Positions 1 through 64,000 of a stretch of DNA of 64,000 bases are shown piece by piece. Position 1 is the first letter of the stretch. Each line of letters begins with the position of its first letter. The stretch covers positions 1 through 64,000 of the forward strand of contig NZ_BCYU01000013.1 of NCBI RefSeq assembly GCF_001598355.1, written 5' to 3'. This DNA is from Sphingomonas asaccharolytica NBRC 15499. GTDB taxonomy: Bacteria > Pseudomonadota > Alphaproteobacteria > Sphingomonadales > Sphingomonadaceae. The position numbers and the translations under genes were made by a program. Below the pieces are notes generated by a model that searched no databases, was not told where the DNA came from, and saw only the letters and a list, made by a program, of their open reading frames with translations.

Positions 1-90
1 TGCCTCGGCGGGAGCAGGTGCAGGGGCCGGCGCGGGCGCCGCGGCGGCCGAGCCGAAAATGGCGTCCTTGATCGTACCGAAGATGCTCAT
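1..90 (-). CDS. DUF3597-like protein, N-terminal fragment cut by window edge
   Basis: Only the first 30 codons are visible, running off the left edge. The peptide starts MSIFGTIKDAIFG and continues into an alanine/proline-rich stretch. This start is typical of DUF3597 proteins, which have a short amphipathic N-terminus, an Ala/Pro linker and a C-terminal domain that would lie outside the window. The ATG at 90 is preceded on the minus strand by GAGGAG about 6 nt upstream, which supports the start. Function is unknown. The family assignment rests on the N-terminus alone. Confidence 0.65.
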   Translation of the reverse strand, partial: MSIFGTIKDAIFGSAAAAPAPAPAPAPAEA

Positions 91-251
91 GCGATTCTCC
101 TCACGTTTCCACCCCCGAAGGACAGTGGCTTAGGACCTGTACCCGCGACCGGCAATGGCCGCGATCGGTCCGGCTGCTGCAGCCTATTCCGGTTGCGTGA
201 CAAAATTTTTTCGGGGCTGATTTGTTCGCGCGGCTGGGGCATGGGGGCGGG

Positions 252-1481
252 ATGCCGCAACCTGGGGACCCTCCTAGCGCCGAATCCTCGTCGCCGATCC
301 ATTTCGTGGAGTTCGTCGCGCTGATCGCCGTGCTGATGGCGCTGGGTGCGCTCGGCATCGACACCATGCTGCCCGCGCTGCCGGAGATCGGCGAGGACCT
401 GAATGCCGCCACGCGCGATCTGCCCCTGGTAGTCGTGATGTTCTCCGGCGGTTTCGGCGCGGCGCAGCTGATCCATGGTCCGCTGGCCGACCGCTACGGC
501 CGGCGACCGGTGCTGATCGGGTCGATGGTGCTGTACATCGTGATGAATCTGGTCTGCGCGATGGCGAAGAGCTTCGACCTGCTGCTGCTTTCGCGCGTTT
601 GCGCGGGGGTGGCGATCGCCGCGACGCGCGTAGTGACGATCGCGCTGATCCGTGACTGCTATTCGGGGCGGGCGATGGCGCGGGTCAGCAGCCTGGCCGT
701 GATGACCTTCATGATCTTTCCGATTATCGCACCGAGTATCGGACAGTTCATCCTGCTGATGGGATCGTGGCGGCTGATCTTCAACATGATCGCGGTCGTC
801 AGCGTGGTGACGGTCCTGTGGTTCGTGGCGCGCATGCCGGAGACCTTGCCGCCGGAACGCCGCGTACCGCTGGAGGCGAAGCTGCTGCTGGGCAATTGGA
901 AGCGCACGCTGCAGGATCGGCTGTCGGTCGGCTATGCAGCGGCGGTGATTGGGCTGCAGGGCGCGCTGTTCGGCTACATTACCAGCATCCAGCCGATCGT
1001 CGAGAAAGTGTTCCATCAGCCCAATCGGCTGGGGCTGATCTTCGCCGCCTGCGCGGTGACGATGGCCTGCGGCAATCTGCTTAATTCGCGGATCGTCATG
1101 TGGCTCGGCATGCGGCGCATCTCGCATGGCGCGATGGTCGTGCTGATCGTGGCGGCGTCGGCCAGCCTGGTGATCAGCCATCTCGGCCTGGAGAATCTGT
1201 GGACCTTCGTCGCGCTCCAGGCGGTGACGATGGCGTGTTTCGGCCTCGCCGCATCGAATTGCTCGGCGATGGCGATGATGAACATGGGCGAGATCGCGGG
1301 GACGGCATCGAGCCTGCAGGGCTTCGTCGTCACCACCGGCGGTGCCGCGATCGGTGGCCTGATCGGCATGGCGTTCGACGGTACCACCACGCCGCTGCAC
1401 CTTGGCTTCCTGACCGCCGGAGTGGTAGCATTGGTGCTGGCGGCGATCGTCGAGCGCGGTCACCTGTTTCGTCCCGCTTAG
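252..1481 (+). CDS. MFS drug-efflux transporter, Bcr/CflA type
   Basis: A 409-residue inner-membrane protein with about 12 hydrophobic helices. The first helix precedes DTMLPALPEI, which is characteristic of the Bcr/CflA drug:H+ antiporters. Loop 2-3 carries the MFS motif A as ADRYGRRPVL. The second half contains further paired helices and ends in a short Arg-containing tail. The frame is open to a TTG at 222, but the ATG at 252 has a GGGGCGGG purine run just upstream and avoids a disordered extension, so it is preferred. It is monocistronic, and the next gene begins after its own stress promoter. The exported substrate cannot be predicted. Confidence 0.85.
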   Translation: MPQPGDPPSAESSSPIHFVEFVALIAVLMALGALGIDTMLPALPEIGEDLNAATRDLPLVVVMFSGGFGAAQLIHGPLADRYGRRPVLIGSMVLYIVMNLVCAMAKSFDLLLLSRVCAGVAIAATRVVTIALIRDCYSGRAMARVSSLAVMTFMIFPIIAPSIGQFILLMGSWRLIFNMIAVVSVVTVLWFVARMPETLPPERRVPLEAKLLLGNWKRTLQDRLSVGYAAAVIGLQGALFGYITSIQPIVEKVFHQPNRLGLIFAACAVTMACGNLLNSRIVMWLGMRRISHGAMVVLIVAASASLVISHLGLENLWTFVALQAVTMACFGLAASNCSAMAMMNMGEIAGTASSLQGFVVTTGGAAIGGLIGMAFDGTTTPLHLGFLTAGVVALVLAAIVERGHLFRPA

Positions 1482-1494
1482 AATAGCGCCTGAC

Positions 1495-1519
1495 GGAACC
1501 CAAAGCCCGCGCCGCCGTT
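1495..1519 (+). promoter_or_regulatory. EcfG-type (general stress response) promoter
   Basis: GGAAC at 1495-1499 is followed after exactly 16 nt by CGTT at 1516-1519. GGAAC-N16/17-CGTT is the established promoter of alphaproteobacterial EcfG sigma factors under PhyR/NepR control. The expected start of transcription lies about 10-15 nt before the ATG candidates at 1536 and 1548. An exact match at the right place supports the call, but no expression evidence is available here. Confidence 0.6.
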
Positions 1520-1535
1520 CGCTTACTGATCAGTC

Positions 1536-1880
1536 ATGGAGACGGAGATGGGCGGATATCAGGTGCCGGGCCAAGGGTCGGGTGACGATGGGTATGACGA
1601 GGAAGGCTATGACGAAAGCCAGCGCGCCGAAATTTTGGAAGCGACGCGCGACGGACCGACCGACGGGACGATCCTGACCGATCTCGATCCCGATCTGGGA
1701 GACGAACCCGAAGAGGACGATATCGAGATGTCCGACGATGATATCGGCGAGGAAGACGACGACGCCGACCAATCGGAAGACGATATCGACGAGGACGAGG
1801 TCCAGGACAAGTTCGACGACGGCGATTCCGACGATGACGACGATCTGTCTGACGCCAATGATGAGGCGCTCAACTCCTGA
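1536..1880 (+). CDS. Small highly acidic protein, probable stress-regulon member
   Basis: A 114-residue protein with an extreme Asp/Glu content, especially in the last 60 residues, where runs of DDD and EEDDD dominate. No signal peptide, membrane segment or catalytic motif is visible, so it is probably cytoplasmic and intrinsically disordered. An alternative ATG at 1548 has a closer purine-rich ribosome site. The EcfG-type promoter directly upstream suggests induction in the general stress response. Acidic ORFs of this kind sit in many sphingomonad genomes and are sometimes misnamed from low-complexity hits. The function is unknown, and a DNA-mimic or nucleic-acid-protein-binding role is only a guess. 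Confidence 0.7.
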   Translation: METEMGGYQVPGQGSGDDGYDEEGYDESQRAEILEATRDGPTDGTILTDLDPDLGDEPEEDDIEMSDDDIGEEDDDADQSEDDIDEDEVQDKFDDGDSDDDDDLSDANDEALNS

Positions 1881-1955
1881 CGGCATCGCGTCGGCATTGA
1901 CCGTCGATTAGCCGCCGCCCTAGGTTTTTCCTACCGGAAACCGAAAGGAGACCCG

Positions 1956-2549
1956 ATGCCCAGGGATCCGCGCGTCGACACCTATATCGCGAGCAAGAAC
2001 GACTTCGCGAAGCCGATCCTCACGCATCTGCGTGACCTGATCCATGGCCACGCCCCGGCGGTCGAGGAAACGATCAAGTGGAGCATGCCGTTCTTCACCT
2101 ATAAAGGCGAATTGCTCGCCAATATGGCGGCGTTGAAGCAACATGCCGCGTTCGGTTTCTGGGACCGGCTGGGCCTGGCGACCGGCAAGGAAGGCGATGC
2201 GATGGGGCAATATGGCCGCTTGACCGACGTCGCGACCCTGCCGCCTGACACGCTGTTGCTCGACCGGCTCGACCAGGCGCTGGCCAAGATCGATGCCGGC
2301 GAGAAGCCCAAGCGACCTGCCCGCGGCAGCAAACCCGAAGTGGAGGTTCCGCCCGCGCTCGCCGACGCGCTGGCGGCGGACGCGCAGGCGATGGCGACTT
2401 GGAACGCCTTTCCGCCGAGTTGCCGTCGCGAATATTGCGAATGGGTGGCCGACGCCAAGCGCGACGAGACGCGGGCCAAGCGGATCGCCCAGACGATCGA
2501 ACAGATCCGCGCGGGCAAGAAACTCAACTGGAAATACGAGAATTGCTGA
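1956..2549 (+). CDS. DUF1801 / YdeI-OmdA family protein
   Basis: A 197-residue soluble protein. The N-terminal half (about residues 5-110) contains the DUF1801 signature, with an ETIKWSMPFFTYKG core. The C-terminal part (about 130-195) matches the YdeI/OmpD-associated (OmdA) domain, with a WNAFPPSCRREY segment and a basic tail ending in KLNWKYENC. YdeI-like proteins have been linked to resistance to cationic peptides and to stress, but the molecular activity is not established. The start has GAAAGGAGACCC upstream, a strong ribosome-binding site. Confidence 0.85.
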   Translation: MPRDPRVDTYIASKNDFAKPILTHLRDLIHGHAPAVEETIKWSMPFFTYKGELLANMAALKQHAAFGFWDRLGLATGKEGDAMGQYGRLTDVATLPPDTLLLDRLDQALAKIDAGEKPKRPARGSKPEVEVPPALADALAADAQAMATWNAFPPSCRREYCEWVADAKRDETRAKRIAQTIEQIRAGKKLNWKYENC

Positions 2550-2604
2550 GCGGCGAGCGGGCGAGTGAGTCCGCGACGGACACGCTTGCCTTCTTCCCGC
2601 GATA

Positions 2605-2623
2605 TGATACGTTATCACGTATC
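2605..2623. promoter_or_regulatory. Overlapping inverted repeats before exbD, possible operator
   Basis: Two inverted repeats overlap here. One is TGATA-N3-TATCA (2605-2617). The other is GATACGT-N4-ACGTATC (2606-2623). They lie 18-36 nt before the exbD start in an AT-richer spot of an otherwise GC-rich gap, as expected for an operator. FUR-superfamily sites can look like this, but the sequence does not fix the regulator. Confidence 0.35.
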
Positions 2624-2640
2624 TGAACGGGAGAACGCTC

Positions 2641-3051
2641 ATGGCCAGCCGTACCGCCCATTCCCAACCGATCGCCGAGATGAACATCACGCCGTTGATC
2701 GACGTGCTGCTTGTCCTTCTCATCATGATGATCCTCACCTTGCCGGTCGCCACGCACACGGTGGCAGTCGACTTGCCCAACGGCACGCCACGGACGGTGC
2801 CCGATCAGAAGATGCACCGGCTCGAGATCGCCGCGTCGGGGGCGCTCAGCCTCGACGGCGCTGCCATTGCGGAGAGCGCCTTGCCCGATCAGCTGGTCGC
2901 GACGATGGCCGACAAGGACGCGACGCTGACGATCCGCGCCGATGCCGCCGCGCGCTACGAGACGTTCGATCGCGTGCTGGCGACGGTGAAGCGCGCCGGC
3001 GTCACGCGCCTCGGGTTCGTCGGCAACGATCAGTTCAACGGCGTCTTCTGA
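2641..3051 (+). CDS. ExbD/TolR-family biopolymer transport protein
   Basis: A 136-residue inner-membrane protein with a short cytoplasmic N-terminus, one transmembrane helix (about residues 20-40) and a periplasmic domain. The motif MNITPLIDVLLVLLIMM carries the conserved membrane Asp (ITPLIDV) through which ExbD/TolR proteins use the proton-motive force with ExbB/TolQ. GGGAG lies 8 nt before the ATG. No exbB, tonB or tolQ is nearby, so the partner must be encoded elsewhere. ExbD and TolR cannot be told apart from this sequence. Confidence 0.9.
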   Translation: MASRTAHSQPIAEMNITPLIDVLLVLLIMMILTLPVATHTVAVDLPNGTPRTVPDQKMHRLEIAASGALSLDGAAIAESALPDQLVATMADKDATLTIRADAAARYETFDRVLATVKRAGVTRLGFVGNDQFNGVF

Positions 3052-3054
3052 CCG

Positions 3055-3079
3055 GGAACGACGCGGGCATTGGAACGTT
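3055..3079 (+). promoter_or_regulatory. EcfG-type promoter for downstream lipoprotein
   Basis: GGAAC at 3055-3059 and CGTT at 3076-3079 are separated by 16 nt, the same arrangement as at 1495-1519. It begins just after the exbD stop and ends about 38 nt before the proposed lipoprotein start. Two such exact matches within 1.6 kb, both in front of genes on the correct strand, make chance less likely. Confidence 0.5.
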
Positions 3080-3116
3080 CACATCCCCTATCACCGCATT
3101 GTCCGGGGGTTCCATC

Positions 3117-4061
3117 TTGCGCGTCGTCCTGCTCGTTCCGTTCCTGTGCCTTGCCGCCTGTTCGCAGCCGGCCACCACCGGCAATACCGAGGTCGATATC
3201 AACGATGCTGCCGAACGCGCGCGGGGCGACATCAACAGCTATAATGCGACGGATAACGTGTCGGAGGTTGCGACCGACGGCGCGGTGGCGCCGGCGACCG
3301 GTGACGAGCCACCGCTGGCGCCTGCCGAGCCCGGCCAGCCGGGCGGGTTGCCCGATGACAAGACTCCGGTTTCCGAAGGCAAGTTCACCCCCGACAGTGC
3401 GCAGGGCGCGGCGAACGTCGTCCAGACCTATTTCGCCAGCATTGAAGGAGGCAGGTATGCGGCGGCGCGCGCCTTGTGGGGCAATAATGGCGCCGACAGT
3501 AAATTGAGCCCGGCCGCGTTCGCGGCGAGCTTCGCCAAATACAAGGAATATCACGCCAATATCGGTGGCCCCGGTGAGATCGAGGGCGCGGCGGGAAGCC
3601 GCTACGTCTCGGTCCCCGTACAAGTCTATGCCCGGCTCAAGGACGCCCGGCCCGATTACCAGACCGGCGAGATCGTCCTGCGCCGCACCGAGGTCGATGG
3701 CGCCACGCCCGAGCAGCGCAAATGGCACATCTATTCGATCGACCTGAAGCCCGCGCCGGGCAAGGGCGCGAAACCGGGAGCCGATAACGGCCCCGGTGCC
3801 GCCGACACGAGTGGCACGCCGCCGGTCGTGAGCGCGCGCTATCGCTGCATGGACGGCAGCAAGTTCGCGGTGCGGTTCGACAATCAACGCGACACTGCCG
3901 CGATCACCCGCAACGGTCGGCCGCTGGCGACGCTCGACGGGCAGAAGCCGGCCTCGGGCATCTGGTACAGGAAAGGCCCGTACGAGTTGCGCGGCAAAGG
4001 CGATGCCGCGACCTTGACGACGCCGGGCCAGCCGCCCATCGCGTGCACTGTCATTCGCTAA
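3117..4061 (+). CDS. Lipoprotein, probable stress-induced envelope protein
   Basis: A 314-residue protein with a lipoprotein signal (LVPFLCLAACSQ), predicting lipidation at the Cys about 15 residues in. A low-complexity Ala/Pro/Asp linker follows, then a conserved-looking region (about 95-230) with aromatic clusters (VQTYFASIEGGRYAAARALW), and a C-terminal domain with RYRCMDGSKFAVRFDNQRDTAAI, similar to MliC-type lysozyme-inhibitor folds. The start is uncertain: TTG at 3117 fits the signal peptide best and TTG at 3099 is also in frame. The reading frame continues far upstream, but there it only shadows exbD. An EcfG-type promoter lies just upstream. Confidence 0.78.
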   Translation: MRVVLLVPFLCLAACSQPATTGNTEVDINDAAERARGDINSYNATDNVSEVATDGAVAPATGDEPPLAPAEPGQPGGLPDDKTPVSEGKFTPDSAQGAANVVQTYFASIEGGRYAAARALWGNNGADSKLSPAAFAASFAKYKEYHANIGGPGEIEGAAGSRYVSVPVQVYARLKDARPDYQTGEIVLRRTEVDGATPEQRKWHIYSIDLKPAPGKGAKPGADNGPGAADTSGTPPVVSARYRCMDGSKFAVRFDNQRDTAAITRNGRPLATLDGQKPASGIWYRKGPYELRGKGDAATLTTPGQPPIACTVIR

Positions 4062-4079
4062 CGAAAGAGATCGACCGGC

Positions 4080-4415
4080 ATGTGGACGGTGGCCCTGCTC
4101 GCGCTGTCCAATTGTTTCATGACGATCGCGTGGTACTGGCATTTGAAGGGCGGCATGGCCAAGCCGCTGTGGATCGTCATCGCGATCAGCTGGGGCATCG
4201 CCTTTTTCGAATATTGCCTGGCGGTGCCCGCCAACCGCATCGGCTATGCCGCAGGTTGGACGGGCGGACAGCTCAAGGTGACGCAGGAAGCGATCGCGCT
4301 CGCGGCGTTCGGCGTGTTCATGGTGACCGTGCTGGGCGAGCCGCTCGGCTGGCGGCATCTGGGGGCGTTTCTCTGCCTGGTCGGTGCGGTCGCGTTTCTG
4401 TTCGCGGGAAAGTAG
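4080..4415 (+). CDS. DUF486 family small membrane protein
   Basis: A 111-residue integral membrane protein with four hydrophobic helices. The sequence LSNCFMTIAWYWHLK at the start and QLKVTQEAIALAAFGVF in the middle are the hallmarks of DUF486 (PF04342), related to the drug/metabolite transporter fold. The helices end with a short tail FLFAGK. It starts 18 nt after the upstream lipoprotein stop, so the two may share a transcript. The substrate is unknown. Confidence 0.88.
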   Translation: MWTVALLALSNCFMTIAWYWHLKGGMAKPLWIVIAISWGIAFFEYCLAVPANRIGYAAGWTGGQLKVTQEAIALAAFGVFMVTVLGEPLGWRHLGAFLCLVGAVAFLFAGK

Positions 4416-4426
4416 GCGACGGCCCC

Positions 4427-4627
4427 TTAATTCCCCATCGCGTTGGCGAGCACCGCCAGGTCGCCATTGTCCACCGCGATGCCGGTCGCGTCGGTATCCG
4501 CGGCAGTGGCATTGTTGGTCACCGGATCCGGCGCATTGGCGCTCGCAACGTCATACGCCGTCCAGATGATCCCGGCCGCCCAGAACAGCGCCGACCATCG
4601 GCTGCGAAAGATTTTGGTCGAGATCAT
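4427..4627 (-). CDS. Small single-helix membrane-anchored protein
   Basis: A 66-residue ORF beginning MISTKIFRSRW, followed by one hydrophobic helix (about 11-30, ALFWAAGIIWTAYDVAS) and a Thr/Asp/Asn-rich tail. The topology suggests a short basic cytoplasmic N-terminus and an exposed C-terminus. It is convergent with the DUF486 gene, with 11 nt between the stops. Bias in residue type and a clean start support a real gene rather than a shadow. No function can be assigned. Confidence 0.62.
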   Translation of the reverse strand: MISTKIFRSRWSALFWAAGIIWTAYDVASANAPDPVTNNATAADTDATGIAVDNGDLAVLANAMGN

Positions 4628-4744
4628 CACCGGACGATAGCCCGGCACCGTTAACGCGCGCTCCGCAAAGCCGGTTAATGGCGGGATTGCCCGATCGCTC
4701 GCGCGGTCATAGCATCGCGCGACTTCAACCAAGGGAGAGGCGCG

Positions 4745-5209
4745 ATGACCAGGACGATGTCGGCACTGGTGCTGGTGATGGCCGCGAGCGTGCTGACCGC
4801 GGCAGCGGCGACGCGGCGTGACGACGCCGATCAATTGATCGCGGCGCGGCAAGCAGGGTTCAAGCTGCAAGGCGCGGCCTTTGGCGGCATGAAAGGGGTG
4901 ATCGATGCCAAGGGCGACGTGAAGACCCAGGCCTTTGCCGCCGGCGCGATCGCCGCTTGGGCGCGCGCCTTGCCGGGGCTGTTCCCCGCGGGCAGCGACG
5001 GCGGCACGACCAAGGCGCTGCCCACCGTGTGGAGCGACCGCGCCGGGTTCGAAAAGGCGGCGGCGACATTGGCGGCCGAGGCGGCCAAGCTCGCCGATCT
5101 CGCCAAGGCGGGCGATCAGCCGGGCTTCGCGACGCAATGGGGCGTCGTGCGTGGCGCCTGCTCGGCCTGCCATGATAAGTATCGCGTGCCCGACAAGCCC
5201 AAGGGATAA
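4745..5209 (+). CDS. Cytochrome c' (class II c-type cytochrome)
   Basis: A 154-residue periplasmic protein. An N-terminal signal peptide (about 1-22, ending near AAAATRR) is followed by a four-helix-bundle cytochrome c' domain. The haem-binding motif is CSACH near residue 140, close to the C-terminus as is typical of this class. Cytochromes c' bind NO or CO and are thought to help in nitrosative stress or gas sensing. The ATG follows GGGAGAGGCG. It stands alone, with no oxidase or NO-reductase genes nearby. Confidence 0.85.
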   Translation: MTRTMSALVLVMAASVLTAAAATRRDDADQLIAARQAGFKLQGAAFGGMKGVIDAKGDVKTQAFAAGAIAAWARALPGLFPAGSDGGTTKALPTVWSDRAGFEKAAATLAAEAAKLADLAKAGDQPGFATQWGVVRGACSACHDKYRVPDKPKG

Positions 5210-5320
5210 GCGGGGCGCCGAGCGGCGCTAGTTACAAGGCGTCAGGCGGTAGACTAAAAAAGCTGCCTGGCTGGAATCGACCCAATTGCAGACATTTCGA
5301 TATCATGGCACGCACGCACG

Positions 5321-5713
5321 ATGCGGACTAGCCTGCTAATTGTCCTGGGCGTTTTTCTTACCGGATGTGTGAATGAAACACTCCGGTTAAGGACGGACGC
5401 CGACCTGGTTCGAGACGGTATGCGCGTCGCCCGCGACGCATCCTATTGGTGTTTCATCCCCGCAGTGGAGCAGTATCGAAAACGGCTGGGCGCTCGGCTG
5501 CGCAAAGCTGCATGGCTGATGGCCGATTCAGGATCGAATGTCGACGTAACTGGGGCTCTCGCGAACGCCGACGATAGCGACAAGAACCTCGTTCAAGCAG
5601 GCTGCAAGCGCCGCTCCTTGACGTCCAATTCTGATCTTCGGTGCGAGGCGGCGATTGTAAAAGAGCTTGAAGACCGCGTGCGACACAACCGTGCGCTAAA
5701 TCTCACGCGATAG
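5321..5713 (+). CDS. Hypothetical lipoprotein
   Basis: A 130-residue protein with a short lipoprotein signal (LLIVLGVFLTGCVN), with Cys at about position 16. The mature part is polar, with three further Cys residues, and has no family signature I recognise. Codon use is less GC-biased than in neighbouring genes and includes TTA and AAA-type codons, hinting at more recent acquisition or weak expression. No strong ribosome site precedes the ATG. The lipobox is the main reason to accept it as a gene. Confidence 0.6.
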   Translation: MRTSLLIVLGVFLTGCVNETLRLRTDADLVRDGMRVARDASYWCFIPAVEQYRKRLGARLRKAAWLMADSGSNVDVTGALANADDSDKNLVQAGCKRRSLTSNSDLRCEAAIVKELEDRVRHNRALNLTR

Positions 5714-5797
5714 CGTCTGGAAACGGCGGGGTGGGGTCCAACAGCGGAACGGCAACCAACCACCATTCCCGGACTTCCCCGTCTATGAACGCACGAT

Positions 5798-6313
5798 CTA
5801 ATTCGGCATCACCTTGCCGCTGATCTCTCCATCCGGGAATTTGTCGGTGTGGATGTTGATCACGATCTTGCCGGCATTCAGCGCGTCGACGAATTCCTCG
5901 AACGTATCCTGATCGTTGAGCAGCTTCGCGCCCTCGGCATAGGCATAGTTGCGCATCGACACATGGAACCCGGTCTTGGTCGCGCGGTAATTGGCGCCAT
6001 AGGGCACGGGCAGCACCGCCTCGACATCGTCGGCGGTGCGATATTGGTGGAAATGGACCGGGCCGATCGGTTTGGCGACCAGGGCGTCGTTGAGCTGGTC
6101 CAGCGTGATGCCCTGGACGTCGAGTTCGACCGACACGCGTTGCGACTTGGTGTCGACCTTGATCGTCACGCGTCCATGCGCGGGCGATCCGGTGGTCGTC
6201 GGGATCGCGGTGCCGTTCAGCGTCGCGTGGAAGCTCTCGGTCTTGGCCGCGGCGGGAGTGGCGATCGCGATGGCGGTGACGGCGGTCAGGACGATCAGGG
6301 GAGTGAAGCGCAT
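5798..6313 (-). CDS. CHRD domain protein, exported
   Basis: A 171-residue protein with an N-terminal signal peptide (MRFTPLIVLTAVTAIAIA, cleavage near TPAAAK). The rest is a CHRD domain, recognised by the pattern of LNGTAIPTTTGSPAHGRVTI, GPVHFHQYR and the terminal NIHTDKFPDGEISGKV. CHRD domains occur in secreted bacterial proteins and in animal chordin, and their bacterial role is undefined. The ATG at 6313 has GAGGA 6 nt upstream. The frame is open further upstream but there overlaps repeat sequence, so that extension is rejected. Confidence 0.88.
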   Translation of the reverse strand: MRFTPLIVLTAVTAIAIATPAAAKTESFHATLNGTAIPTTTGSPAHGRVTIKVDTKSQRVSVELDVQGITLDQLNDALVAKPIGPVHFHQYRTADDVEAVLPVPYGANYRATKTGFHVSMRNYAYAEGAKLLNDQDTFEEFVDALNAGKIVINIHTDKFPDGEISGKVMPN

Positions 6314-6464
6314 CGAATCCTCAATTGGCAGGCGAGCACGGGGTACGCGCTCGCGGCTGGTTAGCCGGGACAAGCTTGCCCCAGGATGAAGCGGGCTCCC
6401 CTCCCCGATTTGGCCGGGACATAGGGTCGTTTCGACACTGGCGATAGGACAGACTCGGCACGCA

Positions 6465-6523
6465 AATTCCCTCTCCCGCATGCGGGAGGCAGCCGCTCGC
6501 GGAGCGGCGGAAGGTGAGGGCAG
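6465..6523. repeat. Solo copy of the DUF559-associated palindromic repeat
   Basis: It begins CCCTCTCCC, ends GGAAGGTGAGGGCAG, and has two internal palindromes. This is the same layout as the 60-bp repeats at 11291-11350 and 11731-11790, but the inner hairpins have diverged. It lies in the 407-bp gap 6314-6720, which otherwise holds only another repeat pair and no gene. Confidence 0.6.
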
Positions 6524-6599
6524 GAGTTCGTGTCTGTCCTAACCCCTCGCCGCTGCGCCGCCCGAGCCTCTTCTAGGACGCAACGCGACCAAGCTAAAT

Positions 6600-6695
6600 C
6601 GTCACCCCGGCCTTGTGGCGGGGTCCACCGGGCCGCAATCCCAGGCGCCAAAGAATGTGCTGCACGGTGGATGCCGGCACAAGGCCGGCATGACG
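6600..6695. repeat. REP-like inverted pair
   Basis: Two REP-like units face each other. The first, from 6600, begins CGTCACCCCGGCC. The second ends in GGATGCCGGCACAAGGCCGG followed by CATGACG. The second unit forms a perfect 8-bp hairpin (ATGCCGGC/GCCGGCAT). Pairs with the same outer CGTCA...TGACG ends recur at 23723, 50139 and 59363. Confidence 0.65.
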
Positions 6696-6720
6696 ATCAC
6701 CTTGCTCAACGCCATAGCTT

Positions 6721-6978
6721 TTACCGATTGTCGAGCTGACTTCTGACTGCGGCCAGCCCCAGCCGGCTGATCCGGTACGGCTGCCCGCTCTGGCTGAAGA
6801 TCAGCCCGCGCCGCTTGAGCTTGCGGAATATCGGCAGTGAGCCGTCCGCCAGCACATGGCCTTCGCGAGTAAAGCAGACCGCCTCGACGATCCGCCCTTG
6901 TGTGTCACGGCGGTGATGGATCGCGCCGCCCTGCGCGAGCGCGTGCAGCACGCGCTGTTCGTATTTGGAAATGTTCAC
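6721..6978 (-). CDS. yjhX: YjhX-type toxin (UPF0386)
   Basis: An 85-residue protein starting [20 protein letters not shown], then [20 protein letters not shown], which matches the YjhX/UPF0386 family along its whole length. YjhX is reported as a toxin in an E. coli toxin-antitoxin pair with YjhQ (GNAT family), with an influence on topoisomerase activity. Here no GNAT or other antitoxin gene adjoins it, since the flanks are repeats (6600-6695) and a gene-poor gap (6979-7253). It may therefore be an orphan or work by another mechanism. The family call is firm; the toxin role is inferred from the family. Confidence 0.82.
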
Positions 6979-7253
6979 GTGGATTGTGCCCGTCAGTCGA
7001 GAAAACGACCGCGCCGCCCGACCGGGACATCCCGGCGGGTCGAGCGCATGACGACGGCGCCTCCGGCAAAACCGAGGCCGTCAGGTCAGCGGGCGACAAT
7101 TTCCTTCATACTTCCCTCAAGGGCGGTGAACGCCGCCGATGTGCCTTTGGGCGGCGGGTTCGTCAAGATTTGGGCTCGGACCATGACGACATTCGACAAG
7201 GGCTTTCGGTGCTTAGCCGACATGGTAGGATGGTACCGGAAGAGGAGCGTGTC

Positions 7254-7673
7254 ATGACCGGATGGATCGATTGGCTCCGCAAGCTGCGTGGGGTGCAATG
7301 GCTGGCGCTCGTTGCGCTGTTATGTGCCTATGCCGTCATCGCGATGCCGTTCCTCGGCATGCCGTGGAATCGGATGGAAGATTTCGTGGCCCTGCTCATG
7401 ATTTTGGGCGTGTTTGTTTTGCTCGCCACAGGCGGGAACACAGTTGTAGCAAGGCAAGGGCGATCCGGATTTGGCCATCTCGGCAGGGTCGCGATGGCCA
7501 TGATGTTCATTTGGGGGCAGCCGTGGTGGCCTGTCCCGCGTCCGCAGCAAGCCAGTGATTTTTGGGTCTTCATCTGGCCGTTCATCATCTTGGTGAACGC
7601 AACTCAGATTCTGTCGGCGCGGGCGCCGGATCCTAAGGGCGCGGCGTTCGACGAGGAACCCGGTCTGGCGTGA
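7254..7673 (+). CDS. Hypothetical membrane protein
   Basis: A 139-residue protein with about four hydrophobic segments and many Trp residues (for example IWGQPWWPVPRP). The start at 7254 has AGAGGAGCG 5 nt upstream, which is a clear ribosome-binding site. The longer open frame upstream is not supported by composition. It ends 7 nt from the convergent DUF1330 gene. No family is recognised. Confidence 0.68.
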   Translation: MTGWIDWLRKLRGVQWLALVALLCAYAVIAMPFLGMPWNRMEDFVALLMILGVFVLLATGGNTVVARQGRSGFGHLGRVAMAMMFIWGQPWWPVPRPQQASDFWVFIWPFIILVNATQILSARAPDPKGAAFDEEPGLA

Positions 7674-7680
7674 GCCGCCG

Positions 7681-8115
7681 TCAGGCGAAGCCGGCACCCG
7701 CCTCGCGCGGCTCGCAGCGGATCAGGCGGCTGGTCGCGACCGCCGCCTGGCGATGGACGACCGCGAGGCGATAGGCGGGGTCGGTCACCATCTCGAGAAA
7801 GGTGTGCGCCGAGGGGTAGAGCGCGACGAACGCGGTATCCCACGCTTCGTCCGCCGGTCCGGTCAGCACCAGCCGCGGCGCGCCCGACCAGATCACGCTG
7901 CCGCCGACGCGGCGAAAGATTGGCCCGCTTTCCGTGCCGTAACGGGCATAGGCCTCGGCGCCGGTCAGCCCGAGCGCGGCGCAGTCATGGCCGTCCGGAT
8001 AGGCAGCGCGCTCGCGATAGCGGACCAGGTTGAGCATCGCGATCGGCGCGTCGCGGGGAAGCGCCTTGAAGGCGTCGAACTGCTCGCGGGTGGGATCGAT
8101 ATGGGCTTCGGGCAT
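7681..8115 (-). CDS. DUF1330 domain protein
   Basis: A 144-residue soluble protein of the ferredoxin-like dimeric alpha/beta-barrel type. MLNLVRYRERA near residue 27 and the region FVALYPSAHTFLEMVTDPAY followed by RLAVVHRQAAV near 105-125 are the conserved DUF1330 blocks. Members are small and enzyme-like, but most lack a known reaction. The ATG at 8115 begins MPEAHIDPT. It is transcribed away from the antitoxin-like ORF at 8167. Confidence 0.85.
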   Translation of the reverse strand: MPEAHIDPTREQFDAFKALPRDAPIAMLNLVRYRERAAYPDGHDCAALGLTGAEAYARYGTESGPIFRRVGGSVIWSGAPRLVLTGPADEAWDTAFVALYPSAHTFLEMVTDPAYRLAVVHRQAAVATSRLIRCEPREAGAGFA

Positions 8116-8166
8116 GGCGCGCCTTTCGAACTTTGCGAACTCGCGCCGTGGGTATATTTCGTGCGA

Positions 8167-8343
8167 GTGACCAGCGAAAAGTCCCTGTTCGATATCTGCG
8201 ATCCGGTCGCTGAGGCGGCAGCGGACGCGCGGGCGGAACTGGATGTGTTAGCGGGTCGGCTGATCAGTCACTCCGCCGTCAAGCGTTGGATGGCATCTTG
8301 GAGTTCAACTGAGCCCTTACCGCGACCTCGCGTTGGGGACTGA
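8167..8343 (+). CDS. Putative antitoxin-like small protein
   Basis: A 58-residue ORF reading from GTG: FDICDPVAEAAADARAEL, then VLAGRLISHSAVKRWMASW and a PRPRVGD end. The layout of an acidic Ala-rich helix, then AGR-ISH-AVKRWLASW and a Pro/Arg end resembles short antitoxins paired with RelE/ParE toxins. No toxin gene follows: after the stop only a 17-codon stub (LVNWHRDPIW...) is open before 8430. The ribosome site is weak. It could be the relic of a toxin-antitoxin pair. The remaining bases of 8116-8436 show nothing else. Confidence 0.38.
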   Translation: MTSEKSLFDICDPVAEAAADARAELDVLAGRLISHSAVKRWMASWSSTEPLPRPRVGD

Positions 8344-8436
8344 CGGGGAGTTTGGTGCATTTGGTAAACTGGCACCGAGATCCGATCTGGAAATTAGCGC
8401 GTTTGGTACGGTAATTCTATCTTCGGGACCGGTTAT

Positions 8437-9258
8437 TCAACTAGTGCGATAGGGTATCCCACAATTATATATGACGTTGAATTTTCGGCAATACTGAGAC
8501 ATCACGTCATTTACTCGCTTGACGCTGCGATCTTGGTCTAGCGCCGGACCGGATAAGATATTTACAATGCTAAAATCTAGCGACTCAACACATTTAAAGG
8601 CTTGATCGAAGGATATTTTTATAAATTTGACTGTTCCGAATTTTCCTTTCCTTTCGAAAATTTCATGACCGTGTCCATAGGAGACAAGGCGAACTTCTTC
8701 TTCTTCTGAAAACCCGGAGCTTTTCATGAAGGGGGCCACTCTAGCAAAATCTGATTTCAAACCGCGCGCGACCCCTTCAATTTGCTCCCGCGATTTTCCT
8801 TCGTTGAACGCTGCTGCAAGCTTTTTTGCTATTGGAAGCGCTAGCTCTGCTTTTTCTTGTTCATCGTATACCACGGCTCCAAGATCGTAAGTAGGTTCTA
8901 ATGCGGAGTATGAGAACAAGTCTTCGGAGAATGAGATGGCGACCCCGTCTGGCCCTGCGTACGCGCGCCACTGACTCAGAGCATTCTCTTCCCTCGTGAA
9001 CGAGCAGATGAATATATTCACATCTTCTTTAAATATCTTTTCAACTTCACAAAAAATGTCTCCAACGTATTCTTTTCTATGAAGTAGATTTGATGTTTGT
9101 ATTGCTAAAACATCCCAAGCATGATCTATTTCCTTAAAATCATTCATTGAAGTGTGATGACTAGCCCATAACTCTCCAGTAGACATCATTGATGCGAACG
9201 CTTGATAATCCGTGTAGTGATAAATTAAATTGTCCGGAATCGAAAATTCACTGCTCAT
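8437..9258 (-). CDS. DUF2971 family protein
   Basis: A 273-residue soluble protein. LIYHYTDYQAF at about residue 11 and LWASHHTSMNDFKEI at about 30 are the DUF2971 start motifs. CSFTREENALSQWRAYA near 90 and a GVAIGF-like strand follow in the usual order. DUF2971 genes often sit in defence or accessory regions, and their activity is unknown. The frame is open to 9426, with candidate ATGs at 9327 and 9258; 9258 is chosen because the family motif follows at once. Base composition is clearly richer in A/T than the flanks, suggesting recent acquisition. It lies directly downstream of nrdB on the same strand. Confidence 0.75.
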   Translation of the reverse strand: MSSEFSIPDNLIYHYTDYQAFASMMSTGELWASHHTSMNDFKEIDHAWDVLAIQTSNLLHRKEYVGDIFCEVEKIFKEDVNIFICSFTREENALSQWRAYAGPDGVAISFSEDLFSYSALEPTYDLGAVVYDEQEKAELALPIAKKLAAAFNEGKSREQIEGVARGLKSDFARVAPFMKSSGFSEEEEVRLVSYGHGHEIFERKGKFGTVKFIKISFDQAFKCVESLDFSIVNILSGPALDQDRSVKRVNDVMSQYCRKFNVIYNCGIPYRTS

Positions 9259-9435
9259 CGTATAGCAAATGGATGCTACCGCTCGCTGGGTTTGATCTCT
9301 TAAATTGCCGGCGCTGGAGTATGTCATTCTGGCCCTATGAAAGGGCAACCCTCGTTCTCGAACAGTAAAACCGAGAGAAGATTGCCCTTTTGCATATTTG
9401 GGGCGCAGCGGCTTGAAGGACGACATTTCGCTGTC

Positions 9436-10494
9436 TCATTCCGCCGCAATCCCCGCCTTATCGAACATATCCCCTTCGCCACTCCCGACATCCTCGTTGG
9501 CCGCCGGCCCGGCCTTCGCCTTCTGCCGCTTGTCGAAGCTGTCCCACACGTCGTTCCACTGACCGCGCGTCGCCGCCTTCGAATATTCCGTCGCGCGGGT
9601 TTCGAAGAAGTTGGCATGCTCGACGCCGTTGAGCATCGGGGTCAGCCAGGGCAGGGGATGCTCGTCGATCATGTAGATCGGCTTCATGCCGAGCTGGCCC
9701 AGGCGCCAGTCGGCGATGTAGCGGATGTACTTCTTGATCTCCTTGGGCGACATGCCGTTGACCGGGCCCTGCTCGAACGCGAGATCGATGAACGCGTCTT
9801 CCAGCCGGATCGTCGTCTGGCACACGTCGCCGATATCGTCGCGCACCGCCTTGGTCAGGCAGTCGCGTTCCTGCACGAAGGCGTGGAACAGGCGGATGAT
9901 GCCTTCGCAATGCAGGCTCTCATCGCGGACCGACCAGGACACGATCTGGCCCATGCCCTTCATCTTGTTGAAGCGCGGGAAGTTCATCAGCATCGCGAAG
10001 CTGGCGAACAGCTGCACACCCTCGGTGAAGCCGCCGAACATCGCCAGCGTGCGGGCGATATCCTCATCGGTGTCGACGCCGAATTGCTGCAGATAGTCGT
10101 GCTTGTCCTTCATCTCGGCATATTCGAGGAACATGCCATATTCGCTCTCGGGCATGCCGATCGTGTCGAGCAGGTGGCTGTACGCCGCGATGTGCACCGT
10201 CTCCATGTTGCTGAACGCGGTCAGCATCATCTTGACCTCGGTCGGCTTGAACACGCGGCCATATTTCTCGTGATAGCAATCCTGCACCTCGACATCCGCC
10301 TGGGTGAAGAAGCGGAAGATCTGGGTCAGCAGGTTGCGCTCGTGGTCCGACAGCTTCTGCGCCCAGTCGCGGCAATCCTCGCCCAGCGGCACCTCTTCGG
10401 GCAGCCAGTGGAGCTGTTGCTGGCGCTTCCAGAATTCGAACGCCCAGGGATATTCGAAGGGCTTGTACTGTTTGGAGGCCTTGAGAAGCGACAT
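9436..10494 (-). CDS. nrdB: Ribonucleotide-diphosphate reductase subunit beta
   Basis: A 352-residue class I R2 protein, which generates the radical used by NrdA for making deoxynucleotides. Iron ligands are visible in the EXXH pattern of NMETVHIAAYSH (about residue 100-112), which also holds the candidate radical Tyr, and in the later motif RDESLHCEG (about 190). The C-terminus is extended and charged (after about 310), and its last residues should dock into NrdA. GAAAGGTC lies before the ATG at 10494. Upstream on the same strand are two small membrane proteins, and nrdA is about 1.3 kb further up, separated by unrelated genes and a repeat cassette. Confidence 0.93.
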   Translation of the reverse strand: MSLLKASKQYKPFEYPWAFEFWKRQQQLHWLPEEVPLGEDCRDWAQKLSDHERNLLTQIFRFFTQADVEVQDCYHEKYGRVFKPTEVKMMLTAFSNMETVHIAAYSHLLDTIGMPESEYGMFLEYAEMKDKHDYLQQFGVDTDEDIARTLAMFGGFTEGVQLFASFAMLMNFPRFNKMKGMGQIVSWSVRDESLHCEGIIRLFHAFVQERDCLTKAVRDDIGDVCQTTIRLEDAFIDLAFEQGPVNGMSPKEIKKYIRYIADWRLGQLGMKPIYMIDEHPLPWLTPMLNGVEHANFFETRATEYSKAATRGQWNDVWDSFDKRQKAKAGPAANEDVGSGEGDMFDKAGIAAE

Positions 10495-10510
10495 GGAGTG
10501 ACCTTTCGGA

Positions 10511-10771
10511 CTAGAATTTGATTGGGATGATGTTGCCGGTCGGCCCGAACAGGCCGAACGAAAAAGCAGCGAGGAAGAGCCACAGCAGCGGCGCGCCGAT
10601 GAGCATGAGGCGCGCGACGCGACGTGCGGCGGCGGGATCGAGGCTGCCGACTTTGGGCGCGGCGCCCACGTCATTTTCAGCGCGATCGGCCATGCGACGG
10701 AAGCGCAGCGCGACGAACAGGTCGGCGACCAGGATCAGCGTCACGATGCCGAGGAAATAGGCGCCGTTCAT
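10511..10771 (-). CDS. Small two-helix membrane protein
   Basis: An 86-residue protein with an N-terminal helix (AYFLGIVTLILVADLFVAL) and a second helix near the C-terminus (LMLIGAPLLWLFLAAFSFG), joined by a charged loop. It starts with an ATG overlapping the stop of the upstream small gene by 4 nt, so the two are translationally coupled. It ends 17 nt before nrdB and probably shares its transcript. No family is recognised. Confidence 0.7.
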   Translation of the reverse strand: MNGAYFLGIVTLILVADLFVALRFRRMADRAENDVGAAPKVGSLDPAAARRVARLMLIGAPLLWLFLAAFSFGLFGPTGNIIPIKF

Positions 10772-10962
10772 GCCCCCGTCCCCCAGCTCGCCATCGCGCT
10801 GGCGAAGACGGTCAGGATCGCGGCCAGCGCGAGCAGCATCGTCGCGCCGATGCGCTGGGCATAGACCGCGCCTTCACTCGTCACGCGGCGGGTGAGGACG
10901 ACGATGCCGCCTGCGCCGGCGACGCCGGCTACCGCATACATGATCAACGGGGCACGGTTCAT
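10768..10962 (-). CDS. Small membrane protein
   Basis: A 64-residue protein with two hydrophobic segments (about 6-24 and 40-60). It overlaps the next gene by ATGA at 10768-10771. Divergent to the DUF2171 gene at 11013, with a 50-bp gap that must hold both promoters. Coupling and helix pattern support it as real; the function is unknown, though the operon with nrdB is suggestive. Confidence 0.65.
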   Translation of the reverse strand: MNRAPLIMYAVAGVAGAGGIVVLTRRVTSEGAVYAQRIGATMLLALAAILTVFASAMASWGTGA

Positions 10963-11012
10963 GCGACCAACTCCGCGGTCGTGCGTTCTGCTGCCGAAAC
11001 CATCACAGGAGA

Positions 11013-11285
11013 ATGACCGTGACCGACCTCAGCCAGATCAAGGAACATATGGAAGTCATCGGCGCCGACGGCGTCCATGTCGGCACCGTCGACCATGTCG
11101 AAGGGGACCGCATCAAGCTGACCAAGAAGGATTCGGGCGCGGATGTCGAGGAAGGGCAGGGCAGCCATGCCGGGCACCACCATTACATCTCGCAGGGCCT
11201 GATCGCCGGTATCGAGGGCGACAAGGTGCGGCTGAGCGCCAACGCTGATGTCGCGGTGTCGTTTGAGGAGGAAGAGCAGGCGTGA
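11013..11285 (+). CDS. DUF2171 domain protein
   Basis: A 90-residue soluble protein with a PRC-barrel-like fold: IKEHMEVIGADGVHVGTVDHVEGDRIKL covers the conserved DUF2171 strand pattern (split here as IKEHMEVIGADGVHVGTV and DHVEGDRIKL). The C-terminus is acidic. CACAGGAGA immediately before the ATG is a strong ribosome site. Such proteins are frequent in stress regulons of this group, but no EcfG box is visible here. The stop lies 5 nt before the first 60-bp repeat. Confidence 0.85.
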   Translation: MTVTDLSQIKEHMEVIGADGVHVGTVDHVEGDRIKLTKKDSGADVEEGQGSHAGHHHYISQGLIAGIEGDKVRLSANADVAVSFEEEEQA

Positions 11286-11290
11286 CGCGA

Positions 11291-11350
11291 TAACTCCCTC
11301 TCCCGTCGGGAGAGGGAGGGAGGCGCGAAGCGCCGGAAGGGTGAGGGCAG
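11291..11350. repeat. 60-bp palindromic repeat, left arm of DUF559 cassette
   Basis: It contains two internal hairpins: CCCTCTCCC-N-GGGAGAGGG and GGCGC-GAA-GCGCC. Its reverse complement equals 11731-11790 at 58 of 60 positions. The DUF559 stop codon lies 6 nt beyond it. Confidence 0.9.
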
Positions 11351-11356
11351 AACGGT

Positions 11357-11731
11357 TCACGCCGCGCTGCCCCTCTTCCTCTTATCCAGCGTTGCGGCCA
11401 CGGCGGCCACTACGCCATCGATATTCTCCATCACGTCCTCATTTGAAAAGCGCTGGACATAAAAGCCCTCGCTTTCGATCACTTTTGTCCGTGCCGCGTC
11501 ATATTCTGCGGTGTTGGCGTGCGTGTCGCCATCGACTTCGATCACCAGCGCTTCCGAGAAGCACATGAAGTCCGCAAAAAACGGACCGATCGGCGTTTGG
11601 TGCCGCCACTTCAGCTCCGGGAGTGCTTCACGCAGCGCACGCAACAACCGACGCTCGGGCGAGGCCGCGTCGCGACGTAGCTGTCGCGCGCGGGGAACGG
11701 TTCCGATCGGTTTGTTCGCGTAAAGGCGCAC
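11357..11731 (-). CDS. DUF559 (Vsr-like) endonuclease-domain protein
   Basis: A 124-residue protein of the DUF559 family, related to very-short-patch-repair endonucleases with a PD-(D/E)XK-like fold. The visible core is a basic helix (ARQLRRDAASPERRLLRALR), then LKWRHQTPIGPFFADFMC, then LVIEVDGDTHANTAEYDAAR with the acidic EVDG motif, then VQRFSNEDV near the end. No helix-turn-helix or partner methylase is present. The GTG at 11731 is the first base of the right-hand repeat read on the minus strand, and the repeat supplies the GGAAGGGTGAGGG purine run as ribosome site; GTG at 11740 is an alternative. Repeats bound the gene tightly on both sides. Confidence 0.85.
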   Translation of the reverse strand: MRLYANKPIGTVPRARQLRRDAASPERRLLRALREALPELKWRHQTPIGPFFADFMCFSEALVIEVDGDTHANTAEYDAARTKVIESEGFYVQRFSNEDVMENIDGVVAAVAATLDKRKRGSAA

Positions 11732-11790
11732 TGCCCTCACCCTTCCGGCGCTTCGCGCCTCCCTCCCTCTCCCGAAGGGAGAGGGAATTA
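11731..11790. repeat. 60-bp palindromic repeat, right arm of DUF559 cassette
   Basis: Inverted copy of 11291-11350 with two mismatches. On the minus strand its last bases hold the ribosome-binding site and start codon of the DUF559 gene. It ends 8 nt before the nrdA stop codon. Confidence 0.9.
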
Positions 11791-11797
11791 GCCTACC

Positions 11798-13720
11798 TCA
11801 CTGGCACGCCAGGCATTCATCGTAATCCGTCGTTTCGCCCAGTTCGAACTTGGGCGCCTCGATCGTGTTGTCGGCCTCGACCCCGCCGGCGAACCCGGCG
11901 CGCTGCACCGATTTCGAGCGGAGGTAGTAAAGCGACTTCACGCCCAATTCCCAGGCGCGGAAGTGGAGCATCAGCAGGTCCCACTTCTCGACATCGGCCG
12001 GGATGAACAGGTTGAGGCTGGTCGACTGGTCGATATAGGGCGTGCGGTCGGCCTGGAGCTCGATCAGCCAGCGCTGGTCGATCTCGAAGCTGGTCTTGTA
12101 GCAGTCCTTTTCCTCCTGGCTCAGGAAGTCGAGATGCTGGACCGAGCCGCCGCGCTCGAGGATCGAATTCCACACCGCATCGCTGTTCTTCGATTTCTCG
12201 ATGAAGATCTTCTCGAGATACGGGTTCTTGACCGAGAACGACCCCGACAGCGTCTTGTGGGTGTAGATGTTGGCCGGGATCGGCTCGATGCACGCGCTGG
12301 TGCCGCCGCAGATGATCGAGATCGACGCGGTCGGCGCGATCGCCATCTTGCAGCTGAAGCGCTCCATCACGCCCATGTCGGCGGCGTCGGGGCAGGGGCC
12401 GCGCTCGACCGCCAGCGCCATCGACGCGGCGTCGACCTGGGCGCGGATCTGCTTGAACATCTTCATGTTCCACGACTTCGCCATCGCGCCTTCGAACGGC
12501 AGGCCGCGCGCCTGAAGGAACGAGTGGAACCCCATCACGCCCAAGCCGACCGACCGCTCACGCATCGCCGAATAAGCGGCGCGCTCCATGCCGGGTTCGG
12601 CGCGGTCGATGAAATCCTGCAGCACATTGTCGAGGAACCGCATGATGTCCTCGATGAAATGCTCGTCCTTGTTCCACTGATCCCAGGTCTCAAGGTTGAG
12701 CGAGCTGAGGCAGCACACCGCGGTGCGATCCTTGCCGAGGTGATCCTTGCCGGTCGGCAGGGTGATTTCCGAGCACAGGTTCGAGGTCGAGACCTTCAAG
12801 CCCAGATCGCGATGATGCTTGGGCATCGTCGAGTTCACGTGATCGGCGAAGATGATGTACGGCTCGCCAGTGGCGAGACGGGTCTCGACCAGCTTCTGGA
12901 ACAGCGCACGGGCATCGACCTTGCCGCGCTCGCTGCCGTCCTTGGGCGACTTGAGCGACCATTCGGAACCGTCGCGCACCGCTTCCATGAAGGCGTCGGG
13001 GATCAGCACGCCGTGGTGCAGGTTGAGCGCCTTGCGGTTGAAGTCGCCCGACGGTTTGCGGATCTCGAGGAATTCCTCGATCTCCGGGTGCGAGATGTCG
13101 AGATAGCAGGCGGCCGAGCCGCGGCGCAGCGAGCCCTGGCTGATCGCCAGCGTCAGGCTGTCCATCACGCGAACGAACGGAATGATGCCGCTGGTCTTGC
13201 CGTTAAGGCCGACCGGCTCGCCGATGCCGCGGACATTGCCCCAATAGGTGCCGATACCGCCGCCGCGCGAGGCGAGCCAGACATTCTCATTCCAGGTGTC
13301 GACGATGCCGTTGAGGCTGTCGGGCACCGAGTTGAGGAAGCACGAGATCGGTAGGCCGCGTCCGGTGCCGCCGTTCGACAGCACGGGGGTCGCCGGCATG
13401 AACCATAGCCGCGAGATATAATCGTAGAGGCGCTGCGCATGCGCGCCGTCATCGGCATAAGCCGACGCCACGCGGACGAAGAGGTCCTGGTACGATTCGC
13501 CCGGGAGCAGATAGCGGTCGTTGAGCGTGTCCTTGCCGAAATCGGTCAGGAGGTCGTCGCGCGAATGATCGACCTCGACTGGGTATGGCTTGGCGATCGA
13601 CTTCGAATCGCGCTTCTTCGTCTGGGGTGCCGTATTCGCCTGCACCGTCGCCGCTGCCGCCTCGATCGCATCGGTCGCCATATTCTCGCCCGTTCCTTCG
13701 GTGTCTCTGAAATCCATCAT
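11798..13720 (-). CDS. nrdA: Ribonucleoside-diphosphate reductase subunit alpha
   Basis: A 640-residue class I R1 subunit, reducing NDPs to dNDPs with NrdB. Visible are the active-site cysteines in LPISCFLNS and TAVCCLSSLNLE, the thiyl Cys motif SNLCSEITLP, the radical-transfer tyrosines in SLYYLRSKS near 600, and the redox-active C-terminus CLACQ. The N-terminus (about 90 residues before the barrel) is Ala/Thr-rich and lacks the ATP-cone domain of longer NrdA proteins, so allosteric on/off control must differ. ATG 13720 follows CAGGGGCGG; the next in-frame ATG is at 13717. It is separated from nrdB by about 1.3 kb. Confidence 0.93.
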   Translation of the reverse strand: MMDFRDTEGTGENMATDAIEAAAATVQANTAPQTKKRDSKSIAKPYPVEVDHSRDDLLTDFGKDTLNDRYLLPGESYQDLFVRVASAYADDGAHAQRLYDYISRLWFMPATPVLSNGGTGRGLPISCFLNSVPDSLNGIVDTWNENVWLASRGGGIGTYWGNVRGIGEPVGLNGKTSGIIPFVRVMDSLTLAISQGSLRRGSAACYLDISHPEIEEFLEIRKPSGDFNRKALNLHHGVLIPDAFMEAVRDGSEWSLKSPKDGSERGKVDARALFQKLVETRLATGEPYIIFADHVNSTMPKHHRDLGLKVSTSNLCSEITLPTGKDHLGKDRTAVCCLSSLNLETWDQWNKDEHFIEDIMRFLDNVLQDFIDRAEPGMERAAYSAMRERSVGLGVMGFHSFLQARGLPFEGAMAKSWNMKMFKQIRAQVDAASMALAVERGPCPDAADMGVMERFSCKMAIAPTASISIICGGTSACIEPIPANIYTHKTLSGSFSVKNPYLEKIFIEKSKNSDAVWNSILERGGSVQHLDFLSQEEKDCYKTSFEIDQRWLIELQADRTPYIDQSTSLNLFIPADVEKWDLLMLHFRAWELGVKSLYYLRSKSVQRAGFAGGVEADNTIEAPKFELGETTDYDECLACQ

Positions 13721-14132
13721 CCGCCCCTGCTTTCCGCTCGCACAAATCGACTCGGGGGAACGAACCCCCATCCTACCATCCGGGCCCAACAGGTGAGAAC
13801 AAAAATAGTCCACAGCCTGTTCAAAAAGCACGCGAGGGGTCCTGCCGCGATATAAGATCGCGACTGGATTTCCACCAGTGCTTGGGTCGCCCCCGAACCG
13901 AACTACAACAGATTGTGCCCATCCGGCTCCGGACGCAATACCGTAAATGACGAATTCATGACTCAGTTCGTCGCTATTTTGACTCGACTCACGGAAGGTC
14001 CGATCCGGTCCATTCGCCGCGACGCGCGGGTTTCCGCGGGCTTCCGCGAAGGCAAGGGAACGAACACGGAACACACAAAAATATTGTGGTCGACTGCTGG
14101 ACCGTATCAACGGGTTGTGGTCGGGTCGAGTC
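13721..14132. other. Long divergent intergenic region upstream of nrdA
   Basis: 412 bp without a convincing gene; the overlapping ORFs have implausible composition. Two weak inverted patterns resembling NrdR boxes are present. One is CTACAACAGATTGTGC at 13902-13917, matching about 11 of 16 consensus positions. The other is CACAA-N5-TTGTG at 14074-14088, which would need a one-base gap to fit. Neither is strong. The region should contain the nrdA promoter on the minus strand and that of the PhyH gene on the plus strand. Confidence 0.4.
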
Positions 14133-15125
14133 ATGACCGATCCGATCGTTCTATTTGATCAGATTCGCGGACTCCGGGCGCTATGGGCGCGGGGGACACG
14201 TCGCGATTCGCCGGCCGAAGCGCATCCCGTGCCGATCCGGACGCTGCTCGACACCCTCGGTCTCGGGCTCGAACAGACGATGTCGATGCTGGGACAGGAG
14301 CGACCAGATTGGCCGGCGTTCGCCGCGTGGATCGAGGCGACCGCGGGTCTGCCCGACGCGGCGCGACTGGCGCGCTACACCGCCTGGTATGATGGCGCCG
14401 AGCCGCCCGCCGAGGAAGTCGCGCGCCAGGCGGCGGTGATGGCGATGGCGCCGGTATTCGACGCCGACGATCTGGCGCGATGGGACCGCGACGGGGTGGT
14501 CGTGCTGCGAGAGGCGATCACAAGCGACCAGGCGGCGGCGATTGCGGATCATCTCTGGTCGATCCTCGATGCCGATCCGGCCGATCCCGCGACCTGGTAC
14601 GGGCCGCGCACCAACGGCATCATGATCCAGCATTTCCAGCATCCGACGATGGACGTGCCGCGTCGCTCGCTGCGCATGGCGAAGGGTTTTGCCGAGCTCT
14701 ACGGCCATGCCGATCTGATCGTGTCGACCGACCGGCTGAGCTTCAATCCGCCGATCAGGCCCGGCTACACCTTTCCCGGGCCGCATCTGCACTGGGACGG
14801 CAATCTGACGCCGCCGATCGCGCTCGAAACCCAGGCGATCCTCTATCTGACCGACACCGCCGCCGATCAGGGCGCGTTGCAGGTCGTGCCGGGTTTTCAC
14901 CATCGTCTGGCGGATGGCTGGATCGCGCGCCTGAACGGCGCGGATCCGCGGACCGTCGACCTGTCGTCCGAGGCCGTGACGGTGCCGGCAGGAGCGGGCG
15001 ATCTCGTGATCTGGCGCCACGAAATCCCCCACGGCGCCAGCGCCAATCGAGCCGACCGGCCGAGGCTGGCGCACTATGTGAACCATTATCCGATGCACTG
15101 GCCCGACCAGCGGCCCTGGCTGTAG
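14133..15125 (+). CDS. Phytanoyl-CoA dioxygenase (PhyH) family protein
   Basis: A 330-residue cytosolic Fe(II)/2-oxoglutarate oxygenase-like protein. After about 120 residues of helical N-terminus, the PhyH domain begins at DLARWDRDGVVVLREAI. The metal-binding HxD is seen in HLHWDGN (about 217-221), and the distal His with a following strand is in WRHEIPHGAS near 295. The motif AILYLTDTAADQGALQVVPG between them is typical. The substrate is unknown, since the family acts on many hydrophobic and hydroxylated compounds. The ATG at 14133 has only a weak ribosome site; TTG at 14115 is an alternative. Confidence 0.82.
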   Translation: MTDPIVLFDQIRGLRALWARGTRRDSPAEAHPVPIRTLLDTLGLGLEQTMSMLGQERPDWPAFAAWIEATAGLPDAARLARYTAWYDGAEPPAEEVARQAAVMAMAPVFDADDLARWDRDGVVVLREAITSDQAAAIADHLWSILDADPADPATWYGPRTNGIMIQHFQHPTMDVPRRSLRMAKGFAELYGHADLIVSTDRLSFNPPIRPGYTFPGPHLHWDGNLTPPIALETQAILYLTDTAADQGALQVVPGFHHRLADGWIARLNGADPRTVDLSSEAVTVPAGAGDLVIWRHEIPHGASANRADRPRLAHYVNHYPMHWPDQRPWL

Positions 15126-15150
15126 CGCCTGGGTCCGATGGCGCGCGTCC

Positions 15151-17796
15151 TCAGCTCGCTTTGCGGACCTTGCGTGCCGGGACTGACGCGTTGAGCCGCT
15201 CGAGGTTGAAATTCTGCGCGAATTCCAGGCCTGCGCGGCCGTCCTTGGCCCAGCGGACGGTTGCCGGGAACATCTGGCCTTCGAGCAATTCGATCTGGAC
15301 GTCGACGCCCGACGGATCGATGGGAAATTCGATGCCGTCGATCAGCGCGCCGGTCGACGAGATGTTGCGGATGCGGACCTCGCCCTTGGTGACGCCGAGG
15401 TCGAGAATGGCCGAGCGCAGCATCGTCGATCGCGGACTCCGGCTGACCTTGTAGCCGAGCGGGGTCGCGTGGCCTCCGGCGGCCTGGAGCTGGCGGATGA
15501 CTTCCTCGCTGCGCGCGGGCTTGCCATAGACATAGCCCTGGATGTGGCTGCAGCCGAGTTCGCGGATCAGTTCGACTTCGTCCTGGTGTTCGACCCCTTC
15601 GGCGGTGGTTTCCATGTAGAGCGTGTTGGCGAGCGTCACGATCGCCTTGATGATCGCGGCGTTGCGGTTGCCGGGCACGGCGGCGCCGCGCACGAAGCTC
15701 TGGTCGATCTTGATCTTGTCGAACGGCGCCTTCTTGAGATAGCCGAGCGATGAATAGCCGGTGCCGAAATCGTCGAGCGCCAGGCGCACGCCGATCCCTT
15801 TCAGCGACTTGAACATCTTTTCCGAACTGGCGTTTTCGTTGACGAATACGCCTTCAGTGATCTCGAGCTCCAGCCGGTGCGGCGCCAGGCCCGAATTCGC
15901 CAGCGCGGAGGTGACGATTGCTGGCAGTGCCGGATTGGCGAACTGGATCGGGGAGACGTTGACCGCGACCCGGACGTGACTGGGCCAGCCCGCCGCCTCG
16001 CGGCACGCGGTCCGCAATACCCATTCGCCGATCGTCTCGATCATCCCGCATTCCTCGGCGATCGGGATGAATTCGGCCGGGCTGATCGCGCCGCGTGTCG
16101 GGTGGTCCCAACGGATCAGCGCTTCATAGCCGACGATCTGCTCGCCCTCGGTCGACACGACTGGCTGATAGGCGACGTAGAATTGGTTGCCGACCAGGGC
16201 GTGCCGCAGATCGTCTTCGAGCTGTTTCTTGGATTGGGCGCCGGCGAGGAGTTCGCTGCGGAAGAAGCGATGGACGCCCCGGCCGTCGCCCTTCGCCTCG
16301 TACAGCGCGAGGTCGGCATTGCGGATCAATGTCTCGGAGTCGTTGCCATCCTCCGGCGAGATCGCGATACCGACCGAGCAGCCGATCGAGATCGACGACC
16401 CATCGATGAAATAGGGCTGCGAGAGCGCCGCGATCATGCCCTTCGCCAAATCCCCCAGGCGGTCGCGATTGCCTTCGCCAGGCACCACGACCTGGAATTC
16501 GTCGCCGCCCAGCCGGCCAACCAGTCCGGCGTCGCCGACCGACCGCTGCAGCCGCTGCGCCACCTGCTTCAGCAAGGCGTCGCCCATCTGGTGGCCAAGT
16601 GTGTCGTTGACCGCCTTGAAGCGATCGAGGTCGAGCAGCAGCAGCGAGGTGATGGCATGGCCCGATTGCGGCGCCAGCGTCTTGTCGAGCGAGGCGCGCA
16701 TGCGCTGGCGGTTGGCAAGCCCAGTCAGGCCGTCGAACAAAGCGAGGCGCGTAATCTCGGCTTCGGACCGGCGTTTTTCGGTCAGGTCGCGGCCACACCC
16801 GACAAAGCCCTGGAACCGGCCGAGCTCATCGATCATCGGCCGACCGGAAATCGACCACCAACGTTCGCTATCCTCATCGACGGCGGGGCACACCGAATAG
16901 TCGGAAAAGCTGGTGCGCGAGGACAAGTGAAAGCTCAGCGTGCGCTCGGTGTCGCCGGCTTCGGTATCCATGCGAAAGATGTCGGTGAGCCTGCCCGCGA
17001 TCGGCTCGACCCCCAGCCGGGCGAATTCGCGTCCGACCTTGGCCGACAAATAGGTGATCAGGCCGTGGCGGTCGGTCTGCCAGAACCAGCCATCGCCATG
17101 ATCCTCGACTTCGCGCACCAATTGCGCAGCCAGACGGCCCGAACTGCTCTCGGCCTCGTCGCGCCGGTTGCGCTCGACGTCGTTGCGGGCCAGCCGCACG
17201 GTCGAGATGCCCAGGCTGGCGAGCGCCAGGAAAGCGATCGCCGTGGGCAGGCCGAGCCCGGTATTGATCAGCACCATGCCGGCGAGTGCGGCGGCAAAGA
17301 CCAAAGTCGCGGCGCGCAGCGGATGGATTGCGACCGCGGTGATCGTCACGCCGGCGAAGACCGCAATGAACCCGGCGAGGTGATATTCGCCCATCGGTAG
17401 CACCGCGATCAGCGGCAGCAGCGACAGCAGCCCGACGCCGAGCGCGCCCGAACAGAGCGTCAGGGTTCGGATTTGGACATGGGTCGGCCAGAACCGCGCG
17501 AAGTTGAGCTTGAGCTGGGCGAGAGCGGCGAACGATGCCGCGGCGATCACGCCGCCGCGAAGCGCCGCCAGGCGGATCAGATCGTCATGCCCGGTATAAT
17601 GCGCGATCACGCCGACGACGAGCGGCGCGAGCAACTGGGCGAACAGCACGAACGGCCAGACCGCGGCCAGCTCGCCAATGCGCTGTAATCGCGCCTCGAT
17701 CGTCTCCGGCGTGGCGTCGACGTCGAGCGCCAGCGCGCCCCAGGTGGAACGCGTCGCATCGGCCACAGATCGGCTCGGACGAACGGACATGACCAT
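15151..17796 (-). CDS. Membrane-bound GGDEF-EAL protein with PAS and PilZ domains
   Basis: An 881-residue c-di-GMP protein. An N-terminal membrane region (about 45-205, five or so helices) is followed by a PAS domain (about 225-345), GGDEF (350-510), EAL (525-775) and a C-terminal PilZ-like domain (790-870). The GGDEF motif is intact as RLGGDEF. The EAL domain keeps YEALIRW, LELEITEG, LALDDFGTGYSSL, KIKIDQSF and AEGVEH, so phosphodiesterase activity is likely. No good RxxD inhibitory site precedes GGDEF. The PilZ-like region has SRSPRSTMLRSAIL and ISSTGALIDG. ATG candidates are 17796 and 17790. It is probably a bifunctional or substrate-sensing regulator. Confidence 0.9.
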   Translation of the reverse strand: MVMSVRPSRSVADATRSTWGALALDVDATPETIEARLQRIGELAAVWPFVLFAQLLAPLVVGVIAHYTGHDDLIRLAALRGGVIAAASFAALAQLKLNFARFWPTHVQIRTLTLCSGALGVGLLSLLPLIAVLPMGEYHLAGFIAVFAGVTITAVAIHPLRAATLVFAAALAGMVLINTGLGLPTAIAFLALASLGISTVRLARNDVERNRRDEAESSSGRLAAQLVREVEDHGDGWFWQTDRHGLITYLSAKVGREFARLGVEPIAGRLTDIFRMDTEAGDTERTLSFHLSSRTSFSDYSVCPAVDEDSERWWSISGRPMIDELGRFQGFVGCGRDLTEKRRSEAEITRLALFDGLTGLANRQRMRASLDKTLAPQSGHAITSLLLLDLDRFKAVNDTLGHQMGDALLKQVAQRLQRSVGDAGLVGRLGGDEFQVVVPGEGNRDRLGDLAKGMIAALSQPYFIDGSSISIGCSVGIAISPEDGNDSETLIRNADLALYEAKGDGRGVHRFFRSELLAGAQSKKQLEDDLRHALVGNQFYVAYQPVVSTEGEQIVGYEALIRWDHPTRGAISPAEFIPIAEECGMIETIGEWVLRTACREAAGWPSHVRVAVNVSPIQFANPALPAIVTSALANSGLAPHRLELEITEGVFVNENASSEKMFKSLKGIGVRLALDDFGTGYSSLGYLKKAPFDKIKIDQSFVRGAAVPGNRNAAIIKAIVTLANTLYMETTAEGVEHQDEVELIRELGCSHIQGYVYGKPARSEEVIRQLQAAGGHATPLGYKVSRSPRSTMLRSAILDLGVTKGEVRIRNISSTGALIDGIEFPIDPSGVDVQIELLEGQMFPATVRWAKDGRAGLEFAQNFNLERLNASVPARKVRKAS

Positions 17797-17873
17797 GCCC
17801 GTAGCGCGAAGATGTTAGGAAGTGCTTTCAGCCGGACCTAAAAGAGATGGCCGAGTCGAGGCGAACGGCGCGG

Positions 17874-18773
17874 TCAGTTCGCGTCGTCGGTTCGAATGAA
17901 ATCGATGAAGGCGCGCAGCGGCGCCGGCATCAGGCGGCGGCTGTGATAGTAAAGCGAGGGACCGGGAAACGGCTCCATCCAGTCGCTCAGCACCTCGACT
18001 AGCGTGCCGCGCGTCAATTCGGCGGCGAAGAATTCCTCGAATCCCGCTGCGATGCCCAACCCCGCGACCGCTGCTGCGATCTCCATCTGCATCGATGTTG
18101 CGATGAGCGGTCCATCAGGCGCGATGCGGTAGCGGCGATTGCCGCGCTCAAAGTCCCACGCCGCGAGCCTGCCGCTCGCGAAGCGGTGGCCGAGCCTTTG
18201 GTGTCCGGCGAGGTCTTGCGGGTGTCGGGGCGTGCCGTGGCGATCGAGATAGGCAGGGGCGGCAACGCAGGCGAAGCGCTGTCGTCGCGGGCCGATCGGC
18301 ACCGCGATCATGTCGCGGTCGATGCATTCATCGTACCGGACTCCGGCGTCGAACCCGGCCGCGAGAACGTCGACCAATTCGTCCTGAGTGGTCACTTCCA
18401 TCCGGATGCCGGGATGCGCGACAAGGAACCGCGCAGCGATCGGCGGCAGGATGTGCCAGGCGACGATGCCGGGAACATTGAGGCGCAAGGTGCCGCTGAC
18501 CTGGCCGCTTTCGGTGACCAGATCGTCTGCCGCGTGGGCAAGTTCCTCCAATGCCGGCGTCAGTCGATCGAGCAGCCGTTGCCCCGCCTCGGTCGGGGTG
18601 ACGCTGCGCGTGGTGCGATTGAGCAGGCGGACGCCGAGATCGCTTTCGAGTCGGCGCACCGCTTCCGACAGCGATGATGCCGACAGGTTTTTGTTCTGCG
18701 CCGCGGCGCGAAATCCACCCGCTGCAGCCACCGTCGCGAAGTGTGCGAAGTCATCGAGATTGGGTGTCGCCAT
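17874..18773 (-). CDS. LysR-family transcriptional regulator
   Basis: A 299-residue regulator with an N-terminal winged helix-turn-helix (about 4-62, NLSASSLSEAVRRLESDLG) and a LysR substrate-binding domain. It is divergent from the aldo-keto reductase at 18864, separated by about 90 bp, so it most likely controls that gene. The ATG at 18773 begins MATPNLDDFAHF; an upstream ATG at 18809 is also in frame. The subfamily is the DsdC/AmpR-distant group that often controls oxidoreductases; the inducer is not predictable. Confidence 0.88.
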   Translation of the reverse strand: MATPNLDDFAHFATVAAAGGFRAAAQNKNLSASSLSEAVRRLESDLGVRLLNRTTRSVTPTEAGQRLLDRLTPALEELAHAADDLVTESGQVSGTLRLNVPGIVAWHILPPIAARFLVAHPGIRMEVTTQDELVDVLAAGFDAGVRYDECIDRDMIAVPIGPRRQRFACVAAPAYLDRHGTPRHPQDLAGHQRLGHRFASGRLAAWDFERGNRRYRIAPDGPLIATSMQMEIAAAVAGLGIAAGFEEFFAAELTRGTLVEVLSDWMEPFPGPSLYYHSRRLMPAPLRAFIDFIRTDDAN

Positions 18774-18863
18774 TGTGCGGTTTTTCGCACGGGGCGTTTC
18801 GCTTGTCATGGCTTATCGTACGATCGCCAATTCGCCATATGCCGGGCACAAAGGAGACAGACG

Positions 18864-19862
18864 ATGGAACAGCGCAAGCTAGGCAAGAGTGGACCAGTGA
18901 CCTCGGCAATCGGACTTGGGTGCATGGGCATGTCGGGCGCGTACGGGCCGGCGGATCGCGACGAGGCTATCGCGACGATCCATGCCGCGCTCGACGCCGG
19001 GATGACGTTGCTCGATACCGGCGACTTTTATGGCCAGGGCCATAACGAGATGCTGATCGGCGATGCGGTCGCCGGCCTGCCGCGCGACGCTTATCAACTT
19101 AGCGTAAAATATGGCGGACTGCGCGACCCGGCGGGGGCGTTTATCGGCTTCGATGCGAGCCCGCGCTCGACCAAGAACTTCCTCCATTACACGCTGCAGC
19201 GGCTGCGGGTGGATCATATCGACATCTACCGCCCCGCGCGGCTCGACCCCGATGTACCGATCGAGGAGACGATCGGCGCGATCGCCGAGATGGTGCAGGC
19301 CGGCTATGTCCGCCATATCGGCCTGTCCGAAATGGGATCGGAGACGATCCGTCGCGCCGCCGCCGTGCACCCGATCGTCGACTTGCAGATCGAATATGCC
19401 CTGATCAGCCGTGGGCCCGAGGACAGCATCTTCCCGACGCTGCGCGAACTAGGCATCGGCGTCACTGCTTATGGCGTGCTGTCGCGCGGGTTGATCAGCG
19501 GGCACTGGCAGGCGTCGAGCAACGCTAGACAAGGAGATTTCCGCGCGCATTCGCCGCGGTTCCAGTCGGGCAATGTCGAGGCCAATCTTCAGATTGCGGA
19601 CCGGCTCAAGGCGATTGCGGATGCCAAGGGCATCACCACCGCGCAGCTCGCCATCGCCTGGGTCGCGGCGCAGGGGCAAGACATCGTGCCGCTGGTCGGC
19701 GCCAAGACCCGCACGCGATTGCAGGAAGCGCTGGGCGCGCTCGACGTGACGCTCAGCGCCGAGGAACTTGCCGCGATCGAGGCAGCGGTGCCGCGCGACG
19801 CAGTTAGGGGCGATCGCTATCCGGCACAGGGCATGGCCTCGCTCGACAGCGAGCGCGGCTGA
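18864..19862 (+). CDS. Aldo/keto reductase lacking the usual catalytic His
   Basis: A 332-residue NAD(P)H-dependent oxidoreductase with a TIM-barrel pattern. Asp and Tyr of the catalytic tetrad are in LLDTGDFYGQG (about 52-60) and Lys is in LSVKYG (about 86). The usual catalytic His of the YYQHRVDP type motif is replaced: here the block reads IDIYRPARLDP, with Ala at the His position. This variant block recurs in my memory of related proteobacterial enzymes, so it is probably a subfamily trait rather than damage. AAGGAGACAG precedes the ATG. It is followed by a large hairpin repeat that should stop transcription. Confidence 0.88.
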   Translation: MEQRKLGKSGPVTSAIGLGCMGMSGAYGPADRDEAIATIHAALDAGMTLLDTGDFYGQGHNEMLIGDAVAGLPRDAYQLSVKYGGLRDPAGAFIGFDASPRSTKNFLHYTLQRLRVDHIDIYRPARLDPDVPIEETIGAIAEMVQAGYVRHIGLSEMGSETIRRAAAVHPIVDLQIEYALISRGPEDSIFPTLRELGIGVTAYGVLSRGLISGHWQASSNARQGDFRAHSPRFQSGNVEANLQIADRLKAIADAKGITTAQLAIAWVAAQGQDIVPLVGAKTRTRLQEALGALDVTLSAEELAAIEAAVPRDAVRGDRYPAQGMASLDSERG

Positions 19863-19871
19863 AACGGTTGC

Positions 19872-19947
19872 GGTGCCGGCCCGCTCCACCCGGCCTCCCA
19901 TAGAATATCCTGTTGGGCGGCCGGGTGGGGGAGCGGGCCGGCACCGT
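19872..19947. repeat. Long hairpin repeat between convergent genes, terminator-like
   Basis: A perfect 17-bp outer stem (19872-19888 with 19931-19947; arms CGGTGCCGGCCCGCTCC and its complement) encloses an 8-bp inner stem (ACCCGGCC/GGCCGGGT). The loop is CCCATAGAATATCCTGTTGGG-like. It lies 10 nt after the aldo-keto reductase stop and before the convergent serine hydrolase. A second copy is at 51781-51861. It is likely a bidirectional transcription stop. Confidence 0.75.
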
Positions 19948-19968
19948 GACAGCGAAACTGAAAAAACC

Positions 19969-21135
19969 CTAGGGCCGGTAGCCTTCCCATTCGGCGGGAA
20001 GGCCGACCGGCCCAAGCAACTGATTGGTCAACGACACGAAGATCGCCGCCGCGCGATTGTCGTTAGCCATCAGCAGGATGCAGCTCTGCCGCGTGTCGAC
20101 GCACATCGCGTAATTCTCGGTACCGTCGTCATGCCCTTCCTTGAAATAAGCATGGCCGAACCGGCTTTCGAACGTGCCCCAGCCGACGCCATAGCCCAGC
20201 TTCATGGCCTTCCAGCGGTTGGTGCGATCGTCCCGCAACGTGGGAAACTGGGTGGGGCTGTCGATCCAGATCGTGGGACGGACCATTGCCCTGTGCGCGG
20301 CGAGCCCTAGCCCGTCGCTGCGCGACACCGACGCGAGAAAGCGTGCCCAGTCGGCCAGGGTCGTCGCCATTGATCCGGCAACGTCGACTTTGCGCCGGTG
20401 CGCAAAGGACTGGCGCTGGCCGTCCGCGGTGTAGCCATAGGCAAAGCGGCCGTCATAGCTGTCGCGCCACGTCATCGACGTGTCGCCCATCCGGAAGCGG
20501 TCGAAGACACGCGCCTGGATTTCCTTGCCGACGTCCAGCCCCAGGCCCTGTTCGAGGACGAACTGCGCCAAATGGACGCCTTCGCCCGAATAGCCGTAGC
20601 GGGTGCCCGGGTCGCGGTGGAAGCGCAGCTTCTTGTCGTCTTCGAAGAAGCGGAAATTGGCGAAGCCGCTGCTGTGATTCATCAATATCCGCAAGGTCAG
20701 CTTGCGCCAGCGCTCGTCGCCCTTGAGATCGGCATAAGCGGCGTAGTCGGGCAGCGGTTTGGCCAGATATTGGTCGATCGGCCTGTCGAGATCGACTTTC
20801 CCTTCAGCGACCAATTGCATCAGCATCCAGGCGAAGGTCGCCTTGGTCAGCGACGCGCCGGGCATGATCGTCGCCGGCGTCAGCGGCGCCTTGTTCTCCA
20901 GCGAAGCATAACCATAGCTCTTGATGAAGACGATCTTCCCCTTGCGAATGATTGCGACGCCAAGCCCGGTGACCTGGTTCTCCGTCATCATCCGCTGGAC
21001 GATGCGATCGACCGTCGATTCGGACAGGTTGCGATTATCGAGCGTGTTGTACACGCGTTGCGGCCGATCGGTGGCGCCGATCGCGAGCAGCGCCAGGGCC
21101 GCGCTCATCATCCGCAACGATCGGCCGGTCGGCAT
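19969..21135 (-). CDS. Serine hydrolase, beta-lactamase class C / penicillin-binding fold
   Basis: A 388-residue exported protein. A signal peptide covers about the first 22 residues. The SxxK motif is SLTK near residue 95. The YxN-equivalent is in RYGYSGEG near 180, where Asn is replaced by Gly. The third box (K-T/S-G) is expected near FKEGHDDG in the last quarter. These proteins include esterases, peptidases and D-stereospecific hydrolases; true beta-lactamase activity should not be assumed. It is convergent with the reductase gene, and the long hairpin repeat lies between them. Confidence 0.85.
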   Translation of the reverse strand: MPTGRSLRMMSAALALLAIGATDRPQRVYNTLDNRNLSESTVDRIVQRMMTENQVTGLGVAIIRKGKIVFIKSYGYASLENKAPLTPATIMPGASLTKATFAWMLMQLVAEGKVDLDRPIDQYLAKPLPDYAAYADLKGDERWRKLTLRILMNHSSGFANFRFFEDDKKLRFHRDPGTRYGYSGEGVHLAQFVLEQGLGLDVGKEIQARVFDRFRMGDTSMTWRDSYDGRFAYGYTADGQRQSFAHRRKVDVAGSMATTLADWARFLASVSRSDGLGLAAHRAMVRPTIWIDSPTQFPTLRDDRTNRWKAMKLGYGVGWGTFESRFGHAYFKEGHDDGTENYAMCVDTRQSCILLMANDNRAAAIFVSLTNQLLGPVGLPAEWEGYRP

Positions 21136-21175
21136 GCGAGTCTCTCCAAATATTCTGGGCGCGCTGTATCGCCGG

Positions 21176-21670
21176 TCAGGCGCAATTAGCCAACGCTTCG
21201 TACGCGGCGGTCAATCGCGGCAATACCGGTTCGTGGTTCGGCGGCAATGGCGTGCCGAGATGTTCATGGCGTAGCTCGGCCATGAACGTCTCCCACAAAG
21301 GCAGCCCACCTTCCTCGAGCAATTGCGCGCGAATCGCGAGCTCGGGCGTGGTCGGCAAATGGCGGCGGCCCCAGGCGCCGATCTGGGCGAGCACCGGCAG
21401 CAATTGGATCGCCGGTTCGGTCAGGCTGTAGATTGCCTTCTGCTTGTGGCTGGGATCGTCGGCGCGCGTCAGCAGCCCGCGCTCCATCAGCTTTTTCAAA
21501 CGGTCGGCCAGGATGTTGGAGGCGATTCCCTCCTCCGATCGCGAGAGCAGCTCGCGATAGTGGCGGCGATTGCCGAACATGATGTCGCGGATGATCACCA
21601 GGCTCCAGCGATCCCCCAAGGTCTCCATCGATAGATTGATCGGACATCCCGACCGCATCGTCTCAGCCAT
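21176..21670 (-). CDS. HxlR-family transcriptional regulator
   Basis: A 164-residue DNA-binding protein. CPINLSMETLGDRWSLVIIRDIM is the HxlR-type start (Cys at 9, WSLVIIRD; shown here in parts as CPINLSMETLGD and RWSLVIIRDIM). The winged-helix recognition part is EEGIASNILADRLKKLMERG. A C-terminal extension (about 115-164) is helical. The Cys9 position is the redox or electrophile-sensing Cys of this family. It is divergent from an operon of a RibD-like reductase, GST and DUF1993, and two operator-like inverted repeats lie in the 193-bp gap. It probably represses that operon and responds to reactive compounds. Confidence 0.9.
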   Translation of the reverse strand: MAETMRSGCPINLSMETLGDRWSLVIIRDIMFGNRRHYRELLSRSEEGIASNILADRLKKLMERGLLTRADDPSHKQKAIYSLTEPAIQLLPVLAQIGAWGRRHLPTTPELAIRAQLLEEGGLPLWETFMAELRHEHLGTPLPPNHEPVLPRLTAAYEALANCA

Positions 21671-21692
21671 GTTGGTAATGTAAAAAAACTGC

Positions 21693-21705
21693 TTGCAAAA
21701 TGCAA
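21693..21705. promoter_or_regulatory. HxlR operator candidate 1
   Basis: TTGCA-N3-TGCAA (21693-21705), inside the larger direct context ACTGCTTGC...GCAACTGCT. It sits 23-35 nt from the HxlR start codon and shares the TTGC/GCAA half-sites with the second site 40 nt away. Confidence 0.6.
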
Positions 21706-21732
21706 CTGCTTAATTTAGTCGAGGCAGATACC

Positions 21733-21749
21733 GCTTGCGAATTGCAAGC
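21733..21749. promoter_or_regulatory. HxlR operator candidate 2
   Basis: GCTTGC-N5-GCAAGC, two perfect 6-bp arms with an AT centre. It lies 21-37 nt before the truncated YciI-like ORF. The spacing to the first site (40 nt centre to centre) suits cooperative binding on one face of DNA. HxlR autorepression is typical. Confidence 0.65.
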
Positions 21750-21769
21750 AGTTTTGCCAGGAGGATGCA

Positions 21770-21847
21770 ATGAAGTTCCTGTGCTTATGCCATTACGAAT
21801 CAGCGCGTTTAGCCGCGCCGACGCGATCGAGTTCGTCGAACAGCTGA
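21770..21847 (+). pseudogene. Truncated YciI/DGPF-like gene (N-terminal stub)
   Basis: A 25-codon ORF starting MKFLCLCHYES, preceded by the excellent ribosome site CAGGAGGATGCA. This N-terminus is the first strand of YciI-like (DGPF) proteins, where MKFLCLCHYDE-type starts are common. After about 10 residues similarity ends and the frame stops at 21845-21847; an alternative frame in the same place reads AIEFVEQLRLGER. The simplest view is an internal deletion of a YciI-like gene that headed the HxlR-controlled operon. It could now act as a leader peptide. Confidence in the family is moderate because only about 11 residues match. Confidence 0.5.
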
Positions 21848-21863
21848 GATTGGGAGAGAGATA

Positions 21864-22517
21864 ATGGGTAAGGTACGTGTTGGTGCGTTTTCGGTATCGG
21901 TCGATGGGTTCGGTGCTGGACCCGACCAGAGCCTGGACGACCCGCTCGGCAAGAATGGCGAGCAGATGCACGGCTGGTTCTTCCCGACACGGTTCTTCCG
22001 GACCATGATCGGGAAAGAGGACGGCGAGACCGGGATCGACAACGATTTCGGCACGCGCGCAATGACCGGCTTTGGTGCCTTCATCCTCGGTCGCAACATG
22101 TACGGCCCGATCCGCGGCGAGTGGGACGGAACCGACTGGAAAGGCTGGTGGGGCGACAATCCGCCCTATCATGCGCCGACCTATATCCTGACGCATCATC
22201 CGCATCCGCCGATCGAGATGGAAGGCGGCACGACCTTCATTTTTGTCACCGACGGAATCGAGAGCGCGCTCGAGCAGGCGCGCGCGGCGGCGGGCGATCT
22301 CGACGTCAAGATCGGCGGCGGCGTGTCGACCGTGCGGCAATATCTTCAGGCCGGATTGATCGACGAACTCCATTACGCGGTGTCGCCGGTTGTGCTGGGG
22401 CAGGGTGAGGCGATGTTCCAGGGAATCGACCTGCGCGCGCTCGGCTACGCCCCGACCGAGCAGGTGATGGGCGAGCGTGCGCTGCACGTCGTGCTTTCCA
22501 AAGGAGATGCGAAATGA
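21864..22517 (+). CDS. RibD C-terminal / dihydrofolate reductase family protein
   Basis: A 217-residue NADPH-dependent reductase-like protein. The start VRVGAFSVSVDGFGAGPDQS and the block GAFILGRNMYGP are typical of the RibD C-terminal domain family. Near the end, DVKIGGGVSTVRQYLQAG and IDELHYAVSPVVLGQGEAMF form the dinucleotide-binding and beta-strand core. The substrate is unknown. It is the first intact gene after the HxlR operators and overlaps the GST gene by 4 nt (ATGA), so it is translationally coupled. A strong ribosome site GGGAGAGAG precedes the ATG. Confidence 0.88.
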   Translation: MGKVRVGAFSVSVDGFGAGPDQSLDDPLGKNGEQMHGWFFPTRFFRTMIGKEDGETGIDNDFGTRAMTGFGAFILGRNMYGPIRGEWDGTDWKGWWGDNPPYHAPTYILTHHPHPPIEMEGGTTFIFVTDGIESALEQARAAAGDLDVKIGGGVSTVRQYLQAGLIDELHYAVSPVVLGQGEAMFQGIDLRALGYAPTEQVMGERALHVVLSKGDAK

Positions 22518-23167
22518 CGTTGAAGCTCTACGCCCATCCGCTGTCATCTTATTGTCAGAAGGCCAAGACCGCTTTCTACGAAAAGGATGTGCCGTTCGAG
22601 GAACTTATGCTCGACGGCAGCGATCCGGTCGCGAGCGAGTTCGCGGCGCTTTGGCCGATCGGGCGCTTCCCCGCGCTGACCGACGGCGATCGCCTGGTGT
22701 TCGACACCACCACGATCATCGAATATCTCGACGTTAAATATCCGGGCAAGTCGTTGGTTCCGGCAGATCCCGACGTGGCGGTCGACGTCCGCATGTGGGA
22801 CCGCTTCTTCGACAATTACGTCAATTATCCACAGCAACGCGTTGTTTATCAGGCGATCAATCGAGAGCCCGATGATGGCGAGGGCGGTGCGAAATGGAAA
22901 GCGCAGCTCGACACGGCCTATGCCTATCTCGACCGCCGGATGGCGGGGCGCGAATGGGCGGCAGGCGACGATTTCAGCCTGGCCGACTGCTCGGCGGCGC
23001 CAGCGTTGCTCTATGCCGATTGGACCCATTCAATTCCGAAGCATTTCGAAAATCTATGGGCCTATCGTGACCGCCTGCTCGCGCGGCCTAGCTATGCCCG
23101 CGCGCTCGATGAGGCTCGCCCGTTCCGCCACTATTTCCCGCTCGGCGCGCCCGAGGGGCGGGACTAG
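22514..23167 (+). CDS. Glutathione S-transferase family protein
   Basis: A 217-residue protein with a thioredoxin-like N-domain (about 1-78: KLYAHPLSSYCQKAKTAF, then PIGRFPAL and DTTTIIEYLD, the last holding the gamma-Glu contact residues) and an alpha-helical C-domain (about 90-205). SSYCQ is the active-site position, with Ser/Tyr/Cys candidates. GSTs conjugate or reduce electrophiles, which fits control by HxlR and the neighbouring reductase. Start overlaps the previous stop. The next gene begins 24 nt later. Confidence 0.88.
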   Translation: MTLKLYAHPLSSYCQKAKTAFYEKDVPFEELMLDGSDPVASEFAALWPIGRFPALTDGDRLVFDTTTIIEYLDVKYPGKSLVPADPDVAVDVRMWDRFFDNYVNYPQQRVVYQAINREPDDGEGGAKWKAQLDTAYAYLDRRMAGREWAAGDDFSLADCSAAPALLYADWTHSIPKHFENLWAYRDRLLARPSYARALDEARPFRHYFPLGAPEGRD

Positions 23168-23191
23168 CCCGGCGGTCGGGGAGGAACAGCC

Positions 23192-23713
23192 ATGGCAATA
23201 TCGCTCTACGATCTCAGCGTGCCGACCTTCCAACAGACGGTGAGCGCCGTTGCGGGCTTCCTCGACCGCGCGGTCAGGCATTGCGAAGAGAATGGCGCCG
23301 ACCCGGACCAGTTCGTCGATGCCCGCCTCTTCCCCGACATGGCGCCGTTCCATTTCCAGATCGAGGCGCTGACGCATCATGCCGTTTGGGGCGTGGAAGC
23401 GCTGATCAGGGGCGTGTTCGATCCACCGCCGCTCGTGGGGACCATGCCGTTCGCCGAGTTGCAGGCGATGGTGAGGCGAGCAGAGATCGAGCTGGCGGCA
23501 TTCATGCCGGACGAGGTCAATCGTTGCGCAGGCAGGGAGCTGGACCTCGATATCGGACCGCGCCGGCTTGCTTTCACGGCGGAGACCTTCATCCTCTCCT
23601 TTTCGCTGCCGAACTTCCATTTCCACGCCGTCACCGCCTACGACATCCTGCGCACGCGCGGTGTACCGATCGGCAAGCGCGACTATGAGGGTCGGCTGCG
23701 GACGCGGGCCTGA
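23192..23713 (+). CDS. DUF1993 family protein
   Basis: A 173-residue soluble, mainly helical protein. The start SLYDLSVPTFQQTVSAVAGFL and the block LFPDMAPFHFQIEALTHHAVWG are the DUF1993 signatures; the latter holds three His residues (FHFQ, THHA). FSLPNFHFHAVTAYDILR adds a His pair near 150, giving a possible metal site of the DinB-like type. The function is unknown. It is the third gene of the HxlR-controlled operon. GGGAGGAACAG precedes the ATG. Confidence 0.86.
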   Translation: MAISLYDLSVPTFQQTVSAVAGFLDRAVRHCEENGADPDQFVDARLFPDMAPFHFQIEALTHHAVWGVEALIRGVFDPPPLVGTMPFAELQAMVRRAEIELAAFMPDEVNRCAGRELDLDIGPRRLAFTAETFILSFSLPNFHFHAVTAYDILRTRGVPIGKRDYEGRLRTRA

Positions 23714-23722
23714 TAGTACCGT

Positions 23723-23829
23723 CGTCATCCCGGCCTTGAGCCGGGATCCGCCGGGCGGCAGGCGAAAGACAAGAAGCTCCGGGCCATCGATGGAGGCAAG
23801 GCAGACCCCGGCACAAGGCCGGGGTGACG
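23723..23829. repeat. REP-like inverted pair
   Basis: A left unit CGTCATCCCGGCCTTGAGCC from 23723 and a right unit CCCCGGCACAAGGCCGGGG followed by TGACG to 23829 face each other across about 55 nt. The layout matches the pairs at 6600, 50139 and 59363. It lies between the convergent DUF1993 and dehalogenase genes. Confidence 0.8.
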
Positions 23830-23839
23830 GTGGAAGGGA

Positions 23840-24556
23840 TCAGGCGCCGAGCAATTCGGCCAACTCGACCAGGCTGGCGACGCTCCATTCCCAATCGGAC
23901 GCAAGACGGACATCCGGCGCGGCGCGACCGCCATATTCCATCGGGCGGTCGACATAAGCCGTCGTCAGACCGGCACCACGCGCCGCGGCGAGATCGCTGT
24001 GATGTGCGGCTACAAGGCAGAGCTCGTCGGGTCGGATAGCGAGCGTCCGAACAGTAGCGAGATATGCCTCCGGGTCGGGCTTGTAGTGACCACTGACCTC
24101 GGCCCCGAGGATCGCATCCCAGGGAAGGCCCGCGCGGCGCGCCATGTCGAGCATCAACGCGATATTGCCGTTCGACAGGGTAACGATCGGAAAACGCCGC
24201 TTCAGCCGGGTCAGTCCGGCGACCGCGTCTGGCCAGGGATCGAGCCGGTGCCAGGCGAGCGTCAAATCGTGCAGCCGCCCGTCGCCGATCGCGTCGGGGT
24301 CGATCTCCAGACTGACCAGCAAGTCTTCGAGCGTTTCGCGGTGGAGCGTGTCGAGAATGACGAACGGACGCTCGCCCGATCGCACGCGCCCCATCGCGGG
24401 CTGATACCGCGCGCGCCAGCCGTCGGCGAACCCCTCTGGCGTGATGTCGCTACGGCCCAAGCTGTCGAGCAACAGCGCGGCCTCGCGAGCGATTCCGCTG
24501 CGCCAATCCACCACCGTGCCGAACACGTCGAAGGCTAGGACTTTGGGCAGGATCAT
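23840..24556 (-). CDS. Haloacid dehalogenase type II
   Basis: A 238-residue HAD-superfamily hydrolase. The nucleophile motif is AFDVFGTVVDWR (Asp near residue 10). The second motif is TLSNGNIALM, with Ser near 125. The Lys motif is in SGHYKPDPEAY, and a late acidic segment AAHHSDLAAARGAGL completes the site. This arrangement is that of (S)-2-haloacid dehalogenases, which release halide from 2-haloalkanoic acids, but many members are general phosphatases. It is divergent from fumarase with a 48-bp gap. Confidence 0.85.
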   Translation of the reverse strand: MILPKVLAFDVFGTVVDWRSGIAREAALLLDSLGRSDITPEGFADGWRARYQPAMGRVRSGERPFVILDTLHRETLEDLLVSLEIDPDAIGDGRLHDLTLAWHRLDPWPDAVAGLTRLKRRFPIVTLSNGNIALMLDMARRAGLPWDAILGAEVSGHYKPDPEAYLATVRTLAIRPDELCLVAAHHSDLAAARGAGLTTAYVDRPMEYGGRAAPDVRLASDWEWSVASLVELAELLGA

Positions 24557-24604
24557 CCATGCCTTCTTGTTTCATCGTCGCGCTCGGCGCTAGAGGGCCC
24601 GCTC

Positions 24605-26128
24605 ATGACCACGACCATTCGCGCAGCCGATCTGATCGAGAGCGTCGCCGACGCGCTCCAGTTCATCTCTTACTACCACCCGATGGATTATATCCGCGCG
24701 CTCGGGACCGCGTACGAGGCGGAGCAGTCGCCAGCCGCGAAGGATGCGATCGCGCAGATCCTGACCAACAGCCGGATGTGTGCCGAAGGGCACCGGCCGA
24801 TCTGCCAGGACACCGGCATCGTCAACGTGTTCGTCAAATGGGGCATGGATTGCCGCCTCGACGATATTTCGCGCTCGATGCAGGAGGTCGTCGATGAGGG
24901 CGTGCGCCGCGCCTATCTCAATCCGGAGAACAAGCTGCGCGCCTCGGTGCTGACCGACCCCGCCTTCACGCGGCGCAACACCAAGGACAACACGCCCTGC
25001 GTGCTCCATGTCGAACTGGTGCCGGGCGACAAGGTGCATGTCGACGTCGCGGCCAAGGGCGGCGGGTCGGAGAACAAGTCCAAGTTCAAGATGATGAACC
25101 CGTCGGATTCGATCGTCGACTGGGTGCTCGAGATGCTGCCACAAATGGGCGCCGGCTGGTGCCCGCCGGGCATGTTGGGGATCGGCATCGGCGGCACGGC
25201 GGAGCATTGCGTGCTGCTCGCCAAGAAGGCGCTGATGGAACAGATCGACATGGCGACGCTCAAGGAGCGTGGGCCGAAGACCGACATCGAGGCGCTACGC
25301 ATCGAGATTTTCGACAAGGTCAACGCGCTCGGTATCGGCGCGCAGGGGCTGGGCGGGCTCTCGACCATCCTCGACGTCAAGATCATGGACGCGCCCTGCC
25401 ATGCCGCGGGCAAGCCGGTGGCGATGATCCCCAATTGCGCCGCGACGCGCCACGCGCATTTCACGCTCGATGGCTCGGGGCCGGCTTTTCTCGAGGCGCC
25501 CAAGCTCGACGAATGGCCCGACGTCAACTGGACGCCCGACAAAGCGGCGATCCGCGTCGATCTCGACACGCTGACGCCTGAGGTGGTGCAGAGCTGGAAG
25601 CAGGGCGACCGGTTGTTGCTCAACGGCAAGATGCTGACCGGTCGCGATGCCGCGCACAAGCGGATCGCCGACATGCTGGCGAAGGGCGAGGAGCTTCCGG
25701 TCAGCTTCAAGGGTCGGGTGATCTATTATGTCGGCCCGGTCGATCCGGTCGGCGAGGAGATCGTCGGGCCCGCAGGCCCCACCACCGCAACGCGGATGGA
25801 CAAGTTCATGCGCATGATGCTCGATCAGGGCCTGCTCGCCTGCGTCGGCAAGGCCGAGCGCGGTCCGGCCGCGACCGAGGCGATCAAGGAGGCGAAATCG
25901 GCGTACCTGATGGCGGTCGGCGGAGCGGCCTATCTGGTGGCGCGCGCGATCAAGGGGTCGAAGGTCGTCGGTTTCGAAGATCTGGGGATGGAAGCGATTT
26001 ACGAATTCGAGGTCGCGGATTTCCCGGTGACCGTCGCCGTCGACAGCGAGGGGAACAACGTTCATCAATTGGCGCCGTTGGTGTGGCGCGAGAAGATCGC
26101 CAGGGAACATTTGCTGGAGAAGGTTTGA
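24605..26128 (+). CDS. fumA: Fumarate hydratase, class I (iron-sulphur)
   Basis: A 507-residue TCA-cycle enzyme interconverting fumarate and L-malate with a 4Fe-4S cluster. Likely Cys ligands are in GHRPICQDTGI (near 62), in NCAATRHAHF (near 279) and one between them. DMATLKERGPKTDIEALR and the late block EEIVGPAGPTTATRMDKFM, followed by EAIYEFEVADFPVTVAVDS, match class I fumarases with the alpha and beta parts fused. It is oxygen-sensitive by family. GAGGGCCCGCTC precedes the ATG. A repeat starts 2 nt after the stop codon. Confidence 0.93.
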   Translation: MTTTIRAADLIESVADALQFISYYHPMDYIRALGTAYEAEQSPAAKDAIAQILTNSRMCAEGHRPICQDTGIVNVFVKWGMDCRLDDISRSMQEVVDEGVRRAYLNPENKLRASVLTDPAFTRRNTKDNTPCVLHVELVPGDKVHVDVAAKGGGSENKSKFKMMNPSDSIVDWVLEMLPQMGAGWCPPGMLGIGIGGTAEHCVLLAKKALMEQIDMATLKERGPKTDIEALRIEIFDKVNALGIGAQGLGGLSTILDVKIMDAPCHAAGKPVAMIPNCAATRHAHFTLDGSGPAFLEAPKLDEWPDVNWTPDKAAIRVDLDTLTPEVVQSWKQGDRLLLNGKMLTGRDAAHKRIADMLAKGEELPVSFKGRVIYYVGPVDPVGEEIVGPAGPTTATRMDKFMRMMLDQGLLACVGKAERGPAATEAIKEAKSAYLMAVGGAAYLVARAIKGSKVVGFEDLGMEAIYEFEVADFPVTVAVDSEGNNVHQLAPLVWREKIAREHLLEKV

Positions 26129-26129
26129 T

Positions 26130-26218
26130 TCGTCGCCCCGGCGGAGGCCGGGGCCGCCGGGTTTGACGCGAAGCATTGGCCAGATAACGTAACGGCCTGG
26201 CCTCCGCCGGGCGACGGG
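26130..26218. repeat. REP-like inverted pair, left side of GIY-YIG cassette
   Basis: The first unit (26130-26163) is a 34-nt sequence whose exact reverse complement lies at 26536-26569. The second unit (about 26197-26218, CTCCGCCGGGCGACG core) is an imperfect inverse of the first, so the left side alone can fold back. The GIY-YIG start codon lies 5 nt further on, and the repeat end GGCGACGGGGG gives its ribosome site. Confidence 0.85.
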
Positions 26219-26223
26219 GGATT

Positions 26224-26595
26224 ATGCGGGGCGGCTATACCTACATCGTGGCGAACAAGCCGTTCGGCGTGTTGTATATCGGTGTGACGTCGAGCCTCGC
26301 TCGGATCGAGGCCCATCGTCAGAAGCGCGGATCATCCTTCGCGGCGAAATGGGATTGCACGCGGTTGGTGCTGATCGAAGCGCATGATTCGATCGACGAT
26401 GCGATCCTTCGCGAGAAACGCTTGAAGAGCTGGAACCGCGTGTGGAAATGTCGGCTGATTTCGGAGCAGAACCCTAATTGGGATGATCTTTGGGATCAGC
26501 TGAATGGCGGGGCCGAGGTGAGCGTTGCGCTCGACAACCCGGCGGCCCCGGCCTCCGCCGGGGCGACGATTGCGGCGCAGGTGCACCCCGAATGA
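26224..26595 (+). CDS. GIY-YIG nuclease domain protein (UPF0213 type)
   Basis: A 123-residue single-domain protein. GYTYIVANKPFGVLYIGVTSSLAR carries the GIY-YIG core (GYTYI...LYIG; quoted here as GYTYIV and LYIGVTSSLAR). A conserved Arg follows, AHRQKRGSSFAAKW is next, and the Glu of the active site is in AILREKRLKSW. The LAR-RI-EH region is one residue shorter than usual, with the EH Glu changed to Ala, so activity is uncertain. The domain ends near residue 95, and the tail DNPAAPASAGATIAAQ is read from the right-hand repeat. It lies between inverted repeats like the DUF559 gene. Confidence 0.82.
   Translation: MRGGYTYIVANKPFGVLYIGVTSSLARIEAHRQKRGSSFAAKWDCTRLVLIEAHDSIDDAILREKRLKSWNRVWKCRLISEQNPNWDDLWDQLNGGAEVSVALDNPAAPASAGATIAAQVHPE
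26536..26569. repeat. 34-bp inverted repeat, right side of GIY-YIG cassette
   Basis: Perfect reverse complement of 26130-26163 over all 34 bases. It is inside the nuclease reading frame and encodes its Ala/Pro-rich tail. The stop codon lies 26 nt beyond. Confidence 0.9.
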
Positions 26596-26626
26596 GCTTT
26601 CCGATCAGATTAGACCGTGCGCCTCA

Positions 26627-27109
26627 ATGAGTAGGAAGATCGTCCTCCATTCGCCACTCGATCCGGTGGCGCTGGCGACAAAGCTGCGCGACGTGTTAGG
26701 TGGTGAGAAGGCCAAGCCCAAAAAGGGCGTCACCGGACATGGCAGCGAACAGGACATGATGCTGTTCGTTTATCGGCCCAATATCCAGACCAACATGAAT
26801 GTCCGGCTGACCGCGACGATGCGACCTGACGGCAGCGGGACGCGGATCGAGGGAAAGATCGGACCCGCCAGCAGCGTAACGGGTTTCATGATCTTCTGGT
26901 TCGGGTTCCTGTCGATCTTTCTGATCGTCGCCGGTTTCGCGGCTTATAGTGGCGCACCGTTCGAATTCTGGGGGATGTTCGGCGGCATTCCGCTGGCGAT
27001 GATGGTGTTCGGCGCATTGCTGTTCCGCGTCGGTCGGGGTCCCAAAGGAAAGGACGAGAAGGCGATCCTCGATTTCCTCGCGCGCACCGTCCAGGCACGG
27101 GAGGCGTGA
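26627..27109 (+). CDS. Hypothetical membrane protein
   Basis: A 160-residue protein. A soluble N-terminal part (about 1-85) with basic and beta-rich character is followed by two hydrophobic helices (about 86-110 and 115-140) and a polar tail ending in VQAREA. It starts MSRKIVLHSPLDPVALATKL; the upstream open frame covers repeat sequence and is rejected. The next gene starts with GTG overlapping its stop (GTGA), suggesting one transcript. No family is recognised. Confidence 0.68.
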   Translation: MSRKIVLHSPLDPVALATKLRDVLGGEKAKPKKGVTGHGSEQDMMLFVYRPNIQTNMNVRLTATMRPDGSGTRIEGKIGPASSVTGFMIFWFGFLSIFLIVAGFAAYSGAPFEFWGMFGGIPLAMMVFGALLFRVGRGPKGKDEKAILDFLARTVQAREA

Positions 27110-28022
27110 ACTTCCCGATCTGGCTGCCCGCGACCTTGCTCGCGGGCGCGCTCCAGGCTTGGCGCACGGCGGTGCAGCGGCGCATGTCGCGGACTCTGTC
27201 GGTCAATGCCGCCGGGCTGGTCCGCTATCTCTATGGCCTGCCGGTCGCGGCGGCGATGATGCTGGCCTATCAGTTTGTGATCGCGCCTGCGACACTTCCG
27301 GCGTTGGGGCACTGGTTCGTGTTGTTTTGCGCCGCCGGCGGGCTGGCGCAGATCATCGCCACCAATCTGCTACTAATGGCTTTCGGCGAGCGCAATTTCG
27401 TTGTCGGCACCGCTTATTCGAAGACCGAGGCGGTTCAGAGCGCCATCCTGTCGGTGGTACTGCTCGGCGATCATCTGAGCATTCTCACCTGGATCGGGAT
27501 CGGGTTCGGTGTGGTCGGCGTGATGGTCTGTCGACCGGCGGAAAGAGGATGGGGCTGGGAGAGCTGCTGCGGTCGCTCGGCCAGCCGGCGGCGCGTTACG
27601 GCATTGCCTCAGGCTTCGTGTTCGCGCTGACGACGATCGCGATCCGTCGCGCGACGATGGAAGTCGCGACGCCCGATCATATCCGCGCTGCACTGATCGT
27701 GCTCGCGATGACCGTCACGCTGCAGACGCTGATGCAGGGCGGATATCTGGTCTGGCGCGAACGCGATCAGGTGGCGAGGGTGTTCGCCGAATGGCGTACG
27801 GCAGCACAAGTGGGCCTGATGTCGTCGATCGCTTCGGCTTGCTGGTTCACCGGCTTCGCCTCGGCGCCGGTCGCATTGGTCCGGATCGTCGGCCAGGTGG
27901 AGGTCGCCTTCACCATGGCGTTCGCGCATTTATATCTGGGCGAGAAGACCGCCAAAAGCGAAGTCGCGGGGTTGCTGCTGGTCGCGATCGGCGTAGTGCT
28001 GGCGCTTGCCGGCGCGTGGTAG
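27106..28022 (+). pseudogene. EamA/DMT-family transporter split by a frameshift
   Basis: The N-terminal half (27106 to about 27545) has five helices ending GIGFGVVGVMV, and the C-terminal half (about 27549-28022) another five ending LLVAIGVVLALAGAW. Together they would form a ten-helix drug/metabolite transporter, but they lie in different frames; the frame changes by -1 (one base missing, or two extra) near 27530-27550. No slippery heptamer is evident. An ATG at 27549 could start the second half alone, though without a spaced ribosome site. It is either a recent mutation or a sequence error. GTG at 27106 with CGGGAGGC upstream starts the first part. Confidence 0.75.
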
Positions 28023-28032
28023 GGAGACAGGC

Positions 28033-28497
28033 ATGGCGTTCGATATCGAAGCGATCGCTTATGTACGCGGCGGCCGCGCGGAAGCGGTCGACGACGATTG
28101 GGACCACGAGACCGCGGTGATCGAACTCGAGCCGCGGTTCGGGCCGGAGGCACTAGCCGGGCTGGGCGATTTCAGCCATGCCGAGATCGCCTTCGTGTTC
28201 GATCGCGTGTCGCCGGACAAGATCGAGACCGGCGCGCGTCACCCGCGCAACCGCGCCGATTGGCCGCTGGTCGGCATCTTCGCGCAGCGCGGCAAGAACC
28301 GACCCAACCGGATCGGCATTACGGTGTGCCGGATCGAGAAAGTGGAGGGCACGCGTCTTCACGTCCGTGGGCTCGATGCGATCGACGGCACGCCAGTGAT
28401 CGACATCAAGCCGGTGCTGCGTGAGTTCCTACCGCGCGGCGAAATCCGCCAGCCCGATTGGGCCGGCGAACTGATGGCGGGATATTGGCGGGCATGA
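28033..28497 (+). CDS. TrmO/TsaA-like protein (tRNA N6-t6A methylation family)
   Basis: A 154-residue protein. GDFSHAEIAFVFDRVSPDKIE near 46, TGARHPRNRADWPLVGIFAQRG near 66 and NRPNRIGITVCRIEKVEG near 90 are the conserved blocks of the UPF0066/TrmO (YaeB, TsaA) family. TrmO uses SAM to methylate t6A in tRNA-Thr; this short form matches the catalytic core, and the C-terminal part with LREFLPRGEIRQPDW is shorter than the E. coli protein. So the same reaction is likely but not certain. The ATG overlaps nothing upstream; its stop overlaps the MFS start by 4 nt. Confidence 0.8.
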   Translation: MAFDIEAIAYVRGGRAEAVDDDWDHETAVIELEPRFGPEALAGLGDFSHAEIAFVFDRVSPDKIETGARHPRNRADWPLVGIFAQRGKNRPNRIGITVCRIEKVEGTRLHVRGLDAIDGTPVIDIKPVLREFLPRGEIRQPDWAGELMAGYWRA

Positions 28498-29858
28498 CCG
28501 GCGCAGCCCCCAGCCGCGCCGGCGCCGGTGCCTTGTGGGCGACGGTGCTGGGATCGAGCGTCGCGATGATCGACGGATCGGTGGTCAATGTTGCCTTGCC
28601 CGCGATGGCGAAAGCGCTCGATGCGGACGCGGCGGGAATCCAGTGGATCGTCAATGGCTATATGCTGCCTTTGTCGGCGCTGGTCCTGATCGGCGGCGCG
28701 CTGGCGGATTCGCTTGGGCGCAAGGCGGTGTTCCTGGCCGGGCTGTTGCTGTTCGCGCTCGCCTCGATCGGCTGCATGGCGGCGCCGACGCTCGGCTGGC
28801 TGATCGCCGCGCGCGTCGCGCAGGGTGTCGGCGCGGCGCTACTGACTCCGGCGAGCCTGGCGATCCTGGGCGCCGATTTCGATGGCGAGGCGCGCGCCAA
28901 GGCGATCGGGACCTGGGCGGCTGCGGGCGCGATCGGGGCGGCGATCGGGCCGATCGTCGGTGGCTGGCTAGTCGACGCCGCCGGCTGGCGCTGGGTGTTC
29001 GGCCTGATCGTGCCGATCGCGGTTGCCGCCGCGATCCTGGCCGTGGTCGCGGTCGAAGGCGGGCACGATCCGGAAGCGGCGAAACCCGACTGGCCGGGCG
29101 GCGCGTTCGCGACGATAGGGCTCGGCCTGCTGGTCTGGGGGCTGACGATCGCGACGTCCGGCGGGCAAGGTGCGGTATATTATATTGCCGGCGGCGTGGC
29201 GGCGTCGGCGGTGTTCCTGTGGTGGGAAAGCCGATGCGGCGAGAGGGCGATGGTGCCGCTCGGCCTGTTCGGTACGCGGAGCTTCAGCGCGATCACCGTG
29301 CTGACCTTCCTGCTCTACGCAGCGCTGAGCGGCGTGCTGTTGTTGCTCCCCTATCTGTTGATCTCGACCGGGTGGCGGGCAACCGCGGCGGGCGCGGCGA
29401 TCCTGCCCTTGCCGTTGATCATGGGCGCCGGATCGCGCGCGGCAGGCGCTCTGGCCGAGCGGATCGGCGCGCGTTGGATGCTGGCCGCGGGGCCGTTGCT
29501 GGTCGCGGCCGGCTTCGTCGCGATGCGGATCATTCCCGGCACAGCGATCGCGTTCGTCCCGCATATCCTGCCGTCGATGCTGTTGATCGGCATCGGCATG
29601 ACCGCCGCGGTCGCGCCGCTGACCAATGCGGTGATGGCATCGGTCGATCGCCACCATGCCGGCGCAGCGTCGGGGGTGAACAATGCTACTGCCAGGATCG
29701 GCGGGATGGTCGCGGTCGCGCTGATCGGGCTGGTGCTGACCGGCGGCGGCCGCGGCGTGTCGATCGAGGCTTTTCATGCCGCTTTGTGGTTGGCCGCGGC
29801 GGTGGCGGTGATCGCTGGCGTCGCCGGCTGGTTTTCGGTCCCTGCGAAACGAGCCTAA
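28494..29858 (+). CDS. DHA2-type MFS transporter
   Basis: A 454-residue inner-membrane protein with about 14 helices, the number expected for the DHA2 drug:H+ antiporter family. SSVAMIDGSVVNVALPAMAK in helix 1 and ADSLGRKAVFLAGL (motif A) in loop 2-3 are diagnostic, and LVGAALLTPASLAIL-like motif C is at RVAQGVGAALLTPASLAIL. It is translationally coupled to the TrmO-like gene (ATGA at 28494). The exported compound is unknown. Confidence 0.9.
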   Translation: MTGAAPSRAGAGALWATVLGSSVAMIDGSVVNVALPAMAKALDADAAGIQWIVNGYMLPLSALVLIGGALADSLGRKAVFLAGLLLFALASIGCMAAPTLGWLIAARVAQGVGAALLTPASLAILGADFDGEARAKAIGTWAAAGAIGAAIGPIVGGWLVDAAGWRWVFGLIVPIAVAAAILAVVAVEGGHDPEAAKPDWPGGAFATIGLGLLVWGLTIATSGGQGAVYYIAGGVAASAVFLWWESRCGERAMVPLGLFGTRSFSAITVLTFLLYAALSGVLLLLPYLLISTGWRATAAGAAILPLPLIMGAGSRAAGALAERIGARWMLAAGPLLVAAGFVAMRIIPGTAIAFVPHILPSMLLIGIGMTAAVAPLTNAVMASVDRHHAGAASGVNNATARIGGMVAVALIGLVLTGGGRGVSIEAFHAALWLAAAVAVIAGVAGWFSVPAKRA

Positions 29859-29918
29859 AGCTTCGTTAACCTTGGCCGTTTAGTTGCTGAAAGCAGCGGG
29901 ATTCAGGGGGCAACGCGG

Positions 29919-31301
29919 TTGGACATCGCAGCAACGGTACGGAAGGCGGCGAAGATGTCGGGCGAGCTCGGCATCCGGACGCTCGACCTGCAAGCAGACA
30001 TTACCGAACTGGCCGAGCGCGTGACCGCGCAGGCGACGACGATCGACACGATCGGCGGCGAAGCCGTGCGGCTGGCCGATGACGGCACCGACGTCGCGCG
30101 CGCGGCGGAGGAAGCACGGCGCAGCACGGCGGCGGCGCGGCTGGTGATCGAGGATTCGACGCGACAACTGTCCGACGCCTCGATCAATGTCGTCGACCTG
30201 ATCGACCAGGTCAGCCGGATTCATGCCAGCCTGGGCGCGTTCAACGAGGCCCTCGCTTCGGTCAGCCATGTGACGCAAGTGATCAGCGGGATCGCCAGCC
30301 AGACCAATCTACTCGCGCTCAACGCGACGATCGAAGCGGCGCGCGCAGGCGATGCCGGGCGCGGCTTCGCGGTGGTCGCCGGCGAGGTCAAGAAACTGGC
30401 GCAGGAAACCGCCGCGGCGACGCAGACGATCGAACGCTCGATCGGGGCGCTAGCAGGTGAGGCGGCGGGCATGCTCGATCGCGTCGCGCATGGCGTCGAG
30501 ACCGCCAAGACGGCGCATCAGGGCAGCAAGGATATCGAGGAACTGGTCGACCGCTTGAGTGCGCTGATGCGCGATCTATCGATGTCGAGCGAGCGTGTCA
30601 GCGACCGGATCGGCTCGATGGTTGAATCGGTGGGTAACATCCGCACCGGCTTGGGCGCTCTGTCGACCACGTCGGGCGCCAATGCCGATGGTCTGCAGCG
30701 TTTGTCGGGGCGCGTCACCACGGTGAGCGACGACACAAACACCCTCCTCCAGCATTTCGCCGAGAGCGGGGTCGAGATGATCGATTCGCCCTATATCGCG
30801 TTCGGCCTGGATGCGGCGAAACAGGTATCGGACGCGCTTACCCGTGCGGTGGCCGATGGCAGGATATCGATCGCCGATCTGTTCCGCGACACTTATGATC
30901 AGATCCCCGGCACCAACCCGCCACTCTACACCCACCCGGTCCAGCCGTTCATCATTCCCGCGGCGCGGCCGTATCAGGAACGGGCGCGGAGCTATAAGGG
31001 CTTTTTCGGGATGAGCTTCTCCGACCGCAACGGTTTCGGCGCGGTCGCGATGCCCGAACGCTCGCACGCGCAGCGTCCCGGCGACGATGCCTGGAATGTG
31101 GAATATGCACGGTGCGGCATGATGTTCGAGTTCACCGAGACGCAGCAACAGTGCAAGATCACCGACCCGTTCTGCCTCAAGGCCTATCGACGTCAGGTCG
31201 CCGATGGAAGCGTCCTGCTGCTCAAGCAGGTGATCGCCTCGATCGCGGTCGAGGGCCGCCATTGGGGCATCCTGCAATTCGCGTATGAGGATCAGGGCTG
31301 A
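29919..31301 (+). CDS. Soluble methyl-accepting chemotaxis-type protein
   Basis: A 460-residue cytoplasmic protein with no membrane helices. Residues about 20-290 are heptad-rich coiled coil. The MCP hairpin tip is intact as [20 protein letters not shown] (near 128) followed by [17 protein letters not shown]. Instead of an N-terminal periplasmic sensor it has a C-terminal globular part (about 300-460) containing several aromatic blocks and Cys residues ([19 protein letters not shown]), which could be a redox or ligand sensor. The TTG start at 29919 has AGGGGG seven nt upstream. No che genes are nearby. Confidence 0.85.
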
Positions 31302-31304
31302 GGG

Positions 31305-31820
31305 TCAGTCTTCGTCGTCTTCCTCGTCGGCTGGCTCGTCCTGCCAACTCGCGTGCAGCGTCGGGATCGTGTTCCACAAGGTCAGCAGATAGATCGCGCC
31401 GAATCCCCCGAGCGCGACCGTTTCAGGCGCCGAGCGCTGCTGCAGCCAGGCGATCGCCGGAATGCCGCACAGTCCGAGAAGCGCGACGATCAGGATGATC
31501 GGCAGCAGCGTCAGATAGGCTTTGTCGCGGATTTCGGCGTCGCGCTCGTCGACGCGTTCGTTGACCGACATCCAGGGTTTGATCGGGCCCTTGAGCGGGA
31601 GCCAGATCGACAGGAGGAAGCACGCCATCAGCACCATCTCGCCGATCCATAGCCAGCCAGGCTTGATGCACGCCATCGCCATCCCAGCGGTGCCCAGCGC
31701 AAACGACACCACCGCGAGCCCGCGCAACGGACGGCGCCGTGGCGGATGCAACACCAGACCGGGCACGCCGGTACGATTGGCGATATCGTCGAGGCGTTGA
31801 ACGAGCGGCTTGGTCGTCAT
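31305..31820 (-). CDS. Four-helix membrane protein paired with XRE regulator
   Basis: A 171-residue protein with hydrophobic segments at about 33-50, 56-75, 103-122 and 134-152 and an acidic C-terminus (DEEDDED). Start ATG at 31820 overlaps the XRE stop by 4 nt, so both are one unit. The VNERVDERDAEIRDKAYL segment is typical of membrane proteins coupled to short XRE regulators. Its function is unknown, though such pairs are widespread. Confidence 0.75.
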   Translation of the reverse strand: MTTKPLVQRLDDIANRTGVPGLVLHPPRRRPLRGLAVVSFALGTAGMAMACIKPGWLWIGEMVLMACFLLSIWLPLKGPIKPWMSVNERVDERDAEIRDKAYLTLLPIILIVALLGLCGIPAIAWLQQRSAPETVALGGFGAIYLLTLWNTIPTLHASWQDEPADEEDDED

Positions 31821-32062
31821 GCGGTTTCTCCCGCCCGGCGCAGAACGGCGGCCACGGGCTCGAAAGGTCTGAACGAAAACAGATGCTCGATCGCGACGTC
31901 GAACTCGGCGGCGATCTTCATCGCGAGCTCGAGACTCGGCTTATAGTCGCCGCGCTCGAGATAGCCGATCGTCTGCGGATTGACGCCGACCGCTTCAGCC
32001 AGCGCCTTGCGCGAGATGCCGCGTTCGGCGCGGAACAGCCCGATTCGGTTATAGAGCATCAT
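31817..32062 (-). CDS. XRE-family helix-turn-helix regulator
   Basis: An 81-residue DNA-binding protein, basically one HTH_3 domain: NRIGLFRAERGISRKALAEAVG followed by VNPQTIGYLERGDYKPSLELAMKIA (each quoted in parts: ISRKALAEAVG and VNPQTIGYLERGDY). Either of two adjacent ATGs (32062, 32059) may start it. It is coupled to the membrane protein downstream. A perfect inverted repeat at 32086-32099 just upstream is the likely operator for autoregulation. Confidence 0.88.
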   Translation of the reverse strand: MMLYNRIGLFRAERGISRKALAEAVGVNPQTIGYLERGDYKPSLELAMKIAAEFDVAIEHLFSFRPFEPVAAVLRRAGETA

Positions 32063-32085
32063 GAGTCGGTTTGCGTTATCATATA

Positions 32086-32099
32086 TTGTGTAAACACAA
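32086..32099. promoter_or_regulatory. XRE operator candidate
   Basis: TTGTGT-AA-ACACAA, perfect 6-bp arms, located 24-37 nt upstream of the XRE start, in an AT-rich promoter region. On the minus strand it overlaps a TTTACA-type -35, which would allow repression by blocking RNA polymerase. Confidence 0.6.
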
Positions 32100-32159
32100 C
32101 AAAAACTCGAAAGAGTCAATAAGGCTTGTACGCCGCGCTTCATGCGATAGAGGGCGCGG

Positions 32160-33317
32160 ATGCGATGGGTGAAACGTGCGGGCGCCGGGTTGCTGTGGCT
32201 GGTGGTCGCGCTGTGCCTCCCGATCGCGATCATCCCCGAGTTCCTCGACGCGCGTTATTATCGCGGGCCGGTCAGCGGCCATTTCGACGGCGAGCATTTC
32301 TTCAATCCCGATGGCGCCGACGATGCGCTGTCGCCGCCGGGCGGTACCGGCACGCTGCTGCGTTATGTGACGGCGCGCGACAATCGCCCCGTCTGGCCCG
32401 ATCGCGTCGCGGTGACGCCCACCAAGCCCCCGGCACGAGTCGAGGGCGAGCGGATGTTTGCGACCTGGGTGGGACACGCGACGGTGCTGGTCCAGACCAA
32501 CGGGCTCAACATCCTGACCGATCCGGTGTGGAGCAAGAGCGCGGGGCCGTTCGGGATCGGGCCGACGCGCGTCGCCGAGCCTGGTATCCGGTTCGCGGAC
32601 CTGCCCAAGATCGACCTGATCCTCGTCAGTCACGATCATTACGACCATATGGACCTGGCGACGCTCAAAAAACTGTGGGACCGCGACCATCCGCTAATCG
32701 TCACCAGCCTGGGCAATGACAGCGTGATCGGCCAGGCCGGCGTGCCGGCGCGTGCGCTCGATTGGGGTGGCGAAGTCGCGGTGCGGCCGGGCGTGAGCGT
32801 CGTCGTCAATCGCAGCCATCACTGGGACAGCCGCTGGTTCGCCGATCGCAATCGCGCGCTCTGGTCGGGATTGGTCGTGCGACTGCCCGGCGGCAATCTG
32901 TTCTTCGCCGGCGATACCGGCGCGGGCGATCTCAAATGGGCAGAGCAGGCGGCGTCCTATGGTCCGATCCGGCTAGCCCTCATCCCGATCGGCGCGTTCC
33001 GCTTCACCGACGGGCAGATGGCGGCGGGCAGCCATATCGGCCCGGTCGACGCCGTCGAGGTGTATCGCCGACTCGGCGCGGCGCAGGCGATCGCGATTCA
33101 CTGGGGAACGTTTCGATTGTCCTATGAAGGCTGGGACACGCCGCCGCGGCTGCTTGCAGCGGCTGAGGCGTGCACCGGGCAACACGGATTCTCCGCAGTG
33201 CGGATCGGCCGGACCCTGGACGTGCCCGCCTTTGCGCCACAGCCCGCGCGGCCGGCGATGGCGCGCAGCGACCTGTTGCGCTGCCTCGACACGCCTGCGG
33301 TTTCGGCGCTCCGCTGA
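32160..33317 (+). CDS. MBL-fold hydrolase, NAPE-PLD-like
   Basis: A 385-residue protein with an N-terminal hydrophobic anchor (about 8-27, GAGLLWLVVALCLPIAII). The metallo-beta-lactamase core has the metal motif SHDHYDHMD (about 158-166), preceded by WVGHATVLVQTNGLNILTDP, and later GDTGAGD and IAIHWGTF with further ligands. These features fit the bacterial NAPE-PLD/UlaG-like hydrolases, which act on phosphodiester or lactone bonds. The N-terminal helix suggests membrane association facing the periplasm or inner-membrane surface. Confidence 0.87.
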   Translation: MRWVKRAGAGLLWLVVALCLPIAIIPEFLDARYYRGPVSGHFDGEHFFNPDGADDALSPPGGTGTLLRYVTARDNRPVWPDRVAVTPTKPPARVEGERMFATWVGHATVLVQTNGLNILTDPVWSKSAGPFGIGPTRVAEPGIRFADLPKIDLILVSHDHYDHMDLATLKKLWDRDHPLIVTSLGNDSVIGQAGVPARALDWGGEVAVRPGVSVVVNRSHHWDSRWFADRNRALWSGLVVRLPGGNLFFAGDTGAGDLKWAEQAASYGPIRLALIPIGAFRFTDGQMAAGSHIGPVDAVEVYRRLGAAQAIAIHWGTFRLSYEGWDTPPRLLAAAEACTGQHGFSAVRIGRTLDVPAFAPQPARPAMARSDLLRCLDTPAVSALR

Positions 33318-33394
33318 TGCATCGCAATGGGTTGCGTGACCGCTTGGGGTCGGCCGCACCCGATGCTATGAGGCGCCGGGGAGGGGGTGTCGCA

Positions 33395-33853
33395 ATGTCC
33401 CGAACAATGGCGCAACGACGCCGCTACGAAACGTCGCTCGATCGCATCGGCCTGGCGATCGGTGCCGGTGGGCTGATGGGGGGCGCAATTGCCGTGCTGC
33501 TAATGCTATTCGGCGGCACCTTTGCGATCGGTACGCTGGCTATCGCCTTGGTCATCGGATCGGTGCTGACGGCGCTCGCCGTCACCGCGCTGGCAGCCTT
33601 TCCCTGGATGCTGCTCCACGCGGCCGGCCGCCGCGGGCCCGTCAGCGCGGCTTTGCTCGGGGCGGCAATCGGCTTCGTCGTATTCCTGGGCGGGCAAACC
33701 TGGATCTACGGCCTGGTCGCAATGCCGGCGATGGACGCGCGGACCTTGCTGTTCCGCTGGGCGAGCGGCGTCGCCACCGCTCTGGTCATGGCCATGATGT
33801 CGGCCGGTATCGCAGTGGTGATGTGGCGCGTCGCGTATCGGCGTTTGGATTAG
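33395..33853 (+). CDS. Hypothetical four-helix membrane protein
   Basis: A 152-residue protein with four predicted helices (about 17-40, 45-70, 80-105, 118-145) and a basic N-terminus (MSRTMAQRRRYETSLDR). The start has GGGGAGGGGG about 8 nt upstream. It ends just before a 10-bp hairpin. No family is recognised. Confidence 0.68.
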   Translation: MSRTMAQRRRYETSLDRIGLAIGAGGLMGGAIAVLLMLFGGTFAIGTLAIALVIGSVLTALAVTALAAFPWMLLHAAGRRGPVSAALLGAAIGFVVFLGGQTWIYGLVAMPAMDARTLLFRWASGVATALVMAMMSAGIAVVMWRVAYRRLD

Positions 33854-33854
33854 T

Positions 33855-33882
33855 CGGCTCCGCGTCGTTGGTCGCGGAGCCG
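33855..33882. terminator. Bidirectional hairpin between convergent genes
   Basis: Perfect 10-bp arms CGGCTCCGCG / CGCGGAGCCG with an 8-nt loop, located 2 nt after the membrane-protein stop and 27 nt before the DUF3617 stop on the other strand. No U-run follows, so Rho-assisted or weak termination is possible. Confidence 0.6.
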
Positions 33883-33908
33883 GCATAACCGTCAGCGCAG
33901 TCGCCTGC

Positions 33909-34472
33909 TCATTCCTTGCTCTCGGTACCGCGGCATTCGCCGACGCGCTGGGCATCCACCGTCACCTTCACCGACATCGTCCCATAAGGATTGTCTTTGC
34001 GGCCCTCTGTGTTCGACGCCATCGTCATGTGATAGCTGGTCGCGCTATAAGTGCCGGTCATCGTAGCCGACATCCTGCCGTCCGCCTGCGCGCAGCTCAT
34101 TGCTGCATCGAGCTTGCCGCCCGACATGGTGAAATGATCATACTTGCAGCTCTTGTCGTCATTGCCGGTGAAGAACGCCCTGTTGGCCTTGGCGTCTTCC
34201 GGCGTGATGCAGGAGACGATCTTGTCGGGCTTGCCCATCTTGCCCGCCAGCGACGCCTGCTGATCCGCAGGTAGCAGCGGCATCTTCATGTCGGCGATCG
34301 TGGTGGTGCCTTCCCAGCGACCTGGCTGAACCATCGCGCCATTGTCGGTCGCGGCGGCGACTTTGGCGCCGACCTCGGCACTGCTGGCGTTGGTGGCGGT
34401 GACGGTCGGGCCACCCGAATTGCAGGCGGCGAGGGGCAGGGTGATCAGGCAAAAATAGAAAGCACGGCGCAT
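33909..34472 (-). CDS. DUF3617 lipoprotein
   Basis: A 187-residue lipoprotein. The signal ends in LITLPLAAC with the lipid Cys at about 17. The mature part has the DUF3617 layout: VQPGRWEGTTTIADMKMP near 50, CITPEDA and a conserved Cys pair (CKYDHFTMSGGKLDAAMSC near 110-125, the disulphide expected in the family), and a terminal VGECRG. Family function is unknown. It is the neighbour of a second DUF3617 gene, and both are on the minus strand, so a tandem duplication is likely. Confidence 0.85.
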   Translation of the reverse strand: MRRAFYFCLITLPLAACNSGGPTVTATNASSAEVGAKVAAATDNGAMVQPGRWEGTTTIADMKMPLLPADQQASLAGKMGKPDKIVSCITPEDAKANRAFFTGNDDKSCKYDHFTMSGGKLDAAMSCAQADGRMSATMTGTYSATSYHMTMASNTEGRKDNPYGTMSVKVTVDAQRVGECRGTESKE

Positions 34473-34600
34473 GTTGGTCCTCTCGACTGGAATGATGCGA
34501 CCGTATTCTTCCCGTCATTGCGGGTTGCGTATGTACTTCACCGGATCGCGACCCGTAGCAATGCGGAAAATCGCCGTGCCACGGGTCCGTGACAATCAGA

Positions 34601-35128
34601 TCAGCTGCACTCGCCGACGCGATGCGCCTCGGTATGCACCTTCTGCGTCATCGACGTCTTGCCAGTCATGCTGACCTCGGCGTCCGAACTCATCGACGTC
34701 GCCGAATAGGTGCCGGTAGTCTTCGTCGTCATCGTGCCGGTTGGCAGCTTGCAGTTCATCTCCATGGCGATCTTGCCTCCGGCATAGGTGCTGCTGTTGA
34801 TCGTGCAGTCGGCCTTGACCTGTTTGAGCAAATCACCCGGACCCTTCGACGCCTGTTCGGGAGTCATACAGGTGGTGGTGGTCATCGGCGCCGGCTTGGG
34901 CACGGTCATCCCTGCGGGCATTCCGCTCATCTTGAGATCGGTGACTTCGATCTTGGTCTCCCATTTGCCCGGTTGGAGGCCCAATGCGGTAGCGGACGGT
35001 GGGGCATCGCCCGTGGTGGTCACGGCGCCGGTGGCGGAATTGGTGGTGACGGTGGTCGAACTGGTCTTTTGCCCGCAGGCAGCAAGCGCCAACGCGGCAG
35101 TGATCAGGATAAGGGTGTTGGTTCGCAT
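34601..35128 (-). CDS. DUF3617 lipoprotein, paralogue
   Basis: A 175-residue lipoprotein with the signal ILITAALALAAC (lipid Cys at about 18). The order LQPGKWETKIEVTDLKMSG, CMTPEQA, MNCKLPTG and a C-terminal HRVGEC parallels the neighbouring DUF3617 protein. The linker after the Cys is Thr/Ser-rich (TTVTTNSATGAV). GGAGAAAAAGCG precedes the ATG at 35128, which is preferred over the longer open frame. The two copies differ enough to be an old duplication. Confidence 0.86.
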   Translation of the reverse strand: MRTNTLILITAALALAACGQKTSSTTVTTNSATGAVTTTGDAPPSATALGLQPGKWETKIEVTDLKMSGMPAGMTVPKPAPMTTTTCMTPEQASKGPGDLLKQVKADCTINSSTYAGGKIAMEMNCKLPTGTMTTKTTGTYSATSMSSDAEVSMTGKTSMTQKVHTEAHRVGECS

Positions 35129-35162
35129 CGCTTTTTCTCCTGTTATAGACTTTATGCTGCCC

Positions 35163-35177
35163 GTTCCCGCTTTGTTG
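35163..35177. promoter_or_regulatory. SOS (LexA) box candidate before uvrB
   Basis: GTTC-N7-GTTG at 35163-35177. The alphaproteobacterial LexA site is the direct repeat GTTC-N7-GTTC, so this has one mismatch in 8 defining bases. It is 35 nt before the uvrB ATG, where a repressor site is expected, and uvrB is a classical SOS gene. It is close to the start, so it may overlap the promoter. Confidence 0.55.
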
Positions 35178-35211
35178 CGGGTTGGCGCGAGAGTCACCAT
35201 ATTCACGTTCT

Positions 35212-37407
35212 ATGGCAATCCAGATTCGCACCAGCTTGGCCGAGCCCGAAACCGGTCAGTCCTTCGTTCCGCACCGTCCCGAACGGCCGGAAAAGGTCGA
35301 AGGCGGCAAGGCGTTCAAGCTGGTCAGCGATTACGAGCCCTCCGGCGACCAACCCAGCGCGATCAAGGAACTGACCGAAGCGGCACTGTCCGGCGAGCGC
35401 GATCAGGTGCTGCTGGGCGTGACGGGGTCGGGCAAGACCTTCACCATGGCCAAGGTGATCGAGACGCTGCAGCGGCCGGCGCTGATCCTCGCGCCCAACA
35501 AGATTCTCGCCGCGCAGCTTTATGGCGAGTTCAAAAGCTTCTTCCCCGACAATGCGGTCGAATATTTCGTCAGCTATTACGATTATTACCAGCCCGAAGC
35601 CTATGTGCCGCGGTCGGATACGTACATCGAGAAGGAAAGCTCGGTGAACGAATCGATCGACCGCATGCGCCACTCGGCGACGCGGTCGCTGCTCGAGCGG
35701 GACGATGTGATCATCGTCGCCTCGGTCAGCTGCCTCTATGGTATCGGCTCGGTCGAGACCTATTCGGCGATGATCTTCGACCTCAAGAAAGGCCAGACGG
35801 TCGATCAGCGCGAGATCGTGCGCAAGCTGGTCGCGCTCCAGTACAAGCGCAACGACGCGGCGTTCCAGCGCGGTAATTTCCGGGTGAAAGGCGACACGCT
35901 CGAAATCTTCCCGTCGCATTATGAGGACACCGCCTGGCGGGTGTCGTTCTTCGGCGACGATATCGAGGATATCACCGAGTTCGATCCGCTGACCGGGAAG
36001 AAGGTCGCCAGTCTCAATTACGTCCGCGTGTTTGCTAACTCGCACTATGTGACGCCGGGCCCGACGCTCAAACAGGCGATGGAAGCGATCAAGCACGAGC
36101 TTGCCGAGCGGCTCAAGGAGCTACAGATCGAAGGTAAATTGCTCGAGGCGCAGCGGCTCGAACAGCGCACGAACTTCGACCTGGAAATGATTGCGGCGAC
36201 GGGATCTTGTGCGGGTATCGAGAATTACTCGCGCTTCCTGACCGGACGCCTCCCGGGCGAGCCGCCGCCCACTCTGTTCGAATATCTGCCCGAAAATGCC
36301 TTGCTGTTCGTCGATGAGAGCCACCAGACGATCGGTCAGATCAACGGCATGGCGCGAGGCGACCATCGCCGGAAGATCACGCTCGCCGAATATGGGTTCC
36401 GTCTGCCGTCGTGCATCGACAACCGGCCGCTCAGGTTCAACGAATGGGACGCTATGCGCCCGCAGACGACTTATGTCTCGGCGACTCCCGGCGGTTGGGA
36501 AATGGAGCAGACCGGCGGCGTTTTCGCCGAACAGGTCATCCGCCCGACTGGCCTGATCGACCCGCCGGTCGAAATCCGCCCGGTCGAGGAGCAGGTCCAG
36601 GACGTCATTCAGGAATGCAACAAGACCACGGCGATGGGCTATCGCACGCTGATCACCACGCTGACCAAGCGGATGGCCGAGGATCTGACCGAATATATGC
36701 ACGAGGCCGGGGTCAAGGTCCGCTACATGCATTCCGACGTCGAGACGCTGGAGAGAATCGAGCTGATTCGCGATCTTAGGCTTGGTGTCTATGACGTCCT
36801 GATAGGCATTAACCTGCTTCGCGAAGGGCTCGACATTCCCGAATGCGGATTGGTCGCGATTCTAGACGCCGACAAGGAAGGGTTCCTGCGCTCGGAAACC
36901 TCACTGATCCAGACGATCGGCCGTGCCGCGCGCAACGTCGAAGGCCGGGTGATCCTCTACGCCGATCGCATGACCGGCAGCATGGAACGCGCGCTCAACG
37001 AGACCAATCGCCGCCGCGAGAAGCAGGAAGCGTATAATCTCGAACACGGCATCACGCCGACGACGATCAAGCGCAACATCGGCGACATTATCGCGCATGT
37101 CGCGTCAAAGGATCAGGTCACCGTCCCGATCGACGAGGCCCGACCGCACATGGTCGGGCACAATCTGCGCGCCTATATCGAGGATCTCGAGAAGAAAATG
37201 CGCAAGGCCGCGTCCGACCTCGAGTTCGAGGAAGCCGGGCGCCTGCGCGACGAAATCCGCGCGCTGGAGGCGGAGGAGCTCGGACTGCCCGCGGACGATC
37301 GCGTGTTGCCGCCCGTGATGGGACGCTCGAACGAGGGCAAGCCCGGCACGCGCAAGACGCGCTACGGGAAAGTGCAGAAGAAGTTCGGGAGCGGGAGTCG
37401 GCGGTAG
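35212..37407 (+). CDS. uvrB: Excinuclease ABC subunit B
   Basis: A 731-residue DNA-repair helicase-like protein that verifies damage after UvrA and recruits UvrC. Walker A is GVTGSGKT near 73. The beta-hairpin that opens the duplex is in [20 protein letters not shown] near 125. The Walker B-type box is LFVDESHQT near 365. Helicase motif VI region holds QTIGRAARN near 570. The UVR domain for UvrC binding is at the C-terminus ([19 protein letters not shown] near 660), followed by a basic tail about 60 residues longer than the E. coli protein. Start ATG 35212. Confidence 0.96.
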
Positions 37408-37517
37408 ATCGCTGATTTCGAATCAGCTTAGCGGTAATTTGGCCAGCTGCGTCGTTTCCGTCCTGTCGATCTATCGCCCGTCGTCCGATTCCTGCCCGAA
37501 AATGAGGGAAGGTCGAT

Positions 37518-38243
37518 ATGGCGACAATCGCGGGACGGGTGGGCGGACGGCTAGTCGCCGAAAGGCGATTCTTCTTAGGCATGGCGGCGGCGATGGCAGT
37601 CCTGACTTTCATCGGTTTTGCACCATCGTACTACCTATCCACCATCTTCGCCGGCCCGCGCCTGTCGCTCCTCGTCCATGTCCATGGCGCCATCTTCACG
37701 CTGTGGATGCTGCTCTACGTGGTCCAGACCGGTCTGATCTCCGCCGGACGCACCGACGTGCATCGCATCGTCGGGTCGGCGGCAGTGCTGGTCGCCGTGG
37801 CGATGGTGCCGCTGGGCATCGCTACCGCGATCATCACCAAGCAGGCCGCCGCCGCGGCGCATTTGCCGCCATCGGGTCCGCCGTTGGCCTTCCCGCTCGG
37901 CGCGGTGCTGACCTTCGCGGTGCTGACCGGCTGGGCCGTGGCGATGCGCCGGCGCGCCGCCTGGCACAAGCGTCTGATGCTGCTCGGCACGCTCGCGCTG
38001 CTGACGACGCCGTTGGCGCGGGTGACTCGGATGTCGCATTTGCCGCTTACCCCGCCCTTGGGCGGGATGGTGCTGACCGACCTCCTATTGCTGGTGCTGG
38101 TAGCCTACGATCTGCGCACGACGGGCAAGCTGCACGCGGCAACCAAATGGGGTGGGGCATTCTTCCTGCTCACCCAGGTTATCCGCATCGTGCTCAACAT
38201 GACGCCCGCCTGGCAGGCCTTTGCGAAAAGCCTGACCGGTTGA
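37518..38243 (+). CDS. Hypothetical seven-helix membrane protein with His pairs
   Basis: A 241-residue protein with about seven helices. Membrane His residues occur in LLVHVHGAIFTLWMLLYVVQ near 58, TDVHRIVG near 82, WHKRLML near 155 and RMSHLPL near 180. Such spacing resembles membrane haem-binding proteins (DUF2306-like) but the match is only by pattern. The start has GGAAGGTCGAT upstream. It ends two nt before the convergent PRC-barrel gene. Confidence 0.7.
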   Translation: MATIAGRVGGRLVAERRFFLGMAAAMAVLTFIGFAPSYYLSTIFAGPRLSLLVHVHGAIFTLWMLLYVVQTGLISAGRTDVHRIVGSAAVLVAVAMVPLGIATAIITKQAAAAAHLPPSGPPLAFPLGAVLTFAVLTGWAVAMRRRAAWHKRLMLLGTLALLTTPLARVTRMSHLPLTPPLGGMVLTDLLLLVLVAYDLRTTGKLHAATKWGGAFFLLTQVIRIVLNMTPAWQAFAKSLTG

Positions 38244-38244
38244 G

Positions 38245-38613
38245 TCAGCCGACCGTCAGGTCCTGCTTGTCCGCTCCGTAATAGCTGGCCAGCCGGTCGG
38301 CATAGGCCTGATCGAAATCGGGCGCGGCGCCGGACCAATTGGGGCCGCCCTCCAAGGTCTTGGGTTCGACGCTGGCGACATAGGCGTCGGCGGCGAGGTC
38401 ATAGGCGAGGAGCTGGATCGGCACCGCGTAGAAATGCTTGCCGACGCCGAGGAAGCCACCAAGGCTCAGCACCGCGTACATCGCCCGGCCCGATCTCTTG
38501 TGCACCATGAAGGCGTGGAGCGTGCCGATCGTCTTGCCGCCGTCGCGGCCCCTGACCTTCATCGTCGTATCCAGGCTCGCCGCCACCAGGGGTTGGATGC
38601 TCGTCTCGGCCAC
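38245..38613 (-). CDS. PRC-barrel domain protein
   Basis: A 122-residue protein with a PRC-barrel core (about 20-100: VRGRDGGKTIGTLHAFMVHK followed by SGRAMYAVLSLGGFLGVGKHFYAVP; quoted in parts as VRGRDGGKTIGTLHA and YAVLSLGGFLGVGKHFYAVP). PRC-barrels bind RNA or proteins in bacteria, and such stand-alone proteins are common in alphaproteobacteria. GTG at 38613 is preferred because AAAGGG lies 5 nt before it; upstream the frame is Arg-rich and looks like a shadow. Confidence 0.82.
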   Translation of the reverse strand: MAETSIQPLVAASLDTTMKVRGRDGGKTIGTLHAFMVHKRSGRAMYAVLSLGGFLGVGKHFYAVPIQLLAYDLAADAYVASVEPKTLEGGPNWSGAAPDFDQAYADRLASYYGADKQDLTVG

Positions 38614-38728
38614 TTTTGCCCTTTCGCGGTTGAATGCGAAACGATCGTAGCGCGACGTACGTCGCCGATCCACGCCCGAATGGCGCTTTGGGGTTGAGGC
38701 GCGCAGCGCTCGCGGCCATGGTCGGGCG

Positions 38729-39265
38729 ATGCGCTACAAGTTCGCCGCCGTCGCAACGTCTGCCGCCCTCTTGCTCGCCGGCTGCGTCCCGCCGCCCGCG
38801 CCGCCGCCGGTCTCGCGGCCTGCACCGCCGCCCGTGGGTCGGCCGAGCCCGTCACCGGCGGTTACGCCGCCGCTCGCGTCCGACTGGAACCAATGGCCGT
38901 TCACGCCGGGCGACTGGGCCTATCGCAAGGACGGCGTGGGTTCGATCGCCTTGTTCGGGCCGGTCGGCGCCGACGCGTTGTTGACGCTGCGCTGCGACCG
39001 CACGCGGGGGGCGATGTATCTGTCGGTCCAGGGCGCTGGCGATGCGGCGACGATCCGCACGACGACGTTGACGCGCTCGATCCCGTTGCGCGCGACCGGC
39101 GGCGATGCCGGCTATGTCGCTAGCCAGTTCGCACCGAGCGATGCCATGCTGGACGCGATGGTGTTCAGCCGCGGGCGGTTCGTCGTCGATCGCGTTGGCG
39201 GAGCACCTTTGGTCGTGCCGCCTTATGCCGAACTTGGTCGTGTGATCGAGGATTGCCGGGGATAA
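38729..39265 (+). CDS. Proline-rich lipoprotein
   Basis: A 178-residue lipoprotein. ATSAALLLAGC gives the lipobox (Cys near 19), followed by a Pro-rich linker of about 30 residues (PPPAPPPVSRPAPPPVGRP) that likely spans the periplasm. The C-terminal 125 residues form a domain with two conserved-looking Cys (LRCDRTRG and VIEDCRG). No family is recognised with confidence. ATG 38729 is downstream of the PRC-barrel region and on the opposite strand. Confidence 0.78.
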   Translation: MRYKFAAVATSAALLLAGCVPPPAPPPVSRPAPPPVGRPSPSPAVTPPLASDWNQWPFTPGDWAYRKDGVGSIALFGPVGADALLTLRCDRTRGAMYLSVQGAGDAATIRTTTLTRSIPLRATGGDAGYVASQFAPSDAMLDAMVFSRGRFVVDRVGGAPLVVPPYAELGRVIEDCRG

Positions 39266-39305
39266 GTTCGTCGCCTCGCACGTTTTTAGCGCGAGGAGAT
39301 GACAC

Positions 39306-39455
39306 ATGATCCGCAAGCTCAAATCGGGCGAATACCGGCTCTACTCACGCAAGGTCGATCCCAAGACGCATAAGCGCCGCAACCTCGGCACGTTCGACAC
39401 GCGTGAGGGCGCCGAGAAGCACGAACGTGAAGTGCAATATTTCAAGCGGCATTGA
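39306..39455 (+). CDS. Small conserved basic protein (49 aa)
   Basis: A 49-residue ORF too short for common cut-offs: MIRKLKSGEYRLYSRKVDP then KTHKRRNLGTFDTREGAEKH and a FKRH end. It is basic and resembles short proteins seen in many alphaproteobacteria (about 50 residues with the RLYSRK...RRNLGTF pattern), possibly RNA-binding. The strong ribosome site GCGAGGAG is 7 nt before the ATG. It is followed 4 nt after its stop by the DUF3175 gene, so the two are probably co-transcribed. Confidence 0.78.
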   Translation: MIRKLKSGEYRLYSRKVDPKTHKRRNLGTFDTREGAEKHEREVQYFKRH

Positions 39456-39459
39456 TGCG

Positions 39460-39735
39460 ATGGCAGCCGCAAAGAAGTGGTCGCAGGACGTCACCAAACA
39501 TTCGAACGCGCTCGACCTCGAGCGGGACGTTTTTACGCGCGACGACCCAAAATTGATCGCGCTCTCGCTCAAGCGCTCCGCCGAGCATAGCCATCGCCGA
39601 AAGGGGTCGCCGTTCCAATCGGCGATGTCGATGCTGACTTTCTATATCAACCGCGCGGGCAAGGACCTGCCGGCGAAGCAGAAAAAGGTGCTGGAAAAGG
39701 CAAAAGAAGAGCTCCGCGCCGCGTTCGGGCGCTGA
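39460..39735 (+). CDS. DUF3175 family protein
   Basis: A 91-residue soluble protein. KKWSQDVTKHSNALDLERDVFT and DDPKLIALSLKRSAEHSHRRK, then SPFQSAMSMLTFYINRAGKDL, give a full-length DUF3175 match (quoted in parts no longer than 20 residues: KKWSQDVTKHSNALDL and SAMSMLTFYINRAG). The function is unknown, but the family is linked to the preceding small basic protein. It ends with EELRAAFGR. Confidence 0.85.
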   Translation: MAAAKKWSQDVTKHSNALDLERDVFTRDDPKLIALSLKRSAEHSHRRKGSPFQSAMSMLTFYINRAGKDLPAKQKKVLEKAKEELRAAFGR

Positions 39736-39868
39736 CAAGCAACAGGCCGAAGAGAATCGTCGATTTTCTCGAACATTACAAGACTTGAATTACGAGTCCG
39801 TACGATTCACATTGAGGTCGTGGCCAGTGTTGGTCACGGTGTTTCAACAAGCGAAAGGAGGTGATCCG

Positions 39869-39925
39869 ATGTCTCATGGTTCAGCAGTGGGGTCGGTTCA
39901 GTTCGTTCGGGGGACGCGCCGCTAA
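39869..39925 (+). CDS. 18-codon ORF with a maximal ribosome-binding site
   Basis: The ORF encodes MSHGSAVGSVQFVRGTRR, then TAA. Its ribosome site GAAAGGAGGTGATCC (39853-39867) is complementary to 15 nt of the 16S rRNA 3' end (GGATCACCTCCTTTC), far longer than usual sites. It ends 1 nt before the ATG. Downstream sequences (TCCTTT near 39937 and CCTCC near 39950) could pair with the site. A hairpin (39994-40032) and an intrinsic terminator (40037-40074) follow. The peptide matches no family I know. It may be a leader peptide, a small protein or a decoy RNA. Real translation is not shown. Confidence 0.5.
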   Translation: MSHGSAVGSVQFVRGTRR

Positions 39926-39993
39926 GTCCGCCGATCCTTTGCGGGGGGTATCCTCCCTCAATCAACGCTTAGGGTCACAGGAATAGCGGTCCG

Positions 39994-40032
39994 CATGGTC
40001 CTCCGGGCTGGAGCTTCCGGCCGCTGACCATG
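39994..40032 (+). ncRNA. Structured segment of the short transcript
   Basis: CATGGTC (39994-40000) pairs with GACCATG (40026-40032), enclosing a CTCCGGG...CCGG-rich inner part that can also pair. It lies between the 18-codon ORF and the terminator, so the 39736-40112 gap is best read as one short transcription unit with its own structure and end. The remaining bases of the gap show no other gene. Confidence 0.45.
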
Positions 40033-40036
40033 TTAG

Positions 40037-40074
40037 GAGGTTGCCGGGGATGGGAATCCCCGGCAGCCTCTTTT
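40037..40074 (+). terminator. Rho-independent terminator
   Basis: A 15-bp stem (40037-40051 with 40056-40070, one G-U pair) with a tiny loop is followed by TTTT at 40071. This is the most canonical terminator in the window. It ends the transcript carrying the 18-codon ORF. Confidence 0.88.
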
Positions 40075-40112
40075 CATTTAATAGCCTATCGAACGGTAAA
40101 AACGGGGACGTC

Positions 40113-40448
40113 ATGACCGCGGATGTGAAATATCGCCTGGGCGGGTTGCTCTGCCTGATCGCCTTTGTCGGCTTTGGCTGGTGGGGTATCTGGCTGCCGC
40201 TGCAGGCGGCGCAGGCGCACGCCGCCGAAGTCCGTTATTCGCTCAAGATCTTCGTGCTCGTCCCCGCCTTGCTGGTGTTTGGGCTGTTCTTCCTGATCGG
40301 CGGCGCACGCTGGAGCTATCGCGACGCCGAGAACCGAAAGCTGACCGCAGCTGGCTGGGCCTTGATGGCAGTGGTGGCCGTGATTTCCGGGCTGAGCTTC
40401 TGGTGGCTGCAGCACACGTTTGCCGCACTGGGCTACACGTCCGGCTGA
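40113..40448 (+). CDS. Hypothetical three-helix membrane protein
   Basis: A 111-residue protein with hydrophobic segments at about 9-28, 48-68 and 84-105, the last before LGYTSG. Start ATG 40113 follows ACGGGGACGTC. It lies 39 nt after the terminator, so it needs its own promoter. No family is recognised. Confidence 0.68.
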   Translation: MTADVKYRLGGLLCLIAFVGFGWWGIWLPLQAAQAHAAEVRYSLKIFVLVPALLVFGLFFLIGGARWSYRDAENRKLTAAGWALMAVVAVISGLSFWWLQHTFAALGYTSG

Positions 40449-40473
40449 GGTCTTACGGTTCGCCCCGAATCGC

Positions 40474-41931
40474 TCAGGCGATCTCGTACGCTTCGCTGTC
40501 AAAGCGCTTCATCATTCGAGCGAATTCGGCGGTGTTCCCGGCCCAGTTGTTGGGCATCACGCCGTTATCGGTCTTGTACCAGCTGCCGCATCCCGCTGCC
40601 CAGGAGGTGGTCGCCAGCCGTGCCTGTAGCGTCCGGTTATAGGCGTGGTGCGCATCGGGCTTGACCGCGATCCGGCGTGCATCGCCGCGTGCCAGCTTGA
40701 GGATCGCGGGCAGCGCATATTCCATCTGGCGCTCGACCATGAAGATGATCGAATTGTGCCCGAGATTGGTGTTGGGGCCATAGAGCAGAAACAGGTTTGG
40801 GAAGCCGGAGACAGTGGTGCCGCGATACGCGCTGGCGCCGTTCGTCCAGGTCTGCGCCAGGCTCCCGTTCGGTCCGTTGATTGCGATCGGCGCGACGAAG
40901 CCGTGCGTTTCGAACCCGGTTGCCCAGACGATCGTATCGAGCTCTATCAGCGTGCCGTCGGTAAGCCGCGCGCCGGCCGGTTCGACCCGGTCGATCGCGC
41001 GCGTTTCGAGCGTGACGTTGTCGCGCAGCAGCGCCGGATAATAATCGTCGGATACGAGCGTGCGCTTGCAACCGATAGGAAAGTCCGGCGTCAGCACCTG
41101 GCGCAAGGCGGGATCGGGAATGGTCGCGGCGAGATAATCTAGCGCGATCTTTTCGACCTCGCGTGCCTTGGCGCCACCCGGATTGGCGATTGCCGGATGG
41201 ATCGCCTCGAGCCGTCGCCAGATCAGCGCGCGAAACGCCTTTCTCAGCAACGGGACGTTCGCGAAGAGCCGCTTCACCATTGGTGCGATCGGCGCGTCCA
41301 TGCGCGGAATGATCCAGTGCGGAGATCGTTGGAACACGGTGAGATGCGCGGCTTCGCGGGCGATTTCGGGCACGATCTGGATAGCGCTGGCGCCGGTGCC
41401 GATCACTCCGACGCGCTTGCCGGCAATCGGGGCGTCTTCATGCCAGCGCGCGGTATGGATCTGGGTGCCGGCAAAACTCTTGCGCCCGGGTAAATCGGGC
41501 GTGCGCGGGCGGTTGAGCTGGCCGGTCGCAACGATCAGCACCGGCGCGCGCCAGCGATTGCCGTCGGTCGAGGTGACCGTCCACCGCGCGCTCGCCTCAT
41601 CCCAATCGGCGCTCGTGACCTCGACGCCCAGGCAAAGGTGCGGTCGCAAGCGAAAACGGTTCGCCTGGTCGCGGAAATAATCGAGAATCTCGGGCTGGCG
41701 CGCGAACATGCGCGACCAATGCGGATTGCCGGCGAAGCTATAGCTGTAGAGGTGGCTGGGGACGTCGCAACCCGACCCCGGATAACAATTGTCGAGCCAG
41801 GTTCCGCCGACCTCCAGGCTCTTTTCGAGCACGGCGAAATCGACCTCTGCCTGTTTCAGTCGGATAGCGGCGAGCAGCCCCGACATGCCGGCACCGATGA
41901 TGATCGCCTGGGTTTCTAGCGGGGCAGCCAT
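40474..41931 (-). CDS. FAD-dependent monooxygenase (Baeyer-Villiger-like)
   Basis: A 485-residue flavoprotein. FAD-binding Rossmann motif IIGAGMSGL is at about 11; NADPH-binding VIGTGASAIQI at about 185. The motif FAGTQIHTARWHED (about 157-170) fits the Baeyer-Villiger fingerprint FXGXXXHXXXW, with His where Pro/Asp is usual. ATGFETHG near 350 and YGPNTNLGHNSIIFM near 405 are further conserved blocks. It probably oxidises ketones or hydroxylates a lipophilic substrate using NADPH and O2. ATG 41931 starts MAAPLETQAII; the longer frame has no support. Confidence 0.9.
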   Translation of the reverse strand: MAAPLETQAIIIGAGMSGLLAAIRLKQAEVDFAVLEKSLEVGGTWLDNCYPGSGCDVPSHLYSYSFAGNPHWSRMFARQPEILDYFRDQANRFRLRPHLCLGVEVTSADWDEASARWTVTSTDGNRWRAPVLIVATGQLNRPRTPDLPGRKSFAGTQIHTARWHEDAPIAGKRVGVIGTGASAIQIVPEIAREAAHLTVFQRSPHWIIPRMDAPIAPMVKRLFANVPLLRKAFRALIWRRLEAIHPAIANPGGAKAREVEKIALDYLAATIPDPALRQVLTPDFPIGCKRTLVSDDYYPALLRDNVTLETRAIDRVEPAGARLTDGTLIELDTIVWATGFETHGFVAPIAINGPNGSLAQTWTNGASAYRGTTVSGFPNLFLLYGPNTNLGHNSIIFMVERQMEYALPAILKLARGDARRIAVKPDAHHAYNRTLQARLATTSWAAGCGSWYKTDNGVMPNNWAGNTAEFARMMKRFDSEAYEIA

Positions 41932-42011
41932 GACGATAGCATAACGTGCGCATCCCGCTTGTCGAAGGGGAGGAGTTGGACGATGAAGGCGCGCCATAAA
42001 AGGGGACCACC

Positions 42012-43595
42012 ATGCGCCGCTTCGCCGCTCTGATCCTGCTCGCCACACCGTTGCCCGCGATCGCGAAGGATGCGCCGGCGCAGCATGCCGTGACCGAGGT
42101 CTCGATCGATCAGTTGCGATCGCGCATGGACAAGGGACAGGACACCAGCGCCGACATCACGCGCGCCTATCTCGATCGCATCGCGGAGATGGACCGCAAG
42201 GGCCCGGCGTTGCGCGCAATCATCGCGCTCAATTCCGATGCGCTGGCCCAGGCTAAGGCGAGCGACGCGCGGCGCAAGGCGAAGAAGCTGCTAGGCCCGC
42301 TCGACGGCATCCCGATCCTGATCAAGGACAATATCGAGACGAAAGACCCGGTGCCGACCACCGCGGGCAGCCTGGCGCTGAGGGACAATCTGACCCATCG
42401 CGACGCACCGGTGATCGCTTTGCTCCGCGCGCAGGGTGCGGTGATCTTGGGCAAGACCAACCTCAGCGAATGGGCCAATATCCGCTCGACCAAGGCGATG
42501 AGCGGATGGAGCGGCATAGGCGGGCTGGTGCGCAATCCTTATGGGCTTGACCGTACAGCTTGCGGCTCGTCGAGCGGGACTGGTGCGGCGGTGGCGGCGA
42601 GTTTTGCCGCGGCGGGGCTGGGGACCGAGACCGACGGATCGGTGGTCTGCCCCTCGTCAATCAACGGACTGGTCGGGCTCAAGCCGACGCTTGGGCTGGT
42701 CAGCCGCACTTATGTCGTGCCGATCAGTCATAGCCAGGATACGCCCGGGCCGATGGCGCGCAGCGTCCGCGATGTCGCGACCTTGTTCTCGGCGATGGTC
42801 GGCAGCGACCCGGCCGATGCGGCGACCAAGGATGCCGGCAAATACCGCAAGGACTTCACCGGCGGACTGACGGCCGCATCGCTCAAGGGCGTGCGGATCG
42901 CGGTTTATCGCCCCGACATGTCACCGCTGGTCGCCGTGCGGTTCGATCAAGCGTTGGCGGTGCTCAAGGCGCAAGGCGCGGTGCTGGTCGACGTCCAGCG
43001 GCCCAAGACCGACGGCATGGGCGATGCCGAGTTCGACGTGTTCAAGTTCGAGCTGAAGACTGACCTCAACAAATATCTCGCCTCGACCCCGCCGGGCGTG
43101 AAGACCCGCACGATCGACGACGTGATCGCGTTCGACACCGCCAATGCCGATGCCGAAATGCCGTATTTCGCGCAGGAGATTTTCGACATGGCGGCGAAGT
43201 CGAAGGGGACGGACGAGCCGACCTATCAGGCGCAGCGCGACAAATCCTTGGCTCTCGCCAAGGGGGCGATCGACGGCATGCTCAAACAGGCCGATGCGAC
43301 GATCCTGGTGCAGCCGACTTATGGCCCGGCCTGGCTGAGCGACCCGATCTATGGCGATCAATATAACGGGCCGAGCTCGTCCGAACTGCCGGCGATTTCC
43401 GGCTATCCCAATCTGACGGTGCCGATGGGACTGGTGCGCGGGTTGCCGACCGGGCTGTCGTTCATCGGCCCGGCCTATAGCGACGGCAAGCTGCTCGAGG
43501 CGGGGTATGTCTATGAGCAGGCGTCGAAGGCGCGGGTGGCCCCGAATTATGCCGTGACGGCCGATGCGGGGGAGAGGGTCGAGGGCGCGCGCTGA
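42012..43595 (+). CDS. Exported amidase (amidase signature family)
   Basis: A 527-residue protein with a signal peptide (about 1-18, LILLATPLPAIAKDA). The Ser-cisSer-Lys triad is visible: Lys in LIKDNIETKD (near 99), cis-Ser in TACGSSSGTGAAVA (near 180) and Ser in TETDGSVVCPSS (near 204). An Ala-Gly strand GLVGLKPTLGLVSR follows. Amidase-signature enzymes hydrolyse amides or related bonds; location in the periplasm suggests a peptide or peptidoglycan-derived or drug substrate. GGGGACCACC precedes the ATG. Confidence 0.9.
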   Translation: MRRFAALILLATPLPAIAKDAPAQHAVTEVSIDQLRSRMDKGQDTSADITRAYLDRIAEMDRKGPALRAIIALNSDALAQAKASDARRKAKKLLGPLDGIPILIKDNIETKDPVPTTAGSLALRDNLTHRDAPVIALLRAQGAVILGKTNLSEWANIRSTKAMSGWSGIGGLVRNPYGLDRTACGSSSGTGAAVAASFAAAGLGTETDGSVVCPSSINGLVGLKPTLGLVSRTYVVPISHSQDTPGPMARSVRDVATLFSAMVGSDPADAATKDAGKYRKDFTGGLTAASLKGVRIAVYRPDMSPLVAVRFDQALAVLKAQGAVLVDVQRPKTDGMGDAEFDVFKFELKTDLNKYLASTPPGVKTRTIDDVIAFDTANADAEMPYFAQEIFDMAAKSKGTDEPTYQAQRDKSLALAKGAIDGMLKQADATILVQPTYGPAWLSDPIYGDQYNGPSSSELPAISGYPNLTVPMGLVRGLPTGLSFIGPAYSDGKLLEAGYVYEQASKARVAPNYAVTADAGERVEGAR

Positions 43596-43633
43596 GTCGC
43601 CTTTGCCAACCCAACTCAATCAGCCTTTAGCTT

Positions 43634-44086
43634 TCATCGCTCCTCGAGCAATTCCTCGCGCACCTTGACCGCGAGCAGCGAGGTGCGGACCTCGACGATG
43701 AAGCTGACCAAAGCCGCGATCAACAGAAGCATCGCAAGCGTGAAGGTGAGGGCGACGATCGTCGCAATGCGCAGCCCGATCAGTTCGGCGACGAATAATT
43801 GCGCGACGACCAGGCACGTCATCACCGCGCTCGATACGGCCAGGAACAGCCCGAAATTTATCACCCGGATGCGGCGGTCGAGGATCCGCAGCTCCGAGAC
43901 ATAGCGGTCGCGGTCCGGACCGCTGGACAAAGGATGGAGCTTCTCGAGATCCCGCACCCGGTCGACCACGCGCGCCATCCGGCCGACCAGCACGTTGAGC
44001 AAGGCGCCGATGCCGGTCAGCATGAACACCGGCGACAGCGAGAGCTGGATTGTCTGGGCGATCGTCGAGACGGTATTGGGTTGCAT
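43634..44086 (-). CDS. DUF2721 membrane protein
   Basis: A 150-residue protein with helices at about 16-35, 75-95 and 105-130. LSPVFMLTGIGALLNVLVGR followed by MARVVDRVR is the DUF2721 hallmark, and the tail EVREELLEER is charged. The function is unknown. It is convergent with the amidase and divergent from the GNAT-type gene. Confidence 0.85.
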   Translation of the reverse strand: MQPNTVSTIAQTIQLSLSPVFMLTGIGALLNVLVGRMARVVDRVRDLEKLHPLSSGPDRDRYVSELRILDRRIRVINFGLFLAVSSAVMTCLVVAQLFVAELIGLRIATIVALTFTLAMLLLIAALVSFIVEVRTSLLAVKVREELLEER

Positions 44087-44204
44087 CGTCTGATATCATG
44101 GCGGGCTATCGGCGATTAGGGAAGCGGTAGGAGTAAGCGCCTAGTTCGCGAGGCGCGCCGGCTAAAAACGGCTTGGTAACGGCTGACCGGTATAGCCGGC
44201 GATC

Positions 44205-45332
44205 ATGACCAAGCCGATGCTGCTCAGCGAGTTCACACGCCTGCCCCCCGCGATGCGCGCCACTGCGTTCGACGGGCTGTCGGCGTTGATCGATGCCGTC
44301 GCGGAGCAGGCGGATGAGGGGCATCGATTCCTCCGCTATCAATGGTTCGCCGCATCGCTGGCCGCTTATGGCGGTCGCGCGCGGACCTTGATCGTCGAAC
44401 GCGACGGCTATCCGGTCATCGCGCTGCCGCTGGCCGGGTTCGGGCCTGAGGCGGCGAGGCTCGCCGCGATCCCCGGCTGCTATTGGCCGTTTCGCGGCTT
44501 TCCGGCCTGCACCGATGCCTCCGACGCCGCGTTCGACGTGCTGGTCGATCGACTGGGGCAAGAGGTCAACGGTCTGCGCATCGGCCCGTCTTATGATGGC
44601 GATCCTGCACTTAGCGGGCTGATCGCGGCGGCGAGGCGGCGGCGCTGGGTCGTGCTGGACCGCTTCGTGGCCGATTCCTATCTGCTCGACATGGCCGCGG
44701 CACAAAGCCAGGCCGCCTGGCCACGCGCGTCGACGCTCAAGAAGAACCGGTTCCACCAAAAGCATCTAGCGGATCGCGGCGCGCTCGACTGGCGTTTCAT
44801 GAGTGGCGCCGACCTAGCCGCGGGAGGGTTCGATCAGCTGGCCGCGGTCGAACAGAAAAGCTGGATCGCCGCACGCACCGATGGCAGCGACGCCAAATTC
44901 ACCAAGCGCGGTCATGGTGCGTTCTGGCGCCAGGCCGCCGCCGATCCGGTGATCGCCGAGATGATGTCGGCGGCGTTGTTGACGGTCGACGGGGCTCCTG
45001 CCGCCTTTTCGTTCGATCTCAATTTGGGGGCGCTGAAATACGCCGTCGCCAACAGCTACGACCCCGCCTTTGCCAAACATTCGCCGGGCCGGCTGCTCTA
45101 CTATCGCAATCTCGTCCGGGCGTTGCAGCAGGGTATGACCAAGGTCGATTGGGGTGCGGGCGACAGCGGCTACAAGAGCACGATCGGCGCCGAACCGGGA
45201 CCGGTGATCCGCGACTGGCTATTGCTCCGGCCCGGTGCGCCATCGATGCTCGGCCGCGTGCTCCAAGGGATGTGGCGGCGGAGCGGACAGGCGCCGGACC
45301 AGCCGCCCAGGCTGACCGACACCGCCGATTAA
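44205..45332 (+). CDS. GNAT-type acetyltransferase, BioF2-like
   Basis: A 375-residue protein. ATLKKNRFHQKHLADRGALDWRF near 180 and DQLAAVEQKSWIAARTDGSD near 210 are the conserved parts of the BioF2-like (Acetyltransf_6) domain of the FemAB/GNAT clan, with CYWPFRGFPACTDASD as an earlier segment. These enzymes act in polysaccharide or glycolipid biosynthesis, but no such cluster is here. The stop TAA at 45330-45332 overlaps the convergent ParB-like stop by 3 nt. Confidence 0.82.
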   Translation: MTKPMLLSEFTRLPPAMRATAFDGLSALIDAVAEQADEGHRFLRYQWFAASLAAYGGRARTLIVERDGYPVIALPLAGFGPEAARLAAIPGCYWPFRGFPACTDASDAAFDVLVDRLGQEVNGLRIGPSYDGDPALSGLIAAARRRRWVVLDRFVADSYLLDMAAAQSQAAWPRASTLKKNRFHQKHLADRGALDWRFMSGADLAAGGFDQLAAVEQKSWIAARTDGSDAKFTKRGHGAFWRQAAADPVIAEMMSAALLTVDGAPAAFSFDLNLGALKYAVANSYDPAFAKHSPGRLLYYRNLVRALQQGMTKVDWGAGDSGYKSTIGAEPGPVIRDWLLLRPGAPSMLGRVLQGMWRRSGQAPDQPPRLTDTAD

Positions 45333-46384
45333 TCGCTCTCGTCGTCGCGCGACGACAGACCCAGCGAGAATCCCTTCGCCTCGGCGGCATCGAGCGCAGC
45401 GCGCACCGCCTCGGTGATTGCCTTGCGGGTGACGCCGGAGCCGGCGTGCAGCTTCAGGGTCAAACTGTTCTTGTTGGCGTTCGCGCTCATCGCCAACCGG
45501 CCGGTGGGGCCGCGTAGTTCGGCGGATTGTTCCGGCGCGGGACTCGACGCGTCGTTCAACTGCCGCAGCACTTCCGCCGCCGGATAGGGCGCGAGGCCGT
45601 CGGTACGGCGGGCCATCTGCGCGCGGGCGATCTGGATCGCGGTCGCCATGATCACCGGCCCGGCCGGTCCGTCGAGCTTCTGCGCCAGCGTATAGGCGGG
45701 CTTGAGATGGAGATCGCCCGGCGACCCGAACGCCGCGAGCAACTGATCGGGCAGGGCCGAGACCCGGATCATCTTGGACAGCCAGGATTTGGACAGCGCC
45801 AGCCGCTCGGCCATCCGCGTCAGATGGCCGTCATAATGGTCGTGAAGCGCGGCCGCGTAATTGCGCGCGCGTTCGATGTCGGACACGTCCTTGCGCGCGC
45901 GATTTTCCAGATCGGCGAGGCGGAAGGCGGCCTCATCGTCGAGAATCTCGACCTGGATCAGGAAGCGCAGCGACGGCATACTGGTCGCACGCAGATACGA
46001 CACCGCGAAATGGCGCCGCGTGCCGGCGATCACTTCATATTCGTACAGCGCATCGTCGAACACCGGACGCACGACAGCCGCGACCTTCTGCATTCCCTCG
46101 GTCGCGATCGACTGGATCAGATCGCGGCAATTGTCGGGATTGAGGTCGTGATAGATGCGCGCATTGCCCGGCCAGATGCGGACGCGGGCCGGATCGACCA
46201 GGAATTGCATCGCCTCATAGGCCCATTCGTCGCGGCGACGCGGTTCGACCGGCGGCGGCTCCGCCGACTGAACGACCGCCGGCTCGGCGGGCGGTGGGGA
46301 GGGAATGGACGCCGTCCCGTCAGCCTCGGCGCGCGCGCGGTTGAACAGGCTGGCAAAGCTGGGCTTGTCGCGACGCTCGGTCAT
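45329..46384 (-). CDS. ParB/RepB-type partition protein, unpaired
   Basis: A 351-residue protein with a ParB N-terminal nuclease-type domain (about 60-155: ICDPARVRIWPGNARIYHDL-like, NCRDLIQSIATEGM, VIAGTRRHFAVSYLR), a helix-turn-helix (about 165-215: LENRARKDVSDIERARNYAAAL, with the LSKSWLSKMIRVSALP HTH) and a C-terminal dimer part. No ParA or parS cluster lies near, and the sequence is closer to plasmid RepB than to chromosomal ParB. It may be a remnant or an orphan nucleoid protein. ATG 46384 is used. Confidence 0.82.
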   Translation of the reverse strand: MTERRDKPSFASLFNRARAEADGTASIPSPPPAEPAVVQSAEPPPVEPRRRDEWAYEAMQFLVDPARVRIWPGNARIYHDLNPDNCRDLIQSIATEGMQKVAAVVRPVFDDALYEYEVIAGTRRHFAVSYLRATSMPSLRFLIQVEILDDEAAFRLADLENRARKDVSDIERARNYAAALHDHYDGHLTRMAERLALSKSWLSKMIRVSALPDQLLAAFGSPGDLHLKPAYTLAQKLDGPAGPVIMATAIQIARAQMARRTDGLAPYPAAEVLRQLNDASSPAPEQSAELRGPTGRLAMSANANKNSLTLKLHAGSGVTRKAITEAVRAALDAAEAKGFSLGLSSRDDESD

Positions 46385-46444
46385 TGCGCGCCACGATAGT
46401 CCGGGTTTGACGCCGCCGCCAGCGTTCCGGACGGCCAGCAATGG

Positions 46445-47137
46445 TCAGACCCGTAAATAGCGGAAATACCAGACCTCATGCCCTTGTCGCCGTGCTTTGC
46501 GCTCGTAGCGCGTCTCGGGCCAGTCGTCGGGGCGCGTCAAAAAGTCGCGCGGCGTCTGCGCGGTCCAGACGAAGTCGCGGCGGCGGTTCATCACCATCAT
46601 CGCCCAGCGACAATAGGTCGGATCGTCGGTGCCCAGCCGGAACTCGCAGCCGGGCTTGAGCTTGGCGGCGATCAGATCGAGCGGACCGTCATTGACCATC
46701 CGCCGCTTGGCATGCCGCGCCTTGGGCCAGGGATCGGGATGGAGGAGGTAGACGCGGTTCAGGCTGGCATCGGGCAACCGCTCGGCCACGTCGAGCGCGT
46801 CGCCCATGTGCAGGCGGACATTCTCCAGTCCCTGATCGCGGATATGACCGAGCGCGCCGACAACCCCGTTGAGGAATGGTTCGCAGCCGATAAAGCCATG
46901 ATCGCGCCGCGCCGTCGCCTGTCCCGCAAGATGCTCGCCGGCGCCGAAGCCGATCTCCAGCTCGAGCGGGCGCCCAGAATTTTCGGCGTCGCCGAACAAG
47001 GCCCGCGCATCGAGCGGGCCGGTTTCCGGTACCTCGACGGCGGGCAGCAGCTCTTCGACCAGGGCGGACTGGCCCTGGCGCAATTTATGTCCCTGGCGCC
47101 GGCCATAGAGGCGCCGGATGGTCGTCGGATCGTTCAT
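46445..47137 (-). CDS. trmB: tRNA (guanine-N7-)-methyltransferase
   Basis: A 230-residue SAM-dependent enzyme that makes m7G46 in tRNA. SAM motif I is ELEIGFGAGEHL near 58-69. LHPDPWPKARHAKRRMVN near 131 is the TrmB signature, with the catalytic Asp. The tail KARRQGHEVWYFRYLRV is conserved and binds tRNA. It lies downstream of metK on the same strand; metK supplies SAM, so shared transcription is plausible though a hairpin at 47189-47218 separates them. Confidence 0.94.
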   Translation of the reverse strand: MNDPTTIRRLYGRRQGHKLRQGQSALVEELLPAVEVPETGPLDARALFGDAENSGRPLELEIGFGAGEHLAGQATARRDHGFIGCEPFLNGVVGALGHIRDQGLENVRLHMGDALDVAERLPDASLNRVYLLHPDPWPKARHAKRRMVNDGPLDLIAAKLKPGCEFRLGTDDPTYCRWAMMVMNRRRDFVWTAQTPRDFLTRPDDWPETRYERKARRQGHEVWYFRYLRV

Positions 47138-47188
47138 CGTGCGACCGACTATAGCGTGATCCGCCGAAAGCCAATCGCGGCCAACGAA

Positions 47189-47218
47189 GAAGGGCCGGAG
47201 ATCGCTCCCCGGCCCTTC
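47189..47218 (-). terminator. Hairpin between metK and trmB
   Basis: GAAGGGCCGG (47189-47198) pairs with CCGGCCCTTC (47209-47218), 10 bp with a 10-nt loop. On the minus strand it follows the metK stop by about 26 nt and is succeeded by TTCGTTGG, which is only partly U-rich. Weak or partial termination is likely. Confidence 0.55.
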
Positions 47219-47243
47219 GCCATTTCAACCGATATGATCGAGA

Positions 47244-48455
47244 TCAGGCCAGAGCGGCCTTGAGATCGTCGACCAGGTCGGTGCGCTCCCACGGAAAGAA
47301 GTCGCCTTCGGGCTTGCGGCCGAAGTGACCGTATGCCGCAGTGCGCGCATAAATCGGCTTGTTGAGGCCGAGATGCGTGCGGATGCCCCGTGGGGTCAGG
47401 CCGCCCAGCTTCTCGATCTTGCCGATTGCCGCTTCCAGTTCGTCGTCACCGACCGTGCCGGTGCCATGCGTATCGACATAGAGCGACAGCGGCTTCGAAA
47501 CGCCGATCGCATAGGCCAGCTGGATCGTCACGCGCTGGGCGAGGCCGGCCGCGACGATGTTCTTCGCCAGATAGCGGGTGATATAGGCCGCCGAACGGTC
47601 GACCTTGGTCGGGTCCTTGCCGCTGAACGCGCCACCGCCGTGGGGCGACGCACCGCCATAGGTGTCGACGATGATCTTGCGGCCAGTCACGCCGGCGTCG
47701 CCATCAGGGCCGCCGATCTCGAAGCTGCCGGTCGGGTTGATGTGATAGACGGTCTCGTCGCTGAGCAAGGCCGAGGGGATCACGTCGGCGACGACTTGCT
47801 TCACATAAGCGTGAAGCTCGGCTTCCTTGTCGCCTTCGTCATAGCCCTTGCCATGCTGGGTCGAGACGACGATCGCAGTGGCGGCGACAGGCTTGCTGCC
47901 CTCGTAGCGCAACGTGACCTGACTCTTGGCGTCCGGCTCCAGAAACGGCGCCTTGCCGGAGTGGCGGTCGGCGGCCATCTGCTCGAGGATCTTGTGGCTG
48001 TAATAGAGCGTCGCTGGCATAAGATCCGGCGTATCGTTGGCGGCATAGCCGAACATGATGCCCTGGTCGCCGGCGCCTTCGTCCTTGTTGCCGCTGGCGT
48101 CCACGCCCTGTGCGATATGCGCCGATTGCGGGTGCAGATTGTTCTCGAAGCGGAAGGTTTCCCAGTGGAAGCCGTCCTGCTCATAGCCGATCCGCTTCAC
48201 GGTATCGCGCACCGCCTTCTCGACCTCGTCGCGGACGCCGGGCGCCCAGTTGCCGGCCTCGTCCATGATGCCCTTGCCGCGGATTTCACCGGCCAGCACG
48301 ACGAGCTGGGTAGTGGTCAGCGTCTCGCAGGCGATGCGCGCTTCGGGGTCTTTCGACAGGAACAGGTCGACGATGGCGTCGGAAATCTGGTCGGCGACCT
48401 TGTCGGGATGGCCTTCGGAGACCGATTCGGACGTGAAGAGATAATTGGAACGCAT
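47244..48455 (-). CDS. metK: S-adenosylmethionine synthetase
   Basis: A 403-residue enzyme making SAM from ATP and methionine. The start [22 protein letters not shown], the ATP motif [12 protein letters not shown] near 124, the P-loop-like GGGAFSGKD near 275 and the [10 protein letters not shown] block near 378 are all intact (the first is quoted here as [16 protein letters not shown]). A ribosome site AGAGGAAA lies 5-12 nt before the ATG and is within a predicted pseudoknot leader. It is 80 nt downstream of lnt on the same strand. Confidence 0.96.
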
Positions 48456-48502
48456 TGAGTTTCCTCTGGGGTCTGGCGGAAAGCCGGGCCGTTGCCATGC
48501 CC
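48456..48502 (-). promoter_or_regulatory. Pseudoknot leader of metK, SAM/SAH-like riboswitch candidate
   Basis: On the RNA, GGG-CA-UGGC (48502-48494) can pair with GCCA-GA-CCC (48477-48469) around a 16-nt loop starting AACGGC. The loop end UUUCC (48482-48478) can pair with GGAAA (48464-48460), which is part of the ribosome site, giving an H-type pseudoknot. The known SAM/SAH riboswitch of Rhodobacterales metK has the same order and the same CAACGGC block. Fit to the published consensus was not tested, and this group is not known to carry that class. Confidence 0.42.
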
Positions 48503-48523
48503 ATATAAAGCTTTCCTTATATG
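48502..48523. promoter_or_regulatory. Inverted repeat upstream of metK
   Basis: CATATAA (48502-48508) and TTATATG (48517-48523) are perfect arms with an 8-nt centre. It is AT-rich in GC-rich surroundings and only 47 nt from the metK start. ArsR-type SahR/SamR regulators of SAM metabolism bind AT-rich palindromes before metK in several proteobacteria, so it is an operator candidate. Confidence 0.5.
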
Positions 48524-48535
48524 AGGCTGCGGGTC

Positions 48536-50092
48536 CTAGCGAGCGAGCCGCCGGATGGCAATCGCGCAAATCAGCAGAATCGCCGAGGCGATTCCCGCCA
48601 GCCAGTTGCCGAGGCGCGAGAAGAGGGTGGGGGAGCCGCGCATTACCGAGCCTTCGATCGCGCTGGCGCGGCCCATCGGGATGCTCTGGCGTACCACGCC
48701 GTCAGGGTCGATGATCGCTGAGATACCGGTCGGCGTCGCACGGACGATCGACAGACCTTCCTCGATCGCGCGCAGCCGCGCCTGGGCGAGATGCGCGGGC
48801 GGACCCAGCGTGCCGAACCACGCGTCGTTCGATGGGTTGAAGATGAAGTCGGGTCGATGGGCGGGGTCGACGACATGGCCGGAGAAGATCACTTCGTAGC
48901 AGATCAGCATGCCGACCTTGCCGAAGCCGGGAATGACCATCGTGCGCGGGCCGGGGCCGGGAATGAAATCGACATCGCCAGGAACGAGGCGCGACAGGCC
49001 GATCGCTTCCAATACGGGGCGCATCGGCAGATATTCGCCATAGGGAACCAGATGCGCCTTGTCGTAGCGACCGTGGAGTTGCGCATCGGGGCCGATCACC
49101 GCGATCGAATTGGTCGCCGCGATCATATTCTCGGTGCGCTTGTCGAAATACATCCCCTGCGTGCCGGTCAGGATCGCGTCGTGGTCGCCAAGCAGCAAAG
49201 CCATCCGGATGCGCGCGGTCTGCGCGCTGCCCATCAGGTCGTAGACATAGCGCGGATAGCCGTCTTCGACCGGAAAGCGGATCGCGCCCTCCGGCCACAG
49301 TATCAGGCGGGGATGGTTGGCGTCGGGTTTTCCCGACAGCCGCGCGAGTGCCTGGAAATTGGCTTCGGCGTAATCGGCGGTCGGTTTGGCCTCTTCGGCC
49401 AGGTTGGGTTGGACGATGCGCACATGGGTGGCGAGGTCGGGCGCGCGGGAAAGATGTTCAGCCGGGACGGACGAATAGCCGACCAAGGCGATCAGGATGA
49501 GCATGGGCAGATAAGCACGACGGTCGCTGGCGATGACCAGGAGACAACCGCCCGCGATCACGACGATCCCCGACAGAGCATAGCTGCCGACATAGGCGGC
49601 GAGGCCTGCCACAGGGATCGACACCCAGGCTGCCGCGAGCGGGTCCCAAGGATAGCCCGTGAACATCGTCCCGCGAAGATATTCGGTCGCGATCCAGGCA
49701 ACGCCCGCGACCAGCACGAAGGCGGTATCGACGCGAGGTGCCGGATCGCCCTTTGCTGCTGGGCTCGCGAGTCGCCAGGCCAGCCCGGCGGCAAGCATCG
49801 GGAAGAGCGCGAGATAGGCAGCGACAAGGACTACCGCCACATAGCCGAGCCAAGGCGGCATCGCGTCCTGAAATTCGAACGGCTGCTGAATCCACAAGTT
49901 GGCGACGGCGAAGTGGCCGAGCCCGAACAGCCAGCCCATTCCCAAGACTTGTCTGATCGAGCCGCCACCATGGATGAGGAGCAGCCAGACCGCAAACCCG
50001 GCCAAGGTCAGCGGCCACCAGTTCCATGGCGCGAAGCCGAGCGCGGATATGGCACCAAGCGCGAGTGGCAGGAGCGGGAGGAGACGACGCAT
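48536..50092 (-). CDS. lnt: Apolipoprotein N-acyltransferase
   Basis: A 518-residue inner-membrane enzyme that adds the third acyl chain to lipoproteins. About six N-terminal helices (to residue 215) are followed by the nitrilase-type domain. The catalytic triad is visible: Glu in [12 protein letters not shown] (near 267), Lys in [12 protein letters not shown] (near 330) and Cys in [12 protein letters not shown] (near 393). The C-terminus has one more helix (about 490-515). It is upstream of metK on the same strand, an order common in alphaproteobacteria. Confidence 0.95.
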
Positions 50093-50138
50093 CGCCTCGC
50101 GCTATGGCTGCGAAATGACGAAGCGCGCTAGCCCCAAT

Positions 50139-50291
50139 CGTCATGCCGGGCTTGTTCCGTGCTCGAGCTTTGGCTTGCCCCCGGCAAGCAAAAATCGTGT
50201 CCGGGGGGCACGACCTCGCTCGAACACCAACGTGCAACCACGACTTAATTCCGATGGGATGGTTGGACCCCGGAACACGCCCGGGGTGACG
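50139..50291. repeat. REP-like inverted pair with long spacer
   Basis: Left unit from 50139 (CGTCATGCCGGGCTTG) and right unit ending 50291 (ACCCCGGAACACGCCCGGGG then TGACG). The pair has the same outer ends as at 6600, 23723 and 59363 but a spacer of about 100 nt. It fills most of the lnt-VOC gap (50093-50320). Confidence 0.7.
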
Positions 50292-50320
50292 TTTGGTTCT
50301 ACGGGCAGTAGCTAGGAATT

Positions 50321-50737
50321 ATGCTTCGACCTTTCCATCTCGCCTTTCCCGTCCACGATCTCGCCGCCGCGCGCGCCTTTTACGGCGGCACGCTCGGGTG
50401 TCCGGAGGGGCGTAGTTCGGATAGCTGGATCGACTTCGACTTGTTCGGGCATCAGATCGTGGCGCATCTCGATCCCGCGGCGAAACCGGTCGCGGTGTCC
50501 AACCCGGTGGACGGTCACGACGTGCCGGTGCCGCATTTCGGCGTCGTGCTGACGATGGACGACTGGCGGGCGCTGGCCGACCGCGTAAAGGCGGCGGGAA
50601 TCACCTTCGGAATCGAGCCGCATATCCGCTTCGTCGGCCAACCGGGCGAGCAAGCCACGATGTTCTTCCTCGACCCATCGGGGAACGCGCTGGAGTTCAA
50701 GGCGTTCGCCGATGACGCGCAATTGTTTGTAACATGA
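50321..50737 (+). CDS. VOC-family (glyoxalase-like) protein
   Basis: A 138-residue dimeric metalloenzyme-type protein. [17 protein letters not shown] starts the first beta-alpha-beta-beta-beta module with a candidate metal His near residue 6; [20 protein letters not shown] starts the second module with His near 67; [15 protein letters not shown] gives the Glu ligand near 126. The substrate is unknown, and such proteins include isomerases, dioxygenases and resistance proteins. ATG 50321 follows the REP pair. The next gene is 22 nt away. Confidence 0.86.
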
Positions 50738-50759
50738 TTACGACGGGGTTCTTTACGGC

Positions 50760-51062
50760 ATGAGCGATCCGATCGTTGTCGAGGTGCCGCACAAATTGGG
50801 ACTGGCAGAGGCGCGGCGGCGAGTCGATGCTGGCATCGGCAAATTGTCAGGCTGGTTTCCCGGCGGAGCCGAGGTCGAGCATCATTGGACGGCCGACGTG
50901 CTCCATTTCACCATTGCAGCGATGGGGCAGCGCGTCGCCTCCAGCCTGGATGTACGCGGCGACCGCATAGTCGCGACCGTCGACCTGCCGCCATTCCTGG
51001 CGCTGTTCGCCGACCGCATCCGCGCGAAGCTCGCCAAGGAAGCGCCCAAATTGCTTGAATAA
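50760..51062 (+). CDS. Polyhydroxyalkanoic acid system protein
   Basis: A 100-residue protein. The start VVEVPHKLGLAEARRRVDAG, then WFPGGAEVEHHWTADVLHFTI and a C-terminal ADRIRAKLAKEAPKLLE, match the PHA system family (PHA_gran_rgn, TIGR02610) over its full length. Such proteins associate with polyhydroxyalkanoate granules or their regulation; no pha genes are nearby. It is 9 nt from the convergent wHTH gene. Confidence 0.82.
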   Translation: MSDPIVVEVPHKLGLAEARRRVDAGIGKLSGWFPGGAEVEHHWTADVLHFTIAAMGQRVASSLDVRGDRIVATVDLPPFLALFADRIRAKLAKEAPKLLE

Positions 51063-51071
51063 GCTTGCTCG

Positions 51072-51563
51072 TCACGACGTCTGCACTTCGATCACCCCGG
51101 CGCGCAGCAACGCGTCCGCGGTGCGCGAGAATTCGGTGACCAACGTTTCGAGCAAGGGCTCGAGCGCGCGAGTCTGAATGGCGCCGGGCACGACCGTCAC
51201 GCCGCCGCGCGGATCCTCGATCAACAGCCCCGTCTCGATCATTTGCGCGACGTGGCGGCGCACCGTTTCCCTCGCCAGTCCGGTCGCGGCGGCGATCGCG
51301 CTGCGCGACATCGGCACGACCCATTCGCGCGGCAATATGGCAGTTGCCGTGAATTCGCGCGGCACGCTGCGTTCGCGCATCAATTTCTGGATGTTGCCGA
51401 CCGATACCGTGCAATAAATCAGCACGGCCGTGGGGCTTTCGCCATCATGTCCGGTGAAGGTGCGGTGCATCGACAGGAACAGGTTGGTTAGCGCGAACAT
51501 GGCGGTGCGCCAATGATCGCTCATACCCTCGGGAACCGTCGCGACGCGGTCGCCAGCAGCCAT
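51072..51563 (-). CDS. Winged-helix transcriptional regulator (Crp-like C-domain)
   Basis: A 163-residue regulator. A helical N-terminal part (about 1-75) precedes a winged helix (about 85-145) with AIAAATGLARETVRRHVAQM as the recognition helix-turn-helix, followed by a wing EDPRGGVTVVPG. No cyclic-nucleotide domain is present. ATG 51563 is chosen because GGGAGTGAG precedes it and the longer frame to 51653 lacks a ribosome site. The target is unknown. Confidence 0.78.
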   Translation of the reverse strand: MAAGDRVATVPEGMSDHWRTAMFALTNLFLSMHRTFTGHDGESPTAVLIYCTVSVGNIQKLMRERSVPREFTATAILPREWVVPMSRSAIAAATGLARETVRRHVAQMIETGLLIEDPRGGVTVVPGAIQTRALEPLLETLVTEFSRTADALLRAGVIEVQTS

Positions 51564-51780
51564 ATGACTCACTCCCGCCCCCGCAAGTGACCCATTTTGG
51601 GCAGTTAAAATGAAATCGTCAACGCATGAATCGAGCAAGTTGGTGTAAAGCAACGGAATCGAGGGAAAAGATACGCGTCGAAGCGTGGACCCTTCGGTGT
51701 CGTACGGGTGTGCGGGCTGCGCGGTCGGGGGGCCAGTTGCAGCCCGCCCCTTAAAGGCCTTGGCAGCTTCGCTGAATCGG

Positions 51781-51861
51781 TGCTGGCCCGCTCCCCACCC
51801 GGCCCCAATAGAACACCCTGTTGGGGTTGGGCGCCCGGGCGCGGGAGCGGGCCGGTACCGC
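51781..51861. repeat. Long hairpin repeat, second copy
   Basis: TGGCCCGCTCC...GGAGCGGGCC outer arms with an ACCCGG inner stem and the loop CAATAGAACACCCTGTTGG, matching the 19872-19947 element (loop CATAGAATATCCTGTTGG). Together with 51564-51780, which shows nothing else, it fills the gap between the winged-helix gene and the dehydrogenase. Confidence 0.75.
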
Positions 51862-51865
51862 AGCC

Positions 51866-51884
51866 GTTTCAGCTCTGCTGAAAC
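51866..51884 (-). terminator. Hairpin after sugar dehydrogenase
   Basis: GTTTCAGC (51866-51873) pairs with GCTGAAAC (51877-51884), 8 bp with a 3-nt loop. It starts 5 nt after the stop codon on the minus strand and adjoins the long hairpin repeat, so termination here is likely double. Confidence 0.55.
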
Positions 51885-51889
51885 AGGAT

Positions 51890-53275
51890 TTAGCGAGACG
51901 CCTTCGGAGTCGCAGCCGCGCTTGGCGACGGGGCGGGCGCCGGAGCCGGCGTCGCCGAACTCACCCGCCAGATGACATTGCCGACATCGTCCGCCACCAG
52001 CAACGAGCCGGTGGTATCGAAGATCACGCCGACCGGACGGCCGCGTGCCTGCCCCTTGGCGTCGAGGAATCCCGACAGCACGTCGACCGCTTTCGCTCCC
52101 TTGGTGGGAAAGCCATTATCGCCGAACGGCACATAGATGACGCGGTAACCCGACACCGGCTGCCGGTTCCACGACCCGTGTTCGCCGATAAAGGCGCCGT
52201 CGGCGAATTGCGGGCCAAGCCGGGCCTCGTCGGCGAAGGCCAGCCCCAGCGCCGCCACATGCGGGCCCAAAGCGTAATCGGGGCGCTTCACATATTCCTG
52301 CAGCCCGGGATTTTCCGGCTTCACGCGATGATCGGGATAGCCGCCCCAATAGAACCACGGCCAGCCGAAATTGTCGCCGGCTTCCACCGCACTCAGATAA
52401 TCGGGCGGGCTGTCGGATCCTAGCATGTCGCGTTCGTTGACCACCGTCCACAACGCCTTGGTCTTGGGTTCGAGCGCCAGTCCGTTGGGATTGCGCGTGC
52501 CCGCGGCATAAACGCGGAAGGTCTTGGTATCGGGGAAGACCTGAAGGATGTTAGCGCGGAATTTCTCCGCGTCCAGGCCGTTGTCGGCGATGTTGCTCGA
52601 GGAGCCGACCGCCAAATACAGCGTCTTGCCGTCCTCGGCGACGATCACGTTGCGCGCCCAATGGTTGCCGCCGCCGGGATATTTGATCACCGTTTCGGGC
52701 TTGGCGTCGATCCTGGTCTGCCCTGGCGTGAAGGGATAGCGCACCAGCGCATCGGTATTGGCGACGTAGAGATACTGCCCGAGCAGCGCCATGCCGTAAG
52801 GCGAGTTGAGCCCGGTCAGGAACGTCTGTTTCACCTCGGCCACACCGTCGCCGTTCGCGTCGCGCAACAAAGTGATGCGGTTGGCCGAGGGAACCCCGGC
52901 GCCGCCTTTGTCGAGCAGATAGTTCATCACCCAGCCGGCGATCCCGCCGCCCTTGCGTGGCGGCGAATTGGTTTCGGCAACCAGCACGTCGCCATTGGGC
53001 AGGCGGTAAAGCCAGCGGGGATGGTCGAGTCCGGAGGCGAAGGCGTTGACCTTGAGCCCGGCCGCCGCGGTCGGCGTCTCCCCTTGTTTCCATCCCACCG
53101 CATTGGCGACCTTGATCGTCGGCCAGATCTGCGCCCGCGCGGGCGTAATATCGGGTCTGCCGCCGCTGACCGCGGCGATGCTGAGCCGCGCTTCATCGGG
53201 TTGGGCAAAATAGAGATAGAGACCGCCCACCAGGATGAGGACGAGGGCAAGACCGATCAGGATTCGCTGGCGCAT
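51890..53275 (-). CDS. PQQ-dependent sugar / sorbosone dehydrogenase family protein
   Basis: A 461-residue exported or membrane-anchored protein. The N-terminus is one hydrophobic helix (about 5-26, ILIGLALVLILVGGLYLYF), a signal anchor. The rest is a beta-propeller with repeated motifs: HPRWLYRLPNGDVLVAETN near 88, LNSPYGMALLGQYLYVANTD, GTRNPNGLALEP and ERDMLGSDSPPDYL. These are those of the soluble aldose sugar dehydrogenase/sorbosone dehydrogenase group. PQQ binding is assumed from the family; no pqq genes are near. ATG 53275 is used. The C-terminus is Ala/Pro-rich. Confidence 0.86.
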   Translation of the reverse strand: MRQRILIGLALVLILVGGLYLYFAQPDEARLSIAAVSGGRPDITPARAQIWPTIKVANAVGWKQGETPTAAAGLKVNAFASGLDHPRWLYRLPNGDVLVAETNSPPRKGGGIAGWVMNYLLDKGGAGVPSANRITLLRDANGDGVAEVKQTFLTGLNSPYGMALLGQYLYVANTDALVRYPFTPGQTRIDAKPETVIKYPGGGNHWARNVIVAEDGKTLYLAVGSSSNIADNGLDAEKFRANILQVFPDTKTFRVYAAGTRNPNGLALEPKTKALWTVVNERDMLGSDSPPDYLSAVEAGDNFGWPWFYWGGYPDHRVKPENPGLQEYVKRPDYALGPHVAALGLAFADEARLGPQFADGAFIGEHGSWNRQPVSGYRVIYVPFGDNGFPTKGAKAVDVLSGFLDAKGQARGRPVGVIFDTTGSLLVADDVGNVIWRVSSATPAPAPAPSPSAAATPKASR

Positions 53276-53360
53276 GGCGGCACGATAATGACGGCGAGGG
53301 ACGGGGGCAATGTTATCCCATCGCGTGGCCGGAGGAATCCCCGCACCGCACAAGCGATCC

Positions 53361-53474
53361 TTGGGCGATGGCAAGCAGAGCTGTATTTCCCATCAAAACA
53401 CTATGAATTAGATAGAGGCGGTCCGCTCCCTGGACACAAACTGCGGCCCGGCCGTTCCCCAGCAGCCGGGCCGC
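53361..53474 (+). promoter_or_regulatory. Leader with hairpin before serine acetyltransferase
   Basis: A sigma70-like pair TTGGGC (53361) and TATTTC (53384), 17 nt apart, would start a transcript near 53396. A 9-bp hairpin (GCGGCCCGG 53443-53451 / CCGGGCCGC 53466-53474) followed by TTCCCTTGTT then lies 31 nt before the ATG. This is a plausible attenuator, or the end of an unannotated RNA in the 229-bp gap. Confidence 0.38.
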
Positions 53475-53504
53475 TTCCCTTGTTAAACAGTGGTGGCGTT
53501 TGCG

Positions 53505-54482
53505 ATGGTGGCTGGAAACTTGATCGACGACGCGTCGGCGGAATTCATCCGGGGCGCCGTTGCCGACCTGCGGGATGCGCGACTTAGATCCCGTGCGCGC
53601 CGCCAACCGCCAGCCGTGCGATTTCCGTCACCCGAAGCGCTGGCGCAGGCGATCAGCGAGCTGTCCGCGGCCTTGTATCCGCGCCGTCTCGGCGGGTTTC
53701 GCGGCGGGCCTGAACAGGAAGACGCGTTTGTCGCGGCGCGCCTGACGGACGGGCTCGATGTCCTACGGCAGGAGATCGATGCCGAAATCACTTATTGGCA
53801 ACTGGAGAGCGCTGCTCCGTTCGACGACGATCATGCTTCCTCGCTCATCCGGCATTTCGCGGCGACCCTGGCCGACATCCGGGCATTGATCGACAGCGAT
53901 ATCGACGCTGCTTTTATCGGCGATCCCGCGGCGCGCAGCGTGGACGAGATCCTGGTGAGTTATCCGGGAGCGATCGCGACGCTGCATCACCGCATCGCGC
54001 ACGAGCTCCACATATTGGGCGCGGCGATCGTCGCGCGATCGATTTCGGAGCTCGCCAATGCGCGGACCGGCATCGACATCCATCCCGGCGCTGCGATCGG
54101 CCCGCGCTTCTTCATCGACCATGGCACCGGCGTGGTGATCGGCGAGACGTCGATCATCGGTTCGAACGTCCGGCTCTATCAGCATGTCACCCTGGGTGCG
54201 CGCAGCCCGTTATGGGACGCGAGCACGGCGCCGCGCGAACGCTATGCACGGCACCCGATCGTCGAGGACGATGTCGTGATCTATGCCGGCGCGACCATCC
54301 TTGGCCGCGTGACGATCGGCCGCGGCTCGACCATCGGCGGCAATGTCTGGCTGCTCGATGACGTCCCGCCCGAAAGCGTGATCGTCCAACCGGGTGCCAT
54401 CCGTCTGCACGGTGCGGAGGCCGATGCGCTCGGCGACGCGCTGGCACGCACCCGATCGCCGGCGCGGAGGATGGCGCTATGA
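53505..54482 (+). CDS. Serine O-acetyltransferase-like protein (EpsC type)
   Basis: A 325-residue enzyme. After a helical N-domain (to about 160) the left-handed beta-helix begins: TGIDIHPGAAIGPRFFIDHG then TGVVIGETSIIGSNVRLYQH (quoted in parts), with the acceptor and acetyl-CoA-site His residues in IDHGTG and YQHVTLG. The spacing fits the EpsC-like serine acetyltransferases making O-acetylserine for cysteine. The N-terminus is longer than in CysE. GTG starts at 53490 and 53493 are also possible. Its stop overlaps the next gene by 4 nt (ATGA). Confidence 0.85.
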   Translation: MVAGNLIDDASAEFIRGAVADLRDARLRSRARRQPPAVRFPSPEALAQAISELSAALYPRRLGGFRGGPEQEDAFVAARLTDGLDVLRQEIDAEITYWQLESAAPFDDDHASSLIRHFAATLADIRALIDSDIDAAFIGDPAARSVDEILVSYPGAIATLHHRIAHELHILGAAIVARSISELANARTGIDIHPGAAIGPRFFIDHGTGVVIGETSIIGSNVRLYQHVTLGARSPLWDASTAPRERYARHPIVEDDVVIYAGATILGRVTIGRGSTIGGNVWLLDDVPPESVIVQPGAIRLHGAEADALGDALARTRSPARRMAL

Positions 54483-55780
54483 TCTCGCGGATCAGGCTTT
54501 CTTTCGGCGCGCAGGTACTGATCGGTATGGCCGCCGGCCTGGCGCTCGGCGTACTAGCGCGCTGGCTGGGCAGCGCTGCGATCGGTGAGACCGCGCACAC
54601 GATCGGTCAGATCTTCGTCCAATTGCTCAAGGCGCTGGTGCCGCCATTGGTGTTCACCGCGATCGTCGCCTCGGTCGCGGCGCTGCGCACGCTGGAAAAC
54701 GCTGCGGCGCTGGTTTCCCGGACCTTGTTGTGGTTTGCGATCACCGCGCTGATCGCGGTCGCGATCGGCATATTTCTCGGGCTGGCATTACAGCCGGGAC
54801 TGCACGCCTCGATCGCCGCTGGCGCTGCCAAGGCGCCCGGCACGACCGGATCCTGGCTCGATTTCCTCAAAGGACTGGTCCCCGCCAACGCGCTGGGACT
54901 GGGTGCATCGACGACAGTGACGAACGGCGTCGCGTCGACCGCGGTGTCGTTCAACGTACTGCAAGTGATCGTCGCCGCGCTCGCGGTCGGCGCGGCCGCG
55001 GTCAGGATCGGCGAGCCGGGCGAAGCGTTCCTCGCATTCAACGCCTCGGCGCTGGCGATCTTCCGCCGGTTGCTGCGCTGGGTAATCGCGCTCACGCCGA
55101 TCGGCAGCGCGGCGCTGATCGCCGACGCGCTGGTCCGTTATGGCTGGGACGCGCTGTCGTCGCTCGGCGCATTCGCGATCGCCGTCTATGCCGGTCTCGC
55201 GATCGTCCTGCTGCTGGTCTATCCGGCGATCCTCATCGCCAACGGTCTCAATCCGTTGCGTTTCTTCGCAGGTGCCTGGCCGGCGATCCAGCTCGGTTTC
55301 CTGTCGCGCTCCTCGGTCGGGACCTTGCCGGTGACCGAGGAAGTGACGGAGCGGCGGCTGGGCGTACCGCAAGCTTATGCCGCCTTCGCGGTGCCGCTGG
55401 GCGCCACTACCAAGATGGACGGGTGCGCGGCGATCTATCCCGCAATCTCGGCGATCTTCGTGGCGCAATTCTACGGCATTCCGCTGCACCTTGGCGATTA
55501 TGGCTTGATCGCCTTTGTCTCGGTGATCGGATCGGCGGCGACCGCCGGGCTTACCGGCGCGACGGTGATGCTGACGCTGACGCTTTCCACCTTAGGCCTG
55601 CCGCTCGAGGGCGCGGGTCTGTTGCTGGCGATCGACCCGATCCTCGACATGGGCCGCACCGCGGTCAACGTGGCGGGCCAGGCATTGGTGCCGACCGTCG
55701 TCGCGAAGCGAGCCGGAATATTGGACGAGGCAGTCTATCGGGATTCGCCCCTGGCCATCGGCGCCGAAGCCGTCGCCTAG
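54479..55780 (+). CDS. Dicarboxylate/amino acid:cation symporter (DAACS)
   Basis: A 433-residue inner-membrane transporter with about eight helices and two re-entrant loops. FVQLLKALVPPLVFTAIVAS and SRSSVGTLPVTEEVTERR (HP1, with the SSS-like turn), AVPLGATTKMDGCAAIYPAI (with the cation motif) and GLPLEGAGLLLAIDPILDMG are the DAACS landmarks. It is translationally coupled to serine acetyltransferase, so uptake of serine, cystine or a dicarboxylate linked with cysteine synthesis is likely. TcyP-like cystine transport is one candidate. Confidence 0.88.
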   Translation: MISRIRLSFGAQVLIGMAAGLALGVLARWLGSAAIGETAHTIGQIFVQLLKALVPPLVFTAIVASVAALRTLENAAALVSRTLLWFAITALIAVAIGIFLGLALQPGLHASIAAGAAKAPGTTGSWLDFLKGLVPANALGLGASTTVTNGVASTAVSFNVLQVIVAALAVGAAAVRIGEPGEAFLAFNASALAIFRRLLRWVIALTPIGSAALIADALVRYGWDALSSLGAFAIAVYAGLAIVLLLVYPAILIANGLNPLRFFAGAWPAIQLGFLSRSSVGTLPVTEEVTERRLGVPQAYAAFAVPLGATTKMDGCAAIYPAISAIFVAQFYGIPLHLGDYGLIAFVSVIGSAATAGLTGATVMLTLTLSTLGLPLEGAGLLLAIDPILDMGRTAVNVAGQALVPTVVAKRAGILDEAVYRDSPLAIGAEAVA

Positions 55781-55804
55781 GTCCAGCAACCCGCCCAAAC
55801 AAAA

Positions 55805-55840
55805 GCCGCCGGCGCCAAGGGGGGAGGGGGCGCCGGCGGC
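55805..55840. terminator. Bidirectional terminator between symporter and katG
   Basis: A 12-bp GC stem (GCCGCCGGCGCC 55805-55816 / GGCGCCGGCGGC 55829-55840) has a G-rich loop. On the minus strand it is followed by TTTTGTTT, so it works best for katG, which stops at 55883. On the plus strand it follows the symporter stop by 25 nt. Confidence 0.75.
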
Positions 55841-55882
55841 TCTATTCGCCCGGCCGGTCCGGCCAGGCGGGACTGTTCGACC

Positions 55883-58255
<2,373 letters not shown>

Positions 58256-58347
58256 TCAGTAAGCCTCGGTCTCGCCGAATCCAGGCTTTGGCAGTCGTTT
58301 GGGCGACCGACCTTGAACGCAGGACGCGCGCGAGTAGAAGCACCGCC

Positions 58348-59355
58348 ATGAAGCCCGTGATCTTCGGCCTGTCCGGCCTGGCCCTCACCGACGACGAACG
58401 CGCGTTTTACAAGGACGCCGATGCCGCCGGGTACATATTGTTCAAGCGTAACATCGAGAATCGCGAGCAGGTTCGCGCATTGACAGACAGCCTGCGCGAG
58501 ATGACCGGTCGCGACGAGCTGCCGATCCTAATCGATCAGGAAGGGGGCAGGGTCCAGCGGATGCAGCCGCCCGAATGGCCGCAATTCCCTGCCGGACCCG
58601 ATTTCGACAGACTCTACGATGTCGCCCCGATGAGCGCGATCGAGGCGGCTCGGGTCAATGCCCAGGCGACCGCGCTGATGCTGGCCGAAGTCGGCGTCAA
58701 CGTCGATTGCTGGCCTTTGCTCGACGTCAGCCAGCGCGACACGACCGAGGCGATCACCATCCGCGCGCTGGGCCACGAGCCGATGCGCGTCGCGGCGATG
58801 GGCAAGGCGATCATGGAAGGGCTGCGCGCCGGCGGTGTGGTCGGCGTGGTCAAGCACATGCCGGGCCATGGCCGCGCGGTGGTCGACACGCATTTCCATC
58901 TGCCGACGGTGACCGCATCGGAGGATGAATTGGAGATTGATCTCGAGCCGTTCCGCCGCCTGGCGGACGCGCCGATGGGGATGACCAGCCATATCGTGTT
59001 CCAGACCTGGGACCCGGAACGCCCTGCGACCATGTCGCCGGTGATCGTCGAGCAGGTGATCCGCGGCAAGATCGGCTTCGATGGGCTGCTGATGACCGAC
59101 GATATCGACATGAAGGCCTTGTCAGGGACTGCGGGGGAGAAGGCCGCTGGGGCGATCGCCGCTGGTTGCGATATCGTGCTCGATTGCTGGGGACGGATGG
59201 AGGAGATGCGCGAGATCGCGTCCCTGCTCAACGACATGCCGGCCAAGTCGCTTGAACGGCTCGATCGTGCGATGGCGACGGTGCGAGGAGTTCAACCGGA
59301 AGGGGATTTCGCGGAACTGATCGCCAAACGGGATGAGTTGCTCGCGCTCGCCTAA
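58348..59355 (+). CDS. nagZ: Beta-N-acetylhexosaminidase
   Basis: A 335-residue glycoside hydrolase family 3 enzyme of peptidoglycan recycling, cleaving GlcNAc from anhydromuropeptides in the cytoplasm. LPILIDQEGGRVQRM near 66, VVKHMPGHGRAVVDTHFHLP near 165 (with the catalytic-acid His) and LLMTDDIDMKALSG near 250 (nucleophile Asp) are the family blocks. It starts a gene order nagZ-scpA-scpB-tatABC typical of alphaproteobacteria, though a repeat lies between it and scpA. Confidence 0.95.
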   Translation: MKPVIFGLSGLALTDDERAFYKDADAAGYILFKRNIENREQVRALTDSLREMTGRDELPILIDQEGGRVQRMQPPEWPQFPAGPDFDRLYDVAPMSAIEAARVNAQATALMLAEVGVNVDCWPLLDVSQRDTTEAITIRALGHEPMRVAAMGKAIMEGLRAGGVVGVVKHMPGHGRAVVDTHFHLPTVTASEDELEIDLEPFRRLADAPMGMTSHIVFQTWDPERPATMSPVIVEQVIRGKIGFDGLLMTDDIDMKALSGTAGEKAAGAIAAGCDIVLDCWGRMEEMREIASLLNDMPAKSLERLDRAMATVRGVQPEGDFAELIAKRDELLALA

Positions 59356-59362
59356 TTCCATT

Positions 59363-59449
59363 CGTCATGCCGGCCCTGTGCCGGCATCCACAGAGCCGCG
59401 GGCCCTTCGGCTTGTTGCGCGGTAGACCCGGCACAAGGCCAGGGTGACG
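59363..59449. repeat. REP-like inverted pair
   Basis: CGTCATGCCGGCCCTGTGCC from 59363 (hairpin ATGCCGGC/GCCGGCAT-like) faces GACCCGGCACAAGGCCAGGG followed by TGACG ending 59449. Same family as at 6600, 23723 and 50139. It lies between nagZ and scpA. Confidence 0.75.
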
Positions 59450-59534
59450 GCCGGGTTTGCCGGGCGGTTGTTATCCACAACACTACGCGTGTTCGCCTTT
59501 TCCCCTCGCAACGAACCTGTCTAAAAGCGTCCCA

Positions 59535-60281
59535 ATGGACGCCGCCGACGACACGCTGACGCTCGATATCGAGGGATGGGAAGGTCCGCTCGACCTCCTG
59601 CTTGCGCTCGCCCGGTCGCAAAAGGTCGACCTCAAGCAGATTTCGATCCTGCAACTGGTCGAACAATATCTCTCCTATATCGAGCATGCCCGCACGTTGA
59701 AGCTCGAAGTCGCAGCCGATTATCTCGTGATGGCGGCGTGGCTGGCCTATCTCAAATCGGCGCTACTGTTGCCGCGCGATCCGGAGATCGAACCGAGTCC
59801 CGAGGAACTGGCGTTGCGGCTGCAGATGCGGCTCGAGCGGCTCAACGCGATGCGCGATGCCGGTGCGCGGCTGCTCGCACGCGACCGGATCGGCCGCGAT
59901 GTCTTCCGCCGCGCCGCGCCCGAAGGACTGCGCACGGTGCGCAAGGCACAATGGCAGGCCGAGATCTATGACCTGATCGCCGCTTACGGCCAGATAAACG
60001 CACGCAATCGCCCGGTCTTCCACGTCGTCCATGATCGCCTGGTGATGACGCTGGACGCCGCGCTCGAACGCGTATCGCGGCTGCTCGGCGAGCATATCGA
60101 CTGGGCGACGATCGAAAGCTTCCTGCCCGACAGCCTGGACGGCGCGTTCCGCAAGTCGGCGCTGGCCTCCAGTTTCGTCGCGGCGCTCGAATTGGCGCGG
60201 ATGGGCAAGGCCGAATTGCGCCAGAAATCGGCGTTCGCGCCGCTCTATCTCAAGGCGACCGGCGAAAGAGCGGAGGCATGA
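59535..60281 (+). CDS. scpA: Segregation and condensation protein A
   Basis: A 248-residue kleisin, the subunit that bridges SMC heads with ScpB in chromosome condensation. The N-terminus GWEGPLDLLLALARSQKVDL followed by ISILQLVEQYLSYIE is the ScpA block, and LAYLKSALLLPRDP near 71 is also typical. The C-terminal winged helix ends in PLYLKATGERAEA. It overlaps scpB by 4 nt (ATGA). ATG 59535 with GCGTCCCA upstream is weak, but the family match fixes it. Confidence 0.93.
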   Translation: MDAADDTLTLDIEGWEGPLDLLLALARSQKVDLKQISILQLVEQYLSYIEHARTLKLEVAADYLVMAAWLAYLKSALLLPRDPEIEPSPEELALRLQMRLERLNAMRDAGARLLARDRIGRDVFRRAAPEGLRTVRKAQWQAEIYDLIAAYGQINARNRPVFHVVHDRLVMTLDAALERVSRLLGEHIDWATIESFLPDSLDGAFRKSALASSFVAALELARMGKAELRQKSAFAPLYLKATGERAEA

Positions 60282-60883
60282 CGATCGATCCCGACGATCC
60301 CGTGCGCGCAGTCGAAGCGGTATTGTTCGCCGCCGAGGAGCCGCTAACCATCGACTCGATCCGCGCGCATGTCGGCGAGGATATCGACGTTCGCGGCGCG
60401 CTGGAACGGATCAGCGAAGATTATGCCGGTCGCGGGATCGAACTGGTCCGCCGCGGCGATCGCTGGCATTTCCAAACCGCGGGCGATCTGGCGCATTTGT
60501 TGCGCCGCGACCGCGAGGAGCCGCGCAAGCTGTCGCGCGCGGCGATCGAGACCTTGGCGATCACCGCCTATCACGAGCCGGTGACCCGCGCCGAGATCGA
60601 GGCGATTCGCGGAGTGCAGATCAGCAAGGGAACGCTCGACGTGTTGATGGAGGCGGGATGGGTGCGACCGGCGGGCCGGCGTGAGACGCCCGGGCGGCCG
60701 TTAATGTTTGCGACGACCGCGGAATTCCTCACCCATTTCGGGCTCGCCAGCCGCCGCGACCTCCCTGGGATCGACGATTTGCGGGCTGCCGGGCTGCTCG
60801 ATCCGATCGACCTTGCCATGGCCGAGCTGTCCATTGCCGGCGATAGCGAGGAAGAAGTAGAAAATGATGGCGATGCAGACTAG
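60278..60883 (+). CDS. scpB: Segregation and condensation protein B
   Basis: A 201-residue partner of ScpA made of two winged helices. AVEAVLFAAEEPLTIDSIRA near 10, then FQTAGDLAHLLR, then LSRAAIETLAITAYHEPVTR with AEIEAIRGVQISKGTLDVLM (about 85-120), are the conserved ScpB parts. The tail is acidic (EEEVENDGDAD). It is translationally coupled to scpA. tatA follows after 30 nt. Confidence 0.93.
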   Translation: MTIDPDDPVRAVEAVLFAAEEPLTIDSIRAHVGEDIDVRGALERISEDYAGRGIELVRRGDRWHFQTAGDLAHLLRRDREEPRKLSRAAIETLAITAYHEPVTRAEIEAIRGVQISKGTLDVLMEAGWVRPAGRRETPGRPLMFATTAEFLTHFGLASRRDLPGIDDLRAAGLLDPIDLAMAELSIAGDSEEEVENDGDAD

Positions 60884-60913
60884 ATAGATGTCACGCCTTT
60901 GGGAGATTTTGTG

Positions 60914-61147
60914 ATGGGTAGCTTCAGCCTGGTTCATTGGCTGATCTTTGGTGTTATCGCGATTCTGGTTCTCGGTGGCGGCCGGTTCTCGAATATGATG
61001 GGCGACGTGGCCAAGGGCATCAAGCAGTTCAAGAAGGGTATGGCGGAGGATGACGATGCCGCCCCGACCAGCCGGATCGAGGCCAAGCGGCAGACCGATC
61101 CAACGGTCGAGGCTACCGCCGAACGCGTCCGCGACGCAGAACGCTAA
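60914..61147 (+). CDS. tatA: Sec-independent translocase TatA
   Basis: A 77-residue protein with an N-terminal membrane helix (about 4-22, [20 protein letters not shown]) followed by an amphipathic helix with [10 protein letters not shown]. The layout is that of TatA, which forms the translocation pore of the twin-arginine system for folded proteins. The C-terminus is charged and variable. GGGAGATTTTGTG precedes the ATG. tatB and tatC follow on the same strand. Confidence 0.92.
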
Positions 61148-61171
61148 GCGCCGCCGGAGAGGCATCCGGCC

Positions 61172-61681
61172 GTGATCCTGGATATAGCCCCAACCGAATT
61201 ATTGGTATTGGGGGCGGTGGCGTTGCTCGTCATTCCGCCCAAGGACTTGCCGCGCGCGATGCGCTTCGCCGGACAATGGGTCGGCAAGGCCCGTGGGCTG
61301 GCGCGCCAGTTCCGCTCGGGCTTTGACGACATGATCCGCGAGGCCGAATTCGCGGAGATGGAAAAAAAGTGGAAGGCGGAGAATGAGCGCATCATGCGCG
61401 AGTTCCCGCAGACCGTAGACATGGCGGCACTGATGGCGCCCAAATCACAGGACGTGGCTGATGCCGACCCGACCCCGATGATGGTCGAGCAGCCGACAAT
61501 CGCCCCGGAGCCTGAGCCGATCCATGCCGCGCCGGAAACCGATCCGGCCCCGGCAGCGCGCAAACCCCGCGTTAAGACGGCCAAGAAGGCGATGTCGCTG
61601 GATACGTTCGAACCGGCTGCGCCGAAGCCGCGCGCGCGCAAGCCCAAGACGGCTGCCCCTGTCGAAACGCCGGGCGATTAG
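61172..61681 (+). CDS. tatB: Sec-independent translocase TatB
   Basis: A 169-residue protein starting with GTG. The short N-terminus MILDIAPTELLVLGAVALLV has the Glu in TEL typical of TatB. PPKDLPRAMRFAGQWVGKAR is the amphipathic hinge. Beyond about 100 residues it is Pro/Ala/Lys-rich and ends PVETPGD. TatB receives substrates with TatC. Stop and next start are 3 nt apart. Confidence 0.92.
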   Translation: MILDIAPTELLVLGAVALLVIPPKDLPRAMRFAGQWVGKARGLARQFRSGFDDMIREAEFAEMEKKWKAENERIMREFPQTVDMAALMAPKSQDVADADPTPMMVEQPTIAPEPEPIHAAPETDPAPAARKPRVKTAKKAMSLDTFEPAAPKPRARKPKTAAPVETPGD

Positions 61682-61684
61682 GCG

Positions 61685-62461
61685 ATGAGCGACGAGGACG
61701 ATATCGACGCCAGCCGCGCGCCGTTGATGGATCACCTGATCGAGCTACGCAAACGCCTGCTCATCAGTATCGGCACGTTGGCGCTATTGTTTGGCGCCTG
61801 CCTCTATTTTTTCGAACCGATCTTCGCGGTGCTGGTGCATCCGCTGGTCAAGGCCGGGTTTCCGAAGCTCATCTACACCTCTCCCTATGAGATGTTCTTC
61901 GTGCAGTTGAAGGTCGCGTTCTTCGCGGCGATCATGCTGGCCTTTCCGGTCATCGCCAACCAACTCTGGCAGTTCGTTGCGCCTGGGCTTTACCGCAAGG
62001 AGAAGCGCGCACTCCTGCCGTTCCTGCTGGCGACGCCGGTGCTGTTCGGACTGGGGGCGAGCTTCGCCTATTTCTTCGCGGTCCCTGGCGCGCTCCATTT
62101 CCTGCTCGGCTATCAGGGCAATATCGGCGGGGTGCAGCAGGAAGCGTTGCCGGCCGCGGACAATTACCTGAAGTTCATCATGCAGTTTCTGTTCGGGTTC
62201 GGCGTCTCGTTCCTGATGCCGGTGCTGCTGATGCTGGTCGAGCGCGCGGGGATCGTGACGTTGGGACAACTCGTCCGGGCGTGGCGTTACGCCATCCTGG
62301 GTTGCTTTGCGGTCGCTTTGTTCCTGGCACCGCCGGACGCCGGATCGATGATCATGCTCGCGTTGCCGTTGGTCGGCCTCTACGTGCTCACGCTCGGCGC
62401 AATTTGGCTGACCCATCGCCGTCGCGACCGCCAACCAGTCCCCGACGCCGAAACGGCCTGA
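61685..62461 (+). CDS. tatC: Sec-independent translocase TatC
   Basis: A 258-residue membrane protein with six helices. The N-terminus MDHLIELRKRLLISIGTLAL holds the signal-recognition Glu/Arg region, and FVQLKVAFFAAIMLAFPVIA, FGLGASFAYFFAVPGALHFL and a late GCFAVALFLAPPDAGSM are the conserved helices (each quoted in full). TatC binds the twin-arginine signal. It closes the nagZ-scpAB-tatABC cluster. Confidence 0.95.
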   Translation: MSDEDDIDASRAPLMDHLIELRKRLLISIGTLALLFGACLYFFEPIFAVLVHPLVKAGFPKLIYTSPYEMFFVQLKVAFFAAIMLAFPVIANQLWQFVAPGLYRKEKRALLPFLLATPVLFGLGASFAYFFAVPGALHFLLGYQGNIGGVQQEALPAADNYLKFIMQFLFGFGVSFLMPVLLMLVERAGIVTLGQLVRAWRYAILGCFAVALFLAPPDAGSMIMLALPLVGLYVLTLGAIWLTHRRRDRQPVPDAETA

Positions 62462-62467
62462 ACCGGA

Positions 62468-62602
62468 TTATTTGTGCTTGTCGGCGGTCTTGGAGACCGT
62501 GTGTCCGACCGAGCTGACATCCTTGCCCACGCCTGAAATCGTGTTGCAGCCGGCAAGCAGAAGCGCGGCGGCGGCGATCGTCAGACCGATAAACTTGTTC
62601 TC
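62468..62602 (-). pseudogene. Entericidin-like lipoprotein gene with damaged start codon
   Basis: The frame reads NKFIGLTIAAAALLLAGC then NTISGVGKDVSSVGHTVSKT and ends ADKHK. This is the full mature and signal sequence of an entericidin A/B family lipoprotein (lipid Cys at about 19), but the expected ATG position reads GAG (62602-62600). Insertion of one T would restore ATG-AAC-AAG, with GGGAGAT 10 nt upstream as its ribosome site. So a single-base deletion has probably removed the start codon; a TTG at 62656 is a poor substitute. Confidence 0.65.
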
Positions 62603-62725
62603 GAAGATATCTCCCGAATTACAGAATTGGACTCGCGGTAACGCGCGACGCGCCAATCGTCGAGCCGTCGCGTAGCGTCGGCGGCATGTTGGATTTACGA
62701 TTTTTTGCTGGGATTAGACGAATTT

Positions 62726-62773
62726 AGGCCCGGAAGCGCCACCGGGGGGGGAGGGGTTGACGCTTCCGGGCCT
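62726..62773 (-). terminator. Terminator of the histidine kinase gene
   Basis: AGGCCCGGAAGCG (62726-62738) pairs with CGCTTCCGGGCCT (62761-62773), 13 bp, with a long loop containing eight or more consecutive G (C in the minus-strand RNA). On the minus strand it follows the kinase stop and is succeeded by AAATTCG. The loop style equals that of the 55805-55840 terminator. The gap 62603-62878 shows nothing else. Confidence 0.65.
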
Positions 62774-62878
62774 ATGTCGTGGATAGCGAGAGCGGGGGGG
62801 CATAAGGTCGCTATCCGAAAAACCAAACGCACCTTTTTCGAGGTTGTTCCCAAAAAAAACGTCGACCGAAAAATTATT

Positions 62879-64000
62879 TTAGTCGCGCCCCGTCACGGCA
62901 ACCGCGATCTCATAGGATCCGGTCAATGGGTCATGGTGGAGCGGGGCGCGAAGCTGGCGCGACAGGCCCTCGATCACCCTGGCGTAACGCTGACCCAACG
63001 CGCCGACCAGCGCATCGCCGTCAACCAGCGAGGGGGATGTGACACGCAGGATCGCGGTGCCGGGCGTTTGACCCTCGCGCACCGAGATGTGGATCTGGGC
63101 ATTGGGAATGACATTGATCGCGAGTTCGATGATCTCGGTGAGCAGGAACGCGATCGCGATCGCGATGTCCTGGGTGACCAGCCAGGGTTCTACGTCGAGC
63201 AGGATCGACAGCCCCGAATGTTCCGGACTGGTCGCGCGGATATTGGACGCGAGCTCGCCGATCACCGAACGCAGGCTTAGCCCGCGATTATCCTCCATCT
63301 CGGCGAAATGGTGACGATGGACCACCGCCAGCGCGTCGACGCGGCGCTGGATCGAGGCATAAGCGCGCGCCGCCTCGGCGGCCTGGGCGCCGCGCGCGTG
63401 AAGATTGATCAGGCTGGAGATGACCTGCAGATTGTTCTTCACGCGATGATGGACCTCTCGCGTCAGCCGCGTCTGGCGCACCAGCCCTTCGGCCAGCCCG
63501 GCCTCGTGTAGGATCAGTGTCCGGCTCAGCGAGCGGAACGTTTCGCCAAGCTCGCGGATTTCCTGCGCCGGCAGCGACCGTACGACCGCCGGGTCGATCA
63601 CTTCGCCCGGCCGATAGGCAGCGACGCTGGCGCGCAACGTCCGCAATGGCTTGATCAACAGCCGGTCGACGACGAACCAGGCGAAGCCCGCGGCCGCGAT
63701 CCACATCAGGATCGGAAAGATCAGCGCGATCAGGATAGGAGAGGTCAGTACCTTGGTCCGCATCCGCATTTCGACCGACAGGTCGCCGATTCCCAGCGCC
63801 GCGCGAACCGGTACGTACAGATCGAGCGGGTTTTCGCTGGCCAACGACCGCAACACCAGCCGGTCGGCGTTGCCGGGGCTGCTCAGCGATTCCTCGTAAT
63901 CGGACGCGAAGCCGGACGGTTTGGCGACCCCCGAAAGAAACGCCGCGGGGAAGAAAGCGGCACCGCGCACTTCGCCACCCGGAGCGGCGATCGCCAGCAC
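62879..64000 (-). CDS. HisKA_2-type sensor histidine kinase, cut by the window end
   Basis: At least 373 residues, with the N-terminus outside. An extracytoplasmic part is followed by a membrane helix (about 88-110) and a HAMP-like linker (LIKPLRTLRASVAAY). The phospho-acceptor motif is REVHHRVKNNLQVISSLINL (about 180-199), the form of the HisKA_2/HWE kinases, and an ATPase-like domain follows with ELAINVIPNAQIHISV. Such kinases include PhyK-type sensors of the general stress response in alphaproteobacteria, which would fit the EcfG-type promoters at the other end, but this role is not shown. Confidence 0.85.
   Translation of the reverse strand: MLAIAAPGGEVRGAAFFPAAFLSGVAKPSGFASDYEESLSSPGNADRLVLRSLASENPLDLYVPVRAALGIGDLSVEMRMRTKVLTSPILIALIFPILMWIAAAGFAWFVVDRLLIKPLRTLRASVAAYRPGEVIDPAVVRSLPAQEIRELGETFRSLSRTLILHEAGLAEGLVRQTRLTREVHHRVKNNLQVISSLINLHARGAQAAEAARAYASIQRRVDALAVVHRHHFAEMEDNRGLSLRSVIGELASNIRATSPEHSGLSILLDVEPWLVTQDIAIAIAFLLTEIIELAINVIPNAQIHISVREGQTPGTAILRVTSPSLVDGDALVGALGQRYARVIEGLSRQLRAPLHHDPLTGSYEIAVAVTGRD

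Follow-up and report, generated by a model that had tools for sequence, protein, structure and literature searches.

REP-type palindromes are common among bacterial repeats, and for the REP-associated tyrosine transposases (RAYTs) the enslavement of an IS200-like ancestor has reportedly been proposed. To our knowledge, RAYTs are the only enzymes that have been tied to such palindromes so far, which is also the picture given in the accessible part of PMC3116915. RAYTs and REPs together form the RAYT-REPIN system (accessible parts of PMC3116915 and PMC2817692), in which, according to the former source, the gene is single copy, largely vertically inherited and seemingly immobile, distinct gene-repeat pairs occur in each genome and the REPs are arranged as inverted doublets. 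The DUF559 gene described here lies in the window, by which we mean the whole stretch of 64,000 nt that was analysed, and resembles a RAYT gene in several respects: it is single copy and mostly vertically inherited, it lies beside its own REP family and is flanked by copies of this dispersed repeat, several distinct pairs are found per genome, the REPs occur as inverted doublets and the gene itself is apparently immobile. On the other hand, the enzyme is a Vsr/homing-endonuclease-like DUF559 protein and not a Y1 HUH protein, the repeats consist of two hairpins and a G-rich tail and carry no GTAG tag, and the mechanism of spread must differ. Since the enzyme is unrelated to the HUH transposase, the window system is not a RAYT; by analogy, DUF559 would work like one if our reading of its role is right.

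Three further groups of described elements are relevant. The homing endonuclease I-Bth0305I (3R3P), which we take to belong to the EDxHD group, is similar to the window protein in its fold and catalytic region, whereas the window gene is without intron or intein, is bracketed by dispersed palindromes and encodes a domain-sized protein. The Vsr mismatch endonuclease (1VSR, 1CW0) shares the fold class, with a weaker match. We know of no enzyme that has been assigned to the RIMEs. RIMEs and other rhizobial intergenic palindromes trace back to Osteras 1995 (cited in the accessible part of PMC2873474). Caulobacter VsrA contains a DUF559 domain, but no association with repeats is described in the accessible part of PMC12907096. 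Judged by titles and the beginnings of abstracts, and with partial coverage of subscription journals, none of the papers listed by the literature searches described DUF559 or GIY-YIG together with REPs.

The locus order around the window gene is nrdA-DUF2171-nrdB, and the features are listed in Table 1; the true start of nrdA probably lies further inside the mechanical ORF. An earlier, sequence-only reading of this DNA had described a 60-nt inverted repeat and a gene that fills the interval between the two copies, and alignment of the two arms bore this out: they are identical at 58 of 60 positions (97%), and the DUF559 stop codon ends at 11357, with 6 nt separating it from the left copy. The same reading had placed the start codon on the edge of the repeat. 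Two in-frame GTG codons are candidates for the start, and the claim holds for the second because it begins at 11731, the innermost base of the right repeat, but fails for the first (11740), which is situated 10 nt within the copy. The repeat tail also contains a Shine-Dalgarno-like GAGGG stretch as a putative ribosome-binding site. Each arm comprises two hairpins (11 or 10 bp, then 5 bp) and, facing the gene, a G-rich tail of 16 unpaired nt, and both arms are strong hairpins in DNA folding (z -3.8 to -4.6). A search of Rfam gave no match near the gathering score, and the tandem repeats that we checked were unrelated to the REP/DUF559 feature.

Table 1. Features at and around the DUF559 locus (positions in the window).
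Feature	Position	Strand	Remarks
Left REP arm	11291..11350	+	reads outward-to-inward on +
Left arm, hairpin 1 stem	11294-11304/11308-11318		
Left arm, hairpin 2 stem	11322-11326/11330-11334		
Left arm, G-rich tail	11335-11350		
Right REP arm, inverted	11731..11790	-	
Right arm, hairpin 1 stem	11764-11773/11777-11786		
Right arm, hairpin 2 stem	11747-11751/11755-11759		
Right arm, tail	11731-11746		contains first GTG and Shine-Dalgarno-like stretch
DUF559 (PF04480) nuclease-fold gene, 127 aa	11357..11740	-	
nrdA-type ribonucleotide reductase large subunit	11798..14134	-	mechanical ORF limits
DUF2171 gene, neighbour on the side opposite nrdA	11013..11285	+	present in 27/29 best homologous loci
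nrdB-like small-subunit gene	9436..10494	-	from inner ATG; mechanical ORF start 10674

The window ORF matches PF04480 with an E-value of 2.5e-29 (101.8 bits, curated cut-off 20.6). In an alignment of 45 sequences, D57, D70, H74 and D81 were invariant and E68 nearly so. The structure was predicted with a pLDDT of 88, and a structure search returned three PDB chains at E <= 0.001, namely the DUF559 protein 3HRL and two I-Bth0305I catalytic-domain chains, followed by PvuRts1I, AbaSI and then Vsr (E about 0.03). I-Bth0305I was also found by sequence in a profile search (E 1.6e-4). By its domain match, its modelled fold and its conserved acidic and His residues, the protein belongs to the DUF559/Vsr-like group, and we refer to it as a predicted nuclease. 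Over 28 pairs, dN/dS ranged from 0.08 to 0.38, with dS saturated in many of them, and by this codon-based measure the gene is under purifying selection. The window protein matched none of the PADLOC families of known anti-phage defence systems, and the other three DUF559 proteins of the same genome gave weak partial PADLOC matches (DpdF for one; DpdF, HEase, mREase_II and Hhe for another; mREase_II for the last).

To score the bracketing of a gene by inverted repeats, the 350 nt on its left were aligned locally with the reverse complement of the 350 nt on its right, and the best alignment score was taken. The threshold of 36 (or 40) was chosen after the first scores and controls had been obtained, and the loci, selected for high score, by rank or by our own choice, are not a random sample; arms that are themselves palindromic (e.g. 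L079, L193) are uninformative on orientation. The window gene reached a score of 110; of the 65 ORFs scored in the window, it alone came to 36 or more. All four DUF559 copies of its genome were bracketed, with arms that differed between the genes. A search of 121 genomes of the genus gave 78 bracketed genes out of 83 at >=36, made up of 61/63 loci taken by best score and 17/20 next in rank; because many of the loci are orthologues, the counts are not independent. The complete genome G010 contained ten DUF559 matches, eight of them bracketed; in the remaining two, which lie in frames of 363 and 1976 aa, the domain was matched in part only. Bracketing at >=36 was found for 18/30 genes in the class sample and for 15/28 in the phylum sample, which includes 9/16 from outside the class, and additional places outside the class gave 7/10. 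The unbracketed genes number 5/83, 12/30 and 13/28 in the genus, class and phylum samples, respectively. Among 17 named loci that we chose from 35 plasmid-collection records with a match, 11 scored at least 40: three Deinococcus, three Sphingomonas parapaucimobilis, Sphingobium, Sinorhizobium meliloti Ak57, Qipengyuania, Azospirillum lipoferum and the cyanobacterium Pseudanabaena. Those of E. coli, Photobacterium, Methylobacterium, Azospirillum brasilense, PCC 7002 and Synechocystis B12 scored below 40.

In S. meliloti Ak57 (L209), DUF559 is situated between elements of about 130 nt with two palindromes each (1237-1369 and 1835-1948), which resemble the rhizobial RIMEs; the element has 153 matches in that record, counting fragments and both strands, and an ISRm16 transposase gene is adjacent.

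Shifted positions within the same and related loci served as controls and scored at most 31, with 0/552 at >=35, and the arrangement in the window is not a chance one; among later controls, L174 passed the threshold with 69 and 66 (2/166, phylum sample) and L218 with 41 and 52 (named loci). The null set consisted of ORFs no shorter than 90 aa: 326 were scored from 400 kb of the relative G101, 65 from the window and 112 from 120 kb of S. mali, two of 505 ORFs giving no score. Three ORFs were bracketed, which were the DUF559 genes of the respective stretches, and the other 500 gave no bracketed case (highest score 32). Flank settings differed slightly between runs, and under both the null ORFs yielded the same three DUF559 matches.

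GIY-YIG genes had been picked as a negative control representing small nuclease genes. We found, however, that 37 of 50 GIY-YIG genes of the genus (L305-L354) were bracketed by inverted palindromes, including 23/30 taken as best by score and 14/20 small frames that we picked ourselves. Since GIY-YIG failed as a control, we take the 500 remaining scored ORFs as the null, and among the ORFs tested bracketing is confined to nuclease families. The GIY-YIG palindromes belong mainly to the types CCGTTCGCCCTGAGCTTGTCGAAGGGCG and CCCCGGCGAAGGCCGGGG, which are other than the DUF559 repeats. C-rich arms were present at 78/78 bracketed DUF559 genes (two of which also pass the CCGG test) and at 2/37 bracketed GIY-YIG genes, the arm motif classes having been defined after the arms were seen. 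The repeat class follows the nuclease family.

Alignment of 43 arms (42 distinct) revealed that hairpin 1 is near-invariant and that hairpin 2 varies with compensatory change: 99.8% of the cells are paired, and 29 cells are altered on both sides, compared with 6.4 in shuffles (0/500 as high) and at most 5 in slid structures. Hairpin 2 is maintained by compensatory change. The foot tag of REPs is GTAG or CGTC (PMC3733652); GTAG was absent from the 43 arms, and the only CGTC matches spanned the variable loop of hairpin 1 in some copies. Four G-tracts were present on the inward strand of 147/172 genus arms when one long loop was allowed (79 with short loops only) and of 47/80 DUF559 arms outside the genus (40 with short loops only); the hairpin and the tail contribute two tracts each. 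On the opposite strand, the corresponding counts were 16/172 and 11/80, shuffles gave 7.3% and GIY-YIG arms 0/74. Folding with RNA parameters left two whole arms out of three as plain hairpins and gave a hairpin plus a quadruplex for the third; the G-part of one short-tail arm folded alone into a quadruplex, and the folding program gave none for the corresponding part of the window's own arm. From this modelling, quadruplex formation by DUF559 arms is only a suggestion.

The repeat is dispersed: the own genome has 44 matches to it, in part the two strands of one palindrome, and 69 hairpins by a broader pattern. Dispersed copies occur as singles and often as inverted pairs, which either meet tail to tail across a short spacer or have hairpin 1 in common; by the strict pattern, 5/13 of the own-genome stretches examined contained such pairs, which are found in relatives as well, and two dispersed pairs form long hairpins when folded (z -9.0 and -6.9). 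Across the 121 genus genomes, hairpin number correlated with DUF559 number (Spearman 0.69, phylogeny ignored). The eight genomes without DUF559 contained 0, 0, 0, 1, 0, 1, 1 and 5 hairpins, the 113 carriers had a median of 18, and the 27 genomes with a close member of the window clade reached a median of 36, compared with 15 in the other carriers. Furthermore, protein and arm similarity were correlated over 79 loci (Mantel rho 0.445, against no more than 0.153 in 2000 permutations), and in 22/26 same-genome comparisons the arm was closer to that of the nearest foreign protein than to that of a DUF559 gene in the same genome. Both the co-divergence of gene and arm and the same-genome result could arise by shared descent at fixed loci alone.

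Other repeats were seen in the same genomes. At 6598-6697 the window contains a palindrome of a different class as an inverted pair (CCCCGGCCTTGTGGCGGGG ... GCCGGCACAAGGCCGGC), its 40-nt arms separated by 20 nt. A hairpin family with a GCTTGC loop (G000:C1:23128, C3:57038, C4:103423 and others) matches none of the four DUF559 flanks of the own genome and is either an orphan repeat family or one whose nuclease has been lost. The draft contigs C1, C43, C49, C143, C146 and C69 begin no more than about 120 nt from a repeat copy, and the repeat therefore seems to break the assembly. A decayed single REP copy at about 6465-6523 of the window occupies the same site in S. mali (near G040:C1:426121), and was the one dispersed copy in the 77-kb contig that was compared. 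In S. mali, a further palindromic element (ATCGGGT...ACCCGATGC) resides inside a hairpin 1, and a similar insert is found in an arm of genome G017 (L111).

Synteny was used to examine whether the gene moves. The 29 best relatives outside the own genome are all beside nrdA, 27 of them also beside DUF2171. When 232 DUF559 pairs of at least 60% identity were compared, 220 agreed in their neighbours on both sides of the gene, 9 on one side only and 3 on neither; for the 68 pairs outside the nrdA group, the numbers were 58, 7 and 3. Other DUF559 subfamilies lie between pntAA and pntAB, between sufB and sufC, and before dnaG (yqeY-dnaG). The DUF559 pairs compared within one genome were 29-45% identical, and therefore no fresh copies were seen; the low identity and the fixed loci set the system apart from an insertion sequence with terminal inverted repeats. 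At the nrdA locus of 17 other genus genomes, 11 had no DUF559 match within 1.5 kb and six had one; the nrdA-linked gene of G004 (L124) is apparently broken, being found as two tblastn pieces, and repeats remain on both sides of it. No clean empty site at nrdA was found among genus relatives, as the gene-less relatives are too diverged for the junction to be readable, and neither a clean insertion event nor a target-site duplication was established in the comparisons made. Elsewhere, 173 nt with repeats of another DUF559 subfamily are present in S. meliloti ml56 and absent from Sinorhizobium K101, which could reflect a deletion instead of an insertion, and Sinorhizobium plasmids (strain LMB1) differ by loss or gain of 44 nt corresponding to a single palindrome. 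In three Deinococcus species (L202, L203, L216), DUF559 is found in three different gaps of the hpaB-hpaE region, which suggests occasional movement.

Collectively, the DUF559 gene is not a roaming cassette; it is the repeat that multiplies. The window DUF559 is single copy, vertically inherited and not self-mobile, with several DUF559 subfamilies per genome. The sequence-only reading had envisaged a cassette moved or kept as one unit: that it is kept agrees with the systematic bracketing, and that it is moved is not supported, the loci being fixed. The outcome against which that reading had set its proposal, DUF559 genes being as frequent without repeats, does not apply to the genus, and the bracketed share drops in farther taxa; the parallel it drew with REP-associated transposases is a close one.

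Considering these data, DUF559 is a leading candidate for the agent that spreads or maintains these repeats, and we put the probability that the nuclease has such a role at roughly 0.55. The locus would then be the resident master gene of a REP family, that is, a vertically inherited DUF559 gene with its cognate repeats inverted on both sides. The nuclease would most likely recognise the hairpin-plus-G-tail structure, in single-stranded or extruded form, and nick or cut it, and host replication or repair would copy repeat pairs (REPINs) to new intergenic sites or maintain the existing ones. We know of no strand-joining chemistry in PD-(D/E)XK-type nucleases, and dissemination would therefore need host repair. 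The flanking copies would supply the translation start region and may also tie the nuclease to its repeats, by autoregulation or as a cis-retention mark. Binding, cleavage and any role in dissemination are what we infer.

Several other explanations have to be weighed. DUF559 may be a homing-type selfish gene that inserted copies of itself between the genes of conserved operons (nrdA-nrdB, pntAA-pntAB, sufB-sufC, yqeY-dnaG) or in the loops of pre-existing REPINs, with the repeats serving as homology arms or as a landing site. The second structural neighbour, the homing endonuclease I-Bth0305I, would fit this idea, as would the position of the genes inside conserved operons, the presence and absence at the nrdA locus with one apparently broken gene among the six carriers, the three gaps occupied in one Deinococcus operon region and the bracketing of GIY-YIG, a nuclease family with homing members. 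However, the subfamilies remain at fixed loci, and nrdA, with both RNR domains, is a single open frame and therefore contains no intron or intein, a free-standing homing gene being a possible form; homing also requires flanking homology, leaves the hairpins over unrelated sites unexplained and does not account for a repeat number that tracks DUF559. We consider it unlikely.

The strong hairpins of the arms and the start codon region within them are compatible with passive punctuation, in which the repeats would be transcription terminators or start-region modules flanking a dispensable gene. We regard this as improbable, given that none of the 500 other scored ORFs is bracketed, that DUF559 and GIY-YIG have different repeat classes within one genus and that repeat number goes with DUF559 number. 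To a similar degree, we doubt that the nuclease controls or repairs the repeats, cleaving REP hairpins, cruciforms or quadruplexes to limit REPs or to clear replication blocks and being retained where REPs are common. The Vsr-like fold class and the G-tract signature of the arms agree with such a function, and so does Caulobacter VsrA, a DUF559 protein that is needed for the SOS response in cells without a cytosine methylase (PMC12907096). Nevertheless, a repair function leaves the bracketing of the gene itself unexplained, and the gene goes with more repeats and not fewer, which retention where REPs are common would fit too.

Still less probable is an ordinary inverted-repeat transposon whose terminal repeats are the 60-nt arms, which jumps as a whole cassette and of which the REPINs are MITEs: the gene does occupy the whole space between the arms and the dispersed pairs do resemble internally deleted copies, but the loci are fixed, same-genome DUF559 pairs are too dissimilar and no target duplication was established. 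Simple transposition of the cassette was rejected on synteny (29/29 at nrdA; 229/232 pairs common on one or both sides). Finally, a Y1 (HUH) transposase elsewhere in the genome, with DUF559 as a bystander, was rejected as the mover and retains a very slight probability, as neither of the two Y1_Tnp genes present in the own genome is flanked by the DUF559 repeats or linked to them, one having an unrelated 27-nt inverted repeat (score 39).

The role that we propose for DUF559 in spreading or maintaining its repeats can be extended, tentatively and with somewhat less than even confidence, to a general class of REP-associated nucleases, comprising the HUH RAYTs and at least the DUF559/Vsr-like and GIY-YIG families as fixed master genes. 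Each family would be vertically inherited and have its own palindromic miniature mobile DNA, and both DUF559 and GIY-YIG have homing-endonuclease relatives. If true, an enzyme would be assigned to many orphan palindromic repeats, and there would be a non-HUH route of REP dissemination, perhaps via a hairpin/G-quadruplex switch in the DUF559 repeats. Through the specific, recurrent link to DUF559, and unexpectedly also to GIY-YIG, repeat families so far lacking an enzyme gain one that can be tested, and DUF559, a domain of unknown function of which this genome alone has four copies, gains a role. The link also suggests a repeated enslavement of homing-type nucleases by miniature repeats, in parallel to the RAYTs.
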